A DNA stretch of 64,000 nt from Variovorax paradoxus (GTDB lineage: Bacteria; Pseudomonadota; Gammaproteobacteria; Burkholderiales; Burkholderiaceae_C): positions 4,712,001-4,776,000 of the forward strand of contig NZ_CP046622.1 in NCBI RefSeq assembly GCF_009755665.1, written 5' to 3'. Position 1 is the first letter of the stretch, and each line of letters opens with the position of its first letter. The position numbers and the translations under genes were made by a program. The notes under the pieces are model-generated. The model was not told the origin of the DNA. It made no database searches and saw nothing but the letters and a program-made list of their open reading frames with translations. Positions 1 to 64,000 of the stretch are shown one piece after another.

Positions 1-56
1 AGAAATGAAAAAACCGGCAGCTGCACCTCGCTCGAAGAGGCGCGGCCTTTCGCTGT

Positions 57-749
57 TCAGCTCTTCTCGAGGTGCCGCCGCTGGTCGTACACCGGCTGCG
101 GTGGCAGGTCGGCAAGATGCCGCGTGTCGGCCCAGTCGACGATCTCGATCGCGTCGGGCATGGCGGGCTCGGCAATGCGGATGCGGTTGAAGCCCGCATT
201 GGGAATGTCGCTCTGCCGCGGCCCGCTGAGGCTGAGGCCGCGCGCGGTGCGCCACACCATGTCGAGCACGCCGCCGTGGGTGACGACCACGAGGCGTTGG
301 CCGCGGTAGGTGGCTGCGAGGTTGCCCAGGGCCGCGACGATGCGCGTGTGGAATTCGCGTGCCGACTCGCCCTCGGGCATGGCGTGGTCCTCGCGGAACT
401 GCAGCCACTCTTCCCATGCCCTGGGGTGCAGGGCTTGTATTTCGTCGGCCCGCATGCCCTCGACCACGCCGAAGTGCTGCTCGCGCAAACTAGCCGAGGT
501 AACCACCGGCAGCGACAGCTGCAGCGACGCCGGCGCCGCGGTTTGCTGCGCACGAAGGAGGTCGCTGCTGACAATGTGCTGCGCCGTTTCGCCCGCCATC
601 CGCAAGCCCAGGCGGCGCGCCTGCTCGTGCCCCATGTCGTTGAGCGGCACATCGGCATGCCCCTGGAAACGCAGTTCGCGGTTCCAGGCCGTTTCGCCGT
701 GGCGGATCAGGATGAGTTCGGTCGCGGAGTCGGGTGTGGGCGTTGGCAT
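57..749 (-). CDS. Histidine phosphatase family protein (phosphoglycerate mutase-like)
   Basis: This 230-residue protein belongs to the histidine phosphatase superfamily, which removes phosphate from small molecules through a phosphohistidine intermediate. The N-terminal RHGET motif places the nucleophile at His17, and the second catalytic His is at about residue 158 in VVTHGG. A Glu near residue 90 fits the acid/base position. I chose the ATG at 749 because RHG motifs normally sit close to the N terminus, and upstream in-frame sequence is arginine-rich and unlike protein. The substrate cannot be read; GpmB-like or CobC-like activities are possible. It lies 32 bp downstream of the Yip1-like gene on the same strand. 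Confidence 0.85.
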   Translation of the reverse strand: MPTPTPDSATELILIRHGETAWNRELRFQGHADVPLNDMGHEQARRLGLRMAGETAQHIVSSDLLRAQQTAAPASLQLSLPVVTSASLREQHFGVVEGMRADEIQALHPRAWEEWLQFREDHAMPEGESAREFHTRIVAALGNLAATYRGQRLVVVTHGGVLDMVWRTARGLSLSGPRQSDIPNAGFNRIRIAEPAMPDAIEIVDWADTRHLADLPPQPVYDQRRHLEKS

Positions 750-781
750 GGAACGCCCATTCTCCACCGCATGCGCGGCGC

Positions 782-1423
782 TCAGAGCCTCGGCGGCACC
801 ATCTGTTGCATGGCCGCCACCTGCACCGCGAACGGTGCCGCGCCCACGCGTGCCGGCGAAGGCGTGAGAAGCGAGAGCACCCAGGCGATCACCACGCCGC
901 CGATGATGGCGCAAACCACCACCACTGCCGTGTATGCCAGCGCCTTGTCGGGCGGGCACTTCATGAGCACCGGCAGGCCCACGTAGATCAGGTAGATGCC
1001 GTAGAGCGCCGCGAGCGCGCCCAGGATCGAGAGCGACGGGATCAGGCTGAACACCCCGCCCAGGAAGCTCGCCGTGCTGGCATAGGCCGACAGCTTGAGC
1101 GCGCCGATCTGGCTCTTCGAGCCCTCGAAAGTCGGTGCCAGTGCATCGATGATCAACGCCAGCACAAACACCATGACGAGCGAGAGCACGTAGCCGACGA
1201 CCATGTTCACGAGCCCTGTGACCACGGGCACACGAAAGTTGACGCCGAAGGCGCCGAAGCCGATGACCGACAGGCCGATGAAGCCCGCCACCGCCGGTAT
1301 CAGCGCAAGGATCATCACGTAGTTCTTGTAGAGCGACGCGGTGTCCGCGGGCTCTGCGTCGATGGCGGGCCAGGTGGCCTTGGGTTTGAGCAGGATGTCC
1401 TGCACGCGTTGAACCAGGTTCAT
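782..1423 (-). CDS. Yip1-domain integral membrane protein
   Basis: This is a 213-residue polytopic membrane protein with about five hydrophobic segments after a short polar N terminus. That N terminus (MNLVQRVQDILLKP) is typical of bacterial Yip1-domain proteins, where it precedes a tryptophan-containing segment. Bacterial members have no firmly established job. It is probably co-transcribed with the downstream phosphatase, since the gap is 32 bp. No catalytic motif is visible. Confidence 0.8.
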   Translation of the reverse strand: MNLVQRVQDILLKPKATWPAIDAEPADTASLYKNYVMILALIPAVAGFIGLSVIGFGAFGVNFRVPVVTGLVNMVVGYVLSLVMVFVLALIIDALAPTFEGSKSQIGALKLSAYASTASFLGGVFSLIPSLSILGALAALYGIYLIYVGLPVLMKCPPDKALAYTAVVVVCAIIGGVVIAWVLSLLTPSPARVGAAPFAVQVAAMQQMVPPRL

Positions 1424-1548
1424 TTTCTTGTCCTCGGTATGAAGCGGAAACGCGCGAACCGCAGATCGCGCAGCAATGGAAAGTATGTCGATTCCGCCGC
1501 CGGATGGCTTCTGGCCAAGCAGCCTATGCCGTTACGCCGGAGGGCGCG

Positions 1549-2268
1549 ATGACGCAAAATCCGCTCATGCCACACCTTGTCTTGCTGCCCGGCCTCGCCT
1601 GCGACGAGCGCCTCTGGGAGGCACAGCTTCCCGTTCTTCCGCCCATGTTCGAAGCGCGCGTGAGCGATGCCCACATGCGGCACGACACCATCGAAGACAT
1701 GGCCGCGGCCGTGCTGCGCGAGAACCCCGGCCCGCTGGTGCTGTGCGGCGCATCGATGGGCGGCATGGTCGCCATGGAAGCCGCGCGGCAGGCGCCCGAG
1801 CGCATTGCGGGGCTTGCGCTGCTGGGCACCAACGCCCGGCCCGAGTCGCCAGAGATGTACGAGCTGCGCGAAAGCGCGATCGAGTTGTTCGAGCGCGGCG
1901 AACTGCGCGACGTGATCGAGCCGAATGCCGTCTTCGCGTTCCACCCCGCGCAGGCGGCCGACCAGGAGCTGGTCGAGCGCTACGTCCAGATCGTGCTGGA
2001 CGCCGGCACGCAGCAGCTCATCAGCCAGAACCGTGCGGTGATGCGACGCCCCGATGCGCGCACCCACCTGCCTTCGCTTCGCGTGCCGGTGCTCCTGGTC
2101 TGCGGCGACACCGACCGGCTGACACCGCCCGACTGCACGCGCGAAATTGCGGCGCTGGTGCTGCATGCGGAAGTGGTGTGGCTGCCGCAGTGCGGCCATA
2201 TGCTCACGATGGAGAAGCCCGCGCTCGTCAATGCGGCGCTGCTCTCCTGGCTGGCTCAGTGGAGCTGA
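1549..2268 (+). CDS. Alpha/beta hydrolase
   Basis: This is a 239-residue alpha/beta hydrolase. The nucleophile elbow is GASMGG with Ser69, the acid is an Asp near 187-189 in GDTDRLTPP, and the His is at 217 in CGHML. A PGLACDE strand-loop near the N terminus supplies the oxyanion hole. The start at 1549 is chosen because GGAGG lies about six bases upstream. The substrate is unknown; the short lid region resembles small esterases. Its 3' end overlaps the convergent pcp gene by 13 bp. Confidence 0.85.
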
Positions 2269-2915
2269 CCGCCGGTTTCGGCAATGTCCTTTTCAACCGC
2301 CAGCGCAGTGGCCACCGCAATGCGCAGCGCCTCGACCATGGTGGCCAGCGACATGCTGGGCAGCCCCGGAAAGCGCGCTGCCTGCTCGGGCAGGTAGGGA
2401 ATATGAATGAACCCGCCGCGCAGCCCCGGCACCGGGTGAGTGGCCATGCGGTGCATCAGGCCGTAGAAGATGTGGTTGCACACGAACGTGCCAGCGGTGT
2501 TCGACACCGACGCGGGCACACCGGCCGCGCGCAGGTCACGCACGATGGCCTTGATCGGCAGTGTCGAACAATACGCGGCGGGCGCGCCGCGCACCACTGG
2601 GGTGTCGATCGGCTGCCGGCCTGCGTTGTCGGCAATGCGGCCGTCGTCGATGTTGATGGCCACGCGCTCGGGCGTGATCTCCGCGCGTCCACCGGCTTGG
2701 CCGATGCACAGCACCAGCTGCGGCTGCAGTTCGTCCATGGCGCCCGCAAGCGTCTCGATGGCATCGCCGAAAACGCAGGGCATCTGGCGGGCATGCACGG
2801 TGGCGCGGCCGCATTTCCAGCCGTGCAGCGCGCGCACGGCCTCCCATGAAGGGTTGAGGGCTTCGCGGTCGAACGGATCGAAACCGGTCAGCAGGACGTT
2901 GGTTCGCTGCGCCAC
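2256..2915 (-). CDS. pcp: Pyrrolidone-carboxylate peptidase (pyroglutamyl peptidase I)
   Basis: This cytosolic cysteine peptidase (C15 family, 219 residues, normal length) removes N-terminal pyroglutamate from peptides. The catalytic Glu83 lies in ITPERVAIN, Cys146 in AGTFVCNH and His171 in GGFIHIPY. It is the last gene of a minus-strand cluster whose other members make 5-oxoprolinase. One transcript would therefore both release 5-oxoproline from peptides and hydrolyse it to glutamate. The gap to pxpA is 15 bp. Confidence 0.95.
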
Positions 2916-2930
2916 GGGTTAACAGTGCTC

Positions 2931-3671
2931 TCAGGCCGTCGCGCGAACCGCGATGCCTTCTTGCTGCAGGCGGTCGCGAATGCGGCGGGCAAAGGCCAAT
3001 GCGTGGGCACCGTCGCCGTGCAGGCACACGGTCTGGGCGTTGACGGGCACGGTGCTGCCGTCGATGGCGGTCACCTTGCGGTCGCGCACCAGCGAGAGCG
3101 TCTGGGCAAGCGACTGTTCTTCGTCTTCGATGAGCGCACCGGGCTGGCTGCGCGGCACAAGGCTGCCGTCGGGCATGTAGCCGCGATCGGCAAACACTTC
3201 TTCGACGGGCGTGAGGCCGGCGCGGCGCGCGGCGTCGATCATGCCGCTGCCCGCAAGGCCGAAGAACCTGAGCGACGGGTCGAAGCGCCGCACCGCCTCG
3301 CACAGCGCGTCGGCAAGCTCGGGCTCCTTCACGGCCTGGTTGTAGAGCTGTCCGTGCGGCTTGACGTGCGAGAGCTTGCCACCTTCGGCCTTGACGATCG
3401 CGGCGAGCGCGCCGACCTGGTAGAGCACATTGGCCACGATCTCGTCGGCTGGCAGGTGCATGGTGCTGCGGCCGAAGTTCTCGCGGTCGGGAAAGCTGGG
3501 GTGCGCGCCGATGGCCACGCCGTGTTCGATGGCCCAGCGCACGCACTGCCGCATGGTCTTGGCATCGCCCGCGTGCCAGCCGCAGGCAATGTTGGCCGAG
3601 CTCACAAGGCCAAGCAGCGCTTCGTCGCTGCCGGCGCCTTCGCCGAGGTCGGCATTCAGGTCGATTTGCAT
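2931..3671 (-). CDS. pxpA: 5-oxoprolinase subunit A (LamB/YcsF family)
   Basis: This 246-residue LamB/YcsF protein is subunit A of the ATP-dependent 5-oxoprolinase PxpABC, which opens 5-oxo-L-proline to L-glutamate. The family signature DLNADLGEG starts at residue 4, followed by [10 protein letters not shown] and the conserved KPHGQLYN segment. The ATG at 3671 puts this signature at the N terminus as in other members; upstream in-frame sequence is unlike protein. It is separated from pxpC by 67 bp and lies just upstream of pcp. Confidence 0.95.
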
Positions 3672-3738
3672 TTGGGTTTCTTCCTTCTTCAGGCCGCCGG
3701 CACATCGATGCCGTACGCGCGCCCGCTGCTCGCACAGT

Positions 3739-4737
3739 CTATGCCGGTCTGCTCCAACCCGCAGCCGCCAGCCCTTGCGCCACTTGCGCAAGATAGCGCT
3801 GCTGCCCGGCCCACGCCTCCAGCGCCGCCGCCATGTCGACCTGCACCAGCCGCAGCCGGCCGTCGAGCGGCGCCTGTGCGAGCTTCCAGAGGTCGGCGCG
3901 AATCACCACGCCCATGCGCGGATAGCCGCCGGTGGTCTGCGCGTCGCCCATCAGGATGATCGGGTGGCCCGAGGGCGGCACCTGGATGGTGCCGGGAATG
4001 ACGCCCGACGAGAGCATGTCGATGCTGCGCTTGCGCTTGAGTTCGGCGCCCGCCAGCCGGCTTCCCATGCGATTGCTCTGTGCCGTGATGCGCCAGCGCT
4101 CGCTCCAGAGCTGCGCATGCGACTCCGCGGTGAACTGGTCGAATTCGGGTCCCGGCAGCACGCGCAACTCGATGGCCGAGTCGTCTTCCTCCGGTCCCCA
4201 TTCGGGGCCGCGCAGCCCGAAAGGCCGCCGCGCGAGCCGGGCGGCATCGAGCAACGTTGCACCCAGCGCGAGCCGGTCGCCCTTGCGCAGCGCCCGCCCC
4301 TGGTGGCCGCCAAAGCCGGCCTTCAGATCGGTGCTGCGCGAACCGAGCACCGGCGGCACGTCGATACCCCCCGCCACCGCAAGCCAGCTGCGCAAGCCGG
4401 CCTTCTTTGCGCCGGGTGCATTCGCGCCCGCGAGCTTGAGCGTTTGCCCCGCCTTGACGGGCACGCTCCAGCACGGCCAGAGCGGTGTGCCGTCGAGCTG
4501 GGCGGCGAAATCATCGCCGGCCAACGCGATGCGCGTGTCGGTTTCGAAGCGGATCTCGCAGCCGCCCATGGTGAGTTCAAGGCCCGCTGCGCCGTCGGCA
4601 TTGCCGACCAGCCGGTTCGCCAGCGTGAGCGCCAGCACATCCAGCGCGCCGCCGGGGCAGATGCCGACCTGCCGGTGCCCGTGACGGCCCAGGTCTTGCA
4701 CCGAGGCCAGCATGCCGGGTTTCTGGACCAGCATCAT
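3739..4737 (-). CDS. pxpC: 5-oxoprolinase subunit C (biotin-dependent carboxyltransferase-like)
   Basis: This 332-residue protein is of the KipA/PxpC family, the partner of PxpB in 5-oxoprolinase. The N-terminal signature (pattern PGxLxSVQDLGRxGxRxxGIxPGGAxD) and the later [13 protein letters not shown] and [11 protein letters not shown] segments are typical. Its ATG overlaps the pxpB stop codon (ATGA), indicating translational coupling and stoichiometric synthesis. The family was once annotated as urea carboxylase-like or allophanate hydrolase subunit 2; the neighbouring pxpA and pcp settle the role. Confidence 0.93.
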
Positions 4738-5399
4738 GTCTCGACGCTTTCGACGACAAAGCGCACGCGGTCGCCCGGACGCAGCAAGGTGGGAGGTTCG
4801 GCCGCCGGGTTGAAAAGCTCCAGCGACGTACGGCCGATCAGCTGCCAGCCACCCGGCGACACCAGCGGATAGATGCCGGTCTGCTCGCCGCCAATGCCCA
4901 CGGAGCGCGCAGGCACCGCCGTGCGTGGTTCGGCCCGCCGGGGCGTGGCGAGCTCGGGCGGCAGCCCGCCCATAAAGGCAAAGCCGGGCAGAAAGCCCAG
5001 CAGGTAGACCACGTATTCGCCGCCGCTGTGGCGCCGCACCACCTCGGCTCGGGTGAGGCCGGTGTGAGCCGCGACATCGGCAAGGTCAGGCCCGTGCTCG
5101 CCACCATAGGCCACCGGAATCTCCACCATACGGCCTTCGATGGCGGCTGCCGACAGCCGCGGCCAAGCCTCGTTGACCCGCGCCATCAGCGCATCGACAT
5201 CGATCGCGAGCGGATCAAAAGTCAGCGTGAGATTGTTCATGCCCGGCAGCACCTCGCCCACGCCGGGCCACTGCTGCACCTCGGCACCCAAGGCCCAGAT
5301 CTGCTGCTGCTGAGCCAGCGTGGCCGGCGGCGCCAGCTCGCAAAGCAACGCCGCATCGCCCAGCGGATGCAGGCGAGGTACCGGATGTTGACTGCTCAT
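4734..5399 (-). CDS. pxpB: 5-oxoprolinase subunit B (KipI family)
   Basis: This 221-residue KipI-type protein is the first gene of the pxpB-pxpC-pxpA-pcp cluster. Diagnostic segments include GDAALLCEL near the N terminus, VEIPVAYGGEHGPDL in the middle, GFLPGFAFMGGLP, and the GIGGEQTGIYP and SPGGWQLIGRT motifs. PxpB and PxpC together form the ATP-using part of 5-oxoprolinase. The start at 5399 gives the usual family length; an upstream in-frame ATG would add 13 unlikely residues. Confidence 0.93.
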   Translation of the reverse strand: MSSQHPVPRLHPLGDAALLCELAPPATLAQQQQIWALGAEVQQWPGVGEVLPGMNNLTLTFDPLAIDVDALMARVNEAWPRLSAAAIEGRMVEIPVAYGGEHGPDLADVAAHTGLTRAEVVRRHSGGEYVVYLLGFLPGFAFMGGLPPELATPRRAEPRTAVPARSVGIGGEQTGIYPLVSPGGWQLIGRTSLELFNPAAEPPTLLRPGDRVRFVVESVET

Positions 5400-5540
5400 C
5401 TCAGTCCCATGCCGTCTATGCGGATGACGGTCTTGCATCTTCGTGGAACACCGCGGAACCGGCTTTGCCGGGCCGCTGGTGTTGCCCCCGGCGAGGGGGT
5501 TGGCGAAGCGACACGAAGTGCGCGAAGACTGGGGGAGGAC
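5400..5540. other. Intergenic stretch with REP-like GC-rich sequence
   Basis: These 141 bases separate pxpB from coaD. The part from about 5451 to 5535 holds short inverted GC blocks (a CCCCC...GGGGG pair around 5490-5508) followed by a GCGAAGCGACACGAAGTGCG run. Its style is like dispersed intergenic palindromic elements of Comamonadaceae. No second copy is visible in this window, so calling it a repeat is inference. Confidence 0.3.
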
Positions 5541-6044
5541 CTATTCACGACCGAGGCTGCGCACCTTTGCGGCCAGATGCGTCTCCACATCGGGCGAAAC
5601 GAACTTGTGGATCTCGCCACCAAGCATGGCGATCTCGCGCACGAAGGTGCTAGATATGAACTGGTATTTGTCGCTGGGCGTCAGGAACACGGTTTCCACA
5701 TCGGGCATCAGCGATCGGTTCATGCCCGCCAGCTGGAATTCGTAGTCGAAGTCGGTCACGGCGCGCAGGCCGCGCACCATGGCCTTGCCGCCGCGCGCCA
5801 CCACAAAGTCGCGCAGGAGGCCCGAAAAGCTCTCGACCGTGACCTGGTCGCTATAGGGCTTCACAGCTTCGCGCGCCATTTCCATGCGTTCTTGCAAGGT
5901 GAAGAGCGCTTTCTTGTGGTGGCCCGCCGCAACCGCGACGATGACCTTCGAAAAAAGCTGGGTTGCACGCCGCACCACGTCCTCGTGGCCGAGGGTGATG
6001 GGATCGAAAGTGCCGGGATAAACCGCGATCACGTTGCTGGCCAT
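5541..6044 (-). CDS. coaD: Phosphopantetheine adenylyltransferase
   Basis: CoaD transfers AMP from ATP to 4'-phosphopantetheine, the penultimate step of coenzyme A synthesis. The 167-residue protein has normal length and carries the nucleotidyltransferase motif TLGHED near residue 18 and the C-terminal ISSTFVRE motif. It follows rsmD by 54 bp on the same strand, the gene pair commonly seen in bacteria. Both ends look intact. Confidence 0.97.
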
Positions 6045-6098
6045 GGTTGCTTCTTCCTCATGCAGCCGGTGCGGCTTGTCCGGCGAATTATGCAGTCC

Positions 6099-6773
6099 CT
6101 ATGCGGTTCCGGTCGCAAGGTGCCGCAGCAAGTGCGCGTGCACGGCACCCGCCTTTAGGTAACGAAAACCAACAAGGCCGACGGCGGCGAGCTCCTCGTC
6201 GGTCCACTTGCGAGGTGCTTCCAGATAGACGGCTCCCCCAGCCTTCACGGCCCGGCCCGCGGCGCGCAGCGAAGGTTCGTAGAGGGCGGTGCTGTCGAAA
6301 GGCGGGTCGAGAAATACGGCATCCAGGCTGCCTGCGGCAACGCGTTCGAGCGCGGTGAGCCCGTTGCCGCGCTCGATGCGCACGGCCTCGGCCGAGAGCT
6401 TGGTCTTGGCGGCCTGCAGCTGCCCCACCAGCGCGGCGTCTTGTTCGCACAGCAGCACGCTCGCGGCGCCGCGCGAAGCGGCCTCCAGGCCCAGGGCGCC
6501 AGTGCCCGCGAACGCGTCGACGCAATGCCAGCCCGGCAACTCGCCGCCACCCGCACCCGCGATGCTTGCGAGCCAGTTGAACAGCGTTTCCCTCACGCGG
6601 TCGGGCGTGGGGCGCAGGCCCGGCTTGTCGGCCACGGAAAGACGGGTGCGCTTCCACTGGCCTCCGATGATGCGCACTTCGCTCGGCCGCGATTTGGATC
6701 GGGAGGGCGATTGCGATGACGGCGATGACGACGAGGGGGGGCGCTTGGCGGCTGCGGCTTTCTTCTGGGGCAT
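6099..6773 (-). CDS. rsmD: 16S rRNA (guanine(966)-N2)-methyltransferase
   Basis: RsmD methylates G966 of 16S rRNA. The SAM-binding motif DAFAGTGALGLEAASRG lies around residues 88-104, and the catalytic LDPPF motif lies near residue 157. A Ser/Pro/Lys-rich, probably disordered tail of about 30 residues precedes the conserved VRIIGGQWKR start of the fold; part of it could be an artefact of start choice. The gene pairs with coaD downstream. Confidence 0.94.
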   Translation of the reverse strand: MPQKKAAAAKRPPSSSSPSSQSPSRSKSRPSEVRIIGGQWKRTRLSVADKPGLRPTPDRVRETLFNWLASIAGAGGGELPGWHCVDAFAGTGALGLEAASRGAASVLLCEQDAALVGQLQAAKTKLSAEAVRIERGNGLTALERVAAGSLDAVFLDPPFDSTALYEPSLRAAGRAVKAGGAVYLEAPRKWTDEELAAVGLVGFRYLKAGAVHAHLLRHLATGTA

Positions 6774-6803
6774 GCGGCAAGCTTAACGCCGCCGCGCGTG
6801 CCG

Positions 6804-7439
6804 CTAGATGCCGAGAAAGGCCCGCCGCGCGAGCAGCGCGGCAAGCACGAGCATCGTGCCGCCGATCAGCGCGTCCAGCACCTGCCAGGCACGCGGGCGC
6901 GCGAACACCGGTGCCAGCCACCGCGCGCCGAAGCCCAGCGCAGAGAACCACAGCGCGCTTGCCAGCGTCGCCCCCGCGACGAACCAGGCCTTGAGCGCTC
7001 CGCCGTACTGCGCGCCGGTGCTGCCGACGAGCAGCACGGTGTCCAAGTAGACATGCGGATTCAGCAGCGTGAAGCCTGCCGCCTGAGCGAGCACGGCGGC
7101 GCGCGAAAGCGATGCGCCCTGGGCCGTAGCCTGCAGCGCACCGGGCTGCCGCGAGCGCCACAGCGCGCGCAACCCGTAGCCGCCCAGGAACAGGGCGCCA
7201 AGCCCCGCGAGTGCCGTGGCCACCGCAGGCCGCCCTTGCAGCGCCTGCGCCATACCGGCCACGCCCGCCGTGATCAGGAGCGCGTCGCTCGCCGCGCAGA
7301 ACAGCACCACGGCGCTCACATGCTCGCGCCGCAAGCCCTGGCGCAGCACATAGGCGTTCTGCGCGCCGATGGCGACGATGAGCACCAGGCTCATGAAGAG
7401 CCCGTTTGCGAAAGCGGTGGTGATTTGTTCGGTGACCAT
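6804..7439 (-). CDS. argO: LysE/ArgO-type amino acid exporter
   Basis: This 211-residue inner-membrane exporter has about six hydrophobic segments. It carries LysE-family landmarks: IAIGAQNAYVLRQG-type sequence near residue 24 and the NPHVYLDT motif near residue 125. It is divergent from a LysR regulator of the ArgP type, which is the arrangement for lysine- or arginine-controlled export. The exact substrate (arginine, lysine or both) is not visible. It ends 30 bp before the rsmD start. Confidence 0.88.
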   Translation of the reverse strand: MVTEQITTAFANGLFMSLVLIVAIGAQNAYVLRQGLRREHVSAVVLFCAASDALLITAGVAGMAQALQGRPAVATALAGLGALFLGGYGLRALWRSRQPGALQATAQGASLSRAAVLAQAAGFTLLNPHVYLDTVLLVGSTGAQYGGALKAWFVAGATLASALWFSALGFGARWLAPVFARPRAWQVLDALIGGTMLVLAALLARRAFLGI

Positions 7440-7521
7440 GGCGTGAGCTTGCTGCCAAGAGTCAATTAACTCAAACTAAACTTCCTAAGGCTTATTCAGT
7501 TTCTCTAATTCATCACGCACC
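7440..7521. promoter_or_regulatory. argO/argP divergent promoter region
   Basis: This 82-bp AT-richer spacer must hold the promoters for argO and argP. A dyad GAGT-CAATTA-ACTC lies at 7459-7472, close to the argO start codon, and is a plausible ArgP contact. Single -10/-35 elements cannot be fixed by eye. Confidence 0.45.
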
Positions 7522-8439
7522 ATGCTCGACTACGCCGCCCTGAACGCATTGGCCGCCGTGGTGCGCGAAGGCAGCTTCGAGCGCGCCGCGCGCGCACTGA
7601 ACGTCACGCCCTCGGCCGTCTCGCAGCGCGTGAAGCTGCTCGAGGAACGCACGGGCGGTGCATTGCTGGTGCGCGGACAGCCTTGCGTGCCCACCGAAGC
7701 GGGCCAGCAGCTCTGCCGCCACTTCGAACGCGTGGGCATGCTGGAACACGAACTGCGCGACGCGATGCCGGCGCTCGGCATGGCCGGCAGCGGCGGCAAC
7801 GAGCGCGAACGGGTCACGGTGCGCGTGGCAGTCAACGCAGACAGCCTGGCCACCTGGTTCATGGCGGCCGCCGCGGCCTTTGCCAGACAGGAAGAATCCG
7901 CCCTGCTCGACCTGACCGTGGACGACCAGGACCACACCGCCGAGCGCCTGCGCAGCGGCGCCGTGCTGGCCGCGGTCACGGCCCTGGCGCAGCCGGTGGT
8001 CGGCTGCAACAGCGAAGCCCTGGGCACCATGCACTACGTGGCGGCCGCGAGCCCCGAATTCATGCACCGGTATTTCGCCAAGGGCGTGGGTGCGCGCACA
8101 TTGGCCGATGCACCCAGCCTGGTGTTCGACCGCAAGGACCGGTTGCAGGCGCGCTGGGTGCGGCGCATCTGCCATCGCAGCGTCGAGACGCCGCGGCACT
8201 GGCTGCCCTCTGCGCACGGTTTTCTCGAGGCGGCGCGGGCCGGCATGGGCTGGGGCATGCTCCCCGTGAGCATGGCGGCCGATGCGATGCGCACGGGCGC
8301 GCTGGCAGAGCTGGTGCCGGGCTCCGCGCTCCAGGTGCCGCTTTACTGGCAGCAGGCGCGCGCGGCGCCGCAGCTCCTCGAACGACTCAGGACGACGGTG
8401 CGCGCAGCCGCCGGCAGCGGCGCACACGCCTTGCGCTGA
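7522..8439 (+). CDS. argP: LysR-family regulator ArgP
   Basis: This 305-residue LysR-type regulator has an N-terminal winged helix-turn-helix (residues 1-60, with ALNVTPSAVSQRVK as the helix-turn-helix) and a C-terminal effector domain. The N terminus, with Leu-Asp-Tyr followed by Ala/Leu residues, is characteristic of ArgP/IciA. The gene is divergent from the LysE-type exporter. By analogy with E. coli it would activate argO when arginine is high and be blocked by lysine; that is inference from the pair. Confidence 0.88.
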   Translation: MLDYAALNALAAVVREGSFERAARALNVTPSAVSQRVKLLEERTGGALLVRGQPCVPTEAGQQLCRHFERVGMLEHELRDAMPALGMAGSGGNERERVTVRVAVNADSLATWFMAAAAAFARQEESALLDLTVDDQDHTAERLRSGAVLAAVTALAQPVVGCNSEALGTMHYVAAASPEFMHRYFAKGVGARTLADAPSLVFDRKDRLQARWVRRICHRSVETPRHWLPSAHGFLEAARAGMGWGMLPVSMAADAMRTGALAELVPGSALQVPLYWQQARAAPQLLERLRTTVRAAAGSGAHALR

Positions 8440-8451
8440 AACGCCGCCCGC

Positions 8452-9792
8452 TCACTTGCCGCCCACCACCACCGTCACCATGCGTTCGGGCTGCAGCTTG
8501 CGCGCAAACGCGGCACGCACCTCGGTCGCGGTAACGGCGTTCATGCGCGCGGTCCAGGTATCCAGATAGTCGAGCGGCAGGTCGTGCCACGCAATGTTGG
8601 CCACGTTGCCGATGAGCTTGCGGTTGCTGTCCATCAGGAGCGGGAAGCCGCCGATCAGGTTGTCCTTGGCCGCCTTCAGCTCGGCGGCGGTCGGGCCTTC
8701 GGTCACGAACTTGGCGAGCACCTCGCGGGAGATCTTCACCGCCTCTTCAGCCTGGTCGGGCCGCGTCTGAAAGCCGATGCGGAATGCCCCGGCGTCCAGC
8801 CCCGGCGAAAAGCCGCTGTAGACGCTGTAGGCCAGGCCGCGCTTCTCGCGCACTTCGTTGGTGAGCCGCGAAACGAAGCCGCCGCCGCCCAGCACGTAGT
8901 TGCCGAGTGTGAGTGCGAAGTGGTCCGGGTCCTTGCGCGGATAGCCGGGCTGGCCGATGAAGACGTGGGCCTGGGCCGACGCGAACGGAATGCGCTCGTC
9001 CTTCGGCGCCGCAAGCGCGGTCACCGGCGCAATGGACGGCAGCGGAGTGCAGGCCTCGGGGCCAGGCAGCCGCGAGAGCAGCGCGGTGGCCATGGCTTCC
9101 GCTTCCGCGCGCGTCACGGCGCCGACGATGCTGAGCTTGGCGCGGCACGGCACGATGAACTGCTGGTAGCGCTGCCGCATGGCCGCCGTGTCGATGCGTG
9201 CCAGCGTGGCTTCGGTCACGTCCTGGCCATACGGGTGGCTGCCATAGACGCTTTGCGCAAAGGCGCGGCCGGCGATGGTCGCCGGCTTGGTATTGGCCTC
9301 CCTCAGCGATGCATTGATGCGTTCGCGCTCGCGCTGCCACACATCGTCGGGGAAGGCCGGCTCGCCGATCTCGCGCGAAGCCAGCGCCACCACCTTGGAC
9401 AGGAGGGCCGGGTCGGACAGGGTGCGCAGCGAATAGCTGGCGCGGTCGGTTCCGGCGCTCGCGTTGAACTCGGCGCCCAAATCGGCCCAGGCTTCGCCCA
9501 GCGCGTTCTCGTCGAGCGCGGGCTCGCCGTTCTTGCCGGCGCGCACGCCTTTCTCGACCATGGCGGCGGTCACGCTGGCCAGGCCAGCTTGCGCCGCCGG
9601 GTCGCGCCGGCTGCCGGCGTCGAAGTCGATCTGCACGTCGACGATGGGCAGCGCCTGGGTCGACACCAGGTAGATCTTGGCACCGCTCGCGAGCGTCCAG
9701 TGTTCGATGGGGAGTGCAGCCTGCGCGGCGCCTGCAAGGGCGGCAGCGATGGCGAACAGCGCGGGACGGAGAATTTTTTTCATGGCAATCAT
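8452..9792 (-). CDS. M16 peptidase-like protein lacking the zinc motif
   Basis: This 446-residue exported protein has a signal peptide ending near AAQAA (residue 26). It has the two-lobe M16 fold, with the R/Y landmark EKRGLAYSV in the second half. At the place where active members carry HxxEH it reads AAMVEKG (residues about 76-82), so it cannot bind zinc in the usual way. It is the second gene of a pair with an active M16 peptidase 14 bp upstream. Such pairs typically form a heterodimer in which this subunit supplies the R/Y pair. Starts at 9792 or 9783 are both possible. Confidence 0.88.
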   Translation of the reverse strand: MIAMKKILRPALFAIAAALAGAAQAALPIEHWTLASGAKIYLVSTQALPIVDVQIDFDAGSRRDPAAQAGLASVTAAMVEKGVRAGKNGEPALDENALGEAWADLGAEFNASAGTDRASYSLRTLSDPALLSKVVALASREIGEPAFPDDVWQRERERINASLREANTKPATIAGRAFAQSVYGSHPYGQDVTEATLARIDTAAMRQRYQQFIVPCRAKLSIVGAVTRAEAEAMATALLSRLPGPEACTPLPSIAPVTALAAPKDERIPFASAQAHVFIGQPGYPRKDPDHFALTLGNYVLGGGGFVSRLTNEVREKRGLAYSVYSGFSPGLDAGAFRIGFQTRPDQAEEAVKISREVLAKFVTEGPTAAELKAAKDNLIGGFPLLMDSNRKLIGNVANIAWHDLPLDYLDTWTARMNAVTATEVRAAFARKLQPERMVTVVVGGK

Positions 9793-9806
9793 GGCGGTCC
9801 GGCCCT

Positions 9807-11282
9807 TCAACGCATCTCGCCCGCGGGCGCTGCAAAGCCGCGTCCTCGGGGCTTGGCTTCCGGCGGCAGCGGGCGCAAGGTGGCTACCGTGAGCTGGTCG
9901 TCTCCGAAGTACTTGGCGGCCACCGCCTGCACCTGGGCCGGGGTCACGGCCTGCAGCTTCGCGATGATGCGGGCGCTGGAGTCGAGCGGCAGCCCCTGGA
10001 CCCAATTGCTTCCGAGTTCGCGGGCCTGCGCCATCACGGAATCGCGCTTGTAGGTTTCGCTGGCCACCCATTGCGTCTTGACGCGCGCGAGTTCGGCCTC
10101 GCCCACGCCTTCTTTCGCGATGCGCGCCACCTGCGCCCGCAATGCCGCCTCCACCGCCTCGGCGGTCTTTCCGTGCGCCGGCACGCCCACCAGCGTGAAC
10201 AGCTGCGGCCCGCGCCCGGCCAGCCCCGAATAGGCACCCGCGGAATCGGCCACGCGATCGGGGCCCTGGGTCAGCGCGCGGTCGAGCCGTGCGCCGGTGT
10301 AGCCGTCGAGCACGGCCGACAGCACTTCGAGCGCCCACACGTCGCTGTCCGCAGCGTCGATGTTCTCGAGCTGCGGAATGCGGAACGCGAGCGACACGTA
10401 GGCCTGCTCCGCCGGCGCCTTGAATTCGATGCGGCGGATGCCGCGTTGCGCGGGCTCGGTGCGCGGCTTGCGCGGGGGCACGGCGCGCGCGGGAATGCTG
10501 CCGTAGTACTTCTCGGCCAGTGCGCGCACCTTGGCCACGTCGACATCGCCGACCACCACCACGGCGGCGTTGGCGGGCACGTACCAGCGCCGGAAGAATT
10601 CGCGCGCGTCGTCGGGCGTCATGGCGTCCAGGTCGCTCATCCAGCCGACCACGGGGCGCTGGTAGGGCGAAGCCGTGAACACCGCGGCGTTCTGCTGTTC
10701 GCCCAGCAATGCGCGCGGCTGGTCTTCGGTGCGCATGCGGCGCTCTTCCTTGACCACTTCGATCTCGCGCTTGAACTCGTCGTCGGACCACTGGTTGTTG
10801 GCAAAGCGGTCCGACTCGAGCTTCATGACCTGCTCGAGGCTGGCCACCGGAATCTGCTGGTAGTAGCCGGTGAAGTCGCGCGAGGTGAACGCGTTTTCCT
10901 GGCCGCCCAGGGCCGCCACGCGGCGCGAGAACTCACCAGGCTTGATGGTCTTGGTGCCCTTGAACATCATGTGCTCGAGCACGTGGGCCACGCCCGAGGT
11001 GCCGTCGACCTCGTCCACGGAGCCCACGCGCACCCAGACCATCTGCACCGCGGTGGGTGCGCGCCTGTCGGGCAGCACCAGCAGCGTCATGCCGTTGGCC
11101 AGGGTGAACTGCTGGGGCGCAGGCGCCGCGGCGGCAGCGGCCGGTGAAACGGGAGTGGAAGAACTGACAGAGGCGGCGGAAGCCGGTGTGGGCTGGGCGA
11201 GTACAGGCGCCGCCCACAGCGCGGAAAGCGCCATTGCCAGCACCGCACCAGACGCAGCACGGCGTGGCGAGGGGTGTTTCAT
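9807..11282 (-). CDS. Zinc-dependent M16 peptidase (active subunit), periplasmic
   Basis: This 491-residue protein starts with a signal peptide ending near VLAQ (residue 30), followed by an Ala/Pro/Ser-rich linker. The inverted zinc motif HVLEH is at residues 100-104, and the second Glu lies in the helix KREIEVVKEERR around 175-180. It resembles processing-peptidase/pitrilysin-like enzymes that degrade small proteins or peptides. It is co-directional with and just upstream of an inactive partner. It is divergent from ftsY with only 29 bp between starts. Confidence 0.92.
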   Translation of the reverse strand: MKHPSPRRAASGAVLAMALSALWAAPVLAQPTPASAASVSSSTPVSPAAAAAAPAPQQFTLANGMTLLVLPDRRAPTAVQMVWVRVGSVDEVDGTSGVAHVLEHMMFKGTKTIKPGEFSRRVAALGGQENAFTSRDFTGYYQQIPVASLEQVMKLESDRFANNQWSDDEFKREIEVVKEERRMRTEDQPRALLGEQQNAAVFTASPYQRPVVGWMSDLDAMTPDDAREFFRRWYVPANAAVVVVGDVDVAKVRALAEKYYGSIPARAVPPRKPRTEPAQRGIRRIEFKAPAEQAYVSLAFRIPQLENIDAADSDVWALEVLSAVLDGYTGARLDRALTQGPDRVADSAGAYSGLAGRGPQLFTLVGVPAHGKTAEAVEAALRAQVARIAKEGVGEAELARVKTQWVASETYKRDSVMAQARELGSNWVQGLPLDSSARIIAKLQAVTPAQVQAVAAKYFGDDQLTVATLRPLPPEAKPRGRGFAAPAGEMR

Positions 11283-11311
11283 AGAATGGGTCGGATTGTA
11301 AAAAGCTCCCG

Positions 11312-12572
11312 ATGTTCAGTTTCTTCAAGAAAAAACCACCCGCCGAAGCTCCGGCCGCACCGGCGCCCGCCCCGGCCGCTGAACCGGCACCGGCGCCGGC
11401 CCCCGAGCCTGCCCCGGCGCGCTCGGTGTTTTCGCCGTCGAGCTGGTTCGGCTCCAAGCCTGCCGCGGAGGAAACCGCGCCTGCGCCATCGCCCGCGCCC
11501 GCCGCGCCGCCCGCCGCGCCGCCCACCGTGGCGCCGCCGCCTCCCCCCCCGGTACCCGCCGCCACGCCGCCTGCGGCACCGGTGCCGGCACCAGCACCGG
11601 TTCCGGCCCCTGCGCCCGTCGAGCCCCCCCGCACCGCTCCCCGCGCCCGCTACCGAAGCGGCGATGCTCGCCGAGCGCAAGGGCTGGTTCGACAAGCTGA
11701 AAACCGGCCTGCGCAAGACCGGCACCGGCATTCAGGCGGTGTTCGTCAACGCGCAGATCGATGAAGCGCTCTACGAAGAACTCGAATCGGCGCTGCTGAT
11801 GGCCGACGCGGGCGTGAAGGCGACCGAGTTCCTGCTCGACGACCTGCGCGGCCGCGTCAAGCGCCAGATGGCGACGGATGCCACGCAGGTGAAGAAGTTG
11901 CTGGCCGATGCCATTGCCGACCTGCTCCGGCCGCTCGAAAAGCCGCTGGTCATCGGCCAGTTCTCGCCGACGGTGATCATGGTGGCCGGCGTCAACGGCG
12001 CGGGCAAGACCACATCCATCGGCAAGCTCACCAAGCACCTGGCCAACGAAGGCGCCTCGGTGCTGCTTGCGGCGGCCGACACCTTCCGGGCGGCCGCGCG
12101 CGAGCAGCTGCTGGTCTGGGCTGACCGCAACACGGTCGAGATCGTGAGCCAGGAAGGCGGCGACCCCTCCGCCGTGAGCTTCGACGCGGTGACGGCCGGC
12201 AAGGCGCGCGGCAAGGACGTGGTGCTGGTCGACACCGCGGGCCGGCTGCCGACGCAGTTGCACCTGATGGACGAACTCAAGAAGATCAAGCGCGTGGTCA
12301 CCAAGGCCGACGCCACGGCGCCGCACGAAGTGCTGCTGGTGATCGACGGCAACACCGGGCAGAACGCCCTGGCGCAGGTCAGGGCCTTCGACGAGACACT
12401 GGGCCTTACCGGCCTGGTGGTGACCAAGCTCGACGGCACCGCCAAGGGCGGCGTGCTCTGCGCCATTGCGCGCGAGCGGCCGATTCCGGTTTATTTCATC
12501 GGCGTGGGCGAGAAGCTGGAAGACCTCGAGACCTTCAACGCACGCGAGTTTGCGCAGGCGCTGCTGGGCTGA
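11312..12572 (+). CDS. ftsY: Signal recognition particle receptor FtsY (apparent frameshift in a C run)
   Basis: FtsY is the membrane-associated GTPase receptor for SRP. The reading frame starting at 11312 (MFSFFKKK) encodes an Ala/Pro-rich acidic-type A domain of about 105 residues. The NG domain is in another frame, with Walker A GVNGAGKTT, AADTFRAAAREQ, DTAGRLP and TKLDGTAKGG. The two join smoothly if one C is removed from the seven-C run at 11624-11630, giving about 419 residues. FtsY is normally essential, so a sequencing error or a slippage site is more likely than a null allele. An in-frame ATG at 11664 could also start a short NG-only form. Confidence 0.88.
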
Positions 12573-12610
12573 GGTGCAGCCAACAGCGCCCGCCGCCGCT
12601 TAGAAGCTGC

Positions 12611-13624
12611 TTAGAACCCGAACAGCGAGCGGGTGTCGCAGAGAAAGCCTGTGCAGTTGGTTGGCCGGATGTAGAGCGTCCGGATCTGGCCGCTTGGCAG
12701 TGCATAGTCGCCCACCAGCGCATTGCCCTTCGCGCCCTCGGCGTTCGCCTGCACGATGTAGTCCGCGCTGTTGGCCGCGGGCTGCAGGTTCTGGTAGCTG
12801 AACGTGGCCGACTGCGTCAGGTCTTTCTCGTAGAGCAGCCTGATGCCATCCGAAAAGCCATAGCCCGTCTTGAACCGGAAGCCCCGGGCGCCCTGGGCCT
12901 CGAGCTGCGCGAGGAAATCGGCGTCGCTGCCAGGCTGGCCCAGCGCCTCGTAGCCATAGGTTGCACTGCCTTGCGAGTCCTTCTGGTACACCAGCACCGT
13001 CGTACCGCCAACCATGTAGGCCCCGGCGACGCTGAAAAAGCCGTTGCCGCCCTGGGCGTTGGCCTGTGCCAGATAGCCGGCGCTGTCGGCAGGCGCAGTC
13101 AGCACGGAATACGTGTAGGTCGACGAGGAGCTGTTGTCCTTGCGATAGAGCGCGCGGATCTGCCCGCCGACCATGTACGGCCCGCCCCACTTGAAGCCCC
13201 TGGCACCCTGGGCGCTGAGCTGCGCCTGCAGGTCGGCCACCGAGGCGGTGTCGGGCAGCAGCTCGAAGGCGTAGGTGGTCTCTGCGTCTTTCACGTAAGC
13301 CTCGACGACCTCCGCGCTCGTCGGGCCCGTGGTGAAAGCAAGGCCGCTGAAGAAGCGAAAGGCCCTCGCGCCCTGCGCATTCAGCCGGTCGAGAAACGCC
13401 GATGCGTCGGCGGAAGGGGCCAAGGCCTCGTACATGAAAGTGCGCGTGGCGGGAACCGGGGCCGGAGCGGGCGGCGGCGGGGCGGGTGGCGGTGGAGCGG
13501 GAGGAGCGGGTGCGGGCGCCGGTATCACCGGCAGGCCGGCAAAGCCACCGCCGCCGCCATCACCTCCTCCACCGCAGGCCGCCAGAGTCGCGGCGAGCGC
13601 CGATATCAATAGTTTTGCTTGCAT
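12611..13624 (-). CDS. Lipoprotein with five tandem ~50-residue repeats
   Basis: I do not recognise a named family. The 337-residue product has a signal peptide with lipobox LAAC, then a Gly-rich and a long Pro/Ala-rich linker (to about residue 60), then five imperfect repeats. Each repeat has a Tyr-x-Tyr-type strand, an Asp-rich helix with QxNAQGARGF, and a strand ending in LYxKD. The last ends with a Cys pair (NCTGFLC). The start at 13624 is preferred because AGGGAG lies seven bases upstream. It follows the hybrid kinase on the same strand by 79 bp and may be its target, but that is inference. Confidence 0.75.
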   Translation of the reverse strand: MQAKLLISALAATLAACGGGGDGGGGGFAGLPVIPAPAPAPPAPPPPAPPPPAPAPVPATRTFMYEALAPSADASAFLDRLNAQGARAFRFFSGLAFTTGPTSAEVVEAYVKDAETTYAFELLPDTASVADLQAQLSAQGARGFKWGGPYMVGGQIRALYRKDNSSSSTYTYSVLTAPADSAGYLAQANAQGGNGFFSVAGAYMVGGTTVLVYQKDSQGSATYGYEALGQPGSDADFLAQLEAQGARGFRFKTGYGFSDGIRLLYEKDLTQSATFSYQNLQPAANSADYIVQANAEGAKGNALVGDYALPSGQIRTLYIRPTNCTGFLCDTRSLFGF

Positions 13625-13703
13625 GAAATCACTCCCTGAGAGCATTGATGTGTGAGACCGCGCAAAGGTAAAGCGCGCCCTACCCGCACACCAGTGCCAA
13701 AGG

Positions 13704-15467
13704 TCATGTCGCGCCGGTGGGCACGAGTTCGCTCAGGGTTCGAAACAGCTTGCCGGCGTCGACCGGCTTGAACAGCACGGCCACGCCCGAGGCCCGGACA
13801 CGCTGCAAGCGTTCGGGCGCGGTTTCGCCGGTGACCAGCAACAGCGGCATGTCGGTGCCATGGCGCCGGCGAAGGCGCTGGCCAGCGTCGAGCCCATCAT
13901 TGCCCTCGGCCAGGCGGTAGTCGCACACCAGCAGGTCGAAGGGCCGCGCCTGGCCTTCCGCCCGCGCCAAGGCCTTTTCCGCCTGCGCCTCATCGGCCAC
14001 GGCCTCCACCTCGATGGACCAGGAGCGCAGCAGCTCGCCCATGGCCTCCCGGATCTCCGCCTCGTCGTCGACCAGCAGCACGCGTCGGGGCAGCGCCTGG
14101 GCCCCTGCGGCGCGCTGCCGGTGAGCCTCGGTGCCTTGCAAGCTGGAAACAGCCAGCGGCGCGGCGGCGGGCAACACCACACGGAAGTGGGTGCCCCGCC
14201 CCGGGCGCGAATGCACCTGCAGCGGATGGTCCAGCAGGCGCGACAGGCGCTGCACGATCGACAGGCCGATACCCAACCCCTGCGATCGGTCCCGGCCCGG
14301 GTTGCCGACCTGGTAGAACTCTTCGAAGATGCGGCCGATCTGCTCGGGCGCGATGCCGACGCCGGTGTCGCGCACTTCGATCCACACGGCATCGCCGCGC
14401 GCCCGCGCCCTCACGGTCACGCCGCCGTTCACGGTGTACTTGAGCGCGTTGTCGATCAGGTTGGAGAGCATGCGGTGCAGCAGTTGCGGATCGCTGCGCA
14501 CCCACAATCCACTCGCGCGCACGCGCAGCTGCAGCTCCTTCTGTTCGGCCTGCGGCGAAAACATGTGGTTGAGCGGCAGGAACAAGGCGTCGAGCTGCAC
14601 CGCCCGGATCTCCGGCGTGACCACACCCGCGTCGAGCCGCGAGACGTCGAGCATGGTGTCGAGCGAGGTGCCCAGCGCGTTCACCGCGCGCATCAGGCGC
14701 TCCGCATGGACTCCTTCGAGGCGGCCGCGCAATTCGTTTTCGAGTGCGGCGCCGAACAGCGCTATGGCATGCAGCGGCTGCCGCAGGTCATGGCTGGCGC
14801 TGGCAAGGAAGCGGGTCTTCTCTTCGCTGGCACGTTCGGTGGCGGCGATCTGCTCCTCCAGCCGCACCGCCAGCGCTTCCTTTTCGAAGCGCAGGGCCAG
14901 CGAATCCGCCAGCAGTTGGTGCTCCTGCACGCCCACGCGCAGCATCAGAACAAGATAGATCGCGGCAAAGGCCGCAAGAAAGAGATGGATGGGATCGCCC
15001 TGCCACGCCAGGGCAACGATCAGCCCACCCATCATCGGCAGCGTGTGGCCGAACAGCGCCGCCTTCAGCGGCCGCAGCGACTGCACCGCGCGTGCGCAGT
15101 TGCCCATCATCACCACCATCAGCGCGGCGGTGACGGGCAGGTTGCCTGCGGGCACGAAGATCCACGGTGCGAGCGCATCGGCAAACCCGAGCAGCGTCAC
15201 GATGCGGGTGATCTTGCGGGCCCACCAGGCGCTTTCCGCCGCCGGCACGGATGGGTTCCATCGCGGCGTGAAGTACATGCCCAGGTACAGCGCCAGGTGC
15301 AGCACGACGAACGGCAGCACCATGGGATCGCCCAGCTGCAGGTACATGAACCCGCCGAGCACCAGAACGAAGACCAGGCGAGCCAGGAACGTCGCCTTGT
15401 AGTTGAAATACACCGAAGCCACGTGCTCGCGCAGCACCCGCTGGCTCAGCGGCGTGTCGGCGGCCAT
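13704..15467 (-). CDS. Hybrid sensor histidine kinase with receiver domain
   Basis: The 587-residue protein has about six membrane segments (roughly residues 27-178), a coiled-coil linker, and a HisKA domain with His226 in SHDLRQPLHA. A HATPase domain follows (N box NLIDNALKY, G boxes DTGVGI and GLGIGLS), then a C-terminal receiver (about 456-587) with phospho-acceptor Asp516 in CDYRL. The H-box type (SHDLRQPLHAI) is seen in kinases that pair with LuxR-type regulators. It starts 11 bp after the response regulator gene, so the two form one operon. The signal is unknown. Confidence 0.93.
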   Translation of the reverse strand: MAADTPLSQRVLREHVASVYFNYKATFLARLVFVLVLGGFMYLQLGDPMVLPFVVLHLALYLGMYFTPRWNPSVPAAESAWWARKITRIVTLLGFADALAPWIFVPAGNLPVTAALMVVMMGNCARAVQSLRPLKAALFGHTLPMMGGLIVALAWQGDPIHLFLAAFAAIYLVLMLRVGVQEHQLLADSLALRFEKEALAVRLEEQIAATERASEEKTRFLASASHDLRQPLHAIALFGAALENELRGRLEGVHAERLMRAVNALGTSLDTMLDVSRLDAGVVTPEIRAVQLDALFLPLNHMFSPQAEQKELQLRVRASGLWVRSDPQLLHRMLSNLIDNALKYTVNGGVTVRARARGDAVWIEVRDTGVGIAPEQIGRIFEEFYQVGNPGRDRSQGLGIGLSIVQRLSRLLDHPLQVHSRPGRGTHFRVVLPAAAPLAVSSLQGTEAHRQRAAGAQALPRRVLLVDDEAEIREAMGELLRSWSIEVEAVADEAQAEKALARAEGQARPFDLLVCDYRLAEGNDGLDAGQRLRRRHGTDMPLLLVTGETAPERLQRVRASGVAVLFKPVDAGKLFRTLSELVPTGAT

Positions 15468-15478
15468 GGGCGGCGGGC

Positions 15479-16189
15479 TCAACGCAGGCTGCTGATCAAT
15501 TGCGCGCGCGAACGCACGCCGAACAGCAGCAGGATGGTCGATACGTGGTTCTTTACCGTGCCTTCGCTCAGGTTTGCTATCTGGGCAATTTCCTTGTTCG
15601 CCTTGCCTTCGAGCACCCACTGCAGGACCTGCATCTGGCGCGGGGTGAGTTCCTGCCAGGCGCTGGCGTGGGCCGTTTCGGCGTAGCCGCCGAGCGTCTT
15701 CATGACGGGGGGAGGCGCAGTCTGCACAGCGCCCCCATCGAGCAGGCCGCAGGCGCGGATAAAGCCCACCACCTCCTTCAGATCCGCCGACTTGGGAAGG
15801 AAGGCGCTCGCACCCAGGGCCACCGCGCCTTGGGCCAGGGACGTGTTGCCTGTGCCCGAAAGCACCACGATCCGGGCCGCCGGGTAACGCAGGCGAAATT
15901 CGGCCAGGCCGCTGAGGCCATGGGTATCGGGCAGTGCCAGGTCCAGCAGCACCAGGCCGATGGAGTCCCGGTGCTCTTCATAGAGCGCCAGCGCACGAGC
16001 CACATTGCCGGCTTCGAATACCTCGATGCTCGCGCCGGAAGAAGCGGCCTGTGCCTGCACCAGCGCCCGCACGCCGAGCCGCAGCAGATCGTGGTCGTCC
16101 ACCACCAGGATGGCAGTGGGCGGGCGGGCGGGGCCGGGTTCCACGGTCGAAGGCGACGAAGGAGATGAAGATTCGAGCGGAAGAGCCAC
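15479..16189 (-). CDS. LuxR/NarL-family response regulator
   Basis: This response regulator has an N-terminal receiver (VVDDHD acidic pocket, phospho-acceptor Asp in LLDLALPD, conserved Lys in LPKSAD). It ends in a GerE-type helix-turn-helix (ELTPRQMQVLQWVLEGKANKEIA). The start is uncertain: no ATG fits, and I use a GTG at 16189, while a TTG at 16222 would add 11 residues. It is the first gene of an operon with the hybrid kinase, which would phosphorylate it. Confidence 0.9.
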   Translation of the reverse strand: MALPLESSSPSSPSTVEPGPARPPTAILVVDDHDLLRLGVRALVQAQAASSGASIEVFEAGNVARALALYEEHRDSIGLVLLDLALPDTHGLSGLAEFRLRYPAARIVVLSGTGNTSLAQGAVALGASAFLPKSADLKEVVGFIRACGLLDGGAVQTAPPPVMKTLGGYAETAHASAWQELTPRQMQVLQWVLEGKANKEIAQIANLSEGTVKNHVSTILLLFGVRSRAQLISSLR

Positions 16190-16361
16190 GCAGCCGATCT
16201 TAGCGACGCCTCGAGCGGGCAACAGTGCCTAAGTCATGACCCAGCGGTTGCGAAAACAGGAAGGTTTTGCTACTTTTTCCATAGCACTTGCCATCGCCTG
16301 CCGGCGGAGGCACCATGCAGGTACATCGCCGTACCGAGCGACGCTTTGGAGACAGAACATC

Positions 16362-16823
16362 ATGCACACCGCCGATGCCCCCGCCGCGGCAGGCGACCGC
16401 AAGGTCGACCGGCTGCTTGCCCACTATGGCGAAAGCCACCGCCACCCAACCAACGAGCTGATTCACTTCGTCGCGATCCCCGCCATCATGCTGAGCATCG
16501 TCGGCCTGCTGTATGCGCTGCATCCGTGGGTGGCGTACGGCTTCGTGGCGGCGAGCCTCTTCTACTACGCCACCCTGCGTTCGCCCGCCTTCCTGATCAC
16601 CATGCTGGCCGGAACGGCCCTGGTGCTGGCGGTGGTTCAGGCCATGGGCACCCTTGTGCTGCCGATTTCCGCCGCCATCTTTGTAGTGGCATGGATCTTC
16701 CAGTTCATCGGCCACAAGATAGAAGGCAGGAAACCTTCGTTCTTCGAAGACATCCAATACCTCTGGGTGGGGCCGCTGTTCGTACTCTCGAGGCTGTTTT
16801 TGCGCCTGGGTATCCGCTGGTAA
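16362..16823 (+). CDS. Mpo1-like (DUF962) membrane protein
   Basis: This 153-residue membrane protein belongs to the Mpo1/YGL010w-like family. Diagnostic are the N-terminal HxHPTNELIHFVAIP segment (residues about 28-42), three to four membrane spans, and the C-terminal GHKIEGRKPSFFEDIQYL motif with a conserved His. The yeast member is an Fe(II) dioxygenase in fatty acid alpha-oxidation; the bacterial role is not established. A short GGTAC...GTACC dyad (16320-16335) lies in its leader. Confidence 0.82.
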   Translation: MHTADAPAAAGDRKVDRLLAHYGESHRHPTNELIHFVAIPAIMLSIVGLLYALHPWVAYGFVAASLFYYATLRSPAFLITMLAGTALVLAVVQAMGTLVLPISAAIFVVAWIFQFIGHKIEGRKPSFFEDIQYLWVGPLFVLSRLFLRLGIRW

Positions 16824-16915
16824 GCCCCGAGTCGGACGCCGCCTCGGGCCGCACCGCCCTCCTGCCGACAGCTTTGGCTATCGACCCGATAGAAACTTAG
16901 GGGGGAACCCTTGGC

Positions 16916-16942
16916 TTAGCACTCCCTCTAATCGAGTGCTAA
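16916..16942. promoter_or_regulatory. CIRCE operator (HrcA site) upstream of rpoH
   Basis: The sequence reads TTAGCACTC-N9-GAGTGCTAA with no mismatch to the CIRCE consensus. It ends 28 bp before the rpoH start codon, so HrcA bound here should block transcription of the heat-shock sigma factor. This links the HrcA and RpoH arms of the heat-shock response. Confidence 0.93.
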
Positions 16943-16970
16943 TATGCCCAATACAAAGGAGTTTCCCCTG

Positions 16971-17912
16971 ATGACCACGCTGTCTGGAGCCTCTGCCAAC
17001 CAGCTCGCCGTCGCCAATCCATGGTCGATGGTGCCGCCGCTGGGCAACCTGGATGCTTATATTTCGGCCGCCAACCGCCTGCCGATGCTCACGCTCGAAG
17101 AAGAGCAGGGCTTCGCGCGCCGTTTGCGCGACCACAACGACCTCGAAGCGGCCGGTGCGCTGATCCTCTCGCACTTGCGCCTCGTGGTTTCCATTTCGCG
17201 CCAATACCTGGGTTACGGCCTGCCTCACGGCGACCTGATCCAGGAGGGCAACGTCGGCCTCATGAAGGCCGTGAGGCGCTTCGACCCCGATCAGGGTGTG
17301 CGGCTGGTGAGCTACGCCATGCACTGGATCAAGGCCGAGATTCACGAGTACATCCTGAAGAATTGGCGCATGGTCAAGGTCGCGACGACCAAGGCCCAGC
17401 GCAAGCTGTTCTTCAACCTGCGCTCGATGAAGCAGGGCTTCAAGGCCGATTCGGCCGCGGCCGACAACGGCACGCACCGCGACACGCTGAGCCCCGACGA
17501 GGTGTCGCAAATGGCGACCCGGCTCAACGTCAAGCCCGAAGAAGTGCTCGAAATGGAAACCCGGCTGTCGGGCGGCGACGTGCTGCTCGATCCGGGTCCG
17601 TCGGACGACGGCGATGAAGCCTTCGGCCCGATCGCCTACCTGGCCGACGCCACGCAGGAACCGACCGCCCTGCTCGAATCGCAGCAGCGCGACCGGCTCT
17701 CGAGCGACGGCATTGCCACTGCGCTCGAGGCGCTGGACGAACGCAGCCGCCGCATCGTGGAAGAGCGCTGGCTCAAGGTCAACGACGACGGTTCGGGCGG
17801 CATGACGCTGCACGACCTGGCGGCGGTGTACGGCGTGAGCGCCGAGCGCATTCGCCAGATCGAAGTCGCGGCGATGAAGAAGATGAAGAAGGCGCTGGCC
17901 GACTACGCGTAA
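16971..17912 (+). CDS. rpoH: RNA polymerase heat-shock sigma factor RpoH (sigma32)
   Basis: This 313-residue sigma70-family factor carries region 2 (LRLVVSISRQYLGYGLPHGDLIQEGNVGLM) and the RpoH box QRKLFFNLR near residue 145, which identifies it as sigma32. Region 4 ends with a helix-turn-helix (LHDLAAVYGVSAERIRQIE). I choose the ATG at 16971, with AAGGAG ten bases upstream, over one at 16944 that directly abuts the CIRCE element. The gene stands alone and is followed by a strong terminator. Confidence 0.96.
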   Translation: MTTLSGASANQLAVANPWSMVPPLGNLDAYISAANRLPMLTLEEEQGFARRLRDHNDLEAAGALILSHLRLVVSISRQYLGYGLPHGDLIQEGNVGLMKAVRRFDPDQGVRLVSYAMHWIKAEIHEYILKNWRMVKVATTKAQRKLFFNLRSMKQGFKADSAAADNGTHRDTLSPDEVSQMATRLNVKPEEVLEMETRLSGGDVLLDPGPSDDGDEAFGPIAYLADATQEPTALLESQQRDRLSSDGIATALEALDERSRRIVEERWLKVNDDGSGGMTLHDLAAVYGVSAERIRQIEVAAMKKMKKALADYA

Positions 17913-17935
17913 GCCTCGCTCGGCTCTTCGCTTAT

Positions 17936-17964
17936 AAAAAAAGCCCGGCCATGCCGGGCTTTTT
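17936..17964. terminator. Bidirectional intrinsic terminator after rpoH
   Basis: An 8-bp GC stem (AGCCCGGC / GCCGGGCT, loop CAT) at 17942-17960 is flanked by an A tract and a T tract. It can stop rpoH transcription rightward and the AlkD-like gene's transcription leftward. Confidence 0.93.
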
Positions 17965-17967
17965 CAT

Positions 17968-18807
17968 TCATGCCTGCTTCGAAAGGGTTCGCAGCGCGCG
18001 CTTGACGATGTACCGGGTTGCCGGCACGTCCGACTCATCGGTCCAGCGCGTGCAGAGCCGGTCGACCCACTCCGGCTGGGTCTTGCTCGCATCGTTGAGC
18101 CAGTTGGCCACCGAGTTCTGCACATAGCGGCTGGTGTCGGCGCGCAGCGGCTCGATGAGCGGCAGCGCGCGCCACGGTTCGGCCTTGAGCGCCTCGATCT
18201 GTGCGCACCACACGCCGCGCGGGCGCGTGAGTTCGCTGGCAAAGCGGCGGATGTTCGGGTCGGCATCGGCCACCCATGGCTGCAGCAGCGCCAGCGACTC
18301 GTCGAGCGAGGCAATGACTGCTTCGCGCACCGCCATCCAGGCGATTTCGCGCACGCCGAAGTGCGGATCGGCGGCAAACCGGCGCACCGCGTGCAACTGC
18401 GCCGCCAGTGGCAAACCCGAAAGTGCCACCCACTGCGCGGCCCAGCAGCGCGCCACGTCGCTGGCATGCGTGGCCAGCCGGTGTGCGACGGCATCGCGCT
18501 CGGCATGCACCGCCGCCAGGTCGTAGAGCGCGCGCGCAATGTGGCCGTGCCGCTGCATCGGCTTGAAGGCGCCGAGCATGGCGAGCGTGTCGGCCAGCCG
18601 CTCGCTCGCCGGATCCAGGCCGATATGGCCCGCGATGCTGCGCGCAAGCTGCGGCAGCTCCAGTGCCAGGAATTCGTTGAGGTTGACGGTTTCGAGCAAC
18701 CCGTCGTTCAGTGCGCGCAGCACCTCGGGCGGAATGAGCGCGATGCGGAACGCACCCTTGCGCGTCTTCAGGTGATCGACCGGGGCGAAGGCAACGGCAG
18801 CGTCCAT
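17968..18807 (-). CDS. DNA alkylation repair protein (AlkD-like HEAT protein)
   Basis: The 279-residue product is alpha-helical with HEAT-like repeats (for example PHFGVREIAWMAVRE and DPNIRRFASELTRPRG). It matches the AlkD-like DNA alkylation repair family, whose founder removes positively charged alkylated bases. Family members differ in catalytic residues, so glycosylase activity is not proven here. The ATG at 18807 is used; a TTG at 18819 is possible. It lies just downstream of the SCO gene on the same strand and may be read from the cox cluster. Confidence 0.82.
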   Translation of the reverse strand: MDAAVAFAPVDHLKTRKGAFRIALIPPEVLRALNDGLLETVNLNEFLALELPQLARSIAGHIGLDPASERLADTLAMLGAFKPMQRHGHIARALYDLAAVHAERDAVAHRLATHASDVARCWAAQWVALSGLPLAAQLHAVRRFAADPHFGVREIAWMAVREAVIASLDESLALLQPWVADADPNIRRFASELTRPRGVWCAQIEALKAEPWRALPLIEPLRADTSRYVQNSVANWLNDASKTQPEWVDRLCTRWTDESDVPATRYIVKRALRTLSKQA

Positions 18808-18826
18808 GGGACGATTCAATGCCGGT

Positions 18827-19456
18827 TCAGGCCTTGAGCAGCGCCTTCACGTCGGACACCATGGGCGCCACGCCGGTGCCATAGCGTGCGTAGAGCCGCA
18901 CCCGGCCCTCGGTGTCGTAGACGAAGCTGGCGGCCGAATGGTCCATCGAGTAGCTGGTGGGGGTCTTGCCCTCCACCTTCTTGTAATAGACCTTGAAGTC
19001 CTTGGCGGTCGCGGCGAGCTGCTCGGGTGTGGGAATCAGCGCGACGAACGCCGGATCGAACGCGCCCATGTAGGCCTTGAGCACCTCGGGCGTGTCGCGC
19101 GCCGGATCGACCGTGACGAACACCACCTGCAGCTTGTCGGCGTCGCTGCCGAGCTGCTGCTTGACCTGGGCCATTTCGGTCATGGTGGTCGGGCACACGT
19201 CGGGGCACTGCGCATAGCCGAAGAACAGCACCACCACCTTGCCCTTGAAGTCGGCCATGGTGCGGACCTTGCCATCGGCGTCTTTCAGCGAAAAATCCCT
19301 GGCGTAGTCCGCACCGGTGATGTCGACCGCGTTGAAGCTCGGCTTGGGTTCGCTGCAGGCCGAAAGCCCCAGGCCTAGTGTGGCGGCGGCGCCGGCCCAT
19401 CCTGCACTGCCGACGATCAACTTGAGAGCATTTCGCTTGTTCATGGATACGGACAT
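18827..19456 (-). CDS. SCO1/SenC copper chaperone
   Basis: SCO proteins insert copper into the CuA site of cytochrome oxidase subunit II. The 209-residue protein has a membrane anchor or lipoprotein-type signal (LGLSAC) and a thioredoxin fold. The copper-binding CPDVCPTT motif and a conserved His in SYSMDHSAA are present. It starts five bases after cyoE and closes the oxidase assembly cluster. A second in-frame ATG at 19444 is an alternative start. Confidence 0.92.
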   Translation of the reverse strand: MSVSMNKRNALKLIVGSAGWAGAAATLGLGLSACSEPKPSFNAVDITGADYARDFSLKDADGKVRTMADFKGKVVVLFFGYAQCPDVCPTTMTEMAQVKQQLGSDADKLQVVFVTVDPARDTPEVLKAYMGAFDPAFVALIPTPEQLAATAKDFKVYYKKVEGKTPTSYSMDHSAASFVYDTEGRVRLYARYGTGVAPMVSDVKALLKA

Positions 19457-19461
19457 TTCGA

Positions 19462-20367
19462 TCAGCGGAGATAGTGGTCGACGAGCAATGCCGCAAACAG
19501 CACGCTCAGGTGAATGAGCGAAAACCGGAAGGTCTTGCGCGCCAGCGTGTCGGAGTAATTGCGCCAGAGCGCAAAGGCATAGCCCGTGAAGCCGATGCTC
19601 ACGCCCACCGCCACCGCCAGGTAGAGCCAGCCGCTCATGCCGTAGATGAATGGCATCAGGCAGGCCGCGAACAATATGAAGGTGTACAGCAGCACCTGCA
19701 GCCGCGTGAACTCGTTGCCGTGCGTCACGGGCAGCATCGGCAGGCCGGCCTTGCGGTAGTCCTCGACACGGTAGAGCGCCAGCGCCCAGAAGTGCGGCGG
19801 CGTCCACAGGAAAATGATGAGGAACAGGATCAGCGCCTCGGGGCCGACCTCTCCGGTCATTGCGGCCCAGCCCAGCACCGGCGGCATCGCGCCCGAGGCG
19901 CCGCCGATCACGATGTTCTGCGGCGTCAGGGGCTTGAGGATGACGGTGTAGACGACCGCGTAGCCGACGAAGGTGGCAAAGGTCAGCCACATGGTGAGCG
20001 GATTGACCTTGAACCACAGCAGCGCCGAGCCGGCCACGCACAGCAGCGCGGAGAACACCAGGGCCTGCAGGTCGCTGAGCTGTCCGCGCGCGGTGGGTCG
20101 CCACGCGGTGCGCTTCATCTTGGCGTCGATGCCCTTCTCGACCAGGCAGTTGAACGCCGCCGCCGCACCCGCGACCAGCCAGATGCCTGCGCACGCCAGC
20201 AGCGCGCGCTGCACGTCGGCCCATGTCGGCGCGCCGGGAACGGCCAGCACCATGCCGATGAGGGCGCAAAAAACGATCAGCTGCACCACGCGCGGCTTGG
20301 TCAGCGCATAGAACTGGCGCAGCACGTTGGCGGCGCTCGCCTGCTCCACGGAAATCGGCGTGCTCAC
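19462..20367 (-). CDS. cyoE: Protoheme IX farnesyltransferase (heme O synthase)
   Basis: This 301-residue UbiA-type membrane prenyltransferase (also called ctaB) farnesylates heme b to heme o. It shows the prenyl-diphosphate motif [15 protein letters not shown] and the later [17 protein letters not shown] loop, within about eight to nine membrane segments. Its ATG overlaps the ctaA stop (ATGA), so heme o and heme a synthases are translationally coupled. Confidence 0.96.
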
Positions 20368-21578
20368 GCGGTGGCTCCCCTCGGGTTGTCATGCAGGGCG
20401 CCGGGCGCCTTGTCTTTATTGCGTACGGTTGCGGCAGCGGTCCCGCGGCGGCTTTCGCATATTGCCCAGGTCAGCACCACGGCCAGCGCCGCGGCGCCGC
20501 CGGTGTGCAGCACGGCGGCGGCGAGCGGCCACCCGAGCAGCACGTTGCCCAGGCCGGTGGCAAGCTGCAGCAAGGCAAGACCCGCGAGCCATCCGGCCTG
20601 GGGCCGCAGCGGCTCGATGCGGCGCAGGCGCCACGCGAGCACGCCCAAGGCGGCAAACACCGCGTAGGCCATGAGCCGGTGCGCATAGTGAATGGCCGTG
20701 AGCGCCGAAAAATCGAGCGGCGCGCCGCTGCCGGTCACGCCAAGGTGGCGCCAGATTTCGAAGCCTTGCGCAAAGTTCATCGGCGGCCACCAGCTGCCTT
20801 GGCAGGTTGGAAACTGGGTGCAGGCCAACACGGCGTAGTTGGTGCTGACCCAGCCGCCGAGTGCAATCTGCAACAGGAGCAATGCAGAAGTGGCAAGCAA
20901 ACCGTTGCGGATGGCGGGTGATACGGCAGTGGGCAGGCGGTCCGCCGCGGCCTGCCGGTAACGCACGGCCTGAATGCACAGCAGCACGAGCAGCACCACG
21001 GCGCCCAGCAAGTGAAGCGTGACGATGGCGGGAAAGAGCTTCCAGGTTACGGTGAACGCGCCGAATGCGCCCTGCAGGCAGACCCAGACCAGCGTCACCG
21101 CCGGCCACCACGCGCTGAGCGTGACGTGTCCGCCTTCCGCCGGCAGGGGCAGGCGGCGCTGGCGCCGCCGCACGACCCAGGTAGCTCCCGCCAGCGTAAG
21201 GATGAGCACGCCCACGCCGGTGGCGAGATAGCGGTGGACCATCTCGACCCACGCCTTGCTGTGCGTGACCGGGCCGGTCGGCTGGGCCGACTGCGCCATC
21301 GCAATCTCGTGGCGCGCGCCGACCGGGCTCGCGTTGCCGTAGCAGCCGGGCCAGTCAGGGCAGCCCAGGCCCGAATCGGTGAGCCGGGTGAAGGCGCCGA
21401 AGAGCGTCAGATCGAAGGTGAGAAACAGCGTGAGCACGGTGAGCGCGTGCAGCCGGCGTGCCGGACCGGCGCCGGCATTGCGGCGCCACACCCACACCAG
21501 CGGGCCGAGCGCGATCAGCACGCCGGCCGCCATCAGCCAGGCGATCGGTGTAAGGTCGTAGAGCGAGCCGGTGTCCAT
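20364..21578 (-). CDS. ctaA: Heme A synthase (COX15/CtaA family)
   Basis: CtaA oxidises heme o to heme a. The 404-residue protein has about eight membrane segments and conserved heme-ligand His residues (in [12 protein letters not shown] and TLHLLGA). The [21 protein letters not shown] and [15 protein letters not shown] loops contain the family's cysteine pairs. It sits between a thioredoxin-fold membrane protein and cyoE in the assembly operon. Length is on the long side but normal for the proteobacterial type. Confidence 0.95.
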
Positions 21579-21584
21579 GCGGTG

Positions 21585-22268
21585 TCAGCGGCCGGGCTCG
21601 TCCCAGGAGGCGGAGGCGCGCAGCAGGCGGTCGAGGTCGCGCTTGGCGCGGCTGGCGCCCTTGGCGTCCATGCCGGCCGGAAAACGCATCATCCAGTTGC
21701 CCATGGGATCGACCACGTAGAGGTGCTCGGCCAGGGAATGGCCTTGAACCGGGGCAAACCACCGGGCAAGCTGCTCGGCCGGCACGCGCAGCACGGTGGC
21801 GCCGCGCAGGCCGTTGTCCAGGCGCGCGGGCACAGGTGCCGCGTCGCTCACGAGCCAGACGCGGTCGAGCCGGTCTTTCTCGCGGCCCAGGCTTTCGCGC
21901 AGCTGGCGCTGCAGGTAGAGCTGCTGCTCGCAGAGCGCATTGCAGGCCGCATCGGCCACCGCAACCAGCAGCCACTGCCCCTTGAGCGTGGCGACGTCGA
22001 CCGGCGCGCCGTTGCGGTCGGTGGCGGTGAGCGCCGGCAGCACGCGCTGCGGATCGATGAGCTCGCCGTAGACGCTGCGGCCTTCGGGCCGGATCACGTA
22101 GTAGGTGAAGTAAGACGCGATGACAGGGGCCGCGCACATCAGCATCACGGCAATCATCTTCCAGCGCCCGACGACCGTGCGGCGGCCTTCGGCGCCGTCG
22201 AGCGCCTGGTTGGGCGACGGCATCGTGTGCACCGTCAGGCCCAGTGGTTCGTCAGAGGCTGCTTGCAT
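21585..22268 (-). CDS. Membrane-anchored SCO/thioredoxin-like protein of the cox cluster
   Basis: No named gene, but members of this family recur between SURF1 and ctaA in betaproteobacteria. One membrane segment (about residues 37-58) is followed by a periplasmic domain with thioredoxin/SCO-like secondary structure. It holds a CNALC pair in the position of SCO's CxxxC and the strand HLYVVDPMGNWMMRF. A role in copper or disulfide handling for oxidase assembly is inferred. Start at 22268 overlaps SURF1 by 17 bases; an ATG at 22223 is possible. Confidence 0.72.
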   Translation of the reverse strand: MQAASDEPLGLTVHTMPSPNQALDGAEGRRTVVGRWKMIAVMLMCAAPVIASYFTYYVIRPEGRSVYGELIDPQRVLPALTATDRNGAPVDVATLKGQWLLVAVADAACNALCEQQLYLQRQLRESLGREKDRLDRVWLVSDAAPVPARLDNGLRGATVLRVPAEQLARWFAPVQGHSLAEHLYVVDPMGNWMMRFPAGMDAKGASRAKRDLDRLLRASASWDEPGR

Positions 22269-23061
22269 CGTGTGTGCGGCGCCTGGAGCGGCGGAAGGGG
22301 GCAATGAATTGGAACCAGACATAGAGGATGACCACGAGGGCTGAGAGCCCGAACCACTGGAATGCATAGCCGTAGTGCTTCTCCAGACCCAGGGCGGGGG
22401 CCGGCCAGTCGCGCTGCAACCCCTCGGAAGCGGGGCCGACCTGCTGCAGCGACACGTCTGTGCGCAGCGGCAGCTTGGTTTCGGCGCGGAACGCTTCCAG
22501 GTCGAGATTCTGCCGGATGGGCGAAGACCCCTCGCCTTCCGGTGCCGAGGCGGCCGCGGCCGGCTTGCCGAGTTCGAACAGGTGGCCGGGCGGAGGCTCG
22601 ATCAGCCCGGTGACTTCGACAATGCCGACCGGCGTCTCGACCGCGCCCAGTTGCTTGCGGTCATTGAAATTGCGCTGCACCCAGCCGCGCTGCACCATCA
22701 CGGTTTGGTCGCTGCCTTCCAGGGCGAACGGCGTCAGCACGTAGAAGCCGGGCACGCCGTGCATCTGCCGGTTGTCCAGGTAGACCGTCTGGGGCGTCAG
22801 CCAAAGGCCGCGCAGTCGCACGGGCCGGTGCAGCGCGCCGGCGGGTGCCTCCAGCGCGAGAAATTCGGCCTGGTCGAGCGGCGGCTTCTGCTTCTGGGCT
22901 TCGATCTCGGCCTGCAGCGCCTCCTTCTGCGCGGCGCGCGAAAGCTGCCAGCGACCCAGCGACACCGTGGCGGCCAAGGTCAGCACGGCGGCCAGCGTGA
23001 CCAGCACGAAACGGCCTCGCCTCGGCGCCCTGGCGGCGGGCTGAAGGGGTTCCGGCGTCAC
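22252..23061 (-). CDS. SURF1-family cytochrome oxidase assembly protein
   Basis: SURF1 helps insert heme a into subunit I. The 269-residue protein has the expected topology: one N-terminal and one C-terminal membrane segment around a periplasmic domain with the motifs SLGRWQL, YLDNRQMHGVPGFYVLTP, VQRGWV and HYGYAFQWFGL. No ATG is available, so the start is set at a GTG (23061) that gives normal family length. It is divergent from the small DUF2909 gene with 36 bp between. Confidence 0.92.
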   Translation of the reverse strand: MTPEPLQPAARAPRRGRFVLVTLAAVLTLAATVSLGRWQLSRAAQKEALQAEIEAQKQKPPLDQAEFLALEAPAGALHRPVRLRGLWLTPQTVYLDNRQMHGVPGFYVLTPFALEGSDQTVMVQRGWVQRNFNDRKQLGAVETPVGIVEVTGLIEPPPGHLFELGKPAAAASAPEGEGSSPIRQNLDLEAFRAETKLPLRTDVSLQQVGPASEGLQRDWPAPALGLEKHYGYAFQWFGLSALVVILYVWFQFIAPFRRSRRRTHDASSL

Positions 23062-23097
23062 TGGAAGGGATGAGGCGCGCGGCCGATAATCGGGGTC

Positions 23098-23319
23098 ATG
23101 AAATACTTCGTCGCCCTGGCTTTCGTGGGCATCTTCGCGAGCCTTGCCTTCGCGCTCTTCTACATGCTGAAAGACGGGCGCAACGGACGCGCCAAAAGCG
23201 GCGGCATGGCGCGCGCGCTCACCTTTCGGATCGGCATCTCCGTGGTTTTGTTCCTCTGCATGCTGCTCGCCTGGAAATTCGGGTACATCCAGCCCACCGG
23301 GCTCCCGCTCGGCAAGTAG
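23098..23319 (+). CDS. Twin transmembrane protein (DUF2909)
   Basis: This 73-residue protein has two membrane helices (about residues 3-23 and 47-66) with a basic loop between. It matches the DUF2909 twin-transmembrane family that accompanies cytochrome oxidase clusters. It is the only plus-strand gene within the cox region, facing ctaE across a terminator. Function unknown. Confidence 0.83.
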   Translation: MKYFVALAFVGIFASLAFALFYMLKDGRNGRAKSGGMARALTFRIGISVVLFLCMLLAWKFGYIQPTGLPLGK

Positions 23320-23345
23320 ATGGTGCTCGTTCCACGAGAACCATG

Positions 23346-23376
23346 AAAAAGGCGCCTTTCGGCGCCTTTTTGTTTT
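23346..23376. terminator. Bidirectional intrinsic terminator between DUF2909 and ctaE
   Basis: A GGCGCC-TTTC-GGCGCC hairpin is preceded by an A tract and followed by a T tract. It lies between two convergent genes and should stop both transcripts. Confidence 0.9.
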
Positions 23377-23393
23377 TATGCCGCGGGTTTCGC

Positions 23394-24275
23394 TCAAAGC
23401 CAGTAGACCAGCACGTAAAGGCCAAGCCACACCACGTCGACGAAGTGCCAGTACCAGGCCGCGCCTTCGAAGCCGAAATGGCGCTCAGGCGTGAAATGGC
23501 CCTTTTGCAGGCGCAGCGTAATGAACAGCAGCATCAGCATGCCGATGAACACGTGCAGGCCGTGGAAACCAGTCAGCATGAAGAAGGTCGAGCCGTAGGC
23601 ACCCGAGCTGAGCTTGAGGTTCAGGTCGGTGTACAGGTGGAAGTATTCGTAGCCCTGAACGCCCAGGAAGACCACGCCGAGCAGCACGGTGAGCCACATG
23701 AAGCGGATGCATTGGGCGCGATGGTCGGCGCGCAGCGCATGGTGCGCAATGGTGAGCGTGACGCCCGAGCTCAGCAGGAGCGCGGTGTTGATCGTGGGCA
23801 GCCAGAACGGGCCGACGGTCTGGAAAGGCTCGACGATGTCGGCCGGCGAACCGGTTGCGCCGGCGGCAATGCTGGGCCAGACGGCCTTGAAGTCGGGCCA
23901 GAGCAGCGCGTTGTCGAGGCTGCCGAGCGCCGGCAGCGAATGGGTGCGGGCCCACCACAGCGCGGTGAAGAAGGCGCCGAAGAACATCACTTCGGAGAAG
24001 ATGAACCAGCTCATGCTCCAGCGGTACGAGAGATCGATCTTGTGGCCGTACTGGCCGCTTTCGCTCTCGCCGATGGCGGCGCGGAACCACACGAACAACG
24101 TGGCAAGCCACACGACCATGCCGAGCAGCAGCGACCAAGCGCCCCACTGGTGGCCGTTGATCCACTGGCCGGCGCCAAGAATCACGAAGAACAGGCCGAT
24201 CGAGGCCATGACCGGGTAGGCCGATGGCCCGGGCACAAAGTAGTAGGGCGTGGTGCCGTGGGTGGTTGAACTCAT
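23394..24275 (-). CDS. ctaE: Cytochrome c oxidase subunit III
   Basis: This 293-residue membrane protein has seven hydrophobic segments and the subunit III landmarks SWFIFSEVMFFGAFF, FWLPTINTALLLSSG, THHAL-type sequence and GFHGLHVFIG, ending in WHFVDVVWLGLY. It lacks enzymatic centres but stabilises the binuclear centre of subunit I. It follows DUF2970 by 75 bp in the oxidase operon. Confidence 0.97.
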   Translation of the reverse strand: MSSTTHGTTPYYFVPGPSAYPVMASIGLFFVILGAGQWINGHQWGAWSLLLGMVVWLATLFVWFRAAIGESESGQYGHKIDLSYRWSMSWFIFSEVMFFGAFFTALWWARTHSLPALGSLDNALLWPDFKAVWPSIAAGATGSPADIVEPFQTVGPFWLPTINTALLLSSGVTLTIAHHALRADHRAQCIRFMWLTVLLGVVFLGVQGYEYFHLYTDLNLKLSSGAYGSTFFMLTGFHGLHVFIGMLMLLFITLRLQKGHFTPERHFGFEGAAWYWHFVDVVWLGLYVLVYWL

Positions 24276-24350
24276 ATCAGCTCCTGGCTTTCTTTCTTCT
24301 CTCGATTCAATTCGATGGGGTCTGGATGTCGTGGGCCCAGCGGCGCGCGG

Positions 24351-24563
24351 TCAGGGCGCAACCACGTAGCGCACCAGCAGCACCAGGCCGACGATGAAAA
24401 CAATGACGGCGGCAAATGCCACCGCGATGATGTGCAGCGGGTTCAGCTTCGCCAGGTCGTCCTGATAGGCGCTTTTCTTGCGCACCCCGAAGAACGACCA
24501 GCAGACGGCCTTCACCGTGTCCCACAGCGTGGCCTTGCGCGGCGAATTGGGATCGGCGGTCAC
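24351..24563 (-). CDS. DUF2970 small membrane protein
   Basis: This is a 70-residue protein with one C-terminal membrane helix and the WSFFGVRKKSAYQDDLAKLNP segment that defines DUF2970. It overlaps the ctaG stop by four bases (ATGA), so it is coupled to copper-chaperone synthesis. Function unknown; the context suggests oxidase assembly. Confidence 0.87.
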   Translation of the reverse strand: MTADPNSPRKATLWDTVKAVCWSFFGVRKKSAYQDDLAKLNPLHIIAVAFAAVIVFIVGLVLLVRYVVAP

Positions 24564-25186
24564 GAGCGGGGCTCATGGGCGGCTTTGGAAACAGCGGCGA
24601 CCGGGGCCGGCGGCGTCTTGCCGCCGACTTCGAAGAAGGTGTACGACAGCGTGATCGTCTTCACGTCCTTGGAGATCTTCGGATCGATCACGAACGCGAC
24701 CGGCCAATCCTTCTTCTCACCGGGGTCGAGGGTGTACTGGTTGAAGCAGAAACACTCGAGCTTGTTGAAGTACGGCGCGGCCTGCTGCGGCGCATAGCTC
24801 GGGATGGCCTGCGCCGCCATCCGGCGGTTCTGCACGTTCTGGAACTCGTACACCACCGTGTTGAGCTGGCCGGGGTGCACCTGCATCGTCCGCGCGGCGG
24901 GCTTGAAGTCCCAGAGGCCGCCGCGAACGTTGGAGTCGAACTCGACCGTGATGGTGCGGGTGGTGTCGACCTGCGAGTTGTCGGGCACGCGCACGTTCTT
25001 GCCGCCGCTCGCGCCGCCCGGCACTTCGAGCTCGTTGAGCGCGAGGATGTTGATGCCGGTCATTTCGCAGATGGCGCGGTAGAGCGGCACCAGCGCATAG
25101 CCGAACGCGAACATGCCGCAGGCCACCACAGCCAGCTTGCCGACCATGCGGACATTGGCGCGCTTGATGCGTTGACCGAGGCTCAT
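24560..25186 (-). CDS. ctaG: Cytochrome c oxidase assembly protein CtaG (Cox11)
   Basis: Cox11/CtaG delivers copper to the CuB site of subunit I. The 208-residue protein has one N-terminal membrane helix and a periplasmic immunoglobulin-like domain. The copper motif CFCFNQ lies near residue 145, and the conserved PLYRAICEMTGI segment follows the helix. It lies between the small assembly gene and DUF2970. Confidence 0.96.
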   Translation of the reverse strand: MSLGQRIKRANVRMVGKLAVVACGMFAFGYALVPLYRAICEMTGINILALNELEVPGGASGGKNVRVPDNSQVDTTRTITVEFDSNVRGGLWDFKPAARTMQVHPGQLNTVVYEFQNVQNRRMAAQAIPSYAPQQAAPYFNKLECFCFNQYTLDPGEKKDWPVAFVIDPKISKDVKTITLSYTFFEVGGKTPPAPVAAVSKAAHEPRS

Positions 25187-25205
25187 GCGTACGGCTCCGT
25201 TCGCT

Positions 25206-25331
25206 TCAGCGTCCGCTGAACCAGATCATGCGGACCAGGAATCCGAGAAAGAACATCACGGCGATGGAGGCCAGCGTGAGCCCCATGCGTCGATTGTTCT
25301 TTCTTTGTTCGGGCGTGGTCATTGTCGTCAT
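25206..25331 (-). CDS. Cytochrome oxidase small assembly protein
   Basis: This 41-residue protein has the pattern TPEQRKNNRR followed by one membrane helix and a short basic end. The N-terminal EQxKNNRR motif identifies the small assembly protein found between ctaD and ctaG in betaproteobacteria. It starts at 25331 (ATG), 23 bp after ctaD and 19 bp before ctaG. Confidence 0.85.
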   Translation of the reverse strand: MTTMTTPEQRKNNRRMGLTLASIAVMFFLGFLVRMIWFSGR

Positions 25332-25354
25332 GCGGGCGGGCGGCCGTGCAGCGT

Positions 25355-26992
25355 TCAGCCGATCACCTTGGTGGCGGTCGGGTCGAGCTTGGGCGGGTTC
25401 TCGAAAGTGTGGAAAGGCGCCGGCGACGGCACTTCCCACTCGAGGCCTTCCGCGGCTTCCCATGGCTTTTGCGGCGCCTTCTCACCCTTGCCGAGCATGG
25501 TCGGCAGCACGATGAAGAAGAAGAAATAGACCTGCGCAAGACCGAATCCGAAGGCGCCGATGGACGCCACCGCGTTGAAGTCGGCAAACTGCATTGGGTA
25601 GTCGGCATAGCGGCGCGGCATGCCAGCCAGGCCCAGGAAGTGCATCGGGAAGAAGGTGATGTTGAACGAGATCAGCGACCACCAGAAGTGGATCTTGCCG
25701 CGCGTTTCGTCGTACATCACACCGGTCCACTTGGGCGCCCAGTAGTAGTAGCCTGCGAACATGGCATAGAGCGAACCGGCCACCAGCACGTAGTGGAAGT
25801 GCGCCACCACGTAGTAGGTGTCCTGCAACTGGATGTCGATGGGGGCGATGGCCAGGATGAGGCCGGTGAAGCCGCCCATCGTGAACACGAAGATGAAGCC
25901 CACGGCAAACAGCATCGGGGTCTCGAAGGTCATCGAGCCCTGCCACATGGTGGCAATCCAGTTGAAGATCTTCACGGCCGTCGGCACCGCGATCAGCATG
26001 GTCGCGTACATGAAGAACAGCTGGCCCGTGACCGGCATGCCGGTCGTGAACATGTGGTGCGCCCAGACGATGAACGAGAGGATCGCGATCGACGAGGTGG
26101 CGTACACCATCGAGGCGTAGCCGAACAGCTTCTTGCGCGAGAACGCCGGCACGATCTGGCTGATGATGCCGAAGGCCGGCAAGATCATGATGTAGACCTC
26201 GGGGTGGCCGAAGAACCAGAAGATGTGCTGGTACATCACCGGGTCGCCGCCGCCGGCGGGGTTGAAGAAGCTGGTACCGAAGTGGCGGTCGGTCAGCGTC
26301 ATGGTGATGGCGCCTGCGAGCACGGGCATCACGGCAATCAGCAGGTAGGCGGTGATGAGCCAGGTCCAGCAGAACATCGGCATCTTCATCAGCGTCATGC
26401 CGGGCGCGCGCATGTTCAGGATGGTGACGATGATGTTGATCGAGCCCATGATCGACGAGGCGCCCATGATGTGCATCGCGAAGATGCCGGCGTCCATCGA
26501 GGGGCCCATCTGCAGGGTGAGCGGGGCGTAGAGCGTCCAGCCGGCAGCGGGTGCGCCGCCGGGCATGAAGAACGAACCCACGAGCATCAGCGCCGCGGGA
26601 ATCAGCAGCCAGAAGCTGAAGTTGTTCATGCGCGCGAAGGCCATGTCGGATGCGCCGATCTGCAGCGGGATCATCCAGTTTGCAAAGCCCACGAACGCCG
26701 GCATGATGGCGCCGAACACCATGATCAGCCCGTGCATGGTGGTGAACTGGTTGAACAGCTCGGGGTTCACCAGTTGCAGGCCGGGCTGGAACAGCTCGGC
26801 GCGGATCAGGAGCGCGAGCACGCCGCCCACCATCAGCATCGTGAAGCTGAACAGCAGGTAGAGCGTGCCGATGTCCTTGTGATTGGTGGCGAACACCCAG
26901 CGGCGCCAGCCGGTGGGCGCTGCGTGGTGCTCGTCGTGATCGTGTGCGTGGCCGTCGTGGGCGTGACCGTGGGGGTCGAGGACTGCACTCAT
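25355..26992 (-). CDS. ctaD: Cytochrome c oxidase subunit I
   Basis: This 545-residue catalytic subunit binds heme a and the heme a3-CuB centre and has twelve membrane helices. Landmarks are [15 protein letters not shown] at the N terminus, the [10 protein letters not shown] segment with the CuB His-Tyr pair, [10 protein letters not shown] with the paired CuB histidines, and VVAHFHYVL with the heme ligands. A His/Asp-rich tail of about 25 residues precedes the fold. The start at 26992 has AAGGA upstream. Confidence 0.98.
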
Positions 26993-27047
26993 TTCATTGT
27001 TCCTTGCAATTTCTTCGTCGCGGGGCGCTTGGGCTCGATCTTCGCGA

Positions 27048-28226
27048 TCACTTGCCGCGCAGGGCCAGAACTTCGGCCGGCTGCACCAGCTGGCCCGTCT
27101 TGTTCGACCAGCTGTTCTTGGTGTAGGTGGCAACGGCGGCCAGGTCGGTGTCGCTCAGTTGCTTCCAGGAGGGCATTGCGCCATTGTTCTGGCCGTTGAG
27201 CAGCACCAGCAGCTGCACCTTGTGGTCGGCATCGACCACCTTGGGGCTGGCGTCGAGCGGCTTGATCGGGCCGGCGCCCTTGCCGTTGGCCTGGTGGCAG
27301 GCCGCGCAGTTGGCCGCATAGACCTTCTCGCCGCGGGCCATCATGTCGGGCAGCGTCCAGACCTTGCTCGGGTCGTCGAGCTTGGCGGCGGCTTCCTTGC
27401 GCTTGGTGTCGACCCACGCCGTGTAGTCGGCGGCCGAAACCACCTTCACATGGATGGGCATGTAGGCGTGTTCCTTGCCGCAGAGTTCCTGGCACTGGCC
27501 GTAGTAGTCGCCCACGGTTTCGGCGCGGAACCAGGTGTCGCGCACGAAGCCCGGAATCGCGTCCTGCTTGATGCCCAGCTGGGGCACGGCAAACGCGTGG
27601 ATCACGTCGTTGGCGGTGGTGATGATGCGGACCTTCTTCTGCACCGGTACGACCAGCGGGTTGTCGACCTTGAAGAGGTAGTCGTCGGGCATCTGGCCCT
27701 TGGCACCGGCGTCGGACATGGCGCGCTGCGAACTGTCGAGGGTGGAGATGAAGGCCAGGCCCTCGCCTTCGCCCGTCAGGTAGTCGTAGCCCCACTTCCA
27801 CTGGTAGCCGGTGGTCTTGATGGTGAGGTCGGCGTTGGTGGTGTCCTTCTGGGCCACCAGCACTTTGGTGGCGGGCAGCGCCATCACGATCACGATGATG
27901 AAGGGCACGATGGTCCAGATGACCTCGACCACCACCGATTCATGGAAGTTGGCCGCCTTGTGGCCGACCGACTTGCGGTGCTTCCAGATCGAATAGAACA
28001 TGACCGCGAACACGGCAACGAAGATGACCGTGCACAGGATCATCATTACCGTGTGCAGGAAATGCTGTTCCTGCGCGATCTTGGTAACGCCAAGCGGGAG
28101 GTTCAGCTGGCGCACCGAGGGGCCGCCGGGCAGATCGTTGACTGCGTGCGCCGCGCCGCTGAAAGCCGCGCCGGCCGCCAGCAACAGATTCGCCGGCCTG
28201 TACTTGTTGCGCCAAATGCTCTTCAT
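27048..28226 (-). CDS. ctaC: Cytochrome c oxidase subunit II fused to cytochrome c (caa3 type)
   Basis: The 392-residue subunit II has a signal peptide, two membrane helices, and the CuA domain with the ligand motif [13 protein letters not shown]. After a linker it carries a C-terminal cytochrome c domain with heme motif CAACH and a distal Met in [10 protein letters not shown]. The fusion marks a caa3-type oxidase. Aromatic WKWGYDY near the CuA domain is the electron entry segment. It is followed by ctaD after 55 bp. Confidence 0.96.
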
Positions 28227-28285
28227 CGTGTTCACGTTTCTCAATTTTTTCAACAAACCCAACCGTGCAGCGCCGCGCGAGCCGT

Positions 28286-28762
28286 TCAGGCGCCACGCAA
28301 CGCCATGCGAATCTCGCGCGCCAGTGCGGCTCGCAACTCCGGGCGTACATAGCGCCCCACCCTGACCGATCGACCCTGACCCGAGACCTCGATCAACGAG
28401 CGATCGCCGGCCTGCGGTTCGATCCGCACCTGGTGCGGCAGAAATTCCGTGCGCTCGTAGTCTCCACCGTTCTCGAGCTCCACCACCAGCCGTCCGCCCT
28501 GCAACGCGATCTTTTCTCCATCGGTCGCGTGCCGCGCGTACAGCATGAATACAAAACCCACCGCCGCCAGTTCGAGCCAGGCAAAGGGCAGCACCAGCGG
28601 CGCCCCGAGCAGCCAGAACACCGTACCGATACCGAGCGACGCCACGCACAGCGAGGCGTAGAGCCAGCCCAGCTGGCTCGGCGTCACCGAGCAATTGCGC
28701 TTCAGGAACCAGTGGATGTTCTGGCCTGAAACGGTGGCAAAACGAAACACGGAATTCGACAC
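28286..28762 (-). CDS. DUF2244 membrane protein
   Basis: This is a 158-residue protein with two membrane helices near the N terminus followed by a basic soluble domain (VRIEPQAGDRSLIEVSGQGR...). It matches DUF2244, commonly the gene before ctaC in alpha- and betaproteobacteria. No ATG is present; the start is set at a GTG (28762), with another GTG at 28750. Function unknown. Confidence 0.75.
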   Translation of the reverse strand: MSNSVFRFATVSGQNIHWFLKRNCSVTPSQLGWLYASLCVASLGIGTVFWLLGAPLVLPFAWLELAAVGFVFMLYARHATDGEKIALQGGRLVVELENGGDYERTEFLPHQVRIEPQAGDRSLIEVSGQGRSVRVGRYVRPELRAALAREIRMALRGA

Positions 28763-28987
28763 GGGCGAGTTCAGCAAATCGGTGCGTCGACGCCGGCCAA
28801 CCCCTTGTCTCCACAGGATCGGACGGACCTCGTTCGCGGAACAACACCCGCGAGTTTCACGCAACGGCGGATTGTAGCGGGTAGACACAGGTGCCCGCCC
28901 GCAAGATGCGCAGCTTGCGGGCCCCGCCGCTCATCGATAGCCTATGCGCTGCGCGCTACGGTCTCGCCTTGGGAGCGGCCCGGCGGC
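28763..28987. other. Spacer upstream of the cox cluster
   Basis: These 225 bases hold no gene that I can support. They must carry the promoter of the cox cluster. A 9-bp hairpin (GCCCGCAAG / CTTGCGGGC, 28897-28922) could end the bioC-like... cox junction transcripts but has no T tract. A 7-bp inverted repeat (28981-28997) brackets the stop codon of the methyltransferase gene. Confidence 0.4.
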
Positions 28988-29902
28988 TCAGCCGCCGGGC
29001 CGGCCGCGCTGCAGCATCGAGCGCATCTCGCGCAGCGACACGGCGCTCTCGGCCGAAAGCGCCACGCGCGGCGCCGGCTTGAAGGCGTGGCCATAGATGA
29101 CTTCGAAGGTCAGCGCAATGCGCCCGCCGCCCTCTTCCGCCGGCGCTAGGTCGGGCAGCGCCGCCTTCAGCGCCTGATGCCACGCCTTGCCGCGCAGCGC
29201 CGAAAAGCGCGCCGGATGCAGGTTGCGCCCGAGCGTGCGCAGCTCGGCAAGCGCCGCCTCTGGCGTAGCCCAGGTAAGCACGATGCGTTCCATGTCCATC
29301 ACCGGCTCGGCAAAGCCGGCATGCACCAGCATGTCGCCCCAGTCGTGCATGTCGGTGTATTCGTGGCCCGCCGCCGGCCAGCCAAGCCGCGCGTGCAGGG
29401 CCCGCAGCTCGCGGACCGTGTCGGGGCCCAGGCACGAGAACATCAGGAAGCCGTCGGTCGCCACCAGCCGGTGCCAGTGCGCGATGAGCGCCTCGGGGTC
29501 GGCCGCCATATGCAGCGACATGTTGGCCCAGAGCAGGTCGACGCCGTCTTCCGGCGGCGCATCGAAACGCGCCTTGCCGCCCTGCCATCGGCGCGCGCTC
29601 CACCAGGGCGCTGCCAGCACCTGGCTGGTTGCGGCGGCAAGGGCCGGTTCGGGTTCGATCACGAAGCAGGCGGCTTCGCGATAGCGCCGGGCCACGAGTT
29701 CGTGCGCCTCCAGGCCGCCGCGAAGGGGGGCCCAGTCGGCCCAGGTGCGTGGCTGCGCCTTGATCCATTGCAGCCGGTCTTCCATGCGGCGGCCGATTTC
29801 CTCGTGCAGCCACGGGGAGCCGCCGGCAGGCGCGAGCCGCCTCCAGCGTGCGGCCGCCGTGGGATCGATGGTCGGCGGTCTTCTTGCGGGGTCGGTGGCC
29901 AT
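28988..29902 (-). CDS. BioC-like SAM-dependent methyltransferase
   Basis: The 304-residue protein has a class I methyltransferase fold resembling BioC, the malonyl-ACP methyltransferase of biotin synthesis. Shared features are FSCLGPDTVRELRAL, the TDMHDWGDMLVHAGFAEPVMDME segment, and the N-terminal IDPTAAARWRR. The usual glycine-rich SAM loop is poorly conserved, and the protein is longer than BioC. It is divergent from comF, as in many betaproteobacteria. The biotin assignment is moderate. Confidence 0.72.
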   Translation of the reverse strand: MATDPARRPPTIDPTAAARWRRLAPAGGSPWLHEEIGRRMEDRLQWIKAQPRTWADWAPLRGGLEAHELVARRYREAACFVIEPEPALAAATSQVLAAPWWSARRWQGGKARFDAPPEDGVDLLWANMSLHMAADPEALIAHWHRLVATDGFLMFSCLGPDTVRELRALHARLGWPAAGHEYTDMHDWGDMLVHAGFAEPVMDMERIVLTWATPEAALAELRTLGRNLHPARFSALRGKAWHQALKAALPDLAPAEEGGGRIALTFEVIYGHAFKPAPRVALSAESAVSLREMRSMLQRGRPGG

Positions 29903-29925
29903 GGGGCCGTGAGTATATTGAGGCC

Positions 29926-30642
29926 ATGTTCAGCCGTTGGGCCCGTCGGCCTTTGACCTCTCTGCTTGCACGGCTGCCCAGCCAATGCGAGGTGTGCCGC
30001 GCCTGGCCTTCCCGGCGCGTTTGCGATGCCTGCGTGGCCCGGTTTGCGCCTCCGGCCGACCGATGCGGCAGCTGCGCGCTGGCCGTTCCGCAGGGCGTCG
30101 CCCGGTGCGGCGAATGCATGGGCGATCCGCCGCCGCTCGATGCCTGCCTTGCGGCCTGCGACTACGCGTGGCCATGGCCGGAGTGCATTGCCCAGTTCAA
30201 GTTCCGCGGGGAGGCGGGCTGGGCCGGGCCCCTGTCAACCCTGATGCGCAGCGTGCCCTGGGTGGAACCGGCGCTGGAAAACTGCGACACCGTGCTGCCG
30301 ATGCCCATGGCCCCCGCCCGGCTGCGTCAGCGCGGCTTCAACCAGGCCCTCGAACTGGCGCGCCGGCTGGCCCCCGCCAAAACCGACGCCACGTTGCTCC
30401 TGCGCACCCGCGACACGCCGGCGCAGATCGGTTTGGCGCGCGCCGAGCGCCTTCGCAACCTGCGTGGCGCCTTCGCGGTGGAGCCCCTGCGCGCCAGCCA
30501 GCTGCAGGGCCGGCGCGTCGTGCTGATTGACGATGTGATGACCACGGGCGCCTCGCTCTTCTCGGCGGCCGCGGCACTGCGGCTGGCCGGCGCAGCGCAC
30601 ATCACCGCCGTGGTGCTGGCGCGGACCGCTGCGCCGCATTGA
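29926..30642 (+). CDS. comF: ComF family phosphoribosyltransferase-like protein
   Basis: This 238-residue protein has an N-terminal zinc-finger-like region with CxxC pairs (CEVCR, CDAC, CGSC, CGEC) followed by a type I phosphoribosyltransferase domain. The PRPP motif VVLIDDVMTTGAS is near residue 200, and RLRQRGFNQALELAR sits in the middle. ComF proteins are needed for DNA uptake in competent bacteria. Start is 23 bp from the divergent methyltransferase start. Confidence 0.92.
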   Translation: MFSRWARRPLTSLLARLPSQCEVCRAWPSRRVCDACVARFAPPADRCGSCALAVPQGVARCGECMGDPPPLDACLAACDYAWPWPECIAQFKFRGEAGWAGPLSTLMRSVPWVEPALENCDTVLPMPMAPARLRQRGFNQALELARRLAPAKTDATLLLRTRDTPAQIGLARAERLRNLRGAFAVEPLRASQLQGRRVVLIDDVMTTGASLFSAAAALRLAGAAHITAVVLARTAAPH

Positions 30643-30670
30643 GCGGGCGCGCCACCGCGACAATCGGCGC

Positions 30671-31132
30671 ATGTTCCATATCGTCCTGGTCCACCCCGAA
30701 ATTCCGCCGAACACGGGCAACGTGATCCGCCTGGCGGCCAACACAGGCTGCGCGCTGCACCTGGTCGAGCCGCTGGGCTTTTCGATGGACGACCGGCTGC
30801 TGCGCCGCGCCGGGCTCGACTATCACGAGTACGCCGAGGTCAAGCGCCATGCCGGTTGGCAGACCCTGCTCGACACCGAAAAGCCCGCGGCCGAGCGCAT
30901 GTTTGCCCTTACCACGCGCGGCATGCGCGCCGTGCACGACGTTCGCTTCCAGCCTGGCGACTGGCTGGTGTTCGGCTCAGAGACGAGCGGACTACCGCCG
31001 ACGGTGCGCGAAGGTTTCGCCGAGCCCCAGCGCCTGCGGTTGCCGATGCGCGAGGGTCAGCGCAGCCTCAATCTTTCGAACGCGGTGGCAGTGACGGTAT
31101 TCGAAGCCTGGCGGCAGAACGGATTCGGCTGA
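30671..31132 (+). CDS. trmL: tRNA (cytidine/uridine(34)-2'-O)-methyltransferase TrmL
   Basis: TrmL is a SPOUT methyltransferase that modifies the wobble ribose of tRNA-Leu isoacceptors. The 153-residue protein has normal length and the expected motifs: HPEIPPNTGNVIRLAANTG at the N terminus, FGSETSGLP, and the knot-forming LNLSNAVAV. It is 28 bp downstream of comF. Confidence 0.95.
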   Translation: MFHIVLVHPEIPPNTGNVIRLAANTGCALHLVEPLGFSMDDRLLRRAGLDYHEYAEVKRHAGWQTLLDTEKPAAERMFALTTRGMRAVHDVRFQPGDWLVFGSETSGLPPTVREGFAEPQRLRLPMREGQRSLNLSNAVAVTVFEAWRQNGFG

Positions 31133-31165
31133 GCGGTTGCGCTCCGGGCACTGGCCGAGGCGAAT

Positions 31166-31627
31166 TCAGCGGTAGCGGCGCACCACCGACTCCGCCACGC
31201 AAGCCGGCTTGGCCGCGCCTTCGAGCTCGATCGTGGTTTCCCAGGTCATCTGGATGCCGTCGTCCGCAATCGGCTCGGCGGTGAGCAGCTTCATCCGCGC
31301 CCGCAGCCGCTTGCCGACCGGCACCGGCGACATGAAGCGCACCCGGTTCAGCCCGTAGTTCACGCCCATGCGCGACTCAACCACCTCCAGCGCCGTCTCG
31401 TAGAAGCGCGGCAGCAGCGAGAGCGTCAGGAAGCCATGGGCAATCGGCCCGCCGAAGGGCCCCGCCTTGGCGCGCTCGACGTCGACATGAATCCACTGGT
31501 GGTCGCCCGTGGCTTCGGCAAACTGGTTCACCTGCTCCTGCGTGATGGTGATCCAGTCGCTCACGGCGACTTCCTGGCCAACGCAGGCGGCAAGATCCTG
31601 AAGCGTCTGGAATGTCTTTTTGGTCAT
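31166..31627 (-). CDS. MaoC-like dehydratase (hot-dog fold)
   Basis: This 153-residue protein has the MaoC-like hot-dog domain with the hydratase motif FAEATGDHQWIHVD and the following GGPIAHGFLTLSL. That is the R-specific enoyl-CoA hydratase pattern with Asp/His catalytic residues. NodN-like proteins share this build. The start at 31627 is the second of two close ATGs. The substrate is probably an acyl-CoA, but nothing nearby fixes it. Confidence 0.88.
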   Translation of the reverse strand: MTKKTFQTLQDLAACVGQEVAVSDWITITQEQVNQFAEATGDHQWIHVDVERAKAGPFGGPIAHGFLTLSLLPRFYETALEVVESRMGVNYGLNRVRFMSPVPVGKRLRARMKLLTAEPIADDGIQMTWETTIELEGAAKPACVAESVVRRYR

Positions 31628-31688
31628 GCGCGGCATTCTGGCGTCAAGGGCGCGGGTGCGGGTGTCGGCATTGCGACAGCCGAAAGCC

Positions 31689-32309
31689 TCAGCCTTCCAG
31701 CCACTCGCAGATCGGCTGCCACTGCTCCAGGTCGCGCTGCACGCGCCCCGGCGCAATGTCGAACAGCGTGAGCCCGCGCGCCGCAAGCTGAACGTAGTTC
31801 TGCGTGTCGCGCAGTTCGCCCAGCACCGGCACGCCCAGGCTTGCGATGAACTCGTTCAATCGGTCGGCCGCCAGGGTGCGGGCGTTCACCCGCATGCCCA
31901 CAAGGCTGATCTTCGTTTTTTCGGCACGCCGCTGCTCCATCAGCCGGTCGAGAAAGTCGCGCGTGGCGTAGATGTCGAAGATGCTCGGCTGCAGCGGCAC
32001 GATCACCCGGTCTGCCAGAGCCAGCACCTCCTTGAAGCGCCACCCGTGCAGGCCGGCCGGCGTGTCGAGCACGGCATGCGTGGTTCCGCGCGGCGGCCGC
32101 ACCACGGCGCTGTCGCCCGTGGCCTCCCAGGTGGCGATGGGCCGCGCCTGCGACGGCCGCAGGCCGAGCCAGAGGCGCGACGATTGCTGGCGGTCCACGT
32201 CGCCGAGCATCACGGCATGGCCGCGGCTCGCGAAATAGCCCGCGATGTTCGTCGCGAGCGTCGACTTGCCTACGCCACCCTTGGGGTTGGCGACCAGAAC
32301 CACCGGCAT
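31689..32309 (-). CDS. ParA-family ATPase
   Basis: This 206-residue ParA/MinD-type ATPase has the deviant Walker A motif KGGVGKST near the N terminus, the GDVDRQQSS switch I region and a short form of the fold. No parB-like gene is adjacent, so it is not a standard partition pair. Orphan ParA proteins position other cargoes, but the cargo is unknown here. GGAGGAG upstream supports the ATG at 32309. Confidence 0.87.
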   Translation of the reverse strand: MPVVLVANPKGGVGKSTLATNIAGYFASRGHAVMLGDVDRQQSSRLWLGLRPSQARPIATWEATGDSAVVRPPRGTTHAVLDTPAGLHGWRFKEVLALADRVIVPLQPSIFDIYATRDFLDRLMEQRRAEKTKISLVGMRVNARTLAADRLNEFIASLGVPVLGELRDTQNYVQLAARGLTLFDIAPGRVQRDLEQWQPICEWLEG

Positions 32310-32400
32310 GAGCATCTCCTCCAGAACTGGAACACCCCGCATCGTAGCGACACGAGTCGCGCCCAGCCGGCGCGGGTCGATCTTGAGCTATGTTCGCGGC

Positions 32401-33153
32401 ATGACGACAACAACATCCGCGGCCGCCGCCAGCGCCGAATCCGGCGGCATCTATGTGCTTGCGGCCCATCCGCACTGGCGCGACTCCCGCGTCAACCGCC
32501 GGCTGCTGGCCGCCGCGCGTTCGGTGCCCGGCGTGGAGGTGAACGACCTCTACGGCAGCTACCCCGACTTCTCCATCGACATCGAGACCGAACAGGCGCG
32601 GCTTGCCAGGGCCAGCCTGGTGGTGCTGCTGCACCCGATCCAGTGGTATTCGATGCCCGCGCTGCAAAAACTCTGGCTCGACGACGTGCTCGGCTACGGC
32701 TGGGCCTATGGCCCGGGCGGCACCGCCTTGCAGGGCAAGGACTTGTGGCTGGCCGCCACGACGGGCAGCCCCGAGCAGAGCTACCACCCGCAAAGCTATC
32801 ACCGCTATTTCTTCGACGCCTTTTTGCCGCCCTACGAGCAGACCGCGGCCCTCTGCGGCATGCGCTTCTTGCCGCCCCTGGTCTTTCACGGCGCGCGCAG
32901 CGCCAGCGAGGCCGACGTGGCGGCCCATGTCGACGTGTTCGCCCAGCGGCTCGGCAGCTACCCCGACTGGCCCGAACTCGAGGAGCTCGATGTGTGCGTG
33001 GCCTGCCCGGTGCCCGAGACCGATCGCCCCGCCGAGCATGACGAACCGGGCGCGGCGACCTCCGGCGCGTTCCAATCTGCAATGACCCATGGTGTGGCTT
33101 TCATGTCCGCGGCCAATGAAGAAGAAAACAGCGACAAGAAAGGCTCGGCCTGA
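32401..33153 (+). CDS. kefF: KefF-like NAD(P)H quinone oxidoreductase
   Basis: This is a flavodoxin-fold NAD(P)H:quinone oxidoreductase of the KefF/YabF type. The pattern HPHWRDSRVNRRL near the N terminus and PIQWYSMPALQKLWLDDVL-type flavin segment are diagnostic. Its stop is two bases before the kefC start, the usual arrangement for the ancillary subunit that activates KefC. At 250 residues it is longer than typical KefF, because of an acidic C-terminal extension with no known motif. Confidence 0.88.
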   Translation: MTTTTSAAAASAESGGIYVLAAHPHWRDSRVNRRLLAAARSVPGVEVNDLYGSYPDFSIDIETEQARLARASLVVLLHPIQWYSMPALQKLWLDDVLGYGWAYGPGGTALQGKDLWLAATTGSPEQSYHPQSYHRYFFDAFLPPYEQTAALCGMRFLPPLVFHGARSASEADVAAHVDVFAQRLGSYPDWPELEELDVCVACPVPETDRPAEHDEPGAATSGAFQSAMTHGVAFMSAANEEENSDKKGSA

Positions 33154-33155
33154 GC

Positions 33156-35006
33156 ATGGAGCACGCACCCGCCTGGCTGACCAGCAGCCTTATCTACCTG
33201 AGCGCCGCCGTGCTGGTGGTGCCGCTTTCGAAGGCCCTGGGCCTCGGCTCCATCATCGGCTACCTCGTGGCCGGCATCGCCATCGGCCCCTGGGGACTGG
33301 GCCTTGTTTCCAGCGTGGAAGACGTGCTGCATTTCGCCGAATTCGGCGTGGTGCTGATGCTGTTTCTCGTGGGCCTCGAGCTTGAACCCAAGCGCCTGTG
33401 GAACCTGCGCCGGCCCATTTTCGGCTGGGGCGCTGCGCAGGTGCTGAGCTGCGCGGCGGTGCTGTTTGCCGTCGGCTGGGCCGCCGGCGCCGAATGGCGC
33501 GTGGCGCTGGTGGCGGCACTCGGCCTGGCGCTCTCGTCCACCGCCATTGCGCTGCAGGTGTTCGGCGAGCGCAACCTGCTCAGGACGCCGAGCGGCCAGG
33601 CCGGCTTTTCGATCCTGCTGTTCCAGGACGTGGCGGCAATCCCCATCCTCGCGCTGCTGCCCCTGCTGGCGGGCGCCACGGCGGCCGAACAGTCGCTCAG
33701 CGGGCTCGACCGCACGCTCGAAGGCTTGAAGATCGTCGGCGTGATCGCCGGCATCATCCTCGGCGGCCGGCTTGCGTTGCGCCCGCTGCTGCGCTGGATC
33801 GCGCGCAGCGACACGCCCGAGATCTTCACCGCCGCGGCGCTGCTGCTGGTGGTGGCCATTGCCGCGCTGATGCAGTTCGTGGGCCTCTCGATGGCACTCG
33901 GCGCCTTTCTTGCCGGCGTGCTGCTGGCCGAAAGCGAATACCGGCGCGAACTCGAGACCGACATCGAGCCTTTCAAGGGCCTGCTGCTCGGCCTGTTCTT
34001 CATCGCCGTGGGCATGTCGATCAATTTCGGCGTGCTGATCGCAAGCCCCTGGCTCATGGCCGCGCTGGTGGTCGGCTTCATGGCCGTCAAGCTGGTGGTG
34101 ATCTACACGCTGGCCAAGGCCATGGGCCTGGCCTACCAGGAGCGCCCCGTGTTCACGCTGCTGCTGGCGCAGGGCGGCGAGTTCGCGTTCGTGGTGTTCC
34201 AGGCCGCGGGGCCCGACGTGCTGCCGCCCGAAATCACCTCGCTCCTGATCGGTGCCGTGGCGCTGTCGATGCTGCTGTCGCCGCTCTTGCTGGTGCTGCT
34301 CGACAAGTTCGTGCTGCCGCGCTACAGCCGCAACAACGGCGCGCAGCTCGAAGAAATCTCGGAGCAGCAGGACGCCAAGGTGCTGATCTGCGGCTTCGGC
34401 CGCTACGGCCAGATCGTCGGCCGCATGCTGATGTCGCAGGGCCTGCGCGTGACGGTGCTCGACCATGACGCCGACACCGTCGAAGGCCTGCGGCAGTTCG
34501 GCTTTCGCGTGTTCTATGGCGACGCGACGCGGCTCGACCTGCTGCGCACCGCGGGCGCCGGCACGGCCAAGGCCATTGTGGTGGCGGTGGACGACATCGA
34601 GCAGTCGCTCAATATCGTCGACCTGGTGAAGGAGCACTTTCCGCAGGCGCGCATCATCGCGCGGGCCCGCAACGTGACGCACCTCTTCCAGCTGCGCGAC
34701 CGCGGCGTGACAGATGTGGAACGGGAGGTGTTCGAATCGTCACTGCGCAGCGCCCGCACCACGCTCGAGGCGCTGGGCTGGCCCGCCCACGAGGCACGCG
34801 AGACGGCCATGCGGTTCCGCCGCCGGAACATCTTGCTGAGCGACGAGATCTACCCTCACTACAAGGACCGCGCCAAGCTCATTGCCGCCAATAAGGCGGG
34901 CCGACAACAGTTCGAAGAGCAGATGGCGCGCGAACGCGAGGAGCGGCAGCGCCGCTCGGGCCGCGATTGGGACCGGTTCGAAGAAAAAGAAGAGGCGGAC
35001 GGCTGA
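33156..35006 (+). CDS. kefC: Glutathione-regulated potassium-efflux system KefC/KefB type
   Basis: The 616-residue protein joins a monovalent cation:proton antiporter-2 membrane domain (about twelve helices, residues 1-390) to a cytosolic RCK/KTN nucleotide-binding domain (GFGRYGQIVGR). The regulatory loop segment ELETDIEPFKG matches Kef proteins. It should release potassium and acidify the cytosol during electrophile stress. The kefF-like gene upstream supplies the ancillary subunit. Confidence 0.94.
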   Translation: MEHAPAWLTSSLIYLSAAVLVVPLSKALGLGSIIGYLVAGIAIGPWGLGLVSSVEDVLHFAEFGVVLMLFLVGLELEPKRLWNLRRPIFGWGAAQVLSCAAVLFAVGWAAGAEWRVALVAALGLALSSTAIALQVFGERNLLRTPSGQAGFSILLFQDVAAIPILALLPLLAGATAAEQSLSGLDRTLEGLKIVGVIAGIILGGRLALRPLLRWIARSDTPEIFTAAALLLVVAIAALMQFVGLSMALGAFLAGVLLAESEYRRELETDIEPFKGLLLGLFFIAVGMSINFGVLIASPWLMAALVVGFMAVKLVVIYTLAKAMGLAYQERPVFTLLLAQGGEFAFVVFQAAGPDVLPPEITSLLIGAVALSMLLSPLLLVLLDKFVLPRYSRNNGAQLEEISEQQDAKVLICGFGRYGQIVGRMLMSQGLRVTVLDHDADTVEGLRQFGFRVFYGDATRLDLLRTAGAGTAKAIVVAVDDIEQSLNIVDLVKEHFPQARIIARARNVTHLFQLRDRGVTDVEREVFESSLRSARTTLEALGWPAHEARETAMRFRRRNILLSDEIYPHYKDRAKLIAANKAGRQQFEEQMAREREERQRRSGRDWDRFEEKEEADG

Positions 35007-35015
35007 GCCCGCCCT

Positions 35016-35033
35016 CCGGCTGACCCCGGTCAG
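35016..35033. terminator. Hairpin between convergent kefC and amidohydrolase genes
   Basis: A perfect 8-bp inverted repeat (GGCTGACC, loop CC, GGTCAGCC) spans the stop codon of the minus-strand gene. It lacks a T tract, so it may act as a weak terminator or 3'-end stabiliser. Confidence 0.5.
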
Positions 35034-35896
35034 CCTTCCAGCTTGAGCAGCCGCACCGCGTTGCCCTTCAGGATGCCCGGCATCACCTCGGGCTTGAAGC
35101 CGGCCGTCTCGAAGTCCTTCATCCAGCGGTCGGGCGTGATCAGCGGGTAGTCGCTGCCGAACAGGATGCGGTCCTTCAGCAGCGTGTTGGCGTATTGCAC
35201 GAGCTGCTTTGGAAAGTACTTCGGGCTCCAGCCGGACAGGTCGATCCACACGTTGGGCTTGTGCGTGGCCACGCTCAGCGCCTCGTCCTGCCACGGAAAG
35301 CTGGGGTGCGCCATCACGATCTGCATGTCCGGAAAGTCGATGGCCACGTCATCCAGGTGCATCGGGTTGCTGTACTCCAGCCTGAGGCCGCCGCCGCAGC
35401 GCATGCCCGAGCCGATGCCGCTGTGGCCCGTGTGGAAGATGGCCGGCAGGTTGTGCTCGGCAATCACCTCGTAGATCGGCCACGCCATCTTGTCGTACGG
35501 GTGGTAGCCCTGCACCGTCGGGTGGAACTTGAAACCCTTCACGCCGTGCTCCTCGATGAGCCGCCGCGCCTCGCGCGCACCCATCTTTCCCTTGTGCGGA
35601 TCGATGCTGGCAAAGGCAATCATGATGTCGCTGTTCTTCTGCGCCGCCTCGGCGATTTCCTCGTTCGGAATGCGACGGCGGCCCATGTTCGACTCGGCGT
35701 CGACCATGAACATCACCAGGCCGATCTTTCTTTCGCGGTAGTAGGCCACGCTCTCGGCAATGGTCGGCCGGCCGCTCGAGCCGAAGTACTTGTCCGCGGC
35801 GCGGTCGTATTCCTCGCCGTAGTTGTCGAACGGGTTCCAGCAGCTCACTTCGGCGTGGGTGTGGATGTCGATCGCGATGAGGTTCTTGTGGTCCAT
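35030..35896 (-). CDS. Amidohydrolase, probable 4-hydroxyphenyl-beta-ketoacyl-CoA hydrolase
   Basis: This 288-residue metal-dependent amidohydrolase is of the ACMSD-like group. Metal ligands are visible as DIHTHAE near residue 9, FKFHPTVQG, HTGHSG, MAHPSFPW and GSDYPL. In Agrobacterium fabrum a member of this family hydrolyses the beta-ketoacyl-CoA formed during ferulate beta-oxidation. Here it is divergent from enoyl-CoA hydratase and feruloyl-CoA synthase genes, so the same role is inferred. Other decarboxylase activities of the family cannot be excluded. Confidence 0.78.
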   Translation of the reverse strand: MDHKNLIAIDIHTHAEVSCWNPFDNYGEEYDRAADKYFGSSGRPTIAESVAYYRERKIGLVMFMVDAESNMGRRRIPNEEIAEAAQKNSDIMIAFASIDPHKGKMGAREARRLIEEHGVKGFKFHPTVQGYHPYDKMAWPIYEVIAEHNLPAIFHTGHSGIGSGMRCGGGLRLEYSNPMHLDDVAIDFPDMQIVMAHPSFPWQDEALSVATHKPNVWIDLSGWSPKYFPKQLVQYANTLLKDRILFGSDYPLITPDRWMKDFETAGFKPEVMPGILKGNAVRLLKLEG

Positions 35897-36000
35897 CTCG
35901 TTGTCTCCAGTACGGGTAAGTCCCTAGGATTCGGGGCGCTCAAATGCCTTGAATTGATTATTTATCATAACCATAATCCAACTCACACACGAATGCAATC
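35897..36000. promoter_or_regulatory. Divergent promoter with GATTAT-N11-ATAATC operator
   Basis: This 104-bp AT-rich spacer serves the amidohydrolase (minus) and ech-fcs (plus) transcripts. A 6-bp dyad GATTAT-N11-ATAATC lies at 35956-35978 and is the best candidate site for the MarR regulator encoded at 42257. One site here could control both arms of the pathway. Confidence 0.6.
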
Positions 36001-36774
36001 ATGACCAATCCCGACCTCCAACTCGACATTCGCGACGAAGTCGCCATCGTTCGCCTGACGCGCGGCGCCAAACGCAATGCCCTTTCGGACGGCCTGATTC
36101 TCGCGCTGCGCAACACTTTCGAGACCCTTCCCTCCACGGTGCGCGCGGCGGTGCTCGACGGCGAAGGCCCGCACTTCTGCGCCGGCCTCGACCTGAGCGA
36201 ACTGAAAGAGCGCGACGCGGGCCAGGGCATGCAGCATTCGCGCCTGTGGCATGCCGCACTCGACCTGATCCAGCACGGCCCGGTGCCGGTGGTTGCCGCA
36301 CTGCACGGCGCGGTGGTGGGCGGCGGGCTCGAGTTGGCCAGCGCCTGCCACATCCGCGTGGCCGACCGCTCCACCTTCTACGCGCTGCCGGAAGGCTCGC
36401 GCGGCATCTTCGTGGGCGGCGGCGGCTCGGTGCGCATTCCCAAGCTGATCGGCGTGGCCCGCATGACCGACATGATGATGACCGGCCGCGTCTACAACGC
36501 GGAAGACGGCGAGCGCGCCAACTTCGCGCAGTACCTGGTCGACGAAGGCGCCGCTTTCGACAAGGCCTTCGAACTCGCCAAGCGCATTGCCACCAACGCG
36601 CCGCTCACCAACTACGCGCTCATGCATGCGCTGCCGCGCATCGCCGAGCAGTCGGCCGACCACGGCTTCTTTACCGAGGCGCTGATGTCCGGCATCGTGC
36701 AGAACGCGCCCGAGGCCAAGGAGCGCGTGCGCGATTTCCTCGAAGGCCGCGGCGCCAAGGTGAGCAAGGGATGA
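36001..36774 (+). CDS. Enoyl-CoA hydratase/isomerase family protein (hydroxycinnamoyl-CoA hydratase)
   Basis: This 257-residue crotonase-fold protein has oxyanion-hole segments GPHFCAGLDLSEL (near 57-70) and HGAVVGGGLELASACHI (near 101-117), and a Glu in EGSRGIFVGGGG. Its stop codon overlaps the fcs start (ATGA), tying it to hydroxycinnamate metabolism. With an SDR and an amidohydrolase encoded nearby, it probably hydrates feruloyl- or coumaroyl-CoA to the 3-hydroxyacyl-CoA. Direct cleavage to vanillin, as in Ech/HCHL, is the alternative. Confidence 0.85.
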   Translation: MTNPDLQLDIRDEVAIVRLTRGAKRNALSDGLILALRNTFETLPSTVRAAVLDGEGPHFCAGLDLSELKERDAGQGMQHSRLWHAALDLIQHGPVPVVAALHGAVVGGGLELASACHIRVADRSTFYALPEGSRGIFVGGGGSVRIPKLIGVARMTDMMMTGRVYNAEDGERANFAQYLVDEGAAFDKAFELAKRIATNAPLTNYALMHALPRIAEQSADHGFFTEALMSGIVQNAPEAKERVRDFLEGRGAKVSKG

Positions 36775-38624
36775 CCACGATCCGATACCGTCCGCTGGCG
36801 TTCGGCGTCACGCGCGCAGTGCTGCGCGAAGGCGCGCCGGGCACGCAATACCTGCGCGCCGAAACAGAGCTCGGCCCCTATCGCGACCGCATGACCGACC
36901 GCCTGGCGCATTGGGCCGAAGCCGCACCCGAGCGCACCTTCATTGCCCGCCGTGAACGGCTGGCCGACGGCAGCACCGGCGACTGGCAGCGCGTGAGCTA
37001 CGCCGAGGCGCTGCAGAAGGCACGCAGCATCGGCCAGGCCCTGCTCGACCGCGGCCTGAGCCCGGACCGCCCGGTCGCGATCCTCAGCGAGAACAGTATC
37101 GAACACGCACTGCTGGCCCTGGGCTGCCTTTATGCCGGCGTGCCGTATTGCCCCGTGTCCCCGCCCTATTCGCTGGTGAGCCAGGACTTCGAAAAGCTGC
37201 GCCACGTGCTGGACACGCTCACGCCGGGCCTCGTCTTCGCCGCCGACGCCGCGCGCTATGCCCGCGCCATCCAGGCCGTTGTGCCGGCCGGCACCGAAGT
37301 CGTCCTCGCCGAAGGACAGCTTGAAGGCCGCGCCACCACCAGCCTGGACGCACTCGCCGCCACGCCCGCAACACCGGCCATCGACGCCGCGATGCGCGCC
37401 ACGGGGCCGGACACCATCACCAAGTTTCTGTTCACCTCGGGCTCCACCAAGATGCCCAAGGCGGTGATCAACACGCACCGCATGTGGTGCGCCAACCAGC
37501 AGCAGCTGCGCCAATCGATTCCCGCGCTCGGCGAAGAGCCGCCGGTGCTGGTCGACTGGCTGCCGTGGAACCACACCTTCGGCGGCAACCACAACGTGGG
37601 CATCGTGCTGGACAACGGCGGCACGCTCTACATCGACGACGGCAAGCCCACACCCGGCGGCATGGCCGAGACGCTGCGCAACCTGCGCGAGATCGCGCCC
37701 ACCATCTACTTCAACGTGCCCACCGGCTTCGAGGCCATTGCACATGCGATGGAAACCGATGCGGTGCTGCGCCGCAACCTGCTGTCGCGCGTGAAAATGT
37801 TCTTCTATTCCGGCGCGGCGCTGGCGCAGCCCATCTGGGACAGCCTGCACCGCACGCAAGAGGCCGAAGTGGGCGAGCGCATCGTCATGGGCACGGGGCT
37901 GGGCATGACCGAGTCGGGCCCGTTCGCGCTGTATGTCACTGGCCCCGAAGTCAAGTCGGGCGACATCGGCCTGCCCGCGGCGGGCATCGAGCTCAAGCTG
38001 ATCCAGATCGACGGCAAGACCGAGGTGCGCTACCGCGGCCCCAACATCACCCCCGGCTACTGGCGCGCGCCCGAGGCCACGGCCGAGGCTCTCGACGAAG
38101 AGGGCTTCTTCTGCACCGGCGACGCGGTGAAGTGGATCGACGAGAACAACATCCACCGCGGGCTGCGCTTCGACGGCCGCATTGCCGAAGATTTCAAGCT
38201 GGCCACCGGAACCTTCGTGAGCGTGGGTCCGCTGCGCGCGAAGATCATCGCCGCCGGTGCACCCTATGTGCAAGACGCGGTGCTGACCGGCATCAACCTG
38301 AAGGAAGTCGGCGCGCTGATCTTCCCCACGCAGAAGGTGCGCGAGCTTGCCGGCCTGCCCGCAGACGCAACGATGCAGCAGGTGCTCGAAAGCGCGCCGG
38401 TGCAGGCGCGCTTCCAGCAGGTGGCCAACGAACTGGCCGCCATGGGCACCGGCAGCGCCAACCGCGTCGCGCGGCTGCACCTCATGGCCGAGCCGCCTTC
38501 CATCGACAAGGGCGAAGTGACCGACAAGGGCTCCATCAACCAGCGCGCCGTGCTCAAGCACCGCGCCCACCTGGTCGAGGCGCTGCATGCCGACACCCTG
38601 CCCTTCACGCTGAAGCCCCGCTGA
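36771..38624 (+). CDS. fcs: Feruloyl-CoA synthase
   Basis: This 617-residue ANL-superfamily enzyme activates ferulate and related hydroxycinnamates to CoA thioesters at the cost of ATP. The phosphate loop FTSGSTKMPKAV is near residue 218, followed by the adenylation motif MGTGLGMTESGP, and the hinge region RGLRFDGRIAEDFKLATGTFV. The long form and the KLATGTFVSVGPLR segment are typical of Fcs. It is the second gene of the operon. Confidence 0.9.
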   Translation: MTTIRYRPLAFGVTRAVLREGAPGTQYLRAETELGPYRDRMTDRLAHWAEAAPERTFIARRERLADGSTGDWQRVSYAEALQKARSIGQALLDRGLSPDRPVAILSENSIEHALLALGCLYAGVPYCPVSPPYSLVSQDFEKLRHVLDTLTPGLVFAADAARYARAIQAVVPAGTEVVLAEGQLEGRATTSLDALAATPATPAIDAAMRATGPDTITKFLFTSGSTKMPKAVINTHRMWCANQQQLRQSIPALGEEPPVLVDWLPWNHTFGGNHNVGIVLDNGGTLYIDDGKPTPGGMAETLRNLREIAPTIYFNVPTGFEAIAHAMETDAVLRRNLLSRVKMFFYSGAALAQPIWDSLHRTQEAEVGERIVMGTGLGMTESGPFALYVTGPEVKSGDIGLPAAGIELKLIQIDGKTEVRYRGPNITPGYWRAPEATAEALDEEGFFCTGDAVKWIDENNIHRGLRFDGRIAEDFKLATGTFVSVGPLRAKIIAAGAPYVQDAVLTGINLKEVGALIFPTQKVRELAGLPADATMQQVLESAPVQARFQQVANELAAMGTGSANRVARLHLMAEPPSIDKGEVTDKGSINQRAVLKHRAHLVEALHADTLPFTLKPR

Positions 38625-38647
38625 CCCACACCCAGGAGACAAGCATC

Positions 38648-39412
38648 ATGAAGATCGAAGGACAAGCAGCACTCGTCACCGGCGGCGCATCGGGCCTGGG
38701 TGAAGCCACCGCGCGCGAACTCTCGCGCCTGGGTGCCAAGGTGGCCGTGCTCGACCGCAACGCGGAGCTCGCCGAAAAAGTGGCTGCCGAAATCGGTGGC
38801 GTGGCGTGCGTCTGCGACATCACCGATACCGAAAGCGTCAATGCCGCGCTCGACAAGGCCGCCGCGGCGCACGGCCCCGCGCGCATTCTCATGAACGTGG
38901 CCGGCATCGGCAGCGCGAAGCGCATCGTCGGCAAGGACGGCAACCCGGCGCCGCTCGAAGACTTCGTGCGCGTGGTCAACATCAACCTGATCGGCGGCTA
39001 CAACATGGCGCGCCTGTTCGCAGCACGCTGCGCCAAGCTCGACGCACTCGACAACGGCGAAAAGGGCGTGATGCTCTTCACCGCCTCGGTCGCGGCCTTC
39101 GACGGCCAGGTGGGCCAGCAGGCCTACAGCGCATCGAAAGGCGGCTTGGTCGGCATGACGCTGCCGATGGCGCGCGACCTGGCGCAGCACGCCATTCGCG
39201 TGTGCACCGTGGCGCCGGGCCTCTTTGCCACGCCGCTCCTGATGGAACTGCCCGAAGCCGTGCAGCAGTCGCTGGCCGCGTCGATTCCGTTTCCGCCGCG
39301 GCTGGGCAAGCCTTCGGAATTTGCCGAGCTGGCTTGCCACATCGTGACCAACGGGCATTTGAATGGCGAAGTGATTCGCCTCGACGGCGCCTTGCGCATG
39401 GCGCCGCGCTGA
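38648..39412 (+). CDS. SDR-family 3-hydroxyacyl-CoA dehydrogenase
   Basis: This 254-residue short-chain dehydrogenase has the NAD motif TGGASGLGEA (residues 11-20), an acidic residue after the second strand (VLDRN, NAD preference), NVAGIG and the catalytic YSASK. It resembles type II 3-hydroxyacyl-CoA dehydrogenases. In this operon it would oxidise the 3-hydroxyacyl-CoA made by the hydratase, giving the substrate for the amidohydrolase. Upstream AGGAGA supports the start. Confidence 0.88.
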   Translation: MKIEGQAALVTGGASGLGEATARELSRLGAKVAVLDRNAELAEKVAAEIGGVACVCDITDTESVNAALDKAAAAHGPARILMNVAGIGSAKRIVGKDGNPAPLEDFVRVVNINLIGGYNMARLFAARCAKLDALDNGEKGVMLFTASVAAFDGQVGQQAYSASKGGLVGMTLPMARDLAQHAIRVCTVAPGLFATPLLMELPEAVQQSLAASIPFPPRLGKPSEFAELACHIVTNGHLNGEVIRLDGALRMAPR

Positions 39413-39447
39413 TTCCAGCCCCTCGAAAAAATACAGGAGACAAGACC

Positions 39448-40437
39448 ATGACCAATCGACGTCAGTTCGTGACAGCACTCGGCGGCGCAGCCGCATTCGG
39501 CGCCCTGCATCCGCTTGCCGCACTCGCCCAGGCGGTGCAGCAGGCAAAGATCTATTACGGCTTTCCGGCCGGCAGCGCTGGCGACAGCGTGGCACGCCGT
39601 GTCGCTGAAAAACTCGGCGACACGCCTTTCTCGAAGATCAACGCAGTGGTCGAGAACAAGCCCGGTGCGGGCGGGCGCATTGCACTCGAAACGCTCAAGA
39701 CTTCGGTAGCCGACGGCTCGGTGCTGTGCCTGGCGCAGGCCTCCGCGCTGTCGACCTACCCGCACATCTATACCAAGCTGAGCTACGGCCTTGCCGATTT
39801 CGCGCCCGTTTCGATTGGCGCGGTCATGACGCACGGCCTGGCGGTCGGACCGATGGTGCCGGCCACCGTGAAGACGCTGAAAGACTACATCGCCTGGGCC
39901 AAGGCCAACCCCGGCCAGGCCAGCTACGGCTCGCCGGGCGCGGGCTCCACCCCTCACTTCCTGGGCGCGCTGCTCGGCCTGAACAGCGGCACCGATCTGC
40001 GCCACATTCCCTACCGCGGCTCGCTGCCAGCCATCAACGACGTGGTGGGCGGGCAGATCGCATCGAGCATGACGCCGGTGGGCGACTACCTGCCCTTCGC
40101 CAAGGCCGGCAAGCTGCGCGTGCTGGCCACCTCGGGTGCGCAGCGCGCGGCTTACCTGCCCGATGTGCCCACCTTCACCGAGCAGGGTTTTCCGGAAATC
40201 GTGGCCGACGAATGGTTCGGCTTTTTCGCGCCCGCCAAGACCCCCGCCAGCGTCGTCGCCACGGCAAGCACCGCGATCCAGGCTGCACTCAAGGACAAGG
40301 CCGTGGCCGATGGCCTGCTGTCGGTCGGCCTCATCGCACACGGCTCCTCGCCCGAGGACATGAAGAAATCGCTGCAGGCCGAATACGAGCGCTGGGGTCC
40401 GCTGGTCAAGAAGATCGGCTTCACCGCCGAATCCTGA
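39448..40437 (+). CDS. Bug-family tripartite tricarboxylate transporter receptor
   Basis: This 329-residue periplasmic binding protein of the Bug/TctC type has an RR-containing signal peptide (TNRRQFVTALGG) cleaved near LAQA. The two-lobe receptor fold shows VENKPGAGGRIA and GSPGAGSTPHFLG motifs. Such receptors are abundant in Comamonadaceae and often orphan, with no membrane subunits nearby, as here. Its place in the operon suggests it captures an aromatic acid. Confidence 0.9.
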   Translation: MTNRRQFVTALGGAAAFGALHPLAALAQAVQQAKIYYGFPAGSAGDSVARRVAEKLGDTPFSKINAVVENKPGAGGRIALETLKTSVADGSVLCLAQASALSTYPHIYTKLSYGLADFAPVSIGAVMTHGLAVGPMVPATVKTLKDYIAWAKANPGQASYGSPGAGSTPHFLGALLGLNSGTDLRHIPYRGSLPAINDVVGGQIASSMTPVGDYLPFAKAGKLRVLATSGAQRAAYLPDVPTFTEQGFPEIVADEWFGFFAPAKTPASVVATASTAIQAALKDKAVADGLLSVGLIAHGSSPEDMKKSLQAEYERWGPLVKKIGFTAES

Positions 40438-40458
40438 TCCTCTGATCCCGATACTTCG

Positions 40459-42216
40459 ATGGATTACCGCCCCCGCCCCGAAGACAGCCGATTCGTCCTG
40501 AACGCAGTGCTCGACGCGCCCTTGCGGCTGGGCGCGCTCGCGCCCTTTGCCGAAGTCGACGAGGCGCTGCAGGCGCAGGTGCTCGACGAAGCCGCCCGCT
40601 TCGTCGCCGAGGCGGTCGCGCCATCGAACCGACGTGGAGACGAGATCGGCTGCCGCTTCGCCGCCGGCGAAGTCACCACGCCGCCAGGCTTTCGCGAGGC
40701 CTACCAGGCGCTGGTCGACGGCGGCTGGCCCAGCCTTTCGGCGGCGCCGGAAGACGGCGGCCAAGGTTTGCCGACCGTACTCGAAGCCGTTCTCTACGAG
40801 TGGCTGAGCGCGGCCAACCACGGGTTCACCATGGCGCCCGGGCTTCTGCACGGCGCCTACGCCTGCCTCAAGCATCACGGCAGCGCCGAACTGAAGGCCC
40901 GCTACCTTTCGAAAATCGCCACCGGCGAATGGCTCGCCACCATGTGCCTGACCGAAGCCCACGCGGGCAGCGACCTGGGCCAGGTGCGCACGCGCGCCGT
41001 GCCGCAGGCCGACGGCAGCTTTCGCGTGAGCGGCGGCAAGATCTTCATTTCAGGCGGCGAGCACGACCTGACGCCGAACATCGTGCACCTGGTGCTCTGC
41101 CGCCTGCCCGATGCGCCCGCCGGGCCCAAGGGCCTGTCGCTGGTGCTGGTGCCCAAGCAGCTGGAAGACGGCGCGCGCAACGCGGTGCATTGCGAACGCA
41201 TCGAAGAAAAAATGGGCCTGCACGGCAGCCCGACCTGCGTCATGCGCTTCGACGAAGCCACCGGCTGGCTGGTCGGCGAACCGGGCCGCGGCCTGGCCGC
41301 GATGTTCGTGATGATGAACGCGGCGCGCCTGCATGTGGCGCTGCAGGGCGTCGGCCTGCTCGATGCCGCCTGGCAGAAAGCCGATGCCTACGCCGCGGAG
41401 CGCCGCCAGATGCGCGCGCCCGGCGCCGTGCCCGCGAGCCGCGGCACTGAAGCCGCCGACCTGATTGCCGAACACCCTGCGGTCCGGCGCATTCTGGACA
41501 CGCAGCGCGCCTGGGTCCAGGCCGGGCGCACGCTCGCCTACCGCACCGCGCTGATGCTCGACGTGGCCACGCACGACGCCGACGCCAAGGCGCGCGACCG
41601 CGCGCAGCGCTGGTGTTCGCTGGTCACTCCGGTGCTGAAGGCCGCCTGCACCCAGCAGGCCTTTCATGGTGCGAGCGAATGCCTGCAGGTGTTCGGCGGT
41701 CACGGCTACGTGCGCGAATGGGGCATCGAGCAGATCGTGCGGGACGCGCGCGTCACCATGATCTACGAGGGCACCAACGAGATCCAGGCGATCGACCTGC
41801 TGGTGCGCAAGGTGCTGCCCGACGCCGGCGCCGCCATGTCGGGCGTGCTGCTCGAACTGCGCGACACGCTCGACGCCTCGCGCGAGGCCGATGCCGACGT
41901 GCAGCGCCGGCTCGCGCAGCTGCGCTACCTGGGCACCACCATTGCCATGGCCGCGCACGCCAACCCGGTGCTGCCCTACGAAGTGGCCGACGACTACCTG
42001 CGCGTGGTCACGCTCACATTGATGGCCTGGGCCTGGGCGCGCATCGACGCAGCCGAGGCATCGGATGCGGAACGTGCCGCCAGGGCCGGACCTGCTGCGG
42101 CATTCCGGCGCTGGGTGCTGCCCGAGTTCGAAATGCGGCTGGGCATCGTCAAGCGCGCCTGCGAGGGTGTCGCCATGTCGCACGACGCCGCAAAAACTCC
42201 CGCTGCTTCAAGCTGA
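40459..42216 (+). CDS. Acyl-CoA dehydrogenase (DmdC-like long form)
   Basis: This 585-residue FAD-dependent acyl-CoA dehydrogenase has CLTEAHAGSDLG in the FAD-binding middle domain and a catalytic Glu in MIYEGTNEIQA. A C-terminal extension is seen in the 3-methylmercaptopropionyl-CoA dehydrogenase-like group. In this cluster it may oxidise dihydro (phenylpropanoyl) CoA esters to the cinnamoyl form and so feed saturated side chains into the pathway. The substrate is inferred from context only. Confidence 0.87.
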   Translation: MDYRPRPEDSRFVLNAVLDAPLRLGALAPFAEVDEALQAQVLDEAARFVAEAVAPSNRRGDEIGCRFAAGEVTTPPGFREAYQALVDGGWPSLSAAPEDGGQGLPTVLEAVLYEWLSAANHGFTMAPGLLHGAYACLKHHGSAELKARYLSKIATGEWLATMCLTEAHAGSDLGQVRTRAVPQADGSFRVSGGKIFISGGEHDLTPNIVHLVLCRLPDAPAGPKGLSLVLVPKQLEDGARNAVHCERIEEKMGLHGSPTCVMRFDEATGWLVGEPGRGLAAMFVMMNAARLHVALQGVGLLDAAWQKADAYAAERRQMRAPGAVPASRGTEAADLIAEHPAVRRILDTQRAWVQAGRTLAYRTALMLDVATHDADAKARDRAQRWCSLVTPVLKAACTQQAFHGASECLQVFGGHGYVREWGIEQIVRDARVTMIYEGTNEIQAIDLLVRKVLPDAGAAMSGVLLELRDTLDASREADADVQRRLAQLRYLGTTIAMAAHANPVLPYEVADDYLRVVTLTLMAWAWARIDAAEASDAERAARAGPAAAFRRWVLPEFEMRLGIVKRACEGVAMSHDAAKTPAASS

Positions 42217-42256
42217 CGGAGCCCCGGCCAGGCTGGCCACGGGTTACGCTCGGGCC

Positions 42257-42748
42257 ATGCCTCGTCCATCCAAGAACAGTTCCGCCAAGGCAGAGCCGGC
42301 AGCGCCCGGCAACGGCAAGTCCGACCGGCTCGACGCCCGCATGCTCGAAGCCCTGGTCGGCTACAACGCGCGCCGCGCCTGGCTGATCATCAGCGGCGTA
42401 TTCGCCGAACGCATGGCCCCTTACGGGCTCAAGCAGATCGACTTTTCGGTGCTGTCGCTGCTGGCGCACAACCCGGGCGCCACCTCGCGCCAGCTGTGCA
42501 ACGCGCTCGACATCCTGCCGCCCAACCTGGTGAGCCTGGTGGCCACGCTGGACAGCCGGGGGCTCATCGAGCGCAAGCCGCATCCGCACGACGGCCGCGC
42601 CGTCGGCCTGCATCTCACCGAAGCGGGAGACAAGCTCATTCGCGAAGCCGAACAGACGGTGACGCAGCTCGAGGCCGATGCCAGCGCAAGGCTCACGGCG
42701 CGCGAGCGCGAAACGCTGATCCGGCTGCTGCAGAAAATCTACCTGTAG
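42257..42748 (+). CDS. MarR-family regulator of the hydroxycinnamate cluster
   Basis: This 163-residue winged helix protein shows the MarR pattern: LKQIDFSVLSLLAHNPGATSRQL, then LDILPPNLVSLVATLDSRGLIERKP as recognition helix and wing, and HDGRAVGLHLTEAG. An Asn/Ser/Ala-rich 25-residue tail precedes the fold. It is the last gene of the operon. By analogy with HcaR/CouR-type repressors it probably responds to hydroxycinnamoyl-CoA. A candidate operator is at 35956-35978. Confidence 0.85.
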   Translation: MPRPSKNSSAKAEPAAPGNGKSDRLDARMLEALVGYNARRAWLIISGVFAERMAPYGLKQIDFSVLSLLAHNPGATSRQLCNALDILPPNLVSLVATLDSRGLIERKPHPHDGRAVGLHLTEAGDKLIREAEQTVTQLEADASARLTARERETLIRLLQKIYL

Positions 42749-42772
42749 CCCTCTGCCTCCGGGAAGCTCCGG

Positions 42773-43435
42773 CTAAAGGCCGCGCTCCACCATGTCGATC
42801 AGGCGCTGCCCGAGCGCGTGGGCCGCTTCGGCACCGATGCCTTTCAGCGGCCCGTCGATGATCAGCAGTGCCAGCCCGTGCACGGCCGACCAGGCCAGGT
42901 ATTCGGCATCCGGCCGGCGCGAAGCCTCGAGCGCGCCCGCCTCCACCAGCCGGTCGATCGCCGCGCCCAGCAGCTGAAAGGGCCCCATCCCGCTGGCGCC
43001 CACGCTCGCCGGGCCCACCTCGCCCTCGGCATCTTCAGACGACACCACGAAAGCCGTGCGAAAAAGCCCCGGCTCGGCCTGCGCGAACCGCAGATAGGCC
43101 GTCCCGATGGCCCGCACCTGCGCCCGCGCGAAGTCCAGCGGCGGCTGGTCGCGGGGCAGAACCGCCAGTTCCTTTTCCATGGAAACGGCAGCCGCCGAGA
43201 GCGCCGCCGCCCGCACCGCCAGCAGCAACTCGCGCCGGCTTGCGAAATGCCGGTACGCCGCGTTGGGCACCACGCCCGCGCGCCGCGTCACCTCGCGCAG
43301 TGCCACCGCATCGGGGCCGCCGTCCCGGGCCAGCTCGACGCCCGCTTCGAGCAGCGCCCGTCGCAAGTCGCCATGCCGGTACGTACTTCGGGCGGCAGGC
43401 GGAACGGGCGCGGGCGGAACGACGGGGGGGCTCAT
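42773..43435 (-). CDS. TetR-family repressor
   Basis: This 220-residue regulator has an N-terminal TetR helix-turn-helix (TYRHGDLRRALLEAGVELAR then LREVTRRAGVVPNAAYRHFASRRELL) and a C-terminal ligand domain of the TetR_C_33/WHG type. The ATG at 43435 is favoured by GGAGA five bases upstream. It is divergent from the VOC-VOC-MFS-DUF1428 operon, with paired palindromes in the spacer. It should repress both directions until it meets an unknown compound. Confidence 0.88.
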   Translation of the reverse strand: MSPPVVPPAPVPPAARSTYRHGDLRRALLEAGVELARDGGPDAVALREVTRRAGVVPNAAYRHFASRRELLLAVRAAALSAAAVSMEKELAVLPRDQPPLDFARAQVRAIGTAYLRFAQAEPGLFRTAFVVSSEDAEGEVGPASVGASGMGPFQLLGAAIDRLVEAGALEASRRPDAEYLAWSAVHGLALLIIDGPLKGIGAEAAHALGQRLIDMVERGL

Positions 43436-43448
43436 CGGAATCTCCATG

Positions 43449-43493
43449 TGGACAGTGTCCATTATGTCTGTTATTCTTTGTGGACGGTGTACA
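43449..43493. promoter_or_regulatory. Paired palindromic operators in the tetR-VOC spacer
   Basis: A perfect palindrome TGGACA-G-TGTCCA lies at 43449-43461, and a near copy TGGACGGTGTACA lies at 43481-43493. Start-to-start spacing is 32 bp, about three helical turns, so two TetR dimers could bind the same face. They flank the AT-rich core promoter. Confidence 0.7.
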
Positions 43494-43561
43494 CAAACTA
43501 GGTATTCCGTATTCGCGCAGGTCGTCTGCGCAACCTTTCACCTCAGTCCTAAGGATCCGCC

Positions 43562-43996
43562 ATGAAAGTCCAGTCTTATCTGTCGTTCGAAGGCCGCTGC
43601 GACGAAGCCATCGCGTTCTACAAGAAGGCGCTCGGCGCCGAAGTCGTGCAGCTCATGCGCTACAGCGATGCGCCCGAAATGCCGGCGGGCGAAGCCGAAG
43701 CAGGCTGCGCCGGCGGCATGCCCGCCGCCGACAAGGTGATGCACTCCGTCTTGCGCATCGGCGAAACCGAGCTGATGGCTTCCGACGGACGGTGTTCCGG
43801 CCAAGCGGAATTCAAGGGCATCATGCTCGCCCTCAGCGCCAGCACAGACGCCGAGGCGCGCCAATGGTTCGACGCGCTGGCCGACGGCGGACAGGTGATG
43901 CAGCCGCTGACGCCGACCTTCTTCAGTTCTAGCTTCGGCATGCTCACCGACCGCTTCGGCATTGGCTGGATGCTGGTGGTGGACGCCGAAAAGTAA
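43562..43996 (+). CDS. VOC-family protein 1 (PhnB-like)
   Basis: This 144-residue vicinal-oxygen-chelate fold protein has the PhnB/YjdN style: SYLSFEGRCDEAIAFYKKALGAEV at the start and DRFGIGWMLVVD at the end. VOC proteins bind metals or drugs or catalyse isomerisations; the precise activity is unknown. It is the first gene of the TetR-controlled operon, 18 bp before a second VOC gene that is similar in pattern, consistent with an old tandem duplication. Confidence 0.87.
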   Translation: MKVQSYLSFEGRCDEAIAFYKKALGAEVVQLMRYSDAPEMPAGEAEAGCAGGMPAADKVMHSVLRIGETELMASDGRCSGQAEFKGIMLALSASTDAEARQWFDALADGGQVMQPLTPTFFSSSFGMLTDRFGIGWMLVVDAEK

Positions 43997-44014
43997 CCAC
44001 CGAAAGGAAAGACC

Positions 44015-44434
44015 ATGTCTCCCATCCACGCTTACCTCACGTTCGACGGCAACGCAGCCGAAGCCATGCGCTTCTACGCGAAGACACTCGGCGGCACCAT
44101 GCAGATGATGATGACGATCGGCGAAGCGCCCGATACCGAGCAGATGCCGGCCGACGTCAAGAAGCGCATCATGCATGCCTCCCTTGCCTACGGCGACGGC
44201 ATGCTCATGGCCTCCGACACCATGCCCGGCCAGACCTACGAAGGCATGAAGGGCTTCGGCGTTGCGCTGACCCTCGACACCGTTGCCGAAGCGCGCCGCG
44301 TGTTCGACGCCTTCGCCGAGGGTGGCACCGTCTCCATGCCCTTCGAGAAGACCTTCTGGGTCGAGGGCTTCGGTATGGTGACCGACCGCTTCGGCACGCC
44401 GTGGCTCATCAACGGCGGCAAGCCGCTGGTCTGA
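44015..44434 (+). CDS. VOC-family protein 2 (PhnB-like)
   Basis: This 139-residue VOC protein shares the framework of its upstream neighbour: AYLTFDGNAAEAMRFYAKTLGG at the start, HASLAYGDGMLMASD in the middle, DRFGTPWLING at the end. GAAAGGAAAG precedes the start. It may form a heterodimer with VOC 1 or be a divergent duplicate. Function unknown. Confidence 0.87.
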   Translation: MSPIHAYLTFDGNAAEAMRFYAKTLGGTMQMMMTIGEAPDTEQMPADVKKRIMHASLAYGDGMLMASDTMPGQTYEGMKGFGVALTLDTVAEARRVFDAFAEGGTVSMPFEKTFWVEGFGMVTDRFGTPWLINGGKPLV

Positions 44435-44471
44435 AACCACCTCACTCGCAAACTGCAGGGAATCATTCTTC

Positions 44472-45959
44472 ATGACCGACACACTCGACAACAACCGGAA
44501 GCGCTGGCTCGCATTGATGGTGCTGTGCCTCGGCGTGCTGATGATCGTGCTGGACACCACGATCGTGAACGTGGCGCTGCCTTCGATCCGCACCGACCTG
44601 GGCTTCACCGAGACCTCGCTGGTCTGGGTGGTAAACGCCTACATGCTGACCTTCGGCGGCTTCCTGCTGCTGGGCGGTCGGCTCGGCGACCTGTACGGCC
44701 ACCGCAGGCTCTTCCTCATTGGCCTTGTGCTCTTCACGCTTGCATCGCTGGCCTGCGGCATTGCCAATTCGCAAGCCTTGCTGGTGGCGGCGCGCGCGGT
44801 GCAGGGGCTGGGCGGCGCGGTGGTTTCGGCCGTCTCGCTCTCGCTGATCATGAACCTGTTCACCGAGCCGGCCGACCGCGCGAAGGCGATGGGGGTGTAC
44901 GGATTCGTTTGCGCCGGCGGCGGCAGCATCGGCGTGCTGCTGGGCGGGCTGCTCACGAGCTCGCTGAGCTGGCACTGGATCTTCCTGGTGAACCTGCCGA
45001 TCGGCGTGGCGGTGTATGCGCTGTGCGTGGCGCTGCTGCCCAACGCGCGCGGCCAGGCGCACGGCGAAAAGCTCGACGTGGCCGGCGCCGTCACCGTCAC
45101 GCTGTCGCTCATGCTCGCGGTCTACGGCGTGGTCAATGGCAACGAAGCCGGCTGGGGCTCCACCCAAACGCTGGGCCTGCTCGGTGCTGCGGTGGTGCTG
45201 CTCGCAATCTTCATCACCATCGAGGCACGCGTGCAGCACCCGCTGATGCCGCTGGGCCTCTTCCGCCTGCGCAGTGTGTCGGTCGCCAACGTGGTGGGCG
45301 TGCTGTGGGCGGCGGCAATGTTTGCGTGGTTCTTCATTTCCGCGCTCTACATGCAGCTGGTGCTGAACTACACGCCAATGCAGATCGGCCTCGCCTTCCT
45401 GCCGGCCAACATCATCATGGCGGTGTTCTCGCTCGGCCTCTCGGCCAGGCTGGTAATGCGCTTCGGCATCCGTAAGCCGCTCGCGGCCGGGCTGTGGCTC
45501 GCGGCCATCGGCCTTGCGCTCTTCGCGCGTGCGCCCGTCAACGGCAGCTTTGTCGTCGACGTGCTGCCCGGGATGATGCTGCTCGGCCTGGGTGCCGGCA
45601 TGGCGTTCAACCCGGTGCTGCTCGCGGCCATGAGCGAGGTCGACCCGGCCGATTCGGGCCTGGCCTCGGGCGTGGTCAACACCGCCTTCATGATGGGTGG
45701 CGCGCTCGGGCTTGCCGTGCTGGCCAGTGCCGCCGCGGCGCGCACCGGCTCGATGCAGGCAGCCGGGGCGCAGTTGCCTCTTGCCCTCACCGGTGGCTAC
45801 AACCTTGCGTTTCTCGTCGGCGCCGTGTTTGCGGCGGTGGCGGGATTGCTGGGGGCATTGCTGCTTCGCACCGCATCTCCGGGGTCCACTCAGAACGACA
45901 AGAACAACGAGGGAGCCGCGGCATCCGCAAGCACGGCAGACCGTGCAGCGGCATCTTGA
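44472..45959 (+). CDS. DHA2-type MFS drug efflux transporter (EmrB/QacA family)
   Basis: This 495-residue permease has 14 predicted membrane helices. Motif A is GGRLGDLYGHRR, and the DHA2 signature LDTTIVNVALPSI sits in helix 1. It would export an organic compound or drug with proton antiport. Control by an adjacent TetR repressor is the common design for such pumps. The C-terminal tail is Ala/Ser-rich and polar. Confidence 0.92.
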   Translation: MTDTLDNNRKRWLALMVLCLGVLMIVLDTTIVNVALPSIRTDLGFTETSLVWVVNAYMLTFGGFLLLGGRLGDLYGHRRLFLIGLVLFTLASLACGIANSQALLVAARAVQGLGGAVVSAVSLSLIMNLFTEPADRAKAMGVYGFVCAGGGSIGVLLGGLLTSSLSWHWIFLVNLPIGVAVYALCVALLPNARGQAHGEKLDVAGAVTVTLSLMLAVYGVVNGNEAGWGSTQTLGLLGAAVVLLAIFITIEARVQHPLMPLGLFRLRSVSVANVVGVLWAAAMFAWFFISALYMQLVLNYTPMQIGLAFLPANIIMAVFSLGLSARLVMRFGIRKPLAAGLWLAAIGLALFARAPVNGSFVVDVLPGMMLLGLGAGMAFNPVLLAAMSEVDPADSGLASGVVNTAFMMGGALGLAVLASAAAARTGSMQAAGAQLPLALTGGYNLAFLVGAVFAAVAGLLGALLLRTASPGSTQNDKNNEGAAASASTADRAAAS

Positions 45960-46022
45960 GGGCTCGCCCGTTGGGCCGCCGCCTTTCTTTTCTATTTTCC
46001 GTTTCTCTCAAGGAGACTTCCA

Positions 46023-46382
46023 ATGGCTCGCTATGTCGATGGCTTTCTGGTTCCCGTTCCCTCGAACAACGTCGAGGCGTATCGCAAGCTGGCGCGCAAG
46101 GCCGGCAAGATCTGGATGGAATACGGCGCGCTCGAATACGTGGAGTGCATTGCCGACGATGTGAAGCCCGGCAAGCTCACTTCGTTTCCGCAGAGCGTGA
46201 AGCAGAAGGCGGACGAGACGGTGGCCTTCTCGTGGATCGTCTACAAGTCGCGCAAGCACCGCGACACGGTCAACGCCAAGGTCATGGCCGACCCGCGCAT
46301 TGCCGCGATGGACCCGAAGACCATGCCCTTCGACGCGAAGCGGATGATCTTCGGCGGGTTCAAGTCGATCGTCGAGTTCTGA
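46023..46382 (+). CDS. DUF1428 family protein
   Basis: This 119-residue protein matches DUF1428 (YbaA-like dimeric alpha-beta barrel fold). Motifs are YVDGFLVPVP at the start, WMEYGALEYVECIADDV, and a conserved C-terminal DAKRMIFGGFK. AAGGAGA upstream supports the start. It is the last gene of the TetR-controlled operon. Members resemble monooxygenase-like small proteins, but activity is unknown. Confidence 0.88.
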   Translation: MARYVDGFLVPVPSNNVEAYRKLARKAGKIWMEYGALEYVECIADDVKPGKLTSFPQSVKQKADETVAFSWIVYKSRKHRDTVNAKVMADPRIAAMDPKTMPFDAKRMIFGGFKSIVEF

Positions 46383-46397
46383 CCGGGCGCGCCGGGC

Positions 46398-47156
46398 TCA
46401 GGCAAGAAACCCGTCGTAAACCAGCTTGAGCCCGGTCAGCAGCATGCCGAGGTACAGGAAGCGGTAGAACCATGTGGCGCTGATGCGCCGCGCAATGCGA
46501 ATGCCGACCCACACGCCGAGCGGCGCAAGAGGCATCAGCACCGCCGATGTGGCCAGGGTGCGCAGGTCGATGAGGCCGAGCCAGGCGTACGGAATCCACT
46601 TGCTCAGGTTCACCACGAAGAAGAAGTACGCCATGGTGGCCGTGAACACCACCGGCTTGAGCCGCAGCGGAATCACATAGGCGTTGATGGGCGGCCCGCC
46701 GGCGTGGGCAATGAAGCTCGTGAAACCCGACACCGCGGTGAGCGCCGCGCCCACTGCGCGCGAAGGCAGCGGGTCGTCCGGCTTGGGCGGAAACACCAGC
46801 CGCTGCGCAAGAAACAGCAGGGTGAACACGCCGACGATGCCCGCCACGGTGGGGGCCGAAAGCGTGCGGAACAGCAGCGTGCCGATGACTGTGCCGAGCA
46901 ACCCGAACGGAACCAGGAACTTGAGCAGCGCCCGGTCGAAGTCGCGCCGGAAGGCCGCAATCCCCAGCAAGTCCATCAACAGCAGCAGCGGCATCAGGAT
47001 GGCCGCGGCCTGCGGCACCGTGACCGCGAGCGCCATCAGCGGCACCGCGAGCGAGCCGAAACCGGCGCCGAACCCGCTCTTGCTGATGCCGAGCAACAGC
47101 ACGGCCGGAACGGCAACCGCATAGAAATGCGGATCGGTGATGAGAGGAAAGAGCAT
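46398..47156 (-). CDS. TSUP (TauE/SafE) family permease
   Basis: This 252-residue membrane protein has about eight hydrophobic segments and the TauE/SafE pattern (GISKSGFGAGFGSLAVPLMAL near residue 24 and GFTSFIAHAGGPPIN in the middle). These carry sulfonates or other organic acids across the membrane. There is no clear ribosome site before the ATG at 47156, and two tandem terminator-like hairpins lie directly upstream on the same strand. Confidence 0.87.
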   Translation of the reverse strand: MLFPLITDPHFYAVAVPAVLLLGISKSGFGAGFGSLAVPLMALAVTVPQAAAILMPLLLLMDLLGIAAFRRDFDRALLKFLVPFGLLGTVIGTLLFRTLSAPTVAGIVGVFTLLFLAQRLVFPPKPDDPLPSRAVGAALTAVSGFTSFIAHAGGPPINAYVIPLRLKPVVFTATMAYFFFVVNLSKWIPYAWLGLIDLRTLATSAVLMPLAPLGVWVGIRIARRISATWFYRFLYLGMLLTGLKLVYDGFLA

Positions 47157-47165
47157 GGGAAGGCT

Positions 47166-47221
47166 GCGCAGAAAAAGCCCGCCGTGTGGCGGCGCAGAAA
47201 AAAGCCCGCCGTGTGGCGGGC
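47166..47221 (-). terminator. Tandem duplicated terminator-like hairpins upstream of TSUP gene
   Basis: A 27/28-bp unit (GCGCAG, A tract, GCCCGCCGTGTGGCGG) is repeated head to tail at 47166-47192 and 47192-47219. On the minus strand each copy reads as a GC stem (loop ACAC) followed by a U tract of five or six. The upstream copy has a 7-bp stem, the downstream one 5 bp. The last U tract ends about 15 bases before the TSUP ATG. Confidence 0.75.
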
Positions 47222-47281
47222 GGTGCAAGCGTAGCAGGACGGCGCCGGGCCTGCAGGATTCTTGGGGCACCTTCGCAAACG

Positions 47282-47324
47282 TGTGCGTAAACGCACAGCC
47301 GCGCCGGCTGCGGCTGCGCACACT
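47282..47324 (+). promoter_or_regulatory. Putative class II activator promoter of doxX
   Basis: A 6-bp dyad TGTGCG-TAAA-CGCACA at 47282-47297 is followed at 19 bases after CACAGC by CACACT (47319-47324). If CACACT is the -10 element, the dyad centre falls at -41.5, the class II position for Crp/Fnr-family activators. The same layout recurs at 50333-50377. Confidence 0.65.
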
Positions 47325-47379
47325 GGAACCGCAACCGCCGCACTCCGCGGCGGGCTTCAACTTTCCTCAAGGATCTGCC

Positions 47380-47853
47380 ATGAACACCCAGGCCGTAGCC
47401 GCCGACTCCGCGCGTGCGCCGATCGCATCTTCGTTCGCCCCTCCCTCGCCCGCCGCGCTGGACGATTCCGGCAAGCTGCTGCTGCGCGTGGCCATCGGCG
47501 TGCTGGTGCTGCTGCACGGCATTTTCAAGATTTCGGCCGGCGTGGGCTTTGTCAGCGCCATGCTGGTGAAGGCCGGCCTGCCGGGCGGGCTGGCCTACCT
47601 CGTGTACGTGGGCGAGATCGCGGCGCCGCTGCTCATGATTGCCGGCTTCTGGACCCGCGCCGCCGCCGGCGTGGTCGTCATCAACATGCTCGCGGCCTTC
47701 GGCCTGGTGCACATGGCCGACCTGTTCGCCCTGACCAAGCAGGGTGGCTGGGCGCTCGAGCTGCAGGGCCTGTACCTGTTCGGCGCGCTGGCCGTGGTGC
47801 TGCTGGGCGCGGGCCGCTTCAGCCTGGCAGGCCTGCGCGGCCGCTGGAACTGA
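47380..47853 (+). CDS. DoxX family membrane protein
   Basis: This 157-residue protein has four membrane helices and the DoxX pattern: LLLRVAIGVLVLLHGIFKI, VYVGEIAAPLLMIAGFWTR, and AFGLVHMADLFALTKQGGWALELQG. DoxX proteins are often linked to redox or thiol stress, though activities vary. A Crp-type dyad lies 82 bp upstream, and the Crp-family gene follows convergently after 18 bp. Confidence 0.87.
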   Translation: MNTQAVAADSARAPIASSFAPPSPAALDDSGKLLLRVAIGVLVLLHGIFKISAGVGFVSAMLVKAGLPGGLAYLVYVGEIAAPLLMIAGFWTRAAAGVVVINMLAAFGLVHMADLFALTKQGGWALELQGLYLFGALAVVLLGAGRFSLAGLRGRWN

Positions 47854-47871
47854 TCCGGCCAGGCCGCCGGC

Positions 47872-48597
47872 TCAACCCGCATCGCCGCGCACTTGCGACA
47901 CCATGCGTTCGAGCCGGGCGGCGTCGGCCACCAGCAGGGCCTTGCCGTCCTTGCGCAGCACGCCGCTGCGCACCAGCACATTGAGTTCGCGGGTCACCTG
48001 CTCGCGGTTGGTGCTGATCTGGCTGGCCAGGGCCGCATGCTTGGGCGCCGGGTCAAGCCTCGACTGGTTGCCTTCAACGCCCGCGGTGCGTGCGAGCCGC
48101 AGCAGCTCGGCATGCAAGCGGTTCTGCACACCCAGCGTGCTCAGGTCGATCACGCGTTCCGACAGCTGCCGCACCAGTGAAGCGAGCCGCTGCATCACGC
48201 GCTCGGCCACCACGGGCTCGTCGCGCAGCAGGGCCATGAAGGAGAGCCGGTCCAGGCTGGCGAGCACGCTGGGTTCGAGCGTGACCACGTCGGCGGAGCG
48301 CGGCCCGCCGTCAATCGCGGCAATGTCGCCGAAGTGCTCGCCGGCTTCCGAATCCCTGAAGGTGACCTGCCGGCCGTTGGCCGAATAGGTGGTCACCCGG
48401 ACCCGGCCCGAAACCAGCAGGAACACGTCGCCTTGCTGCTCGGCGCGCAGCAGCAGCGGCTTGCCGGCCTCCACGCTGTGCCACAGGCACTGCTGCGCAA
48501 GCAGGTCCAGCCGCTGGTCGGAAAGGCCCTCGAGCAGCGCGATGCGGCGCAGCGCAAGGCTGGAGCGAAGAGTGGTCGAAGGAGTAGTTGGGGCCAT
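47872..48597 (-). CDS. Crp/Fnr-family transcriptional regulator
   Basis: This 241-residue regulator has an N-terminal cyclic-nucleotide-binding beta roll (with SGRVRVTTYSANGRQ and EHFGDIAAIDGGPRSADVV) and a C-terminal winged helix. The recognition helix reads ISTNREQVTREL, keeping the RExxxR pattern by which Crp contacts GTG half sites. No Fnr-type cysteine cluster is present, so a cyclic nucleotide is the likely signal. The divergent neighbour is a nucleotide cyclase. Confidence 0.9.
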   Translation of the reverse strand: MAPTTPSTTLRSSLALRRIALLEGLSDQRLDLLAQQCLWHSVEAGKPLLLRAEQQGDVFLLVSGRVRVTTYSANGRQVTFRDSEAGEHFGDIAAIDGGPRSADVVTLEPSVLASLDRLSFMALLRDEPVVAERVMQRLASLVRQLSERVIDLSTLGVQNRLHAELLRLARTAGVEGNQSRLDPAPKHAALASQISTNREQVTRELNVLVRSGVLRKDGKALLVADAARLERMVSQVRGDAG

Positions 48598-48650
48598 GCC
48601 GGGTGAGAGGGGCGCGCGCATTATGCTCGGGTGCCCCTTCGAACCCGTTC

Positions 48651-50318
48651 ATGGACAGACGTTCCCCCCAAGCCCCTTTTTTGCCGAGACTGCCGACCCG
48701 GCGCAATCTCCGCTGGGCGAGCGGGCTCGTGCTGATGGCCTATGTGACGGCGCATTTGCTGAACCATTCGCTGGGTATCGTCTCCTTTGCGGCGGCCGAG
48801 ACGGTGCTGCGCGGCGTGCAGCACTTCTGGCACAGCCTGCCGGGCACGCTGCTGCTGTATGGCGCCGCCACCGTTCACCTGGCGCTTGCCGTGGCCGCGC
48901 TGTGGGAGCGCCGCACCCTGCGCATGCCGCCGCTCGAGGGCCTGCGCATATTGCTCGGCTTCGCGCTGCCGCTGCTGCTGATCGCCCATCTGACGGCCAT
49001 GCGCGGCGCCTACCAGGCCTACGGCATCGAAGGTTCCTATGCGCGCGTGGTCTGGGGGCGGTGGAGCCTGCCGGGCGCCACCGCGCAACTCGCCATGATG
49101 TTCGCGGCCTGGACGCACGGCTGCATCGGCATGCACTTTGCGTTGCGGGCACGGCCGGGCTACCGCCGCTTCTCCCATCTGCTGCTTGCCTTCGCGGTCG
49201 TGCTGCCCCTTGCCGCGGCGATGGGCTTCGTCTCCATGGGGCGCGAGTTCCAGTGGACCGGCGTGCCGCCCGCAGTGGTGCCCAACGCGGCCCAGGGCCG
49301 GACGCTCGACGCCGTGGAAACCGGCATCGAGGTCTTCTACGCACTTGGCCTGGCCGCCTTGCTGGCAGCCTTCGGAACGCGCCACTGGCTGGCACGCCGG
49401 CCGCGCGGGCTTTCGGTTTCGCTGCGCTACCCGGGCCGCACCGTGCAGGTGCCGCGCGGCTGGAGCGTGCTGGAGGCGAGCCGCTCGCACGGCATCGCCC
49501 ATCTTTCGGTGTGCGGGGGACGGGCGCGCTGCTCGACCTGCCGTGTGCGCGTGCTCGGCCCCGCCGAACACATCGGCGAACCCGGCCGCGACGAGCAGCG
49601 AACGCTGGAGCGCGTGCGTGCGCCCAATGACGTGCGGCTCGCCTGCCAGCTGCGGCCCCGCGGCGACATCGAGGTCACTCCGCTGTTTGCGCCGCCGCCC
49701 AACGGCGGCCGGCCCGCGCCGGTCAGCAGCTTCGGCCGCGAGCACGACGTGGCCGTTCTGTTCGTCGACCTGCGGCGCTGGTCGGGCCTGTCGGAGCGGC
49801 AATGGCCGTTCGACCTGGCCTATGTGCTCGACCGCTACTTTGCGACGGTGGGTGCCGCCGTGCGCGAAAGCGGCGGCGTGCCCAACCAGTTCATCGGCGA
49901 CAGCGTGATGGCGATCTTCGGGCTCGAGACCGACCTGCCCACCGCATGCCGACAGGCACTGCGCGCGACCGAGCTCATCGGCGAGCGCATGGACGCCTGG
50001 AGCGAAGGCTTCGAAGCTCAGTTCGGCCAGCGGCTGGACTTTGGCATGGGCCTGCACGCCGGGCGCGCGGCGGTGGGCGAAGTGGGCTACCTCGACACGA
50101 CCACCTTCACCGCCATCGGCGAAGTGGTCAACACGGCAAGCCGGCTGCAGGACCATTCCAAGGCGGCCGCATCGCGCCTGGTGGTTTCGCTGTTCGCGGC
50201 GCAGCAGGCCGGCCTGGCGCATGCCGCAGATCAGGTCGACACGCTGGTGGTGCGCGGGCGCTCCGAGCCGCTTGCGGTGATCTGTTCGCAGCCCGTCCCC
50301 GCGGCAACGCCCCTGTAG
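48651..50318 (+). CDS. Membrane adenylate/guanylate cyclase with [2Fe-2S] ferredoxin domain
   Basis: The 555-residue protein has three parts. Residues 20-245 form about six membrane helices with several helix-embedded His residues (35, 39, 76, 113, 155, 162), reminiscent of heme-b anchors. Residues 255-345 form a plant-type ferredoxin domain with Cys288, Cys294, Cys297 and Cys332. Residues 365-550 form a class III cyclase with metal Asp373 and Asp417 and the NTASR transition-state segment. It would link a redox signal to cyclic nucleotide, sensed by the divergent Crp-family protein. Whether the product is cAMP is not proven. Confidence 0.9.
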   Translation: MDRRSPQAPFLPRLPTRRNLRWASGLVLMAYVTAHLLNHSLGIVSFAAAETVLRGVQHFWHSLPGTLLLYGAATVHLALAVAALWERRTLRMPPLEGLRILLGFALPLLLIAHLTAMRGAYQAYGIEGSYARVVWGRWSLPGATAQLAMMFAAWTHGCIGMHFALRARPGYRRFSHLLLAFAVVLPLAAAMGFVSMGREFQWTGVPPAVVPNAAQGRTLDAVETGIEVFYALGLAALLAAFGTRHWLARRPRGLSVSLRYPGRTVQVPRGWSVLEASRSHGIAHLSVCGGRARCSTCRVRVLGPAEHIGEPGRDEQRTLERVRAPNDVRLACQLRPRGDIEVTPLFAPPPNGGRPAPVSSFGREHDVAVLFVDLRRWSGLSERQWPFDLAYVLDRYFATVGAAVRESGGVPNQFIGDSVMAIFGLETDLPTACRQALRATELIGERMDAWSEGFEAQFGQRLDFGMGLHAGRAAVGEVGYLDTTTFTAIGEVVNTASRLQDHSKAAASRLVVSLFAAQQAGLAHAADQVDTLVVRGRSEPLAVICSQPVPAATPL

Positions 50319-50333
50319 CAGTTGCCAAAAGCG

Positions 50334-50375
50334 GTGCGCAAACGCACAGCGCAGGCCGCGGCGCGGTTTCACACT
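50334..50375 (+). promoter_or_regulatory. Putative class II activator promoter of the small secreted protein gene
   Basis: A 5-bp dyad GTGCG-CAAA-CGCAC at 50334-50347 is followed, 19 bases after CACAGC, by CACACT, as in the doxX promoter. The dyad ends about 90 bases before the downstream start codon. The shared dyad, spacing and -10-like element suggest one activator. Confidence 0.65.
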
Positions 50376-50437
50376 GCATCTGTGGCAACGACGAATGTCC
50401 GCCGCCCACACCACTTTCAGTCTAGGGGACTCTCATC

Positions 50438-50794
50438 ATGAACACGAAGCAACTCATCGCCGTTTCCGCCGCCGCATTCGCCATGCTGGGCGCCGCCGGC
50501 GCACATGCCGAAACCTACGAAGGCGTGCAGGCCCTCACGTCGTACGCCAACCGTGCGGACGTGCAGGCAGAAGCCGTGGCCGCTGCGCGCGGCGGCAACA
50601 CGTATTCGGACAGCGCCGCCGAAGGCGTGGTGGCCGTCGAATCCACGCTCGACCGCAACACGGTGCGCGCGCAGGCCGTGGCCGCCGCGCACGATCCGCT
50701 GCAAAGCCTGGACCGCCGCGCCTTCTACCGCGACCAGGTGCCTTCGGCTTACAGCAAGCCGGCCGTTTCGTTCACGCAGCAAGCCGGCCTGTAA
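50438..50794 (+). CDS. Small secreted DUF4148-like protein
   Basis: This 118-residue product has a clear signal peptide (cleavage near AHAET, residue 24) and two alanine-rich repeats of the type RxxVxAxAVAAAxxxxxY. This resembles the DUF4148 proteins that are abundant in Burkholderiales and have no known function. It stands alone behind a Crp-type promoter and is convergent with rtcA, 9 bp away. Confidence 0.82.
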   Translation: MNTKQLIAVSAAAFAMLGAAGAHAETYEGVQALTSYANRADVQAEAVAAARGGNTYSDSAAEGVVAVESTLDRNTVRAQAVAAAHDPLQSLDRRAFYRDQVPSAYSKPAVSFTQQAGL

Positions 50795-50803
50795 GGCGGC
50801 CGC

Positions 50804-51841
50804 TCAGGCCCGCGCCACCTTCACGGTGGCCGCGTCCGCAGCTTCTTCGATGGCATAGCGCACCGGCAAAAAGCGCTCGATCACGGCGCAGTTGGTTCGC
50901 GTGTGCTCCGTCACCTCGCTGCAGGTGAAGGCGGCAGCGCCGCCGCTTTGCCATGCGGCCAGGCCCAGCAGCAGCGCCAGCTGGTCGGCCAGATGCGGCC
51001 CCACGGCCGCCTGGCTCTTCTGGAAGTCGCGCAGCTCCCTCACCAGCGCATGCGCCACTTGCTCTGCGCTCAGCGTCTTTTCGCCGAAGGCCGTAAAAAC
51101 CTCGGTCACGTGCTCGTAGGCCAGCGTGGCGAGCAGCGCGTTGCCCGGCCCTTCGTTCTGCCGCGCCGTGCCAACGCGCAGTTGCTCGCCCGACCAGCCC
51201 ATGGCCTTGCCCAGTGTTTCCAGCTCGCGCGCGGCAATGTGCCGTGCGAGCCCCGGCGCCAGGCACTCGGCATGGCCCGACAGCAGTGCGCCGCGCTCGA
51301 CCAGGTCGAAGGGCTTCAGCCTGTCGACCGACGGAACGATGGTCGCCTCTACCTCGCCACCGCCGGCGGGATAAAAGCCGCAGCGGCGCAGCACCAGTTG
51401 CAGGTCCGCGCCCAGGCGGCGCACCAGCGGCGCAAAGGCGCGCTCCAGAAAGTGGAACGGCGGCGCCATCGGGTTGTGCGTGCCGCCGCGCAGTTGCACG
51501 CGGCTTGGCGCGCCGGCCAGCAGCAGCGGCGGCAGCACCGTTTGCAGCACCAGCATGCAGCTGCCCGCGCTCGCGATCGTGAAGCTGTATTCGCCCGCAC
51601 GCACCGGGCCGGGCACGAAGCGCAGCGAGTGCGATCCGAGCTCGGCCCCTTCGACCTGCGCGCCGCTGATTTCGGCCGCCGCGATGACGCAGGCGAGATG
51701 CTGGCGCATCAGGCCCGGCTTGGCGCGGCCCGCGCGAATCTTCTCGATGGCGACGGGCTGGCCCGTTGCCACCGACAGCGCGAGGCTGGTGCGCAGGATC
51801 TGGCCGCCGCCCTCGCCTTGCGAGCCGTCGAGTTCGATCAT
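50804..51841 (-). CDS. rtcA: RNA 3'-terminal phosphate cyclase
   Basis: RtcA uses ATP to turn an RNA 3'-phosphate into a 2',3'-cyclic phosphate through an adenylated His. The 345-residue protein starts with the family signature DGSQGEGGGQILR and ends with HLADQLALLLGLA, where His283 is the expected nucleophile. The ATG at 51841 overlaps the rlaP stop (ATGA). It is the last gene of the rsr-rtcB operon, so it prepares ends for RtcB ligation. Confidence 0.96.
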   Translation of the reverse strand: MIELDGSQGEGGGQILRTSLALSVATGQPVAIEKIRAGRAKPGLMRQHLACVIAAAEISGAQVEGAELGSHSLRFVPGPVRAGEYSFTIASAGSCMLVLQTVLPPLLLAGAPSRVQLRGGTHNPMAPPFHFLERAFAPLVRRLGADLQLVLRRCGFYPAGGGEVEATIVPSVDRLKPFDLVERGALLSGHAECLAPGLARHIAARELETLGKAMGWSGEQLRVGTARQNEGPGNALLATLAYEHVTEVFTAFGEKTLSAEQVAHALVRELRDFQKSQAAVGPHLADQLALLLGLAAWQSGGAAAFTCSEVTEHTRTNCAVIERFLPVRYAIEEAADAATVKVARA

Positions 51842-52695
51842 GCACAGCCTCCTTTCTTTGCATCGGACGCGGCCGCGTCGAAGCGCAGCACCGTCTCGCA
51901 GAGAAACGCATCGAGCCCTGCACCCTCGGCCTGCGGCAGCGGCGCGACGGGTTCGGCCGCGTTGGCCGCCAGCTCGCTTTCGATGAACGCGTGAATGCCG
52001 GGCCAGCGCGGGCTGGTCGCAGCTTCTCCGGCGCGCATCTTCACTTCGAGCAGCGCGTTGATTTCCTCGATCAGCGCGGCATCGCGCACGGCGTCGAGCG
52101 TCTTCTGCGCCAGGTCGGCAAAGCGCATCGGCGGCACGCCGGGCTGCGTGCGGATCCATCGCGCGGCCAGCAGCGGGCGCAGCACATAGAGGTATTTCTT
52201 GTAGCGCACCTCGTCCGCCTGCAGGTGCTCGCGAAAATTCTTCTTTGCCATCGACGCGTAGTGATGCCAGCCGCGCGCGTTGGAAAACACCGCCTCCGAG
52301 AGCGCACGAAACCGTGGCATGGCCGCGTCGTCCTCGCGGTACACCACCGGCGAGCGCAGCCATTCGAGCAGCGTGGGGTTCGACTCGCGCATGAGGCCCA
52401 GCGCCTTGCGCAGGTCCCAGCCGTTCACGTCGAGGTCGCCGCTGATCGGCAGTTCGATCACGTCGCGGCGCGGCGTGACCGTGAGGTACCACGGCAGGCG
52501 GTTCACGTAGATGAAGCGCACGTCGTAGTCGCTGTCGGGCGAGGCAAAACCCCAGCCGCGGCTACCGGATTCGCAGGCGAACAGCACCGTCACGTCATGG
52601 CGCGTTTCGATGTCGCGCAGCGCGTCCATGATCTGCGCGCGCATGGCGGGATCGATGGGGTGCGCCGAGCGCAGGAATTCTTCTTGGTTGCTCAT
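51838..52695 (-). CDS. rlaP: RlaP-type nucleotidyltransferase (RNA-repair-associated pol-beta family)
   Basis: This 285-residue protein has the polymerase-beta-type nucleotidyltransferase motif GSRGWGFASPDSDYD, with Gly44-Ser45 and Asp54/Asp56/Asp58 near the N terminus. The rest matches the RlaP group, named for its frequent pairing with RNA ligases and cyclases. Its reaction is not established; nucleotide addition to damaged RNA ends is the usual proposal. It is coupled to rtcA by a four-base overlap and lies 33 bp after rnz. Confidence 0.88.
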   Translation of the reverse strand: MSNQEEFLRSAHPIDPAMRAQIMDALRDIETRHDVTVLFACESGSRGWGFASPDSDYDVRFIYVNRLPWYLTVTPRRDVIELPISGDLDVNGWDLRKALGLMRESNPTLLEWLRSPVVYREDDAAMPRFRALSEAVFSNARGWHHYASMAKKNFREHLQADEVRYKKYLYVLRPLLAARWIRTQPGVPPMRFADLAQKTLDAVRDAALIEEINALLEVKMRAGEAATSPRWPGIHAFIESELAANAAEPVAPLPQAEGAGLDAFLCETVLRFDAAASDAKKGGCA

Positions 52696-52728
52696 GGATA
52701 AAAATCTTCTTCTTGCCGCCGGATGTTC

Positions 52729-53700
52729 TCATTCATCCGATCGGGCTCGGGTGACAGCCACCTTGCCGGCGCTGTCGAGTTCAAAAACGTCCAGGTCGTT
52801 GGCCAGGAACGCGGTGCCGGTGTAGTAGGCCTGGGTTTCCGCCATCAGCGCCGCCATCCCCTCTTCGTTCTGGTGGCGCGGGCTCAGGTGCGTCAGCACC
52901 AGGTTGGGCACTTTGGCAGACTGCGCAAACTCGGCCAGCAGGCGCGCGGAGCTGTGCATGGGCCCTGGGCCGACCTTGTCCAGCGCCTCCTGCGTGTAGG
53001 TGGCCTCGTGCACCAGCAGTTGAGCGCCTTCGCAGGCCGCATGCAGCAGCGCAGGCTCCGCGTTGTCACCGCCAAGCACAGCGCTTGCCGTGTCGACCTG
53101 CGTCTCCGCAAAGTCGGCACTGCGCAGCACCGCGCCGTTGAAAGGCACGTCTTCGCCGTTCTGCAGCGCGCGCCATGCGGGGCCGGGCGGCAGGCCGGCG
53201 GCACGAAGCGCGTCGGCCTTCAGCCGCACGCGCCAGGTTTCGACCTGCACGCGATAGGCGTGGCTGGGCACCCGGTGCCGCAGCACATGGCGGTCGATGC
53301 GTAGGCCCGGGGCTTCGTACACCAGCGCGTCGGCTTCCAGATCGACATGCTCCACCTCGTAGGGCAGATGCAGGTCCGTCAACCGGCGCGTGGCGTCGAA
53401 CCATTGCCACACCGGCAGCGGCGCGATCAGCTTCAGCGGCCTGGTGCGCTTGCCCATGCCCGCGCTCGCGAGCAGGCCCGGCAGACCGTAGCAATGGTCG
53501 CCATGCACGTGCGTGATGCAGACCGCCGCCATCTCGTGCAAAGACAGCCGGGTCTGCTGCAGCCGATGCTGCGTGCCCTCGCCGCAATCGACAAGGAACC
53601 AGTCGGTGCCGAGCACGGTTTGCACCGCGAGGCCGGAGACGTTGCGCTGGCGCGTGGGAACTCCTGAGGATGTGCCCAGGAAGGTGAGCTTCATCAGCAT
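52729..53700 (-). CDS. rnz: RNase Z-like metallo-beta-lactamase fold nuclease
   Basis: This 323-residue MBL-fold protein has the RNase Z start (KLTFLGTSSGVPTRQRN), FLVDCGEGTQHRL, and the metal motif HVHGDH (His64-His69 region), with later ligands in GGDNAE, HEATY and THLSPRH. RNase Z cuts tRNA precursors 3' of the discriminator base. In this operon it sits between the zinc-ribbon gene and rlaP, so its target may be the operon's tRNA-like RNAs or damaged tRNAs. The start overlaps the upstream gene by seven bases; an ATG at 53694 is the alternative. Confidence 0.92.
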   Translation of the reverse strand: MLMKLTFLGTSSGVPTRQRNVSGLAVQTVLGTDWFLVDCGEGTQHRLQQTRLSLHEMAAVCITHVHGDHCYGLPGLLASAGMGKRTRPLKLIAPLPVWQWFDATRRLTDLHLPYEVEHVDLEADALVYEAPGLRIDRHVLRHRVPSHAYRVQVETWRVRLKADALRAAGLPPGPAWRALQNGEDVPFNGAVLRSADFAETQVDTASAVLGGDNAEPALLHAACEGAQLLVHEATYTQEALDKVGPGPMHSSARLLAEFAQSAKVPNLVLTHLSPRHQNEEGMAALMAETQAYYTGTAFLANDLDVFELDSAGKVAVTRARSDE

Positions 53701-54350
53701 TTCCAACTCCCCTCTTCGGCCCTGCGCGCCAGTGCTTTCGTCGCGGCGTCTGCTGCCTCGCGTTCCCACGTCCCGTAGCTGCTCGTGCGGTTCGCTGCGA
53801 ATGCCTGCAGCCGCTCGATCTGCTCGGCCCCACCCCACTGACCCATGACTTCGATGGCGACCACGCGCAGACTGCGCCACTTGCTTTGCAGGGCAGCTTC
53901 CACTTGCGCGAGCGCGTTGGCGGTGAGCTTTTGCATGGCGAGCGCACGCAACCGGGCCACCTCGTCGCCCAGCAGGTTGGCGCCTTCGTTCCGAAGCGCT
54001 GCATCGCGCAAGGCCCGGCGGGCCTGCCGGCATGCATGGCATCGCACTGCGTGGCTGTACACCGAGCCTTGCGCGACTTCGTGCCACCACTTCTGCTGCT
54101 TCGCCGTCCATACCTCCTGGGCGCCGCAATCTCGGCAGGTGTAGGCCTGATCAAGATAGAAATCCGGCACCTCGCCGAACGTGGTGTTGTAGTGCGCAAG
54201 CCGCGACTTGTCGGCCATGACCATGCCGGGCACGAGTCCGCCCGCCGAGAGCTGACGGGCGTCTTGCGTGCGCAGCTGCGCCTTCAACGCTGCGGCGCGT
54301 TGGAGTCGATGCGCCTTGATTTCGGCGCGGCGTTGCTTGTTGCTTTTCAT
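53694..54350 (-). CDS. Zinc-ribbon (zf-trcl-like) protein of the RNA-repair operon
   Basis: I recognise only a domain. The 218-residue protein has a basic N terminus (KQRRAEIKAHRLQR), then a zinc ribbon with Cys72, Cys75, Cys104 and Cys107 around a CxxCGAQEVWTAKQQKWW core typical of zf-trcl. An all-alpha C-terminal half with HEAT-like segments (SLRVVAIEVMGQWG) follows. The charged N terminus and ribbon suggest RNA binding. It is coupled to rnz and follows rtcB by 64 bp. Confidence 0.78.
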   Translation of the reverse strand: MKSNKQRRAEIKAHRLQRAAALKAQLRTQDARQLSAGGLVPGMVMADKSRLAHYNTTFGEVPDFYLDQAYTCRDCGAQEVWTAKQQKWWHEVAQGSVYSHAVRCHACRQARRALRDAALRNEGANLLGDEVARLRALAMQKLTANALAQVEAALQSKWRSLRVVAIEVMGQWGGAEQIERLQAFAANRTSSYGTWEREAADAATKALARRAEEGSWKC

Positions 54351-54414
54351 TGTTTACTTACCCGATTGCCGTTGCACACGCCCGCACCCTCCGTCCTGAG
54401 ACCAGCGCGGGTTA

Positions 54415-55638
<1,224 letters not shown>

Positions 55639-55711
55639 TTTCTTTTCTCTCTATCTATTCTTCACGACCGTCTGATTCGGGCGCCGGATCCGAAATCCGC
55701 GCTTGCGGAAT

Positions 55712-55837
55712 AAAAAGGTGACGAGGAGCGACGGGTTGTTAACTGAGCTATCTGCCGAAACAGACCGGGGGTTGAACCCGGGACCTTCATGGCCAAGACC
55801 ATGACGCTCTATCCTGTAAACCCGCCTGCATTCACCT
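55712..55837 (-). ncRNA. Y-RNA-like RNA 3: tRNA-like domain opened in the D loop
   Basis: This proposed 126-nt RNA folds from helices I can pair exactly. The outer stem is AGGUGA/UCACCU (55832-55837 with 55716-55721) and the second stem CGGGUU/AACCCG (55819-55824 with 55732-55737). A D-like stem GAGC/GCUC follows (55806-55809 with 55745-55748). The anticodon-like arm is at 55787-55804, the T arm with UUCAACC loop at 55765-55781, and an acceptor-like stem UCUGU/GCAGA capped by UUCG at 55751-55764. The chain is thus circularly permuted at the D loop. A U tract ends it. The 5' strand has the shared GAAUGC-N9-UACA module. Confidence 0.78.
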
Positions 55838-55843
55838 CAAAAC

Positions 55844-55969
55844 AAAAAAGCAGCGACAAAAATCGGCGAAACATTCGTGCTCTACCACTGAGCTACGGCC
55901 TTGCGACCGGCGGGATTCGAACCCGCGACCACGAGATTAAGAGTCTGTAGTTCCGCCAGCATTCGCTGC
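55844..55969 (-). ncRNA. Y-RNA-like RNA 2 (YrlA-like): tRNA-like domain opened at the anticodon loop
   Basis: This proposed 126-nt RNA has an outer stem GCAGCGA/UCGCUGC (55963-55969 with 55850-55856) and a second stem GGCGGAA/UUUCGCC. An anticodon-like stem UCGUG/CACGA follows (55930-55934 with 55875-55879), then a T arm with UUCGAAU loop (55910-55926). The acceptor-like stem CGGUC/GGCCG is capped by GCAA (55896-55909), and the D arm is GCUC/GAGC (55879-55893). The 3' tRNA half precedes the 5' half, as in bacterial Y RNAs. Six U residues follow the outer stem. Part of the 3' half resembles tRNA-Lys(CUU). Confidence 0.83.
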
Positions 55970-56054
55970 AAAAAACCTCATCCCCGTTCGGCGACCAACA
56001 ATCGATGCGAGGAAGAACATGGTTGGATGTACTCGCATCTGCATTCGCCGAACG
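55970..56054 (-). ncRNA. Y-RNA-like RNA 1: minimal form without tRNA domain
   Basis: This is the RNA nearest rsr, about 85 nt. A 10-bp outer stem (56045-56054 with 55985-55994) is followed by an asymmetric internal loop, AUGCA facing GAUUGUUGG. Next come an 8-bp perfect stem GAUGCGAG/CUCGCAUC (56032-56039 with 56004-56011) and a 20-nt end loop that can form a small ACAU/AUGU helix. It has the GAAUGC-N9-UACA module of its two neighbours. Its 3' strand GAUUGUUGGUCGC resembles that of RNA 2. It ends in six U residues. Confidence 0.75.
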
Positions 56055-56078
56055 ACGACGTTCAATTCATTTCGAGCC

Positions 56079-56108
56079 GGGCACCACGGGCCGAAGCCCG
56101 CGGCGCCC
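56079..56108 (-). other. 13-bp UUCG-capped hairpin after the rsr stop codon
   Basis: Seventeen bases after the rsr stop, 30 bases form a 13-bp stem (including three G-U pairs) closed by a UUCG tetraloop. There is no U tract after it. It may protect the 3' end of the rsr mRNA after processing and separate the mRNA from the Y-like RNAs. Confidence 0.75.
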
Positions 56109-56125
56109 TTTTCTCTTTTCTTCTC

Positions 56126-57679
56126 TCAGATCGAAGTCTCTTCGATCACACCCACCCAGTGTTCGGCGCCCAGGCCGCCCGCGGCATACACCGCCAGCAG
56201 CTTGAACACTTCGTCGCTGAAGCCGCCGATGTTCAGCACATCGCCACGCTCCTGCGCCTGGGTGGTCGCATAGGGCTGGATGTCGATGCACACCAGCCGC
56301 GCCTTGGGGTTGCGCTGCTTGAACGCCTCCCACTCCTGCATGGTGGCCGTACCTCGGCCACGTGCAGCATCGGCCCACGATTCGTTGTCCGACACCAGCA
56401 CCACCAGATCGGCTTGCGCCTTCTCCTTGTTCAGCAGCGCCAGCGGCGCGCTGCACGAGGTACCGCCGCCGCCCACCGCCGCCAGCTTGGCTGCGTTGGT
56501 CATCACCGAATCGCGCGGATTCAGCTTCAGCGGCACCACCTTGGTCTCGAAGGGCAGCACACGCGCATCCGCATTGCGGCGCAGCACGGCGGCAGCAACC
56601 AGCGCGGCTACGTCGATGCAGCGCACCGCCGAGGTGGCCGAGCCGCGGTGGCCCGTCACCGGCGAGCTCATGGAGCCCGACACGTCGGGGCACACCACCA
56701 CGCGGCCCTCGAACACCGGCACATTGGCCAGCGCGAGTTCCATCGCGTCCTGCAGCGCCTCTTTCACCGCGTGAGGCACCTCGGCGCCGGTTGCGGTGTA
56801 GGCCGCCATCAGCTGGTACGGCAGCACGCGCGCCTTGGCCACGGCCTGCGGGTCGCGCAGCTTGGCAGCCACCGCTTCCGCGAGGCCGGGCAACTCGAAC
56901 ACGCCGTGGCGCGCAAAGGTGTTCAGGTTCTGACGCACCATCTGCCACGATCCACGCTGCGCGATCTGCGCCCAGGCCTGCGCGTCCAGCTCCAGCGCGG
57001 TCAGCATCTGGAACGGCACGTCGGGCACCGCTTGCGCACGGTCGCGCTTGAAGCGTTCGAAAGCCTGCGTCACCGGAGGCAGAGCCTCCAGCGCACACGG
57101 ACGATCGATGAGCCATGCGAACCATGCGGCGCGCCAGGCTTCGGCGGGCTTCGGGTGAACCATCTTCACCACGTCGGCCAGCGAGGGCGTGTTGCCCACG
57201 GCAGCGTTGAGCAGCTGCGCCTCGGTTGCTTCGAGCAGCCATTGCTGCACGAGCTTCTTCGGACGCGTGCCGAGCGACTTGCGGCCCACCGCGCCGGAAC
57301 GCAGCATCTGCACGAAGTTGCGCAGCATCTTGCCGTTGTCGACCACGCGGCCGAACACCTTGGCAAGCAGTGCCACGTCGCGCACCGCCAGCGTGGCGGC
57401 CAGCAGCGCAGGCATGTCCTTCATGTGGCCGGCGCGGCGTGCGTACACGGCCGTCTTGGCGACGAACACCGGATCGACTTCGCGGGCCAGTGCCAGCACG
57501 GTGTCGAGCCGGTCCTGCGCTTGCGCATAGAAGGTGCTGTTCAGGCAGCCGGTGGCCGCGAGCTGCGCCAGCTGGTGCTTTGGCGACAGCGCGTAGGCCG
57601 CGCCGCCCGCTTCGTTGAGCGTGCTGGCCGAAGGCAGCAGCGCGCCGCGCAGGGTCTGGAAGAGTTGAAGGTTGGCCAT
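56126..57679 (-). CDS. rsr: Ro60 orthologue Rsr (TROVE domain protein)
   Basis: This is the 517-residue bacterial Ro60 protein, an RNA-binding ring of HEAT-like repeats (residues about 15-320) joined to a von Willebrand A domain. The MIDAS metal site DVSGSMS places Asp332, Ser334 and Ser336. Ro60 binds Y RNAs and misfolded RNA and, in Deinococcus, works with polynucleotide phosphorylase. AAGGAG lies eight bases before the start. It is the first gene of the operon, followed at once by three Y-RNA-like RNAs. Confidence 0.96.
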   Translation of the reverse strand: MANLQLFQTLRGALLPSASTLNEAGGAAYALSPKHQLAQLAATGCLNSTFYAQAQDRLDTVLALAREVDPVFVAKTAVYARRAGHMKDMPALLAATLAVRDVALLAKVFGRVVDNGKMLRNFVQMLRSGAVGRKSLGTRPKKLVQQWLLEATEAQLLNAAVGNTPSLADVVKMVHPKPAEAWRAAWFAWLIDRPCALEALPPVTQAFERFKRDRAQAVPDVPFQMLTALELDAQAWAQIAQRGSWQMVRQNLNTFARHGVFELPGLAEAVAAKLRDPQAVAKARVLPYQLMAAYTATGAEVPHAVKEALQDAMELALANVPVFEGRVVVCPDVSGSMSSPVTGHRGSATSAVRCIDVAALVAAAVLRRNADARVLPFETKVVPLKLNPRDSVMTNAAKLAAVGGGGTSCSAPLALLNKEKAQADLVVLVSDNESWADAARGRGTATMQEWEAFKQRNPKARLVCIDIQPYATTQAQERGDVLNIGGFSDEVFKLLAVYAAGGLGAEHWVGVIEETSI

Positions 57680-57739
57680 GTGACTTCTCCTTGTGGCGTT
57701 CTTTTTGTTCGTTCGTTTTCTTGGATGTGTGATCCTTAT

Positions 57740-57755
57740 TGCAACGGGTGTGCCA
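57740..57755 (-). promoter_or_regulatory. Sigma54 (-24/-12) promoter of the rsr-rtcBA operon
   Basis: The minus strand reads TGGCACACCCGTTGCA, a full match to TGGCAC-N5-TTGCW. The predicted transcript start is near 57729, about 50 bases before the rsr ATG. The activator gene rtcR is divergent, so RtcR with sigma54 should drive the operon. Confidence 0.93.
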
Positions 57756-57774
57756 GCCAGCAGCTCCGTAGCGC

Positions 57775-57842
57775 CAGCTGAAGTTAAGTTGTTGATCTGA
57801 AAAAGATTTTTCTGATTTTCAGCTGATCACACCAAGTTCAGC
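57775..57842. promoter_or_regulatory. Candidate RtcR upstream activating sites
   Basis: An inverted pair CAGCTGAA (57775-57782) and TTCAGCTG (57818-57825) flanks a central dyad GAAAAA-GA-TTTTTC (57799-57812). A third TTCAGC lies at 57837. They are 20 to 90 bp upstream of the -24 element, a usual range for enhancer sites. Assignment to RtcR is inference. Confidence 0.55.
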
Positions 57843-57865
57843 AGGCTCAAATAGACGGCAGTTCT

Positions 57866-57892
57866 TATAATTTTGGATAGTTATTTATCCAA
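57866..57892 (+). promoter_or_regulatory. rtcR promoter -10 box and leader dyad
   Basis: A consensus TATAAT (57866-57871) lies upstream of rtcR with no good -35 box. It is followed by a 7-bp dyad TTGGATA-N6-TATCCAA (57873-57892) that ends four bases before the start codon. The dyad would fold in the mRNA next to the start and may limit translation. Confidence 0.6.
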
Positions 57893-57895
57893 TCA

Positions 57896-59509
57896 ATGAA
57901 GAAATCAACCGTCGTCATCGGCTTTCTCGGCACGCAGCTAGACGCCGGCCAGGGCACCGGCCGCTGGGAGAAGTGGCGCCCCACCGTCTCACTCGCGCAG
58001 CACGAGGACATGGTCATCTCGCGCATGGAGCTGCTCTACACGCTCAAGCACAAGGCGCTGGCCGAGGTGGTCAAGACCGACATTGCCACCGTGTCGCCGG
58101 AGACCATGGTCAACCTCGTTCCGCTCGACCTTGCGGACCCGTGGGATTTCGGCGAGGTGTACGCGCGCCTCTACGACTGGGCACGCACCTACACCTTCGA
58201 CACCGAGCGCGAGCAGTACTGGACGCACATCACCACCGGCACGCACGTGGCGCAGATCTGCATGTTCCTGCTGGCCGAATCGCGGGTGATCCCGGGCGTG
58301 CTGGCGCAGACCTCACCGCCCAAGCGGCAGCGCGCGGGCAACCCGGGCGACGTTGCGCTGATCGACCTCGACCTGTCGCGCTACGACGCGATTGCGCGGC
58401 GCTTCGATGCCGAGCAGCGCGATGCGGTGGCATTTTTGAAGAGCGGCATCGCCACGCGCAATGCGCGCTTCAATGCACTCATCGACGAGATCGAACGCGT
58501 GGCGGTGCGATCGCGCGCGCCGATCTTGCTGGTGGGGCCGACCGGTGCGGGCAAGTCCTTCCTGGCGCGGCGCATGTTCGAACTGAAGCAGGCGCGGCAT
58601 CAGATGACGGGGCCGTTCGTGGAGGTGAACTGCGCCACGCTGCGGGGCGACGGCGCCGCATCCACACTGTTCGGCCACAAGAAAGGCGCATTCACCGGCG
58701 CAGCGGGCGAGCGCGCGGGCCTGCTGCGCACGGCGCACCAGGGCGCGCTTTTTCTCGACGAGATCGGCGAGCTCGGCCTCGACGAACAGGCGATGCTGCT
58801 CAAGGCGATCGAAGAGAAGCGCTTCTTCCCTGTGGGCGCCGACAAGGAGGTGGAAAGCGACTTCCAGCTCATTGCCGGCACCAACCGCGACCTGCGCAGC
58901 GACGTGGCCGGCGGGCGCTTTCGCGAAGACCTGTTCGCGCGCATCAATCTCTGGACCTACGACCTGCCGGGCCTTGCAAAGCGGCCGGAAGACATAGAGC
59001 CCAACATCGATCACCTGCTGGCCATCCACGCGGCCGAGAACAATCGCGTGGTGCGCTTCAACGCCGAGGCCCGCGCCGCCTACCTGCGGTTTGCGCAAAG
59101 CGCCGAGGCGCTGTGGTGCGGCAACTTCCGCGACCTCTCGGCCAGCGTGACGCGGCTGGCCACGCTGGCGGACGGCGGGCGCATTCCTGTCGCGCTGGTC
59201 GAAGCCGAGATTGCGCGGCTTCGCTGGCTGTGGAACCGCGAGAGCCCGAAAACCGCCGGCGGCGGCGCAGAGGACGTGGACCTCGACGCACTGTTGGGCG
59301 ATGAGCGCACGGCCGCGCTCGACCTGTTCGACCGGCTGCAGCTGGAGGCGGTGGTGCGCGTGTGCCGTGATTCGCGCAGCCTGTCGGACGCGGGGCGGCA
59401 GCTGTTCCAGGCGTCGCGCGCGCAGCGCAGCGTGGTGAACGATGCCGACCGGCTCCGGAAGTACCTTGCAAAGCATAGGCTCGAATGGAGCCGAATTGCC
59501 GCGGGCTGA
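57896..59509 (+). CDS. rtcR: Sigma54-dependent activator RtcR
   Basis: This 537-residue activator has an N-terminal CARF-type domain (about 1-180), an AAA+ domain and a C-terminal Fis-like helix-turn-helix (SLSDAGRQLF...). The AAA+ part has Walker A GPTGAGKS (214-221), the sigma54-contact loop GAFTGA (264-269) and Walker B LFLDEI. In Salmonella RtcR responds to damaged tRNA pieces with cyclic phosphate ends. It is divergent from rsr and should act at the sigma54 promoter in the spacer. Confidence 0.96.
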   Translation: MKKSTVVIGFLGTQLDAGQGTGRWEKWRPTVSLAQHEDMVISRMELLYTLKHKALAEVVKTDIATVSPETMVNLVPLDLADPWDFGEVYARLYDWARTYTFDTEREQYWTHITTGTHVAQICMFLLAESRVIPGVLAQTSPPKRQRAGNPGDVALIDLDLSRYDAIARRFDAEQRDAVAFLKSGIATRNARFNALIDEIERVAVRSRAPILLVGPTGAGKSFLARRMFELKQARHQMTGPFVEVNCATLRGDGAASTLFGHKKGAFTGAAGERAGLLRTAHQGALFLDEIGELGLDEQAMLLKAIEEKRFFPVGADKEVESDFQLIAGTNRDLRSDVAGGRFREDLFARINLWTYDLPGLAKRPEDIEPNIDHLLAIHAAENNRVVRFNAEARAAYLRFAQSAEALWCGNFRDLSASVTRLATLADGGRIPVALVEAEIARLRWLWNRESPKTAGGGAEDVDLDALLGDERTAALDLFDRLQLEAVVRVCRDSRSLSDAGRQLFQASRAQRSVVNDADRLRKYLAKHRLEWSRIAAG

Positions 59510-59542
59510 GCTATCCTCCGCCGGAATGGCGACACCCCGCGC

Positions 59543-60385
59543 ATGACACCCATGAACTGGAAGCTGGCCTTGTTCGCGCTGCCCGTGTTCCTCACCGGCT
59601 GTGTTCAGTCGATGTTCTATTACCCCGACCGGGTGCGCTACGAAACGCCCGATGCGCTCGGGCTGCGCTACGAGGCGGTGCAATTTGCCAGCGCCGACGG
59701 CACGCGCCTGAGCGGCTGGTTCATTCCCGCCGCAAGCCGCCAGAACCCGAAGGATGCCAAGGGCACGGTGGTGCATTTCCACGGCAACGCGCAGAACATG
59801 TCCGCCCACTGGCGCTTCGTTGCCTGGCTGCCGAAGCAGGACTTCAACGTGTTCGTGTTCGACTACCGCGGCTACGGCGAGTCCGAAGGCAAGCCGGAAC
59901 CCAAGGGCGTGTTCGAGGATTCCAATGCCGCGCTGGACCATGTGCGCGCTCGCGCCGACGTCGACCCCGGGCGCCTCCTCGTCTTCGGCCAGAGCCTGGG
60001 CGGCACCAATGCCGTGGCTGCGGTGGGTTCGGGCAACCGGGCCGGCGTGAAGGCGGCGGCCATCGAAGCGACCTTTTATTCGTACTCATCGATTGCCAGC
60101 GAGAAGCTCCCGGGCGCCGGCCTGCTGGTGAGCGACGAATACGCCGCATCGAAATACATCGCGGGGGTTTCGCCGATTCCGTTGCTGCTCATCCATGGCA
60201 CGGCCGACGCGGTGATTCCGCATTCGCATTCGCGCCGACTGCTCGAGGCCGCGCGCGAGCCCAAGCGGCTGATTGAAGTGGCCGGTGCCGCTCATCTGGA
60301 GCCCATGACCCACCGCTTCGGCACCACTTACCAGCGCGCACTGGTCGAATTCTTCGACGCCGCGCTGCAACCACGGCAACCATGA
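59543..60385 (+). CDS. Alpha/beta hydrolase, lipoprotein
   Basis: This 280-residue protein has a lipoprotein signal (FLTGC, Cys at about 20) and an alpha/beta hydrolase domain of the BEM46/YfhR-like type. It shows HFHGNAQNMSAHW, DYRGYGESEGKP, the nucleophile motif GQSLGG, an Asp in HGTADAVIP and the final His in AAHLEP. It begins 33 bp after rtcR and overlaps the next gene by four bases. A link to RNA repair is not evident. Confidence 0.86.
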   Translation: MTPMNWKLALFALPVFLTGCVQSMFYYPDRVRYETPDALGLRYEAVQFASADGTRLSGWFIPAASRQNPKDAKGTVVHFHGNAQNMSAHWRFVAWLPKQDFNVFVFDYRGYGESEGKPEPKGVFEDSNAALDHVRARADVDPGRLLVFGQSLGGTNAVAAVGSGNRAGVKAAAIEATFYSYSSIASEKLPGAGLLVSDEYAASKYIAGVSPIPLLLIHGTADAVIPHSHSRRLLEAAREPKRLIEVAGAAHLEPMTHRFGTTYQRALVEFFDAALQPRQP

Positions 60386-61329
60386 AGCACTTCGACGAAA
60401 CCGCCACCCGCGAGCCGCTGGCTTTCGCACGGCTCGTACCTGCGCTGCGCGCCGCATTCGCGGCCGAGGCGCAAGTGCCGCCGCGCCATGTGCACAGCAT
60501 CGAGACCGCCGGCGGCGACAAGGGCACCGTGCTCATCATGCCGGCATGGAGCGATGCGGGGTTCCTCGGCATCAAGACCATCAATGTCTTTCCGGGCAAC
60601 GGGGCGCGCGGCCTGCCCGGCCTGCACGCCACCTATGTGCTGTACGACGCGCACACGGGCGTGCCGCTGGCGATGATGGACGGCAACGAGCTCACCGCGC
60701 GGCGCACGGCGGCCGCATCGGCACTGGGCGCAGAGTTTCTGGCGCGGGCAGATTCACGCCGGCTGCTGGTGGTGGGCACTGGCCGCATCGCCAGGCTGCT
60801 GCCTGCCGCGCACGCGAGCGTGCGGCCCATCGACGAAGTGCAGGTGTGGAACCACCGGCCCGAAGGCGCCGAGGCCCTTGCCGCGCAGTGGCGCGCCGAA
60901 GGCTTCAACGCCCGGGCCGCTACCGATCTCGAAGCAGCCGTGCGCCACGCCGACATCGTGAGTTGCGCCACCCTCGCGACCGAGCCACTGGTGCGCGGCG
61001 AATGGATGAGTCGGGGCTCGCACCTCGACCTGATCGGCAGCTTTACGCCTGCCATGCGCGAGGCCGATGCCCGCTGCTTCGCGGGCGCCCGCACCTTCAT
61101 CGACACCAGCGAGGCCCTGCAGAAAGCGGGCGAGCTGCTCGACGCAATGGCGGCCGGCACGCTGCGCGCCGATGAGGTGCAAGGCACGCTTGCCGCACTC
61201 TGCCGGGGCGAGCGTGCGGGCCGCACGGACAGCGGCGAGCGCACCGTTTTCAAGGCGGTGGGCAGCGCGCTCGAAGACCTGACGGCCGCCACCCTGGTGT
61301 GGCGGCATGCCGAATCGGCGCAAGCCTAA
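60382..61329 (+). CDS. Ornithine cyclodeaminase-like / pyrroline-2-carboxylate reductase
   Basis: This 315-residue member of the ornithine cyclodeaminase/mu-crystallin family has an NAD(P)-binding Rossmann motif VVGTGRIA near residue 127. The MPAWSDAGFLGIKTINVFPGN segment and GNELTARRTAAASALG carry active-site residues. Members include Delta1-pyrroline-2-carboxylate reductases and ketimine reductases as well as cyclodeaminases. The ATGA overlap with the hydrolase gene shows coupling. Confidence 0.85.
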   Translation: MKHFDETATREPLAFARLVPALRAAFAAEAQVPPRHVHSIETAGGDKGTVLIMPAWSDAGFLGIKTINVFPGNGARGLPGLHATYVLYDAHTGVPLAMMDGNELTARRTAAASALGAEFLARADSRRLLVVGTGRIARLLPAAHASVRPIDEVQVWNHRPEGAEALAAQWRAEGFNARAATDLEAAVRHADIVSCATLATEPLVRGEWMSRGSHLDLIGSFTPAMREADARCFAGARTFIDTSEALQKAGELLDAMAAGTLRADEVQGTLAALCRGERAGRTDSGERTVFKAVGSALEDLTAATLVWRHAESAQA

Positions 61330-61408
61330 GGCTAAAGGCCTAGAAAACCGCGGCTGTTTGCATGGACGGATAGCCATTTACTGACACACACATACGTCAA
61401 GCGGCTGA

Positions 61409-61424
61409 TGGCACGCGTCTTGCG
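61409..61424 (+). promoter_or_regulatory. Sigma54-type promoter upstream of an 83-residue ORF
   Basis: The plus strand reads TGGCACGCGTCTTGCG, matching TGGCAC-N5-TTGC with the GC of the -12 element in place. The start would be near 61434, 31 bases before the small ORF. The nearest sigma54 activator gene is rtcR. Confidence 0.65.
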
Positions 61425-61464
61425 CCAAGGCTAATCTGATGCCCATATTCCAGAGGCCAGCCGC

Positions 61465-61716
61465 ATGCTCACCATTTTTCAGAAAGCCACCATCCTCAGC
61501 AAAGCCGGTTTCCAGGTTCCCGCCTGTCCGGCCGAAGACCCGTCGGCATCCTCCACCAGCGTGGTCTCGCAAAAGATGCACGAATGGGGCAAGGCCATCG
61601 AGACGATGTACGTGGCCTACGTGGCCGCCCGTGCGGCCAAGAGCCTGCGGGACGCCGAAGAGTCGCGCCAGACCGACATGCTTCGGCGGCTTTCGTTGAC
61701 CGCCTGGGCTGCGTAG
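61465..61716 (+). CDS. Hypothetical 83-residue protein behind a sigma54-type promoter
   Basis: I do not recognise this protein. It has 83 residues, no signal peptide and no clear membrane segment. A Ser/Thr-rich middle is followed by an amphipathic helix rich in Ala, Lys and Arg. AGAGG precedes the ATG by eight bases. Its existence is supported mainly by the promoter match and this ribosome site. Confidence 0.5.
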   Translation: MLTIFQKATILSKAGFQVPACPAEDPSASSTSVVSQKMHEWGKAIETMYVAYVAARAAKSLRDAEESRQTDMLRRLSLTAWAA

Positions 61717-61759
61717 CGTTTCTTCGCTTATTCGCTCCCCGCCCGGGCCGCGTCAGCGC

Positions 61760-63550
61760 TCAGCCGAAGGTGAACGCGTAGGCCTGCGCGCCCGCGTCGA
61801 GAAACTCGATCTCGAACAGCCTGTCTTTCCCATCAGTCCCATTGGTGGCCTGGCGCACCAGTTGATAAAGCTTCTGCGCATCGATCACGCCGAAACCTTG
61901 CGCGTCGGTGTCGGCGCCATGATCCGCCAGCGGCGGCTTGCCATCCACCAGCACCCTGAATCGCACCGGCTTGCCGTTGGCTGTGGGACCGAGCACCAGG
62001 TGCAGGTCGCGCGCCTGAAAGCGATAGGCGATGCGGCCGTTGGCACTGTTGAGCACGGCACGCTCCGCCTCCACGGTCCAGTCGCCGGACAGCGCCCATT
62101 GGTTGGTGCGCAGCGAAGAAGCCGCCTGGTAGACCTTTGCACGATCTCGCACGACGCCGCCCGGCGAGGCAAAACCGTGCGCGCGCTCGTGGCCCAGGTA
62201 GGTTTCGCCGGACAAGGCGGTCTCGAGGCCGGGCTGCGCCTGGGTACCCTGCCCTGAGGGCGAGACCAGCCCGGCGGGAACGCGGGCCTGCCCCGCCTCG
62301 GCCAGCAGTTGCTGGATGACCTGTTCGGCCTTGTCGTACCGGCCCTCGCCGAACTGGTGGTGGCGGATGCGCCCCTCCGCATCGATGAAGTAAAACGCCG
62401 GCCAGGCCCGGTTACCGAAGGCGCGCCAGATCGCGTAGTCGTTGTCGGTGGCCACGGGGAAGCCGATGCCCAGGTCCTTGGTCGCCCGGCGCACATTGGC
62501 CGAGCGTTTCTCGAAAGCGAACTCCGGCGTATGAACGCCCAGCACCACGAGGCCCGCGTCCCTGTACTTCTCGGCCCATGCATTCAGGTAGGGCAGCGTG
62601 CGCAGGCAGTTGATGCACGAATAGGTCCAGAAGTCGACCAGCACCACCTTGCCGCGCAGCGCCTCGGGCGTGAGCGGCGGGGAGTTGATCCATTCGGTGG
62701 CGCCAGCCAGCGAAGGAAAGCTGCCTTCCACTTGCAGGCCGCGCGCAGGCACCGCGGCCGGGCGGTTGTCCGCCACCCGCACGAAGCCCGGGTCTTCCTG
62801 CAAGGCAACCGGCTCCCCATGCGGCTTGCCAGGCTTGATCTTGTCTACCAGCGCCTGCTCCAGCGCCGACGTGGTACCGACCGACAGGCGCGCGAGCAGG
62901 CCGGTGTCCAGCCCCAATGCGATTGCGCCCACGCCCACCAGCACGGCCGCACCGGCGGCACGCCGCACCCATTCGCCGGTATGCAGCGACCGCTTCATGA
63001 CCGAGAACACGCGCCCGCCGAACAGCAGCGCGGCCGCCAGCGACGTGCACGCACCCGCGGCATAGGCCAGCAGCAACAGCGAGGTACCCACGCTCGCGCC
63101 ATTGAGCGCCGCGCCGGTCAGGATGAGGCCGAGGATCGGACCCGCGCACGGCGCCCAGAGCAGGCCGGTGCCCACGCCCAGCATGAGCGGCGAGAACACC
63201 GAGCTTGGCACGGCATTGCCTTGCGGCTCGGACATGCGAACGCCCAGCGCCACCAGTGGCCGGCTCATGCGGTCTGCAATGCGCGGAAACAGCAGCGTGG
63301 CGCCGAAAAGCGCGAGCATCGCAATGGCGGCATAGCGCCCATATTCGTTGAGCGTGACGATCCAGCCGCCGCCCACCGCTGCCAGCGTGGCAACGGCGGC
63401 AAAGGCCAGCGCCATGCCCAGCAGCATCGGCAGGCCGTGCGAGCGAAACGGACGGTCGGCGCGTGCGAACACGAAAGGCAGCACCGGCAGGATGCAGGGG
63501 CTCAGGATGGTGAGCACCCCGCCCAGGTAGGCGATGAGGAGGATGAGCAT
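61760..63550 (-). CDS. dipZ: DipZ-type cytochrome c biogenesis/thioredoxin fusion
   Basis: This 596-residue protein joins three parts. A CcdA/DsbD-like membrane domain (about 1-225) has conserved Cys in LSPCILP and WAPCAGP. A TlpA-like thioredoxin domain carries the redox motif CINC. A C-terminal beta-rich domain (last about 130 residues) resembles the carbohydrate-binding-like end of mycobacterial DipZ. It would carry reducing power across the membrane to a periplasmic thioredoxin. The start at 63550 begins the first membrane helix. Confidence 0.9.
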   Translation of the reverse strand: MLILLIAYLGGVLTILSPCILPVLPFVFARADRPFRSHGLPMLLGMALAFAAVATLAAVGGGWIVTLNEYGRYAAIAMLALFGATLLFPRIADRMSRPLVALGVRMSEPQGNAVPSSVFSPLMLGVGTGLLWAPCAGPILGLILTGAALNGASVGTSLLLLAYAAGACTSLAAALLFGGRVFSVMKRSLHTGEWVRRAAGAAVLVGVGAIALGLDTGLLARLSVGTTSALEQALVDKIKPGKPHGEPVALQEDPGFVRVADNRPAAVPARGLQVEGSFPSLAGATEWINSPPLTPEALRGKVVLVDFWTYSCINCLRTLPYLNAWAEKYRDAGLVVLGVHTPEFAFEKRSANVRRATKDLGIGFPVATDNDYAIWRAFGNRAWPAFYFIDAEGRIRHHQFGEGRYDKAEQVIQQLLAEAGQARVPAGLVSPSGQGTQAQPGLETALSGETYLGHERAHGFASPGGVVRDRAKVYQAASSLRTNQWALSGDWTVEAERAVLNSANGRIAYRFQARDLHLVLGPTANGKPVRFRVLVDGKPPLADHGADTDAQGFGVIDAQKLYQLVRQATNGTDGKDRLFEIEFLDAGAQAYAFTFG

Positions 63551-63578
63551 GATCGGGGTCGTCCGTGAAAGGATGTGT

Positions 63579-64000
63579 TCAATGCGCGGGCGCGGTGCCC
63601 AGCGTGAGCCGGGCCTCCAGCCCGCCTTCGGCGCGGTTGTTGAGCGTGAGCTCGGCGCCCATGGCCATGGCGAGCTGGTGCGCAATGGCCAGGCCCAGGC
63701 CCGTTCCGCCGGTGCTGCGGTTGCGCGAGCTCTCGACGCGGTAGAAGGGCTTGAGCACTGCTTCGAGCTCCTCCGGCGGAATGCCCGGTCCGTTGTCGAG
63801 CACGGCAACCACCAGCTTGCCGCCCTCGGCATGCACCTGCACGCGCACGTCGGTGCCGAACTTCAGTGCGTTGTCGATCAGGTTCATCAAGATCCTGCGC
63901 AGCGCGTTGGGGCGGCTCACGATGGGCGCGCCGGCTTTGCCTTCGAGCCGCACCTGCTGGCCCACGTCTTCGTAGTCGGCCACCATGCTCTCGAGCAGCG
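63579..64000 (-). CDS. Sensor histidine kinase, C-terminal part (runs off the window)
   Basis: Only the ATPase end is in the window. The N box NLIDNALKFG, G1 DNGPGIPP, F box FYRVESSRN and G2 GGTGLGLAIAH are clear, and the protein ends 19 residues after the final strand region. Its 5' part lies beyond position 64000. It is 28 bp upstream of dipZ on the same strand, so the two may share a transcript. Confidence 0.9.
   Translation of the reverse strand, partial: LLESMVADYEDVGQQVRLEGKAGAPIVSRPNALRRILMNLIDNALKFGTDVRVQVHAEGGKLVVAVLDNGPGIPPEELEAVLKPFYRVESSRNRSTGGTGLGLAIAHQLAMAMGAELTLNNRAEGGLEARLTLGTAPAH

What the first reader, a model, noticed from the sequence alone, without database searches (positions are those of the whole stretch)
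50804..59509. Extended RNA-repair operon: rsr, three Y-like RNAs, rtcB, zinc ribbon, RNase Z, rlaP, rtcA under RtcR/sigma54
Seen: seven protein genes and three structured RNAs on one strand with tight spacing, a perfect sigma54 promoter in front, and a divergent RtcR. Known: Salmonella has rsr-yrlBA-rtcBA regulated by RtcR. New here is the combination with an RNase Z-like nuclease, a zf-trcl protein and RlaP between rtcB and rtcA. The set contains enzymes to trim, modify, cyclise and ligate RNA ends plus a Ro60 RNP, so it could be a complete tRNA repair and quality-control unit.
Basis: partly seen in the sequence, partly recalled or inferred. Interest (0 to 1): 0.88.

Follow-up and report, generated by a model that had tools for sequence, protein, structure and literature searches.

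The report
RNA-repair operon carrying an RNase Z
A bacterium of the genus Variovorax carries a switch-controlled set of genes for mending broken RNA that also holds an RNase Z-like enzyme, normally a tRNA-end trimmer, and similar pairings in other bacteria suggest that trimming tRNA ends can be part of RNA repair.

The parts
57896..59509 (+). rtcR, CARF + sigma54-activator regulator, divergent
   Evidence: Pfam RtcR 273.4 bits, NCBIfam NF038308 822.5 bits over cut-off 650
57875..57890 (.). inverted repeat GGATA-N6-TATCC just upstream of rtcR; possible operator, function unknown
   Evidence: conserved block in the 15-row promoter alignment; L019 carries paired changes in both arms (read by eye)
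57740..57755 (-). sigma54 (-24/-12) promoter element TGGCACACCCGTTGCA
   Evidence: only match in window, 0.05 expected; conserved in 15 of 15 aligned regions
56126..57679 (-). rsr, Ro60-related protein (TROVE + vWA)
   Evidence: Pfam vWA_Ro60 66.5 bits, TROVE 29.4 bits, both over cut-off; under NCBIfam Rsr equivalog cut-off
55986..56053 (-). Y-I: Y-type stem without tRNA-like module
   Evidence: 4 of 20 pairs with compensatory changes in 11 distinct sequences
55847..55969 (-). Y-II: YrlA-type Y RNA; T arm, short closed stem, D arm (order of a circularly permuted tRNA)
   Evidence: Rfam RF02553 79.4 bits; 99.8% of cells paired
55716..55838 (-). Y-III: divergent YrlA-like RNA with an extra anticodon-arm-like hairpin
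   Evidence: RF02553 26 bits, under cut-off; 99.2% of cells paired in 7 sequences, weak covariation
54415..55638 (-). rtcB, 3'-P/5'-OH RNA ligase
   Evidence: Pfam RtcB 429 bits
53694..54350 (-). treble-clef zinc protein with basic N terminus and helical (HEAT-like) C terminus
   Evidence: Pfam zf_Tbcl 55.6 bits; low-confidence model, pTM 0.42
52729..53694 (-). rnz, short-form (ElaC-type) RNase Z-like metallo-beta-lactamase
   Evidence: best solved relatives are chains named ribonuclease Z, 2cbn (E 1.2e-47) and 1y44 (7.6e-44); catalytic residues invariant in 20 of 20 Variovorax sequences; TIGR02651 235.3 bits, below cut-off 292.95
51838..52695 (-). rlaP, RNA-ligase-associated pol-beta nucleotidyltransferase
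   Evidence: Pfam RlaP 306.4 bits
50804..51841 (-). rtcA, RNA 3'-phosphate cyclase
   Evidence: Pfam RTC 261 bits; three NCBIfam RNA 3'-phosphate cyclase equivalogs over cut-off

Best explanation
This is an RtcR/sigma54-switched RNA-repair operon with two enzyme arms. (1) Break sealing: RtcA cyclises 3'-phosphate ends and RtcB joins 2',3'-cyclic phosphate/3'-phosphate to 5'-OH ends (known chemistry of these families). (2) 3'-end healing: the RNase Z-like enzyme trims damaged, blocked or wrongly extended tRNA 3' ends and the nucleotidyltransferase RlaP restores lost nucleotides, a bacterial parallel to human ELAC1 followed by the CCA-adding enzyme (inferred; ELAC1 details recalled, only the title of that paper was seen). 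Rsr with the Y RNAs, replaced by a Band-7/SPFH protein in sister operons, serves as platform or quality-control factor. In Salmonella, tRNA 5' fragments ending in cyclic phosphate activate RtcR (PMC7790460); the same trigger is inferred here. Shown here: gene content, conserved promoter, conserved RNA folds, linkage and co-occurrence of rnz with rtc genes. Inferred: the division of labour, the substrates, and that one transcript covers the whole set.
For: Families. Conserved promoter. rnz occurs only with rtcB in the genus: 11 of 22 rtcB+ genomes, 0 of 15 rtcB- (Fisher p 9e-4; related genomes, so not independent). rnz is the only strong RNase Z match in its genome (next E 0.0016) and 47 of 48 tRNA genes carry CCA at the match end, so a housekeeping role is not required. 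rnz and rlaP are neighbours in 19 of 19 Variovorax loci that hold both, in Aliikangiella (L032, with rtcR-rtcB-rtcA-SPFH-HEAT upstream) and in Teredinibacter (L046, overlapping by 4 nt, no rtcB found near); joining the Teredinibacter gene to the Variovorax/Moraxellaceae clade is rejected, p-AU 0.006. rnz next to rtcR and rtcB in Moraxellaceae in another gene order; clade support 100/97.
Against: No enzyme assay or transcript. rlaP is absent from 4 of 25 Variovorax operons (L005, L013, L016, L021), all 4 of which keep rnz, so the pair is not obligate; two operons (L103, L104) have rlaP without rnz. In 7 of 7 Moraxellaceae loci checked the sigma54-like site lies between rnz and rtcB/rsr, so rnz is outside the RtcR unit there, and no RlaP was found beside it. 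Two Acinetobacter loci keep rnz with no rtc genes near (L181, L201). Of 47 non-Variovorax loci only 2 have rlaP, and 1 has rtcB, within the stretch fetched. RlaP regions of other lineages lack rnz: 0 of 13 class genomes other than the window's, 0 of 6 further regions from the order of Aliikangiella. Common origin of the Aliikangiella rnz with the main clade is not rejected (p-AU 0.24). The protein scores below NCBIfam's RNase Z equivalog cut-offs.
Confidence: 0.45

Rival explanations
1. RNase Z matures the operon's own RNAs: it trims the tRNA-like modules of the Y RNAs, or the 233-nt CCA-ended tRNA-like RNA of sister operons.
For: Y-II and Y-III carry a T arm and a short closed stem; 12 of the 25 Variovorax loci hold a tRNA-like RNA with a 7-bp acceptor stem and CCA. 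The one that is degenerate (88 nt) is L103, which also lacks rnz.
Against: rnz is equally present in operons without rsr (8 of 9 Band-7 type, plus L019); L104 has rsr and four Y-type modules but no rnz. The window's operon and several other rnz-bearing loci lack the CCA-ended RNA by the pattern. The closed stem of Y-II is only 5 bp and offers no free 3' trailer.
Confidence: 0.2
2. rnz is an ordinary tRNA-processing gene that happens to sit in the operon.
For: 45 of 47 RNase Z loci outside Variovorax have neither rlaP nor rtcB in the stretch fetched; two Acinetobacter loci keep rnz without rtc genes.
Against: 26 of 37 Variovorax genomes lack it, and it occurs only where rtcB does; 47 of 48 tRNA genes carry CCA.
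Confidence: 0.15
3. [not shown]
For: RtcR is activated by cyclic-phosphate tRNA fragments and how the signal is ended is open (PMC7790460, discussion); Rsr/Y RNA assist RNA decay in Deinococcus (PMC7790460, introduction).
Against: RtcR ligands are 5' halves ending in the anticodon loop, whereas RNase Z acts at the acceptor end (family knowledge).
Confidence: 0.15

Closest known systems
Salmonella rsr-yrlBA-rtcBA operon under RtcR (Hughes et al. 2020, PMC7790460; abstract, introduction and discussion read)
   Same: RtcR divergent, sigma54, rsr, Y RNAs, rtcB, rtcA in the same order
   Different: the operon as named there has no treble-clef protein, RNase Z or RlaP, and two Y RNAs instead of three
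RlaP-containing RNA-repair systems (Burroughs and Aravind 2016, not held, abstract recalled; summarised in PMC7824862 and PMC6514570, passages read)
   Same: RNA ligase with RlaP, TROVE platform with a tRNA-like RNA partner; accretion of accessory genes, some with zinc ribbons and charged helices (beside RFH-RtcB). A Band-7/SPFH gene in the P. aeruginosa rtc locus: PMC13086221, one passage read
Moraxellaceae rtcR|rnz-[rsr]-rtcB-[X]-DIP1984-rtcA locus (L180, L195-L200)
   Different: rnz lies before the sigma54-like site; no RlaP found; different accessory genes
Human ELAC1 tRNA 3'-end repair (Yip et al. 2020; title seen in reference lists, content recalled)
   Same: short-form RNase Z acting in tRNA repair before a nucleotidyltransferase
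   Different: eukaryotic ribosome quality control, no operon, different nucleotidyltransferase

Membership tests
RtcR-controlled RNA-repair (rtc) operon | divergent RtcR with CARF and sigma54-activator domains | tested here: met
RtcR-controlled RNA-repair (rtc) operon | sigma54 promoter ahead of rsr/rtcB, conserved in relatives | tested here: met
   Band-7-type sisters carry a 9-of-10 variant (TGGCAC-N5-NTGC) in 7 of 9
RtcR-controlled RNA-repair (rtc) operon | rtcB and rtcA on the same strand | tested here: met
RtcR-controlled RNA-repair (rtc) operon | induction by tRNA damage through RtcR | not testable with these tools
   needs RNA-seq
RNase Z (short form, ElaC type) | HxHxDH plus further metal ligands of the MBL fold | tested here: met
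   invariant in 20 of 20 Variovorax rows
RNase Z (short form, ElaC type) | GP motif of the tRNA-binding exosite | tested here: met
   G171-P172 in the window; G in 20 of 20, P in 19 of 20 Variovorax rows; motif meaning recalled
RNase Z (short form, ElaC type) | score over NCBIfam equivalog cut-off (an annotation rule, not biochemistry) | tested here: not met
   TIGR02651 235.3 of 292.95; NF000801 222.5 of 252; hence called RNase Z-like
RNase Z (short form, ElaC type) | tRNA 3'-end endonuclease activity | not testable with these tools
   needs an enzyme assay
YrlA Y RNA (RF02553), for Y-II | covariance-model score over gathering cut-off | tested here: met
   79.4 of 69
YrlA Y RNA (RF02553), for Y-I and Y-III | covariance-model score over gathering cut-off | tested here: not met
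   Y-III 26 bits; Y-I no YrlA hit
RlaP | Pfam RlaP domain over cut-off | tested here: met
   306.4 of 23 bits, profile positions 1-245 of 249
Ro60/Rsr | TROVE and vWA domains over Pfam cut-offs | tested here: met
Ro60/Rsr | score over NCBIfam Rsr equivalog cut-off (an annotation rule) | tested here: not met
   77.2 of 900

The most novel reading that the evidence does not exclude
A bacterial tRNA-repair system with a dedicated acceptor-end arm: an RNase Z subfamily (Variovorax plus Moraxellaceae rtc loci) has left tRNA maturation, works with RlaP to resect and rebuild tRNA 3' ends cut or over-extended by toxins, and has been drawn from a neighbour position (before the sigma54 site, Moraxellaceae) into the damage-inducible operon itself (Variovorax). 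One switch would then mend both anticodon breaks and acceptor-end damage.
Probability: 0.28. Interest if true: 0.8.

Novelty: new variant of a known kind. Interest (0 to 1): 0.55.

Why it matters
The in vivo substrates of bacterial RtcAB, Rsr/Y RNA and RlaP are poorly known. An RNase Z that most genomes of the genus do without but that is tied to rtcB gives a direct, testable pointer to tRNA acceptor ends as a repair substrate, and would give bacteria a counterpart of ELAC1-type repair. The module grammar of the Variovorax operons (rsr or Band-7, never both in the 24 loci that can be judged; exchangeable accessory genes; one locus with an anti-phage gene) fits the idea of RNA repair as part of biological conflict.

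Tried and rejected
Three Y RNAs as three equal YrlA copies: rejected; only Y-II passes Rfam. RNase Z as housekeeping: weakened. RNase Z as Y RNA maturase: weakened, see rivals. Treble-clef protein homologous to the Acinetobacter hyp216 protein: no alignment. Structure of the treble-clef protein: pTM 0.42, judged too weak for a fold search, none run. Phage-defence label: PADLOC gives only RtcR models for the seven window proteins. An L015 tRNA hit (6742-6876) overlaps the YrlA hit and runs into the next module; taken as a by-product of the permuted order. A first CCA count gave 34 of 48 because minus-strand loci are not turned; corrected to 47 of 48.

Counts and drops: the 25 Variovorax loci are the window, L003-L021, L103, L104, L108, L115, L116; seven re-fetched copies (L107, L109-L114) were dropped. 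Twenty of the 25 were chosen by rnz (window) and the other five by rnz or rlaP, so rnz presence there is largely by construction; the fairer count is the 37-genome one. In that count G370 and G397 (partial rtcB) are positive, G392 (53.8-bit fragment) negative, and G387's weak partial rnz match (E 2.4e-8, 93 residues) is negative. Tree 1 has 67 rows; tree 2 has 54: 27 of the 67 dropped as near-duplicates or long branches, 14 added. Of the 14 genomes, 5 have rnz; in the 4 besides the window's it lies on another contig than rlaP. Of 10 rnz genomes, 5 hold RlaP, 2 of them beside rnz.
Full report
What is there. On the minus strand, from a sigma54 site at 57755-57740: rsr, three Y-type RNAs, rtcB, a treble-clef protein, an RNase Z-like gene, rlaP, rtcA; rtcR is divergent. 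Overlaps (rlaP/rtcA 4 nt, zf/rnz 1 nt) and gaps of 33 and 64 nt at the other two junctions downstream of rtcB fit co-transcription, which was not shown.

RNAs. Y-I is a bare Y stem; Y-II is a YrlA by Rfam; Y-III is divergent (26 bits). Compensatory change: Y-I 4 of 20 pairs, 12 cells, reached by 0 of 500 shuffles for cells but 28 of 500 for pairs; Y-II 2 of 33 pairs, 9 cells, 0 of 500 for cells but 433 of 500 for pairs; Y-III 2 of 37 pairs, 2 cells, in 7 sequences, 17 of 500. In Y-II and Y-III the T arm precedes the D arm, the order of a circularly permuted tRNA opened in the anticodon arm. A further module (Y-T1) is found by pattern in 11 of the 14 rsr-type loci; L017 has a near match outside the pattern, the window and L003 none. 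The Y modules are followed by runs of T, so each may be released by termination; this was read by eye only.

Conservation. 25 distinct Variovorax loci: rsr in 14, a Band-7/SPFH gene in 9, both in 0, neither in 1 (L019, whose promoter region still shows a YrlA-like remnant, read by eye), one cut by the contig end (L008). Relative order rtcB-zf-rnz-rlaP-rtcA in 17 of 25; rlaP missing in 4, zf in 3 (two with rnz, one without), rnz in 2. Accessory genes seen: a MXAN_6230/SCO0854-type protein (under NCBIfam's cut-off), a HEAT protein, four small unknowns, and in L014 a protein matching the PD-T4-7 anti-phage models. The strict sigma54 pattern is absent from the Band-7-type spacers; a 9-of-10 variant is there in 7 of 9.

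The RNase Z question. It has the catalytic residues of the family in 20 of 20 Variovorax rows and RNase Z chains as best solved relatives, but scores under NCBIfam equivalog cut-offs. In 37 Variovorax genomes: rnz 11, rlaP 10, rtcB 22; rnz with rtcB 11 of 11; rnz with rlaP 8 of 11 (Fisher p 1.6e-4; within rtcB+ genomes p 0.03; related genomes, so these are guides). Of 24 other genomes of the order, 3 have a weak match (E 7.5e-6 to 3.7e-9, 24-32% identity) and 21 none at 1e-5. 47 of 48 tRNA genes carry CCA.

Outside the genus. Of 47 other loci found by rnz, 2 have rlaP beside it: Aliikangiella (with rtcR, rtcB, rtcA, Band-7 and HEAT genes upstream) and Teredinibacter. RlaP itself is in 14 of 369 genomes of the class, the window's included, and in 9 of 148 of the order of Aliikangiella; it sits with rtc genes in L089, L091, L106, L126 and L130, none with rnz in the stretch fetched. 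A plasmid search (15 of 60 records listed) led to Acinetobacter: rtcR|rnz-rtcB-X-DIP1984-rtcA. In 99 Moraxellaceae genomes rnz is in 42, rtcB in 42, both in 30; within 4 kb on one strand in 6 (G653, G644, G608, G628, G593, G660), where about 0.1 would be expected for random places, ignoring kinship; G644 also has rsr. A seventh (G619) has rnz near DIP1984 and rtcA but no rtcB found. In 7 of 7 loci checked the sigma54-like site (TGGCA[CT]-N5-NTGCA, 8-9 of 10 consensus positions) is after rnz. The tree joins Variovorax and Moraxellaceae rtc-type rnz (100/97; this clade includes the solo genes L181 and L201), with three of the four other stand-alone Moraxellaceae genes as sister (92/90) and L204 elsewhere. 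Holding Teredinibacter in that clade is rejected (p-AU 0.006), Aliikangiella is not (0.24). So the union of RNase Z with RNA repair arose at least twice if the Teredinibacter rnz-rlaP pair is counted, and has been rearranged.

Mechanism. See best explanation. PMC7824862 (passages) describes RlaP as restoring missing bases at RNA ends and TROVE as a platform with a tRNA-like partner; PMC7790460 (abstract, introduction, discussion) reports the RtcR trigger in Salmonella. MenT toxins that extend tRNA acceptor ends (PMC11541572, PMC10435456; start of abstracts seen in a listing) show that 3' over-extension is a real form of tRNA damage that an RNase Z could undo; this link is mine.

Print. Searches for RNase Z or ribonuclease Z with RtcB, RNA repair or RtcA: 69 papers hold 3 of 4 terms, 15 listed; the two listed that hold 'RNase Z' are PMC12699882 and PMC7181669; 0 papers; 2 papers, PMC7181669 and PMC5544427. 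By title these three are unrelated; they were not read. The library lacks most subscription papers, including the 2016 survey, so novelty of the RNase Z link is provisional.

Noticed in passing
L009:6727-6959, L010, L011, L012, L013, L014, L016, L017, L020, L006, L116; degenerate in L103:12758-12845: A nearly invariant 233-234-nt tRNA-like RNA with 7-bp acceptor stem, T arm and encoded CCA lies between rsr or Band-7 and rtcB in 11 sister operons (shrunk to 88 nt in L103; 3' end only in L108). In L009 and L116, the two scanned, no Rfam family matched it at the gathering cut-off.
   Followed up: partly
L014:5985-7028: A protein matching PADLOC's PD-T4-7 anti-phage models sits inside the repair operon between the Band-7 gene and rtcB.
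   Followed up: no
L091:5169-5383 and L032:3805-3881: tRNA-like genes with unusual anticodons (AGA, AGU, unassigned; UAU) lie next to Band-7 genes of rtc loci; possible decoys.
   Followed up: no
window 57875-57890: Inverted repeat at the rtcR start, with paired changes in L019; possible autoregulatory operator.
   Followed up: partly
L181, L201: Acinetobacter loci that keep the rtc-type rnz while no rtc genes are found in the stretch fetched.
   Followed up: partly
L033:8670-8957: A short ORF before a stand-alone rnz weakly resembles the start of the Band-7 proteins of rtc loci (31% over 42 aa, E 3e-5); perhaps a remnant of such a locus.
   Followed up: partly
L200:9971-10465: A 29%-identical relative of the Variovorax accessory protein p237 lies between rtcB and DIP1984 in a Moraxellaceae rtc locus.
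   Followed up: no
window 10943-11043 (-): ARAGORN calls a 101-nt tRNA-Arg that is not among the 48 tRNAs found with the Rfam model in the genome; probably a false call.
   Followed up: partly
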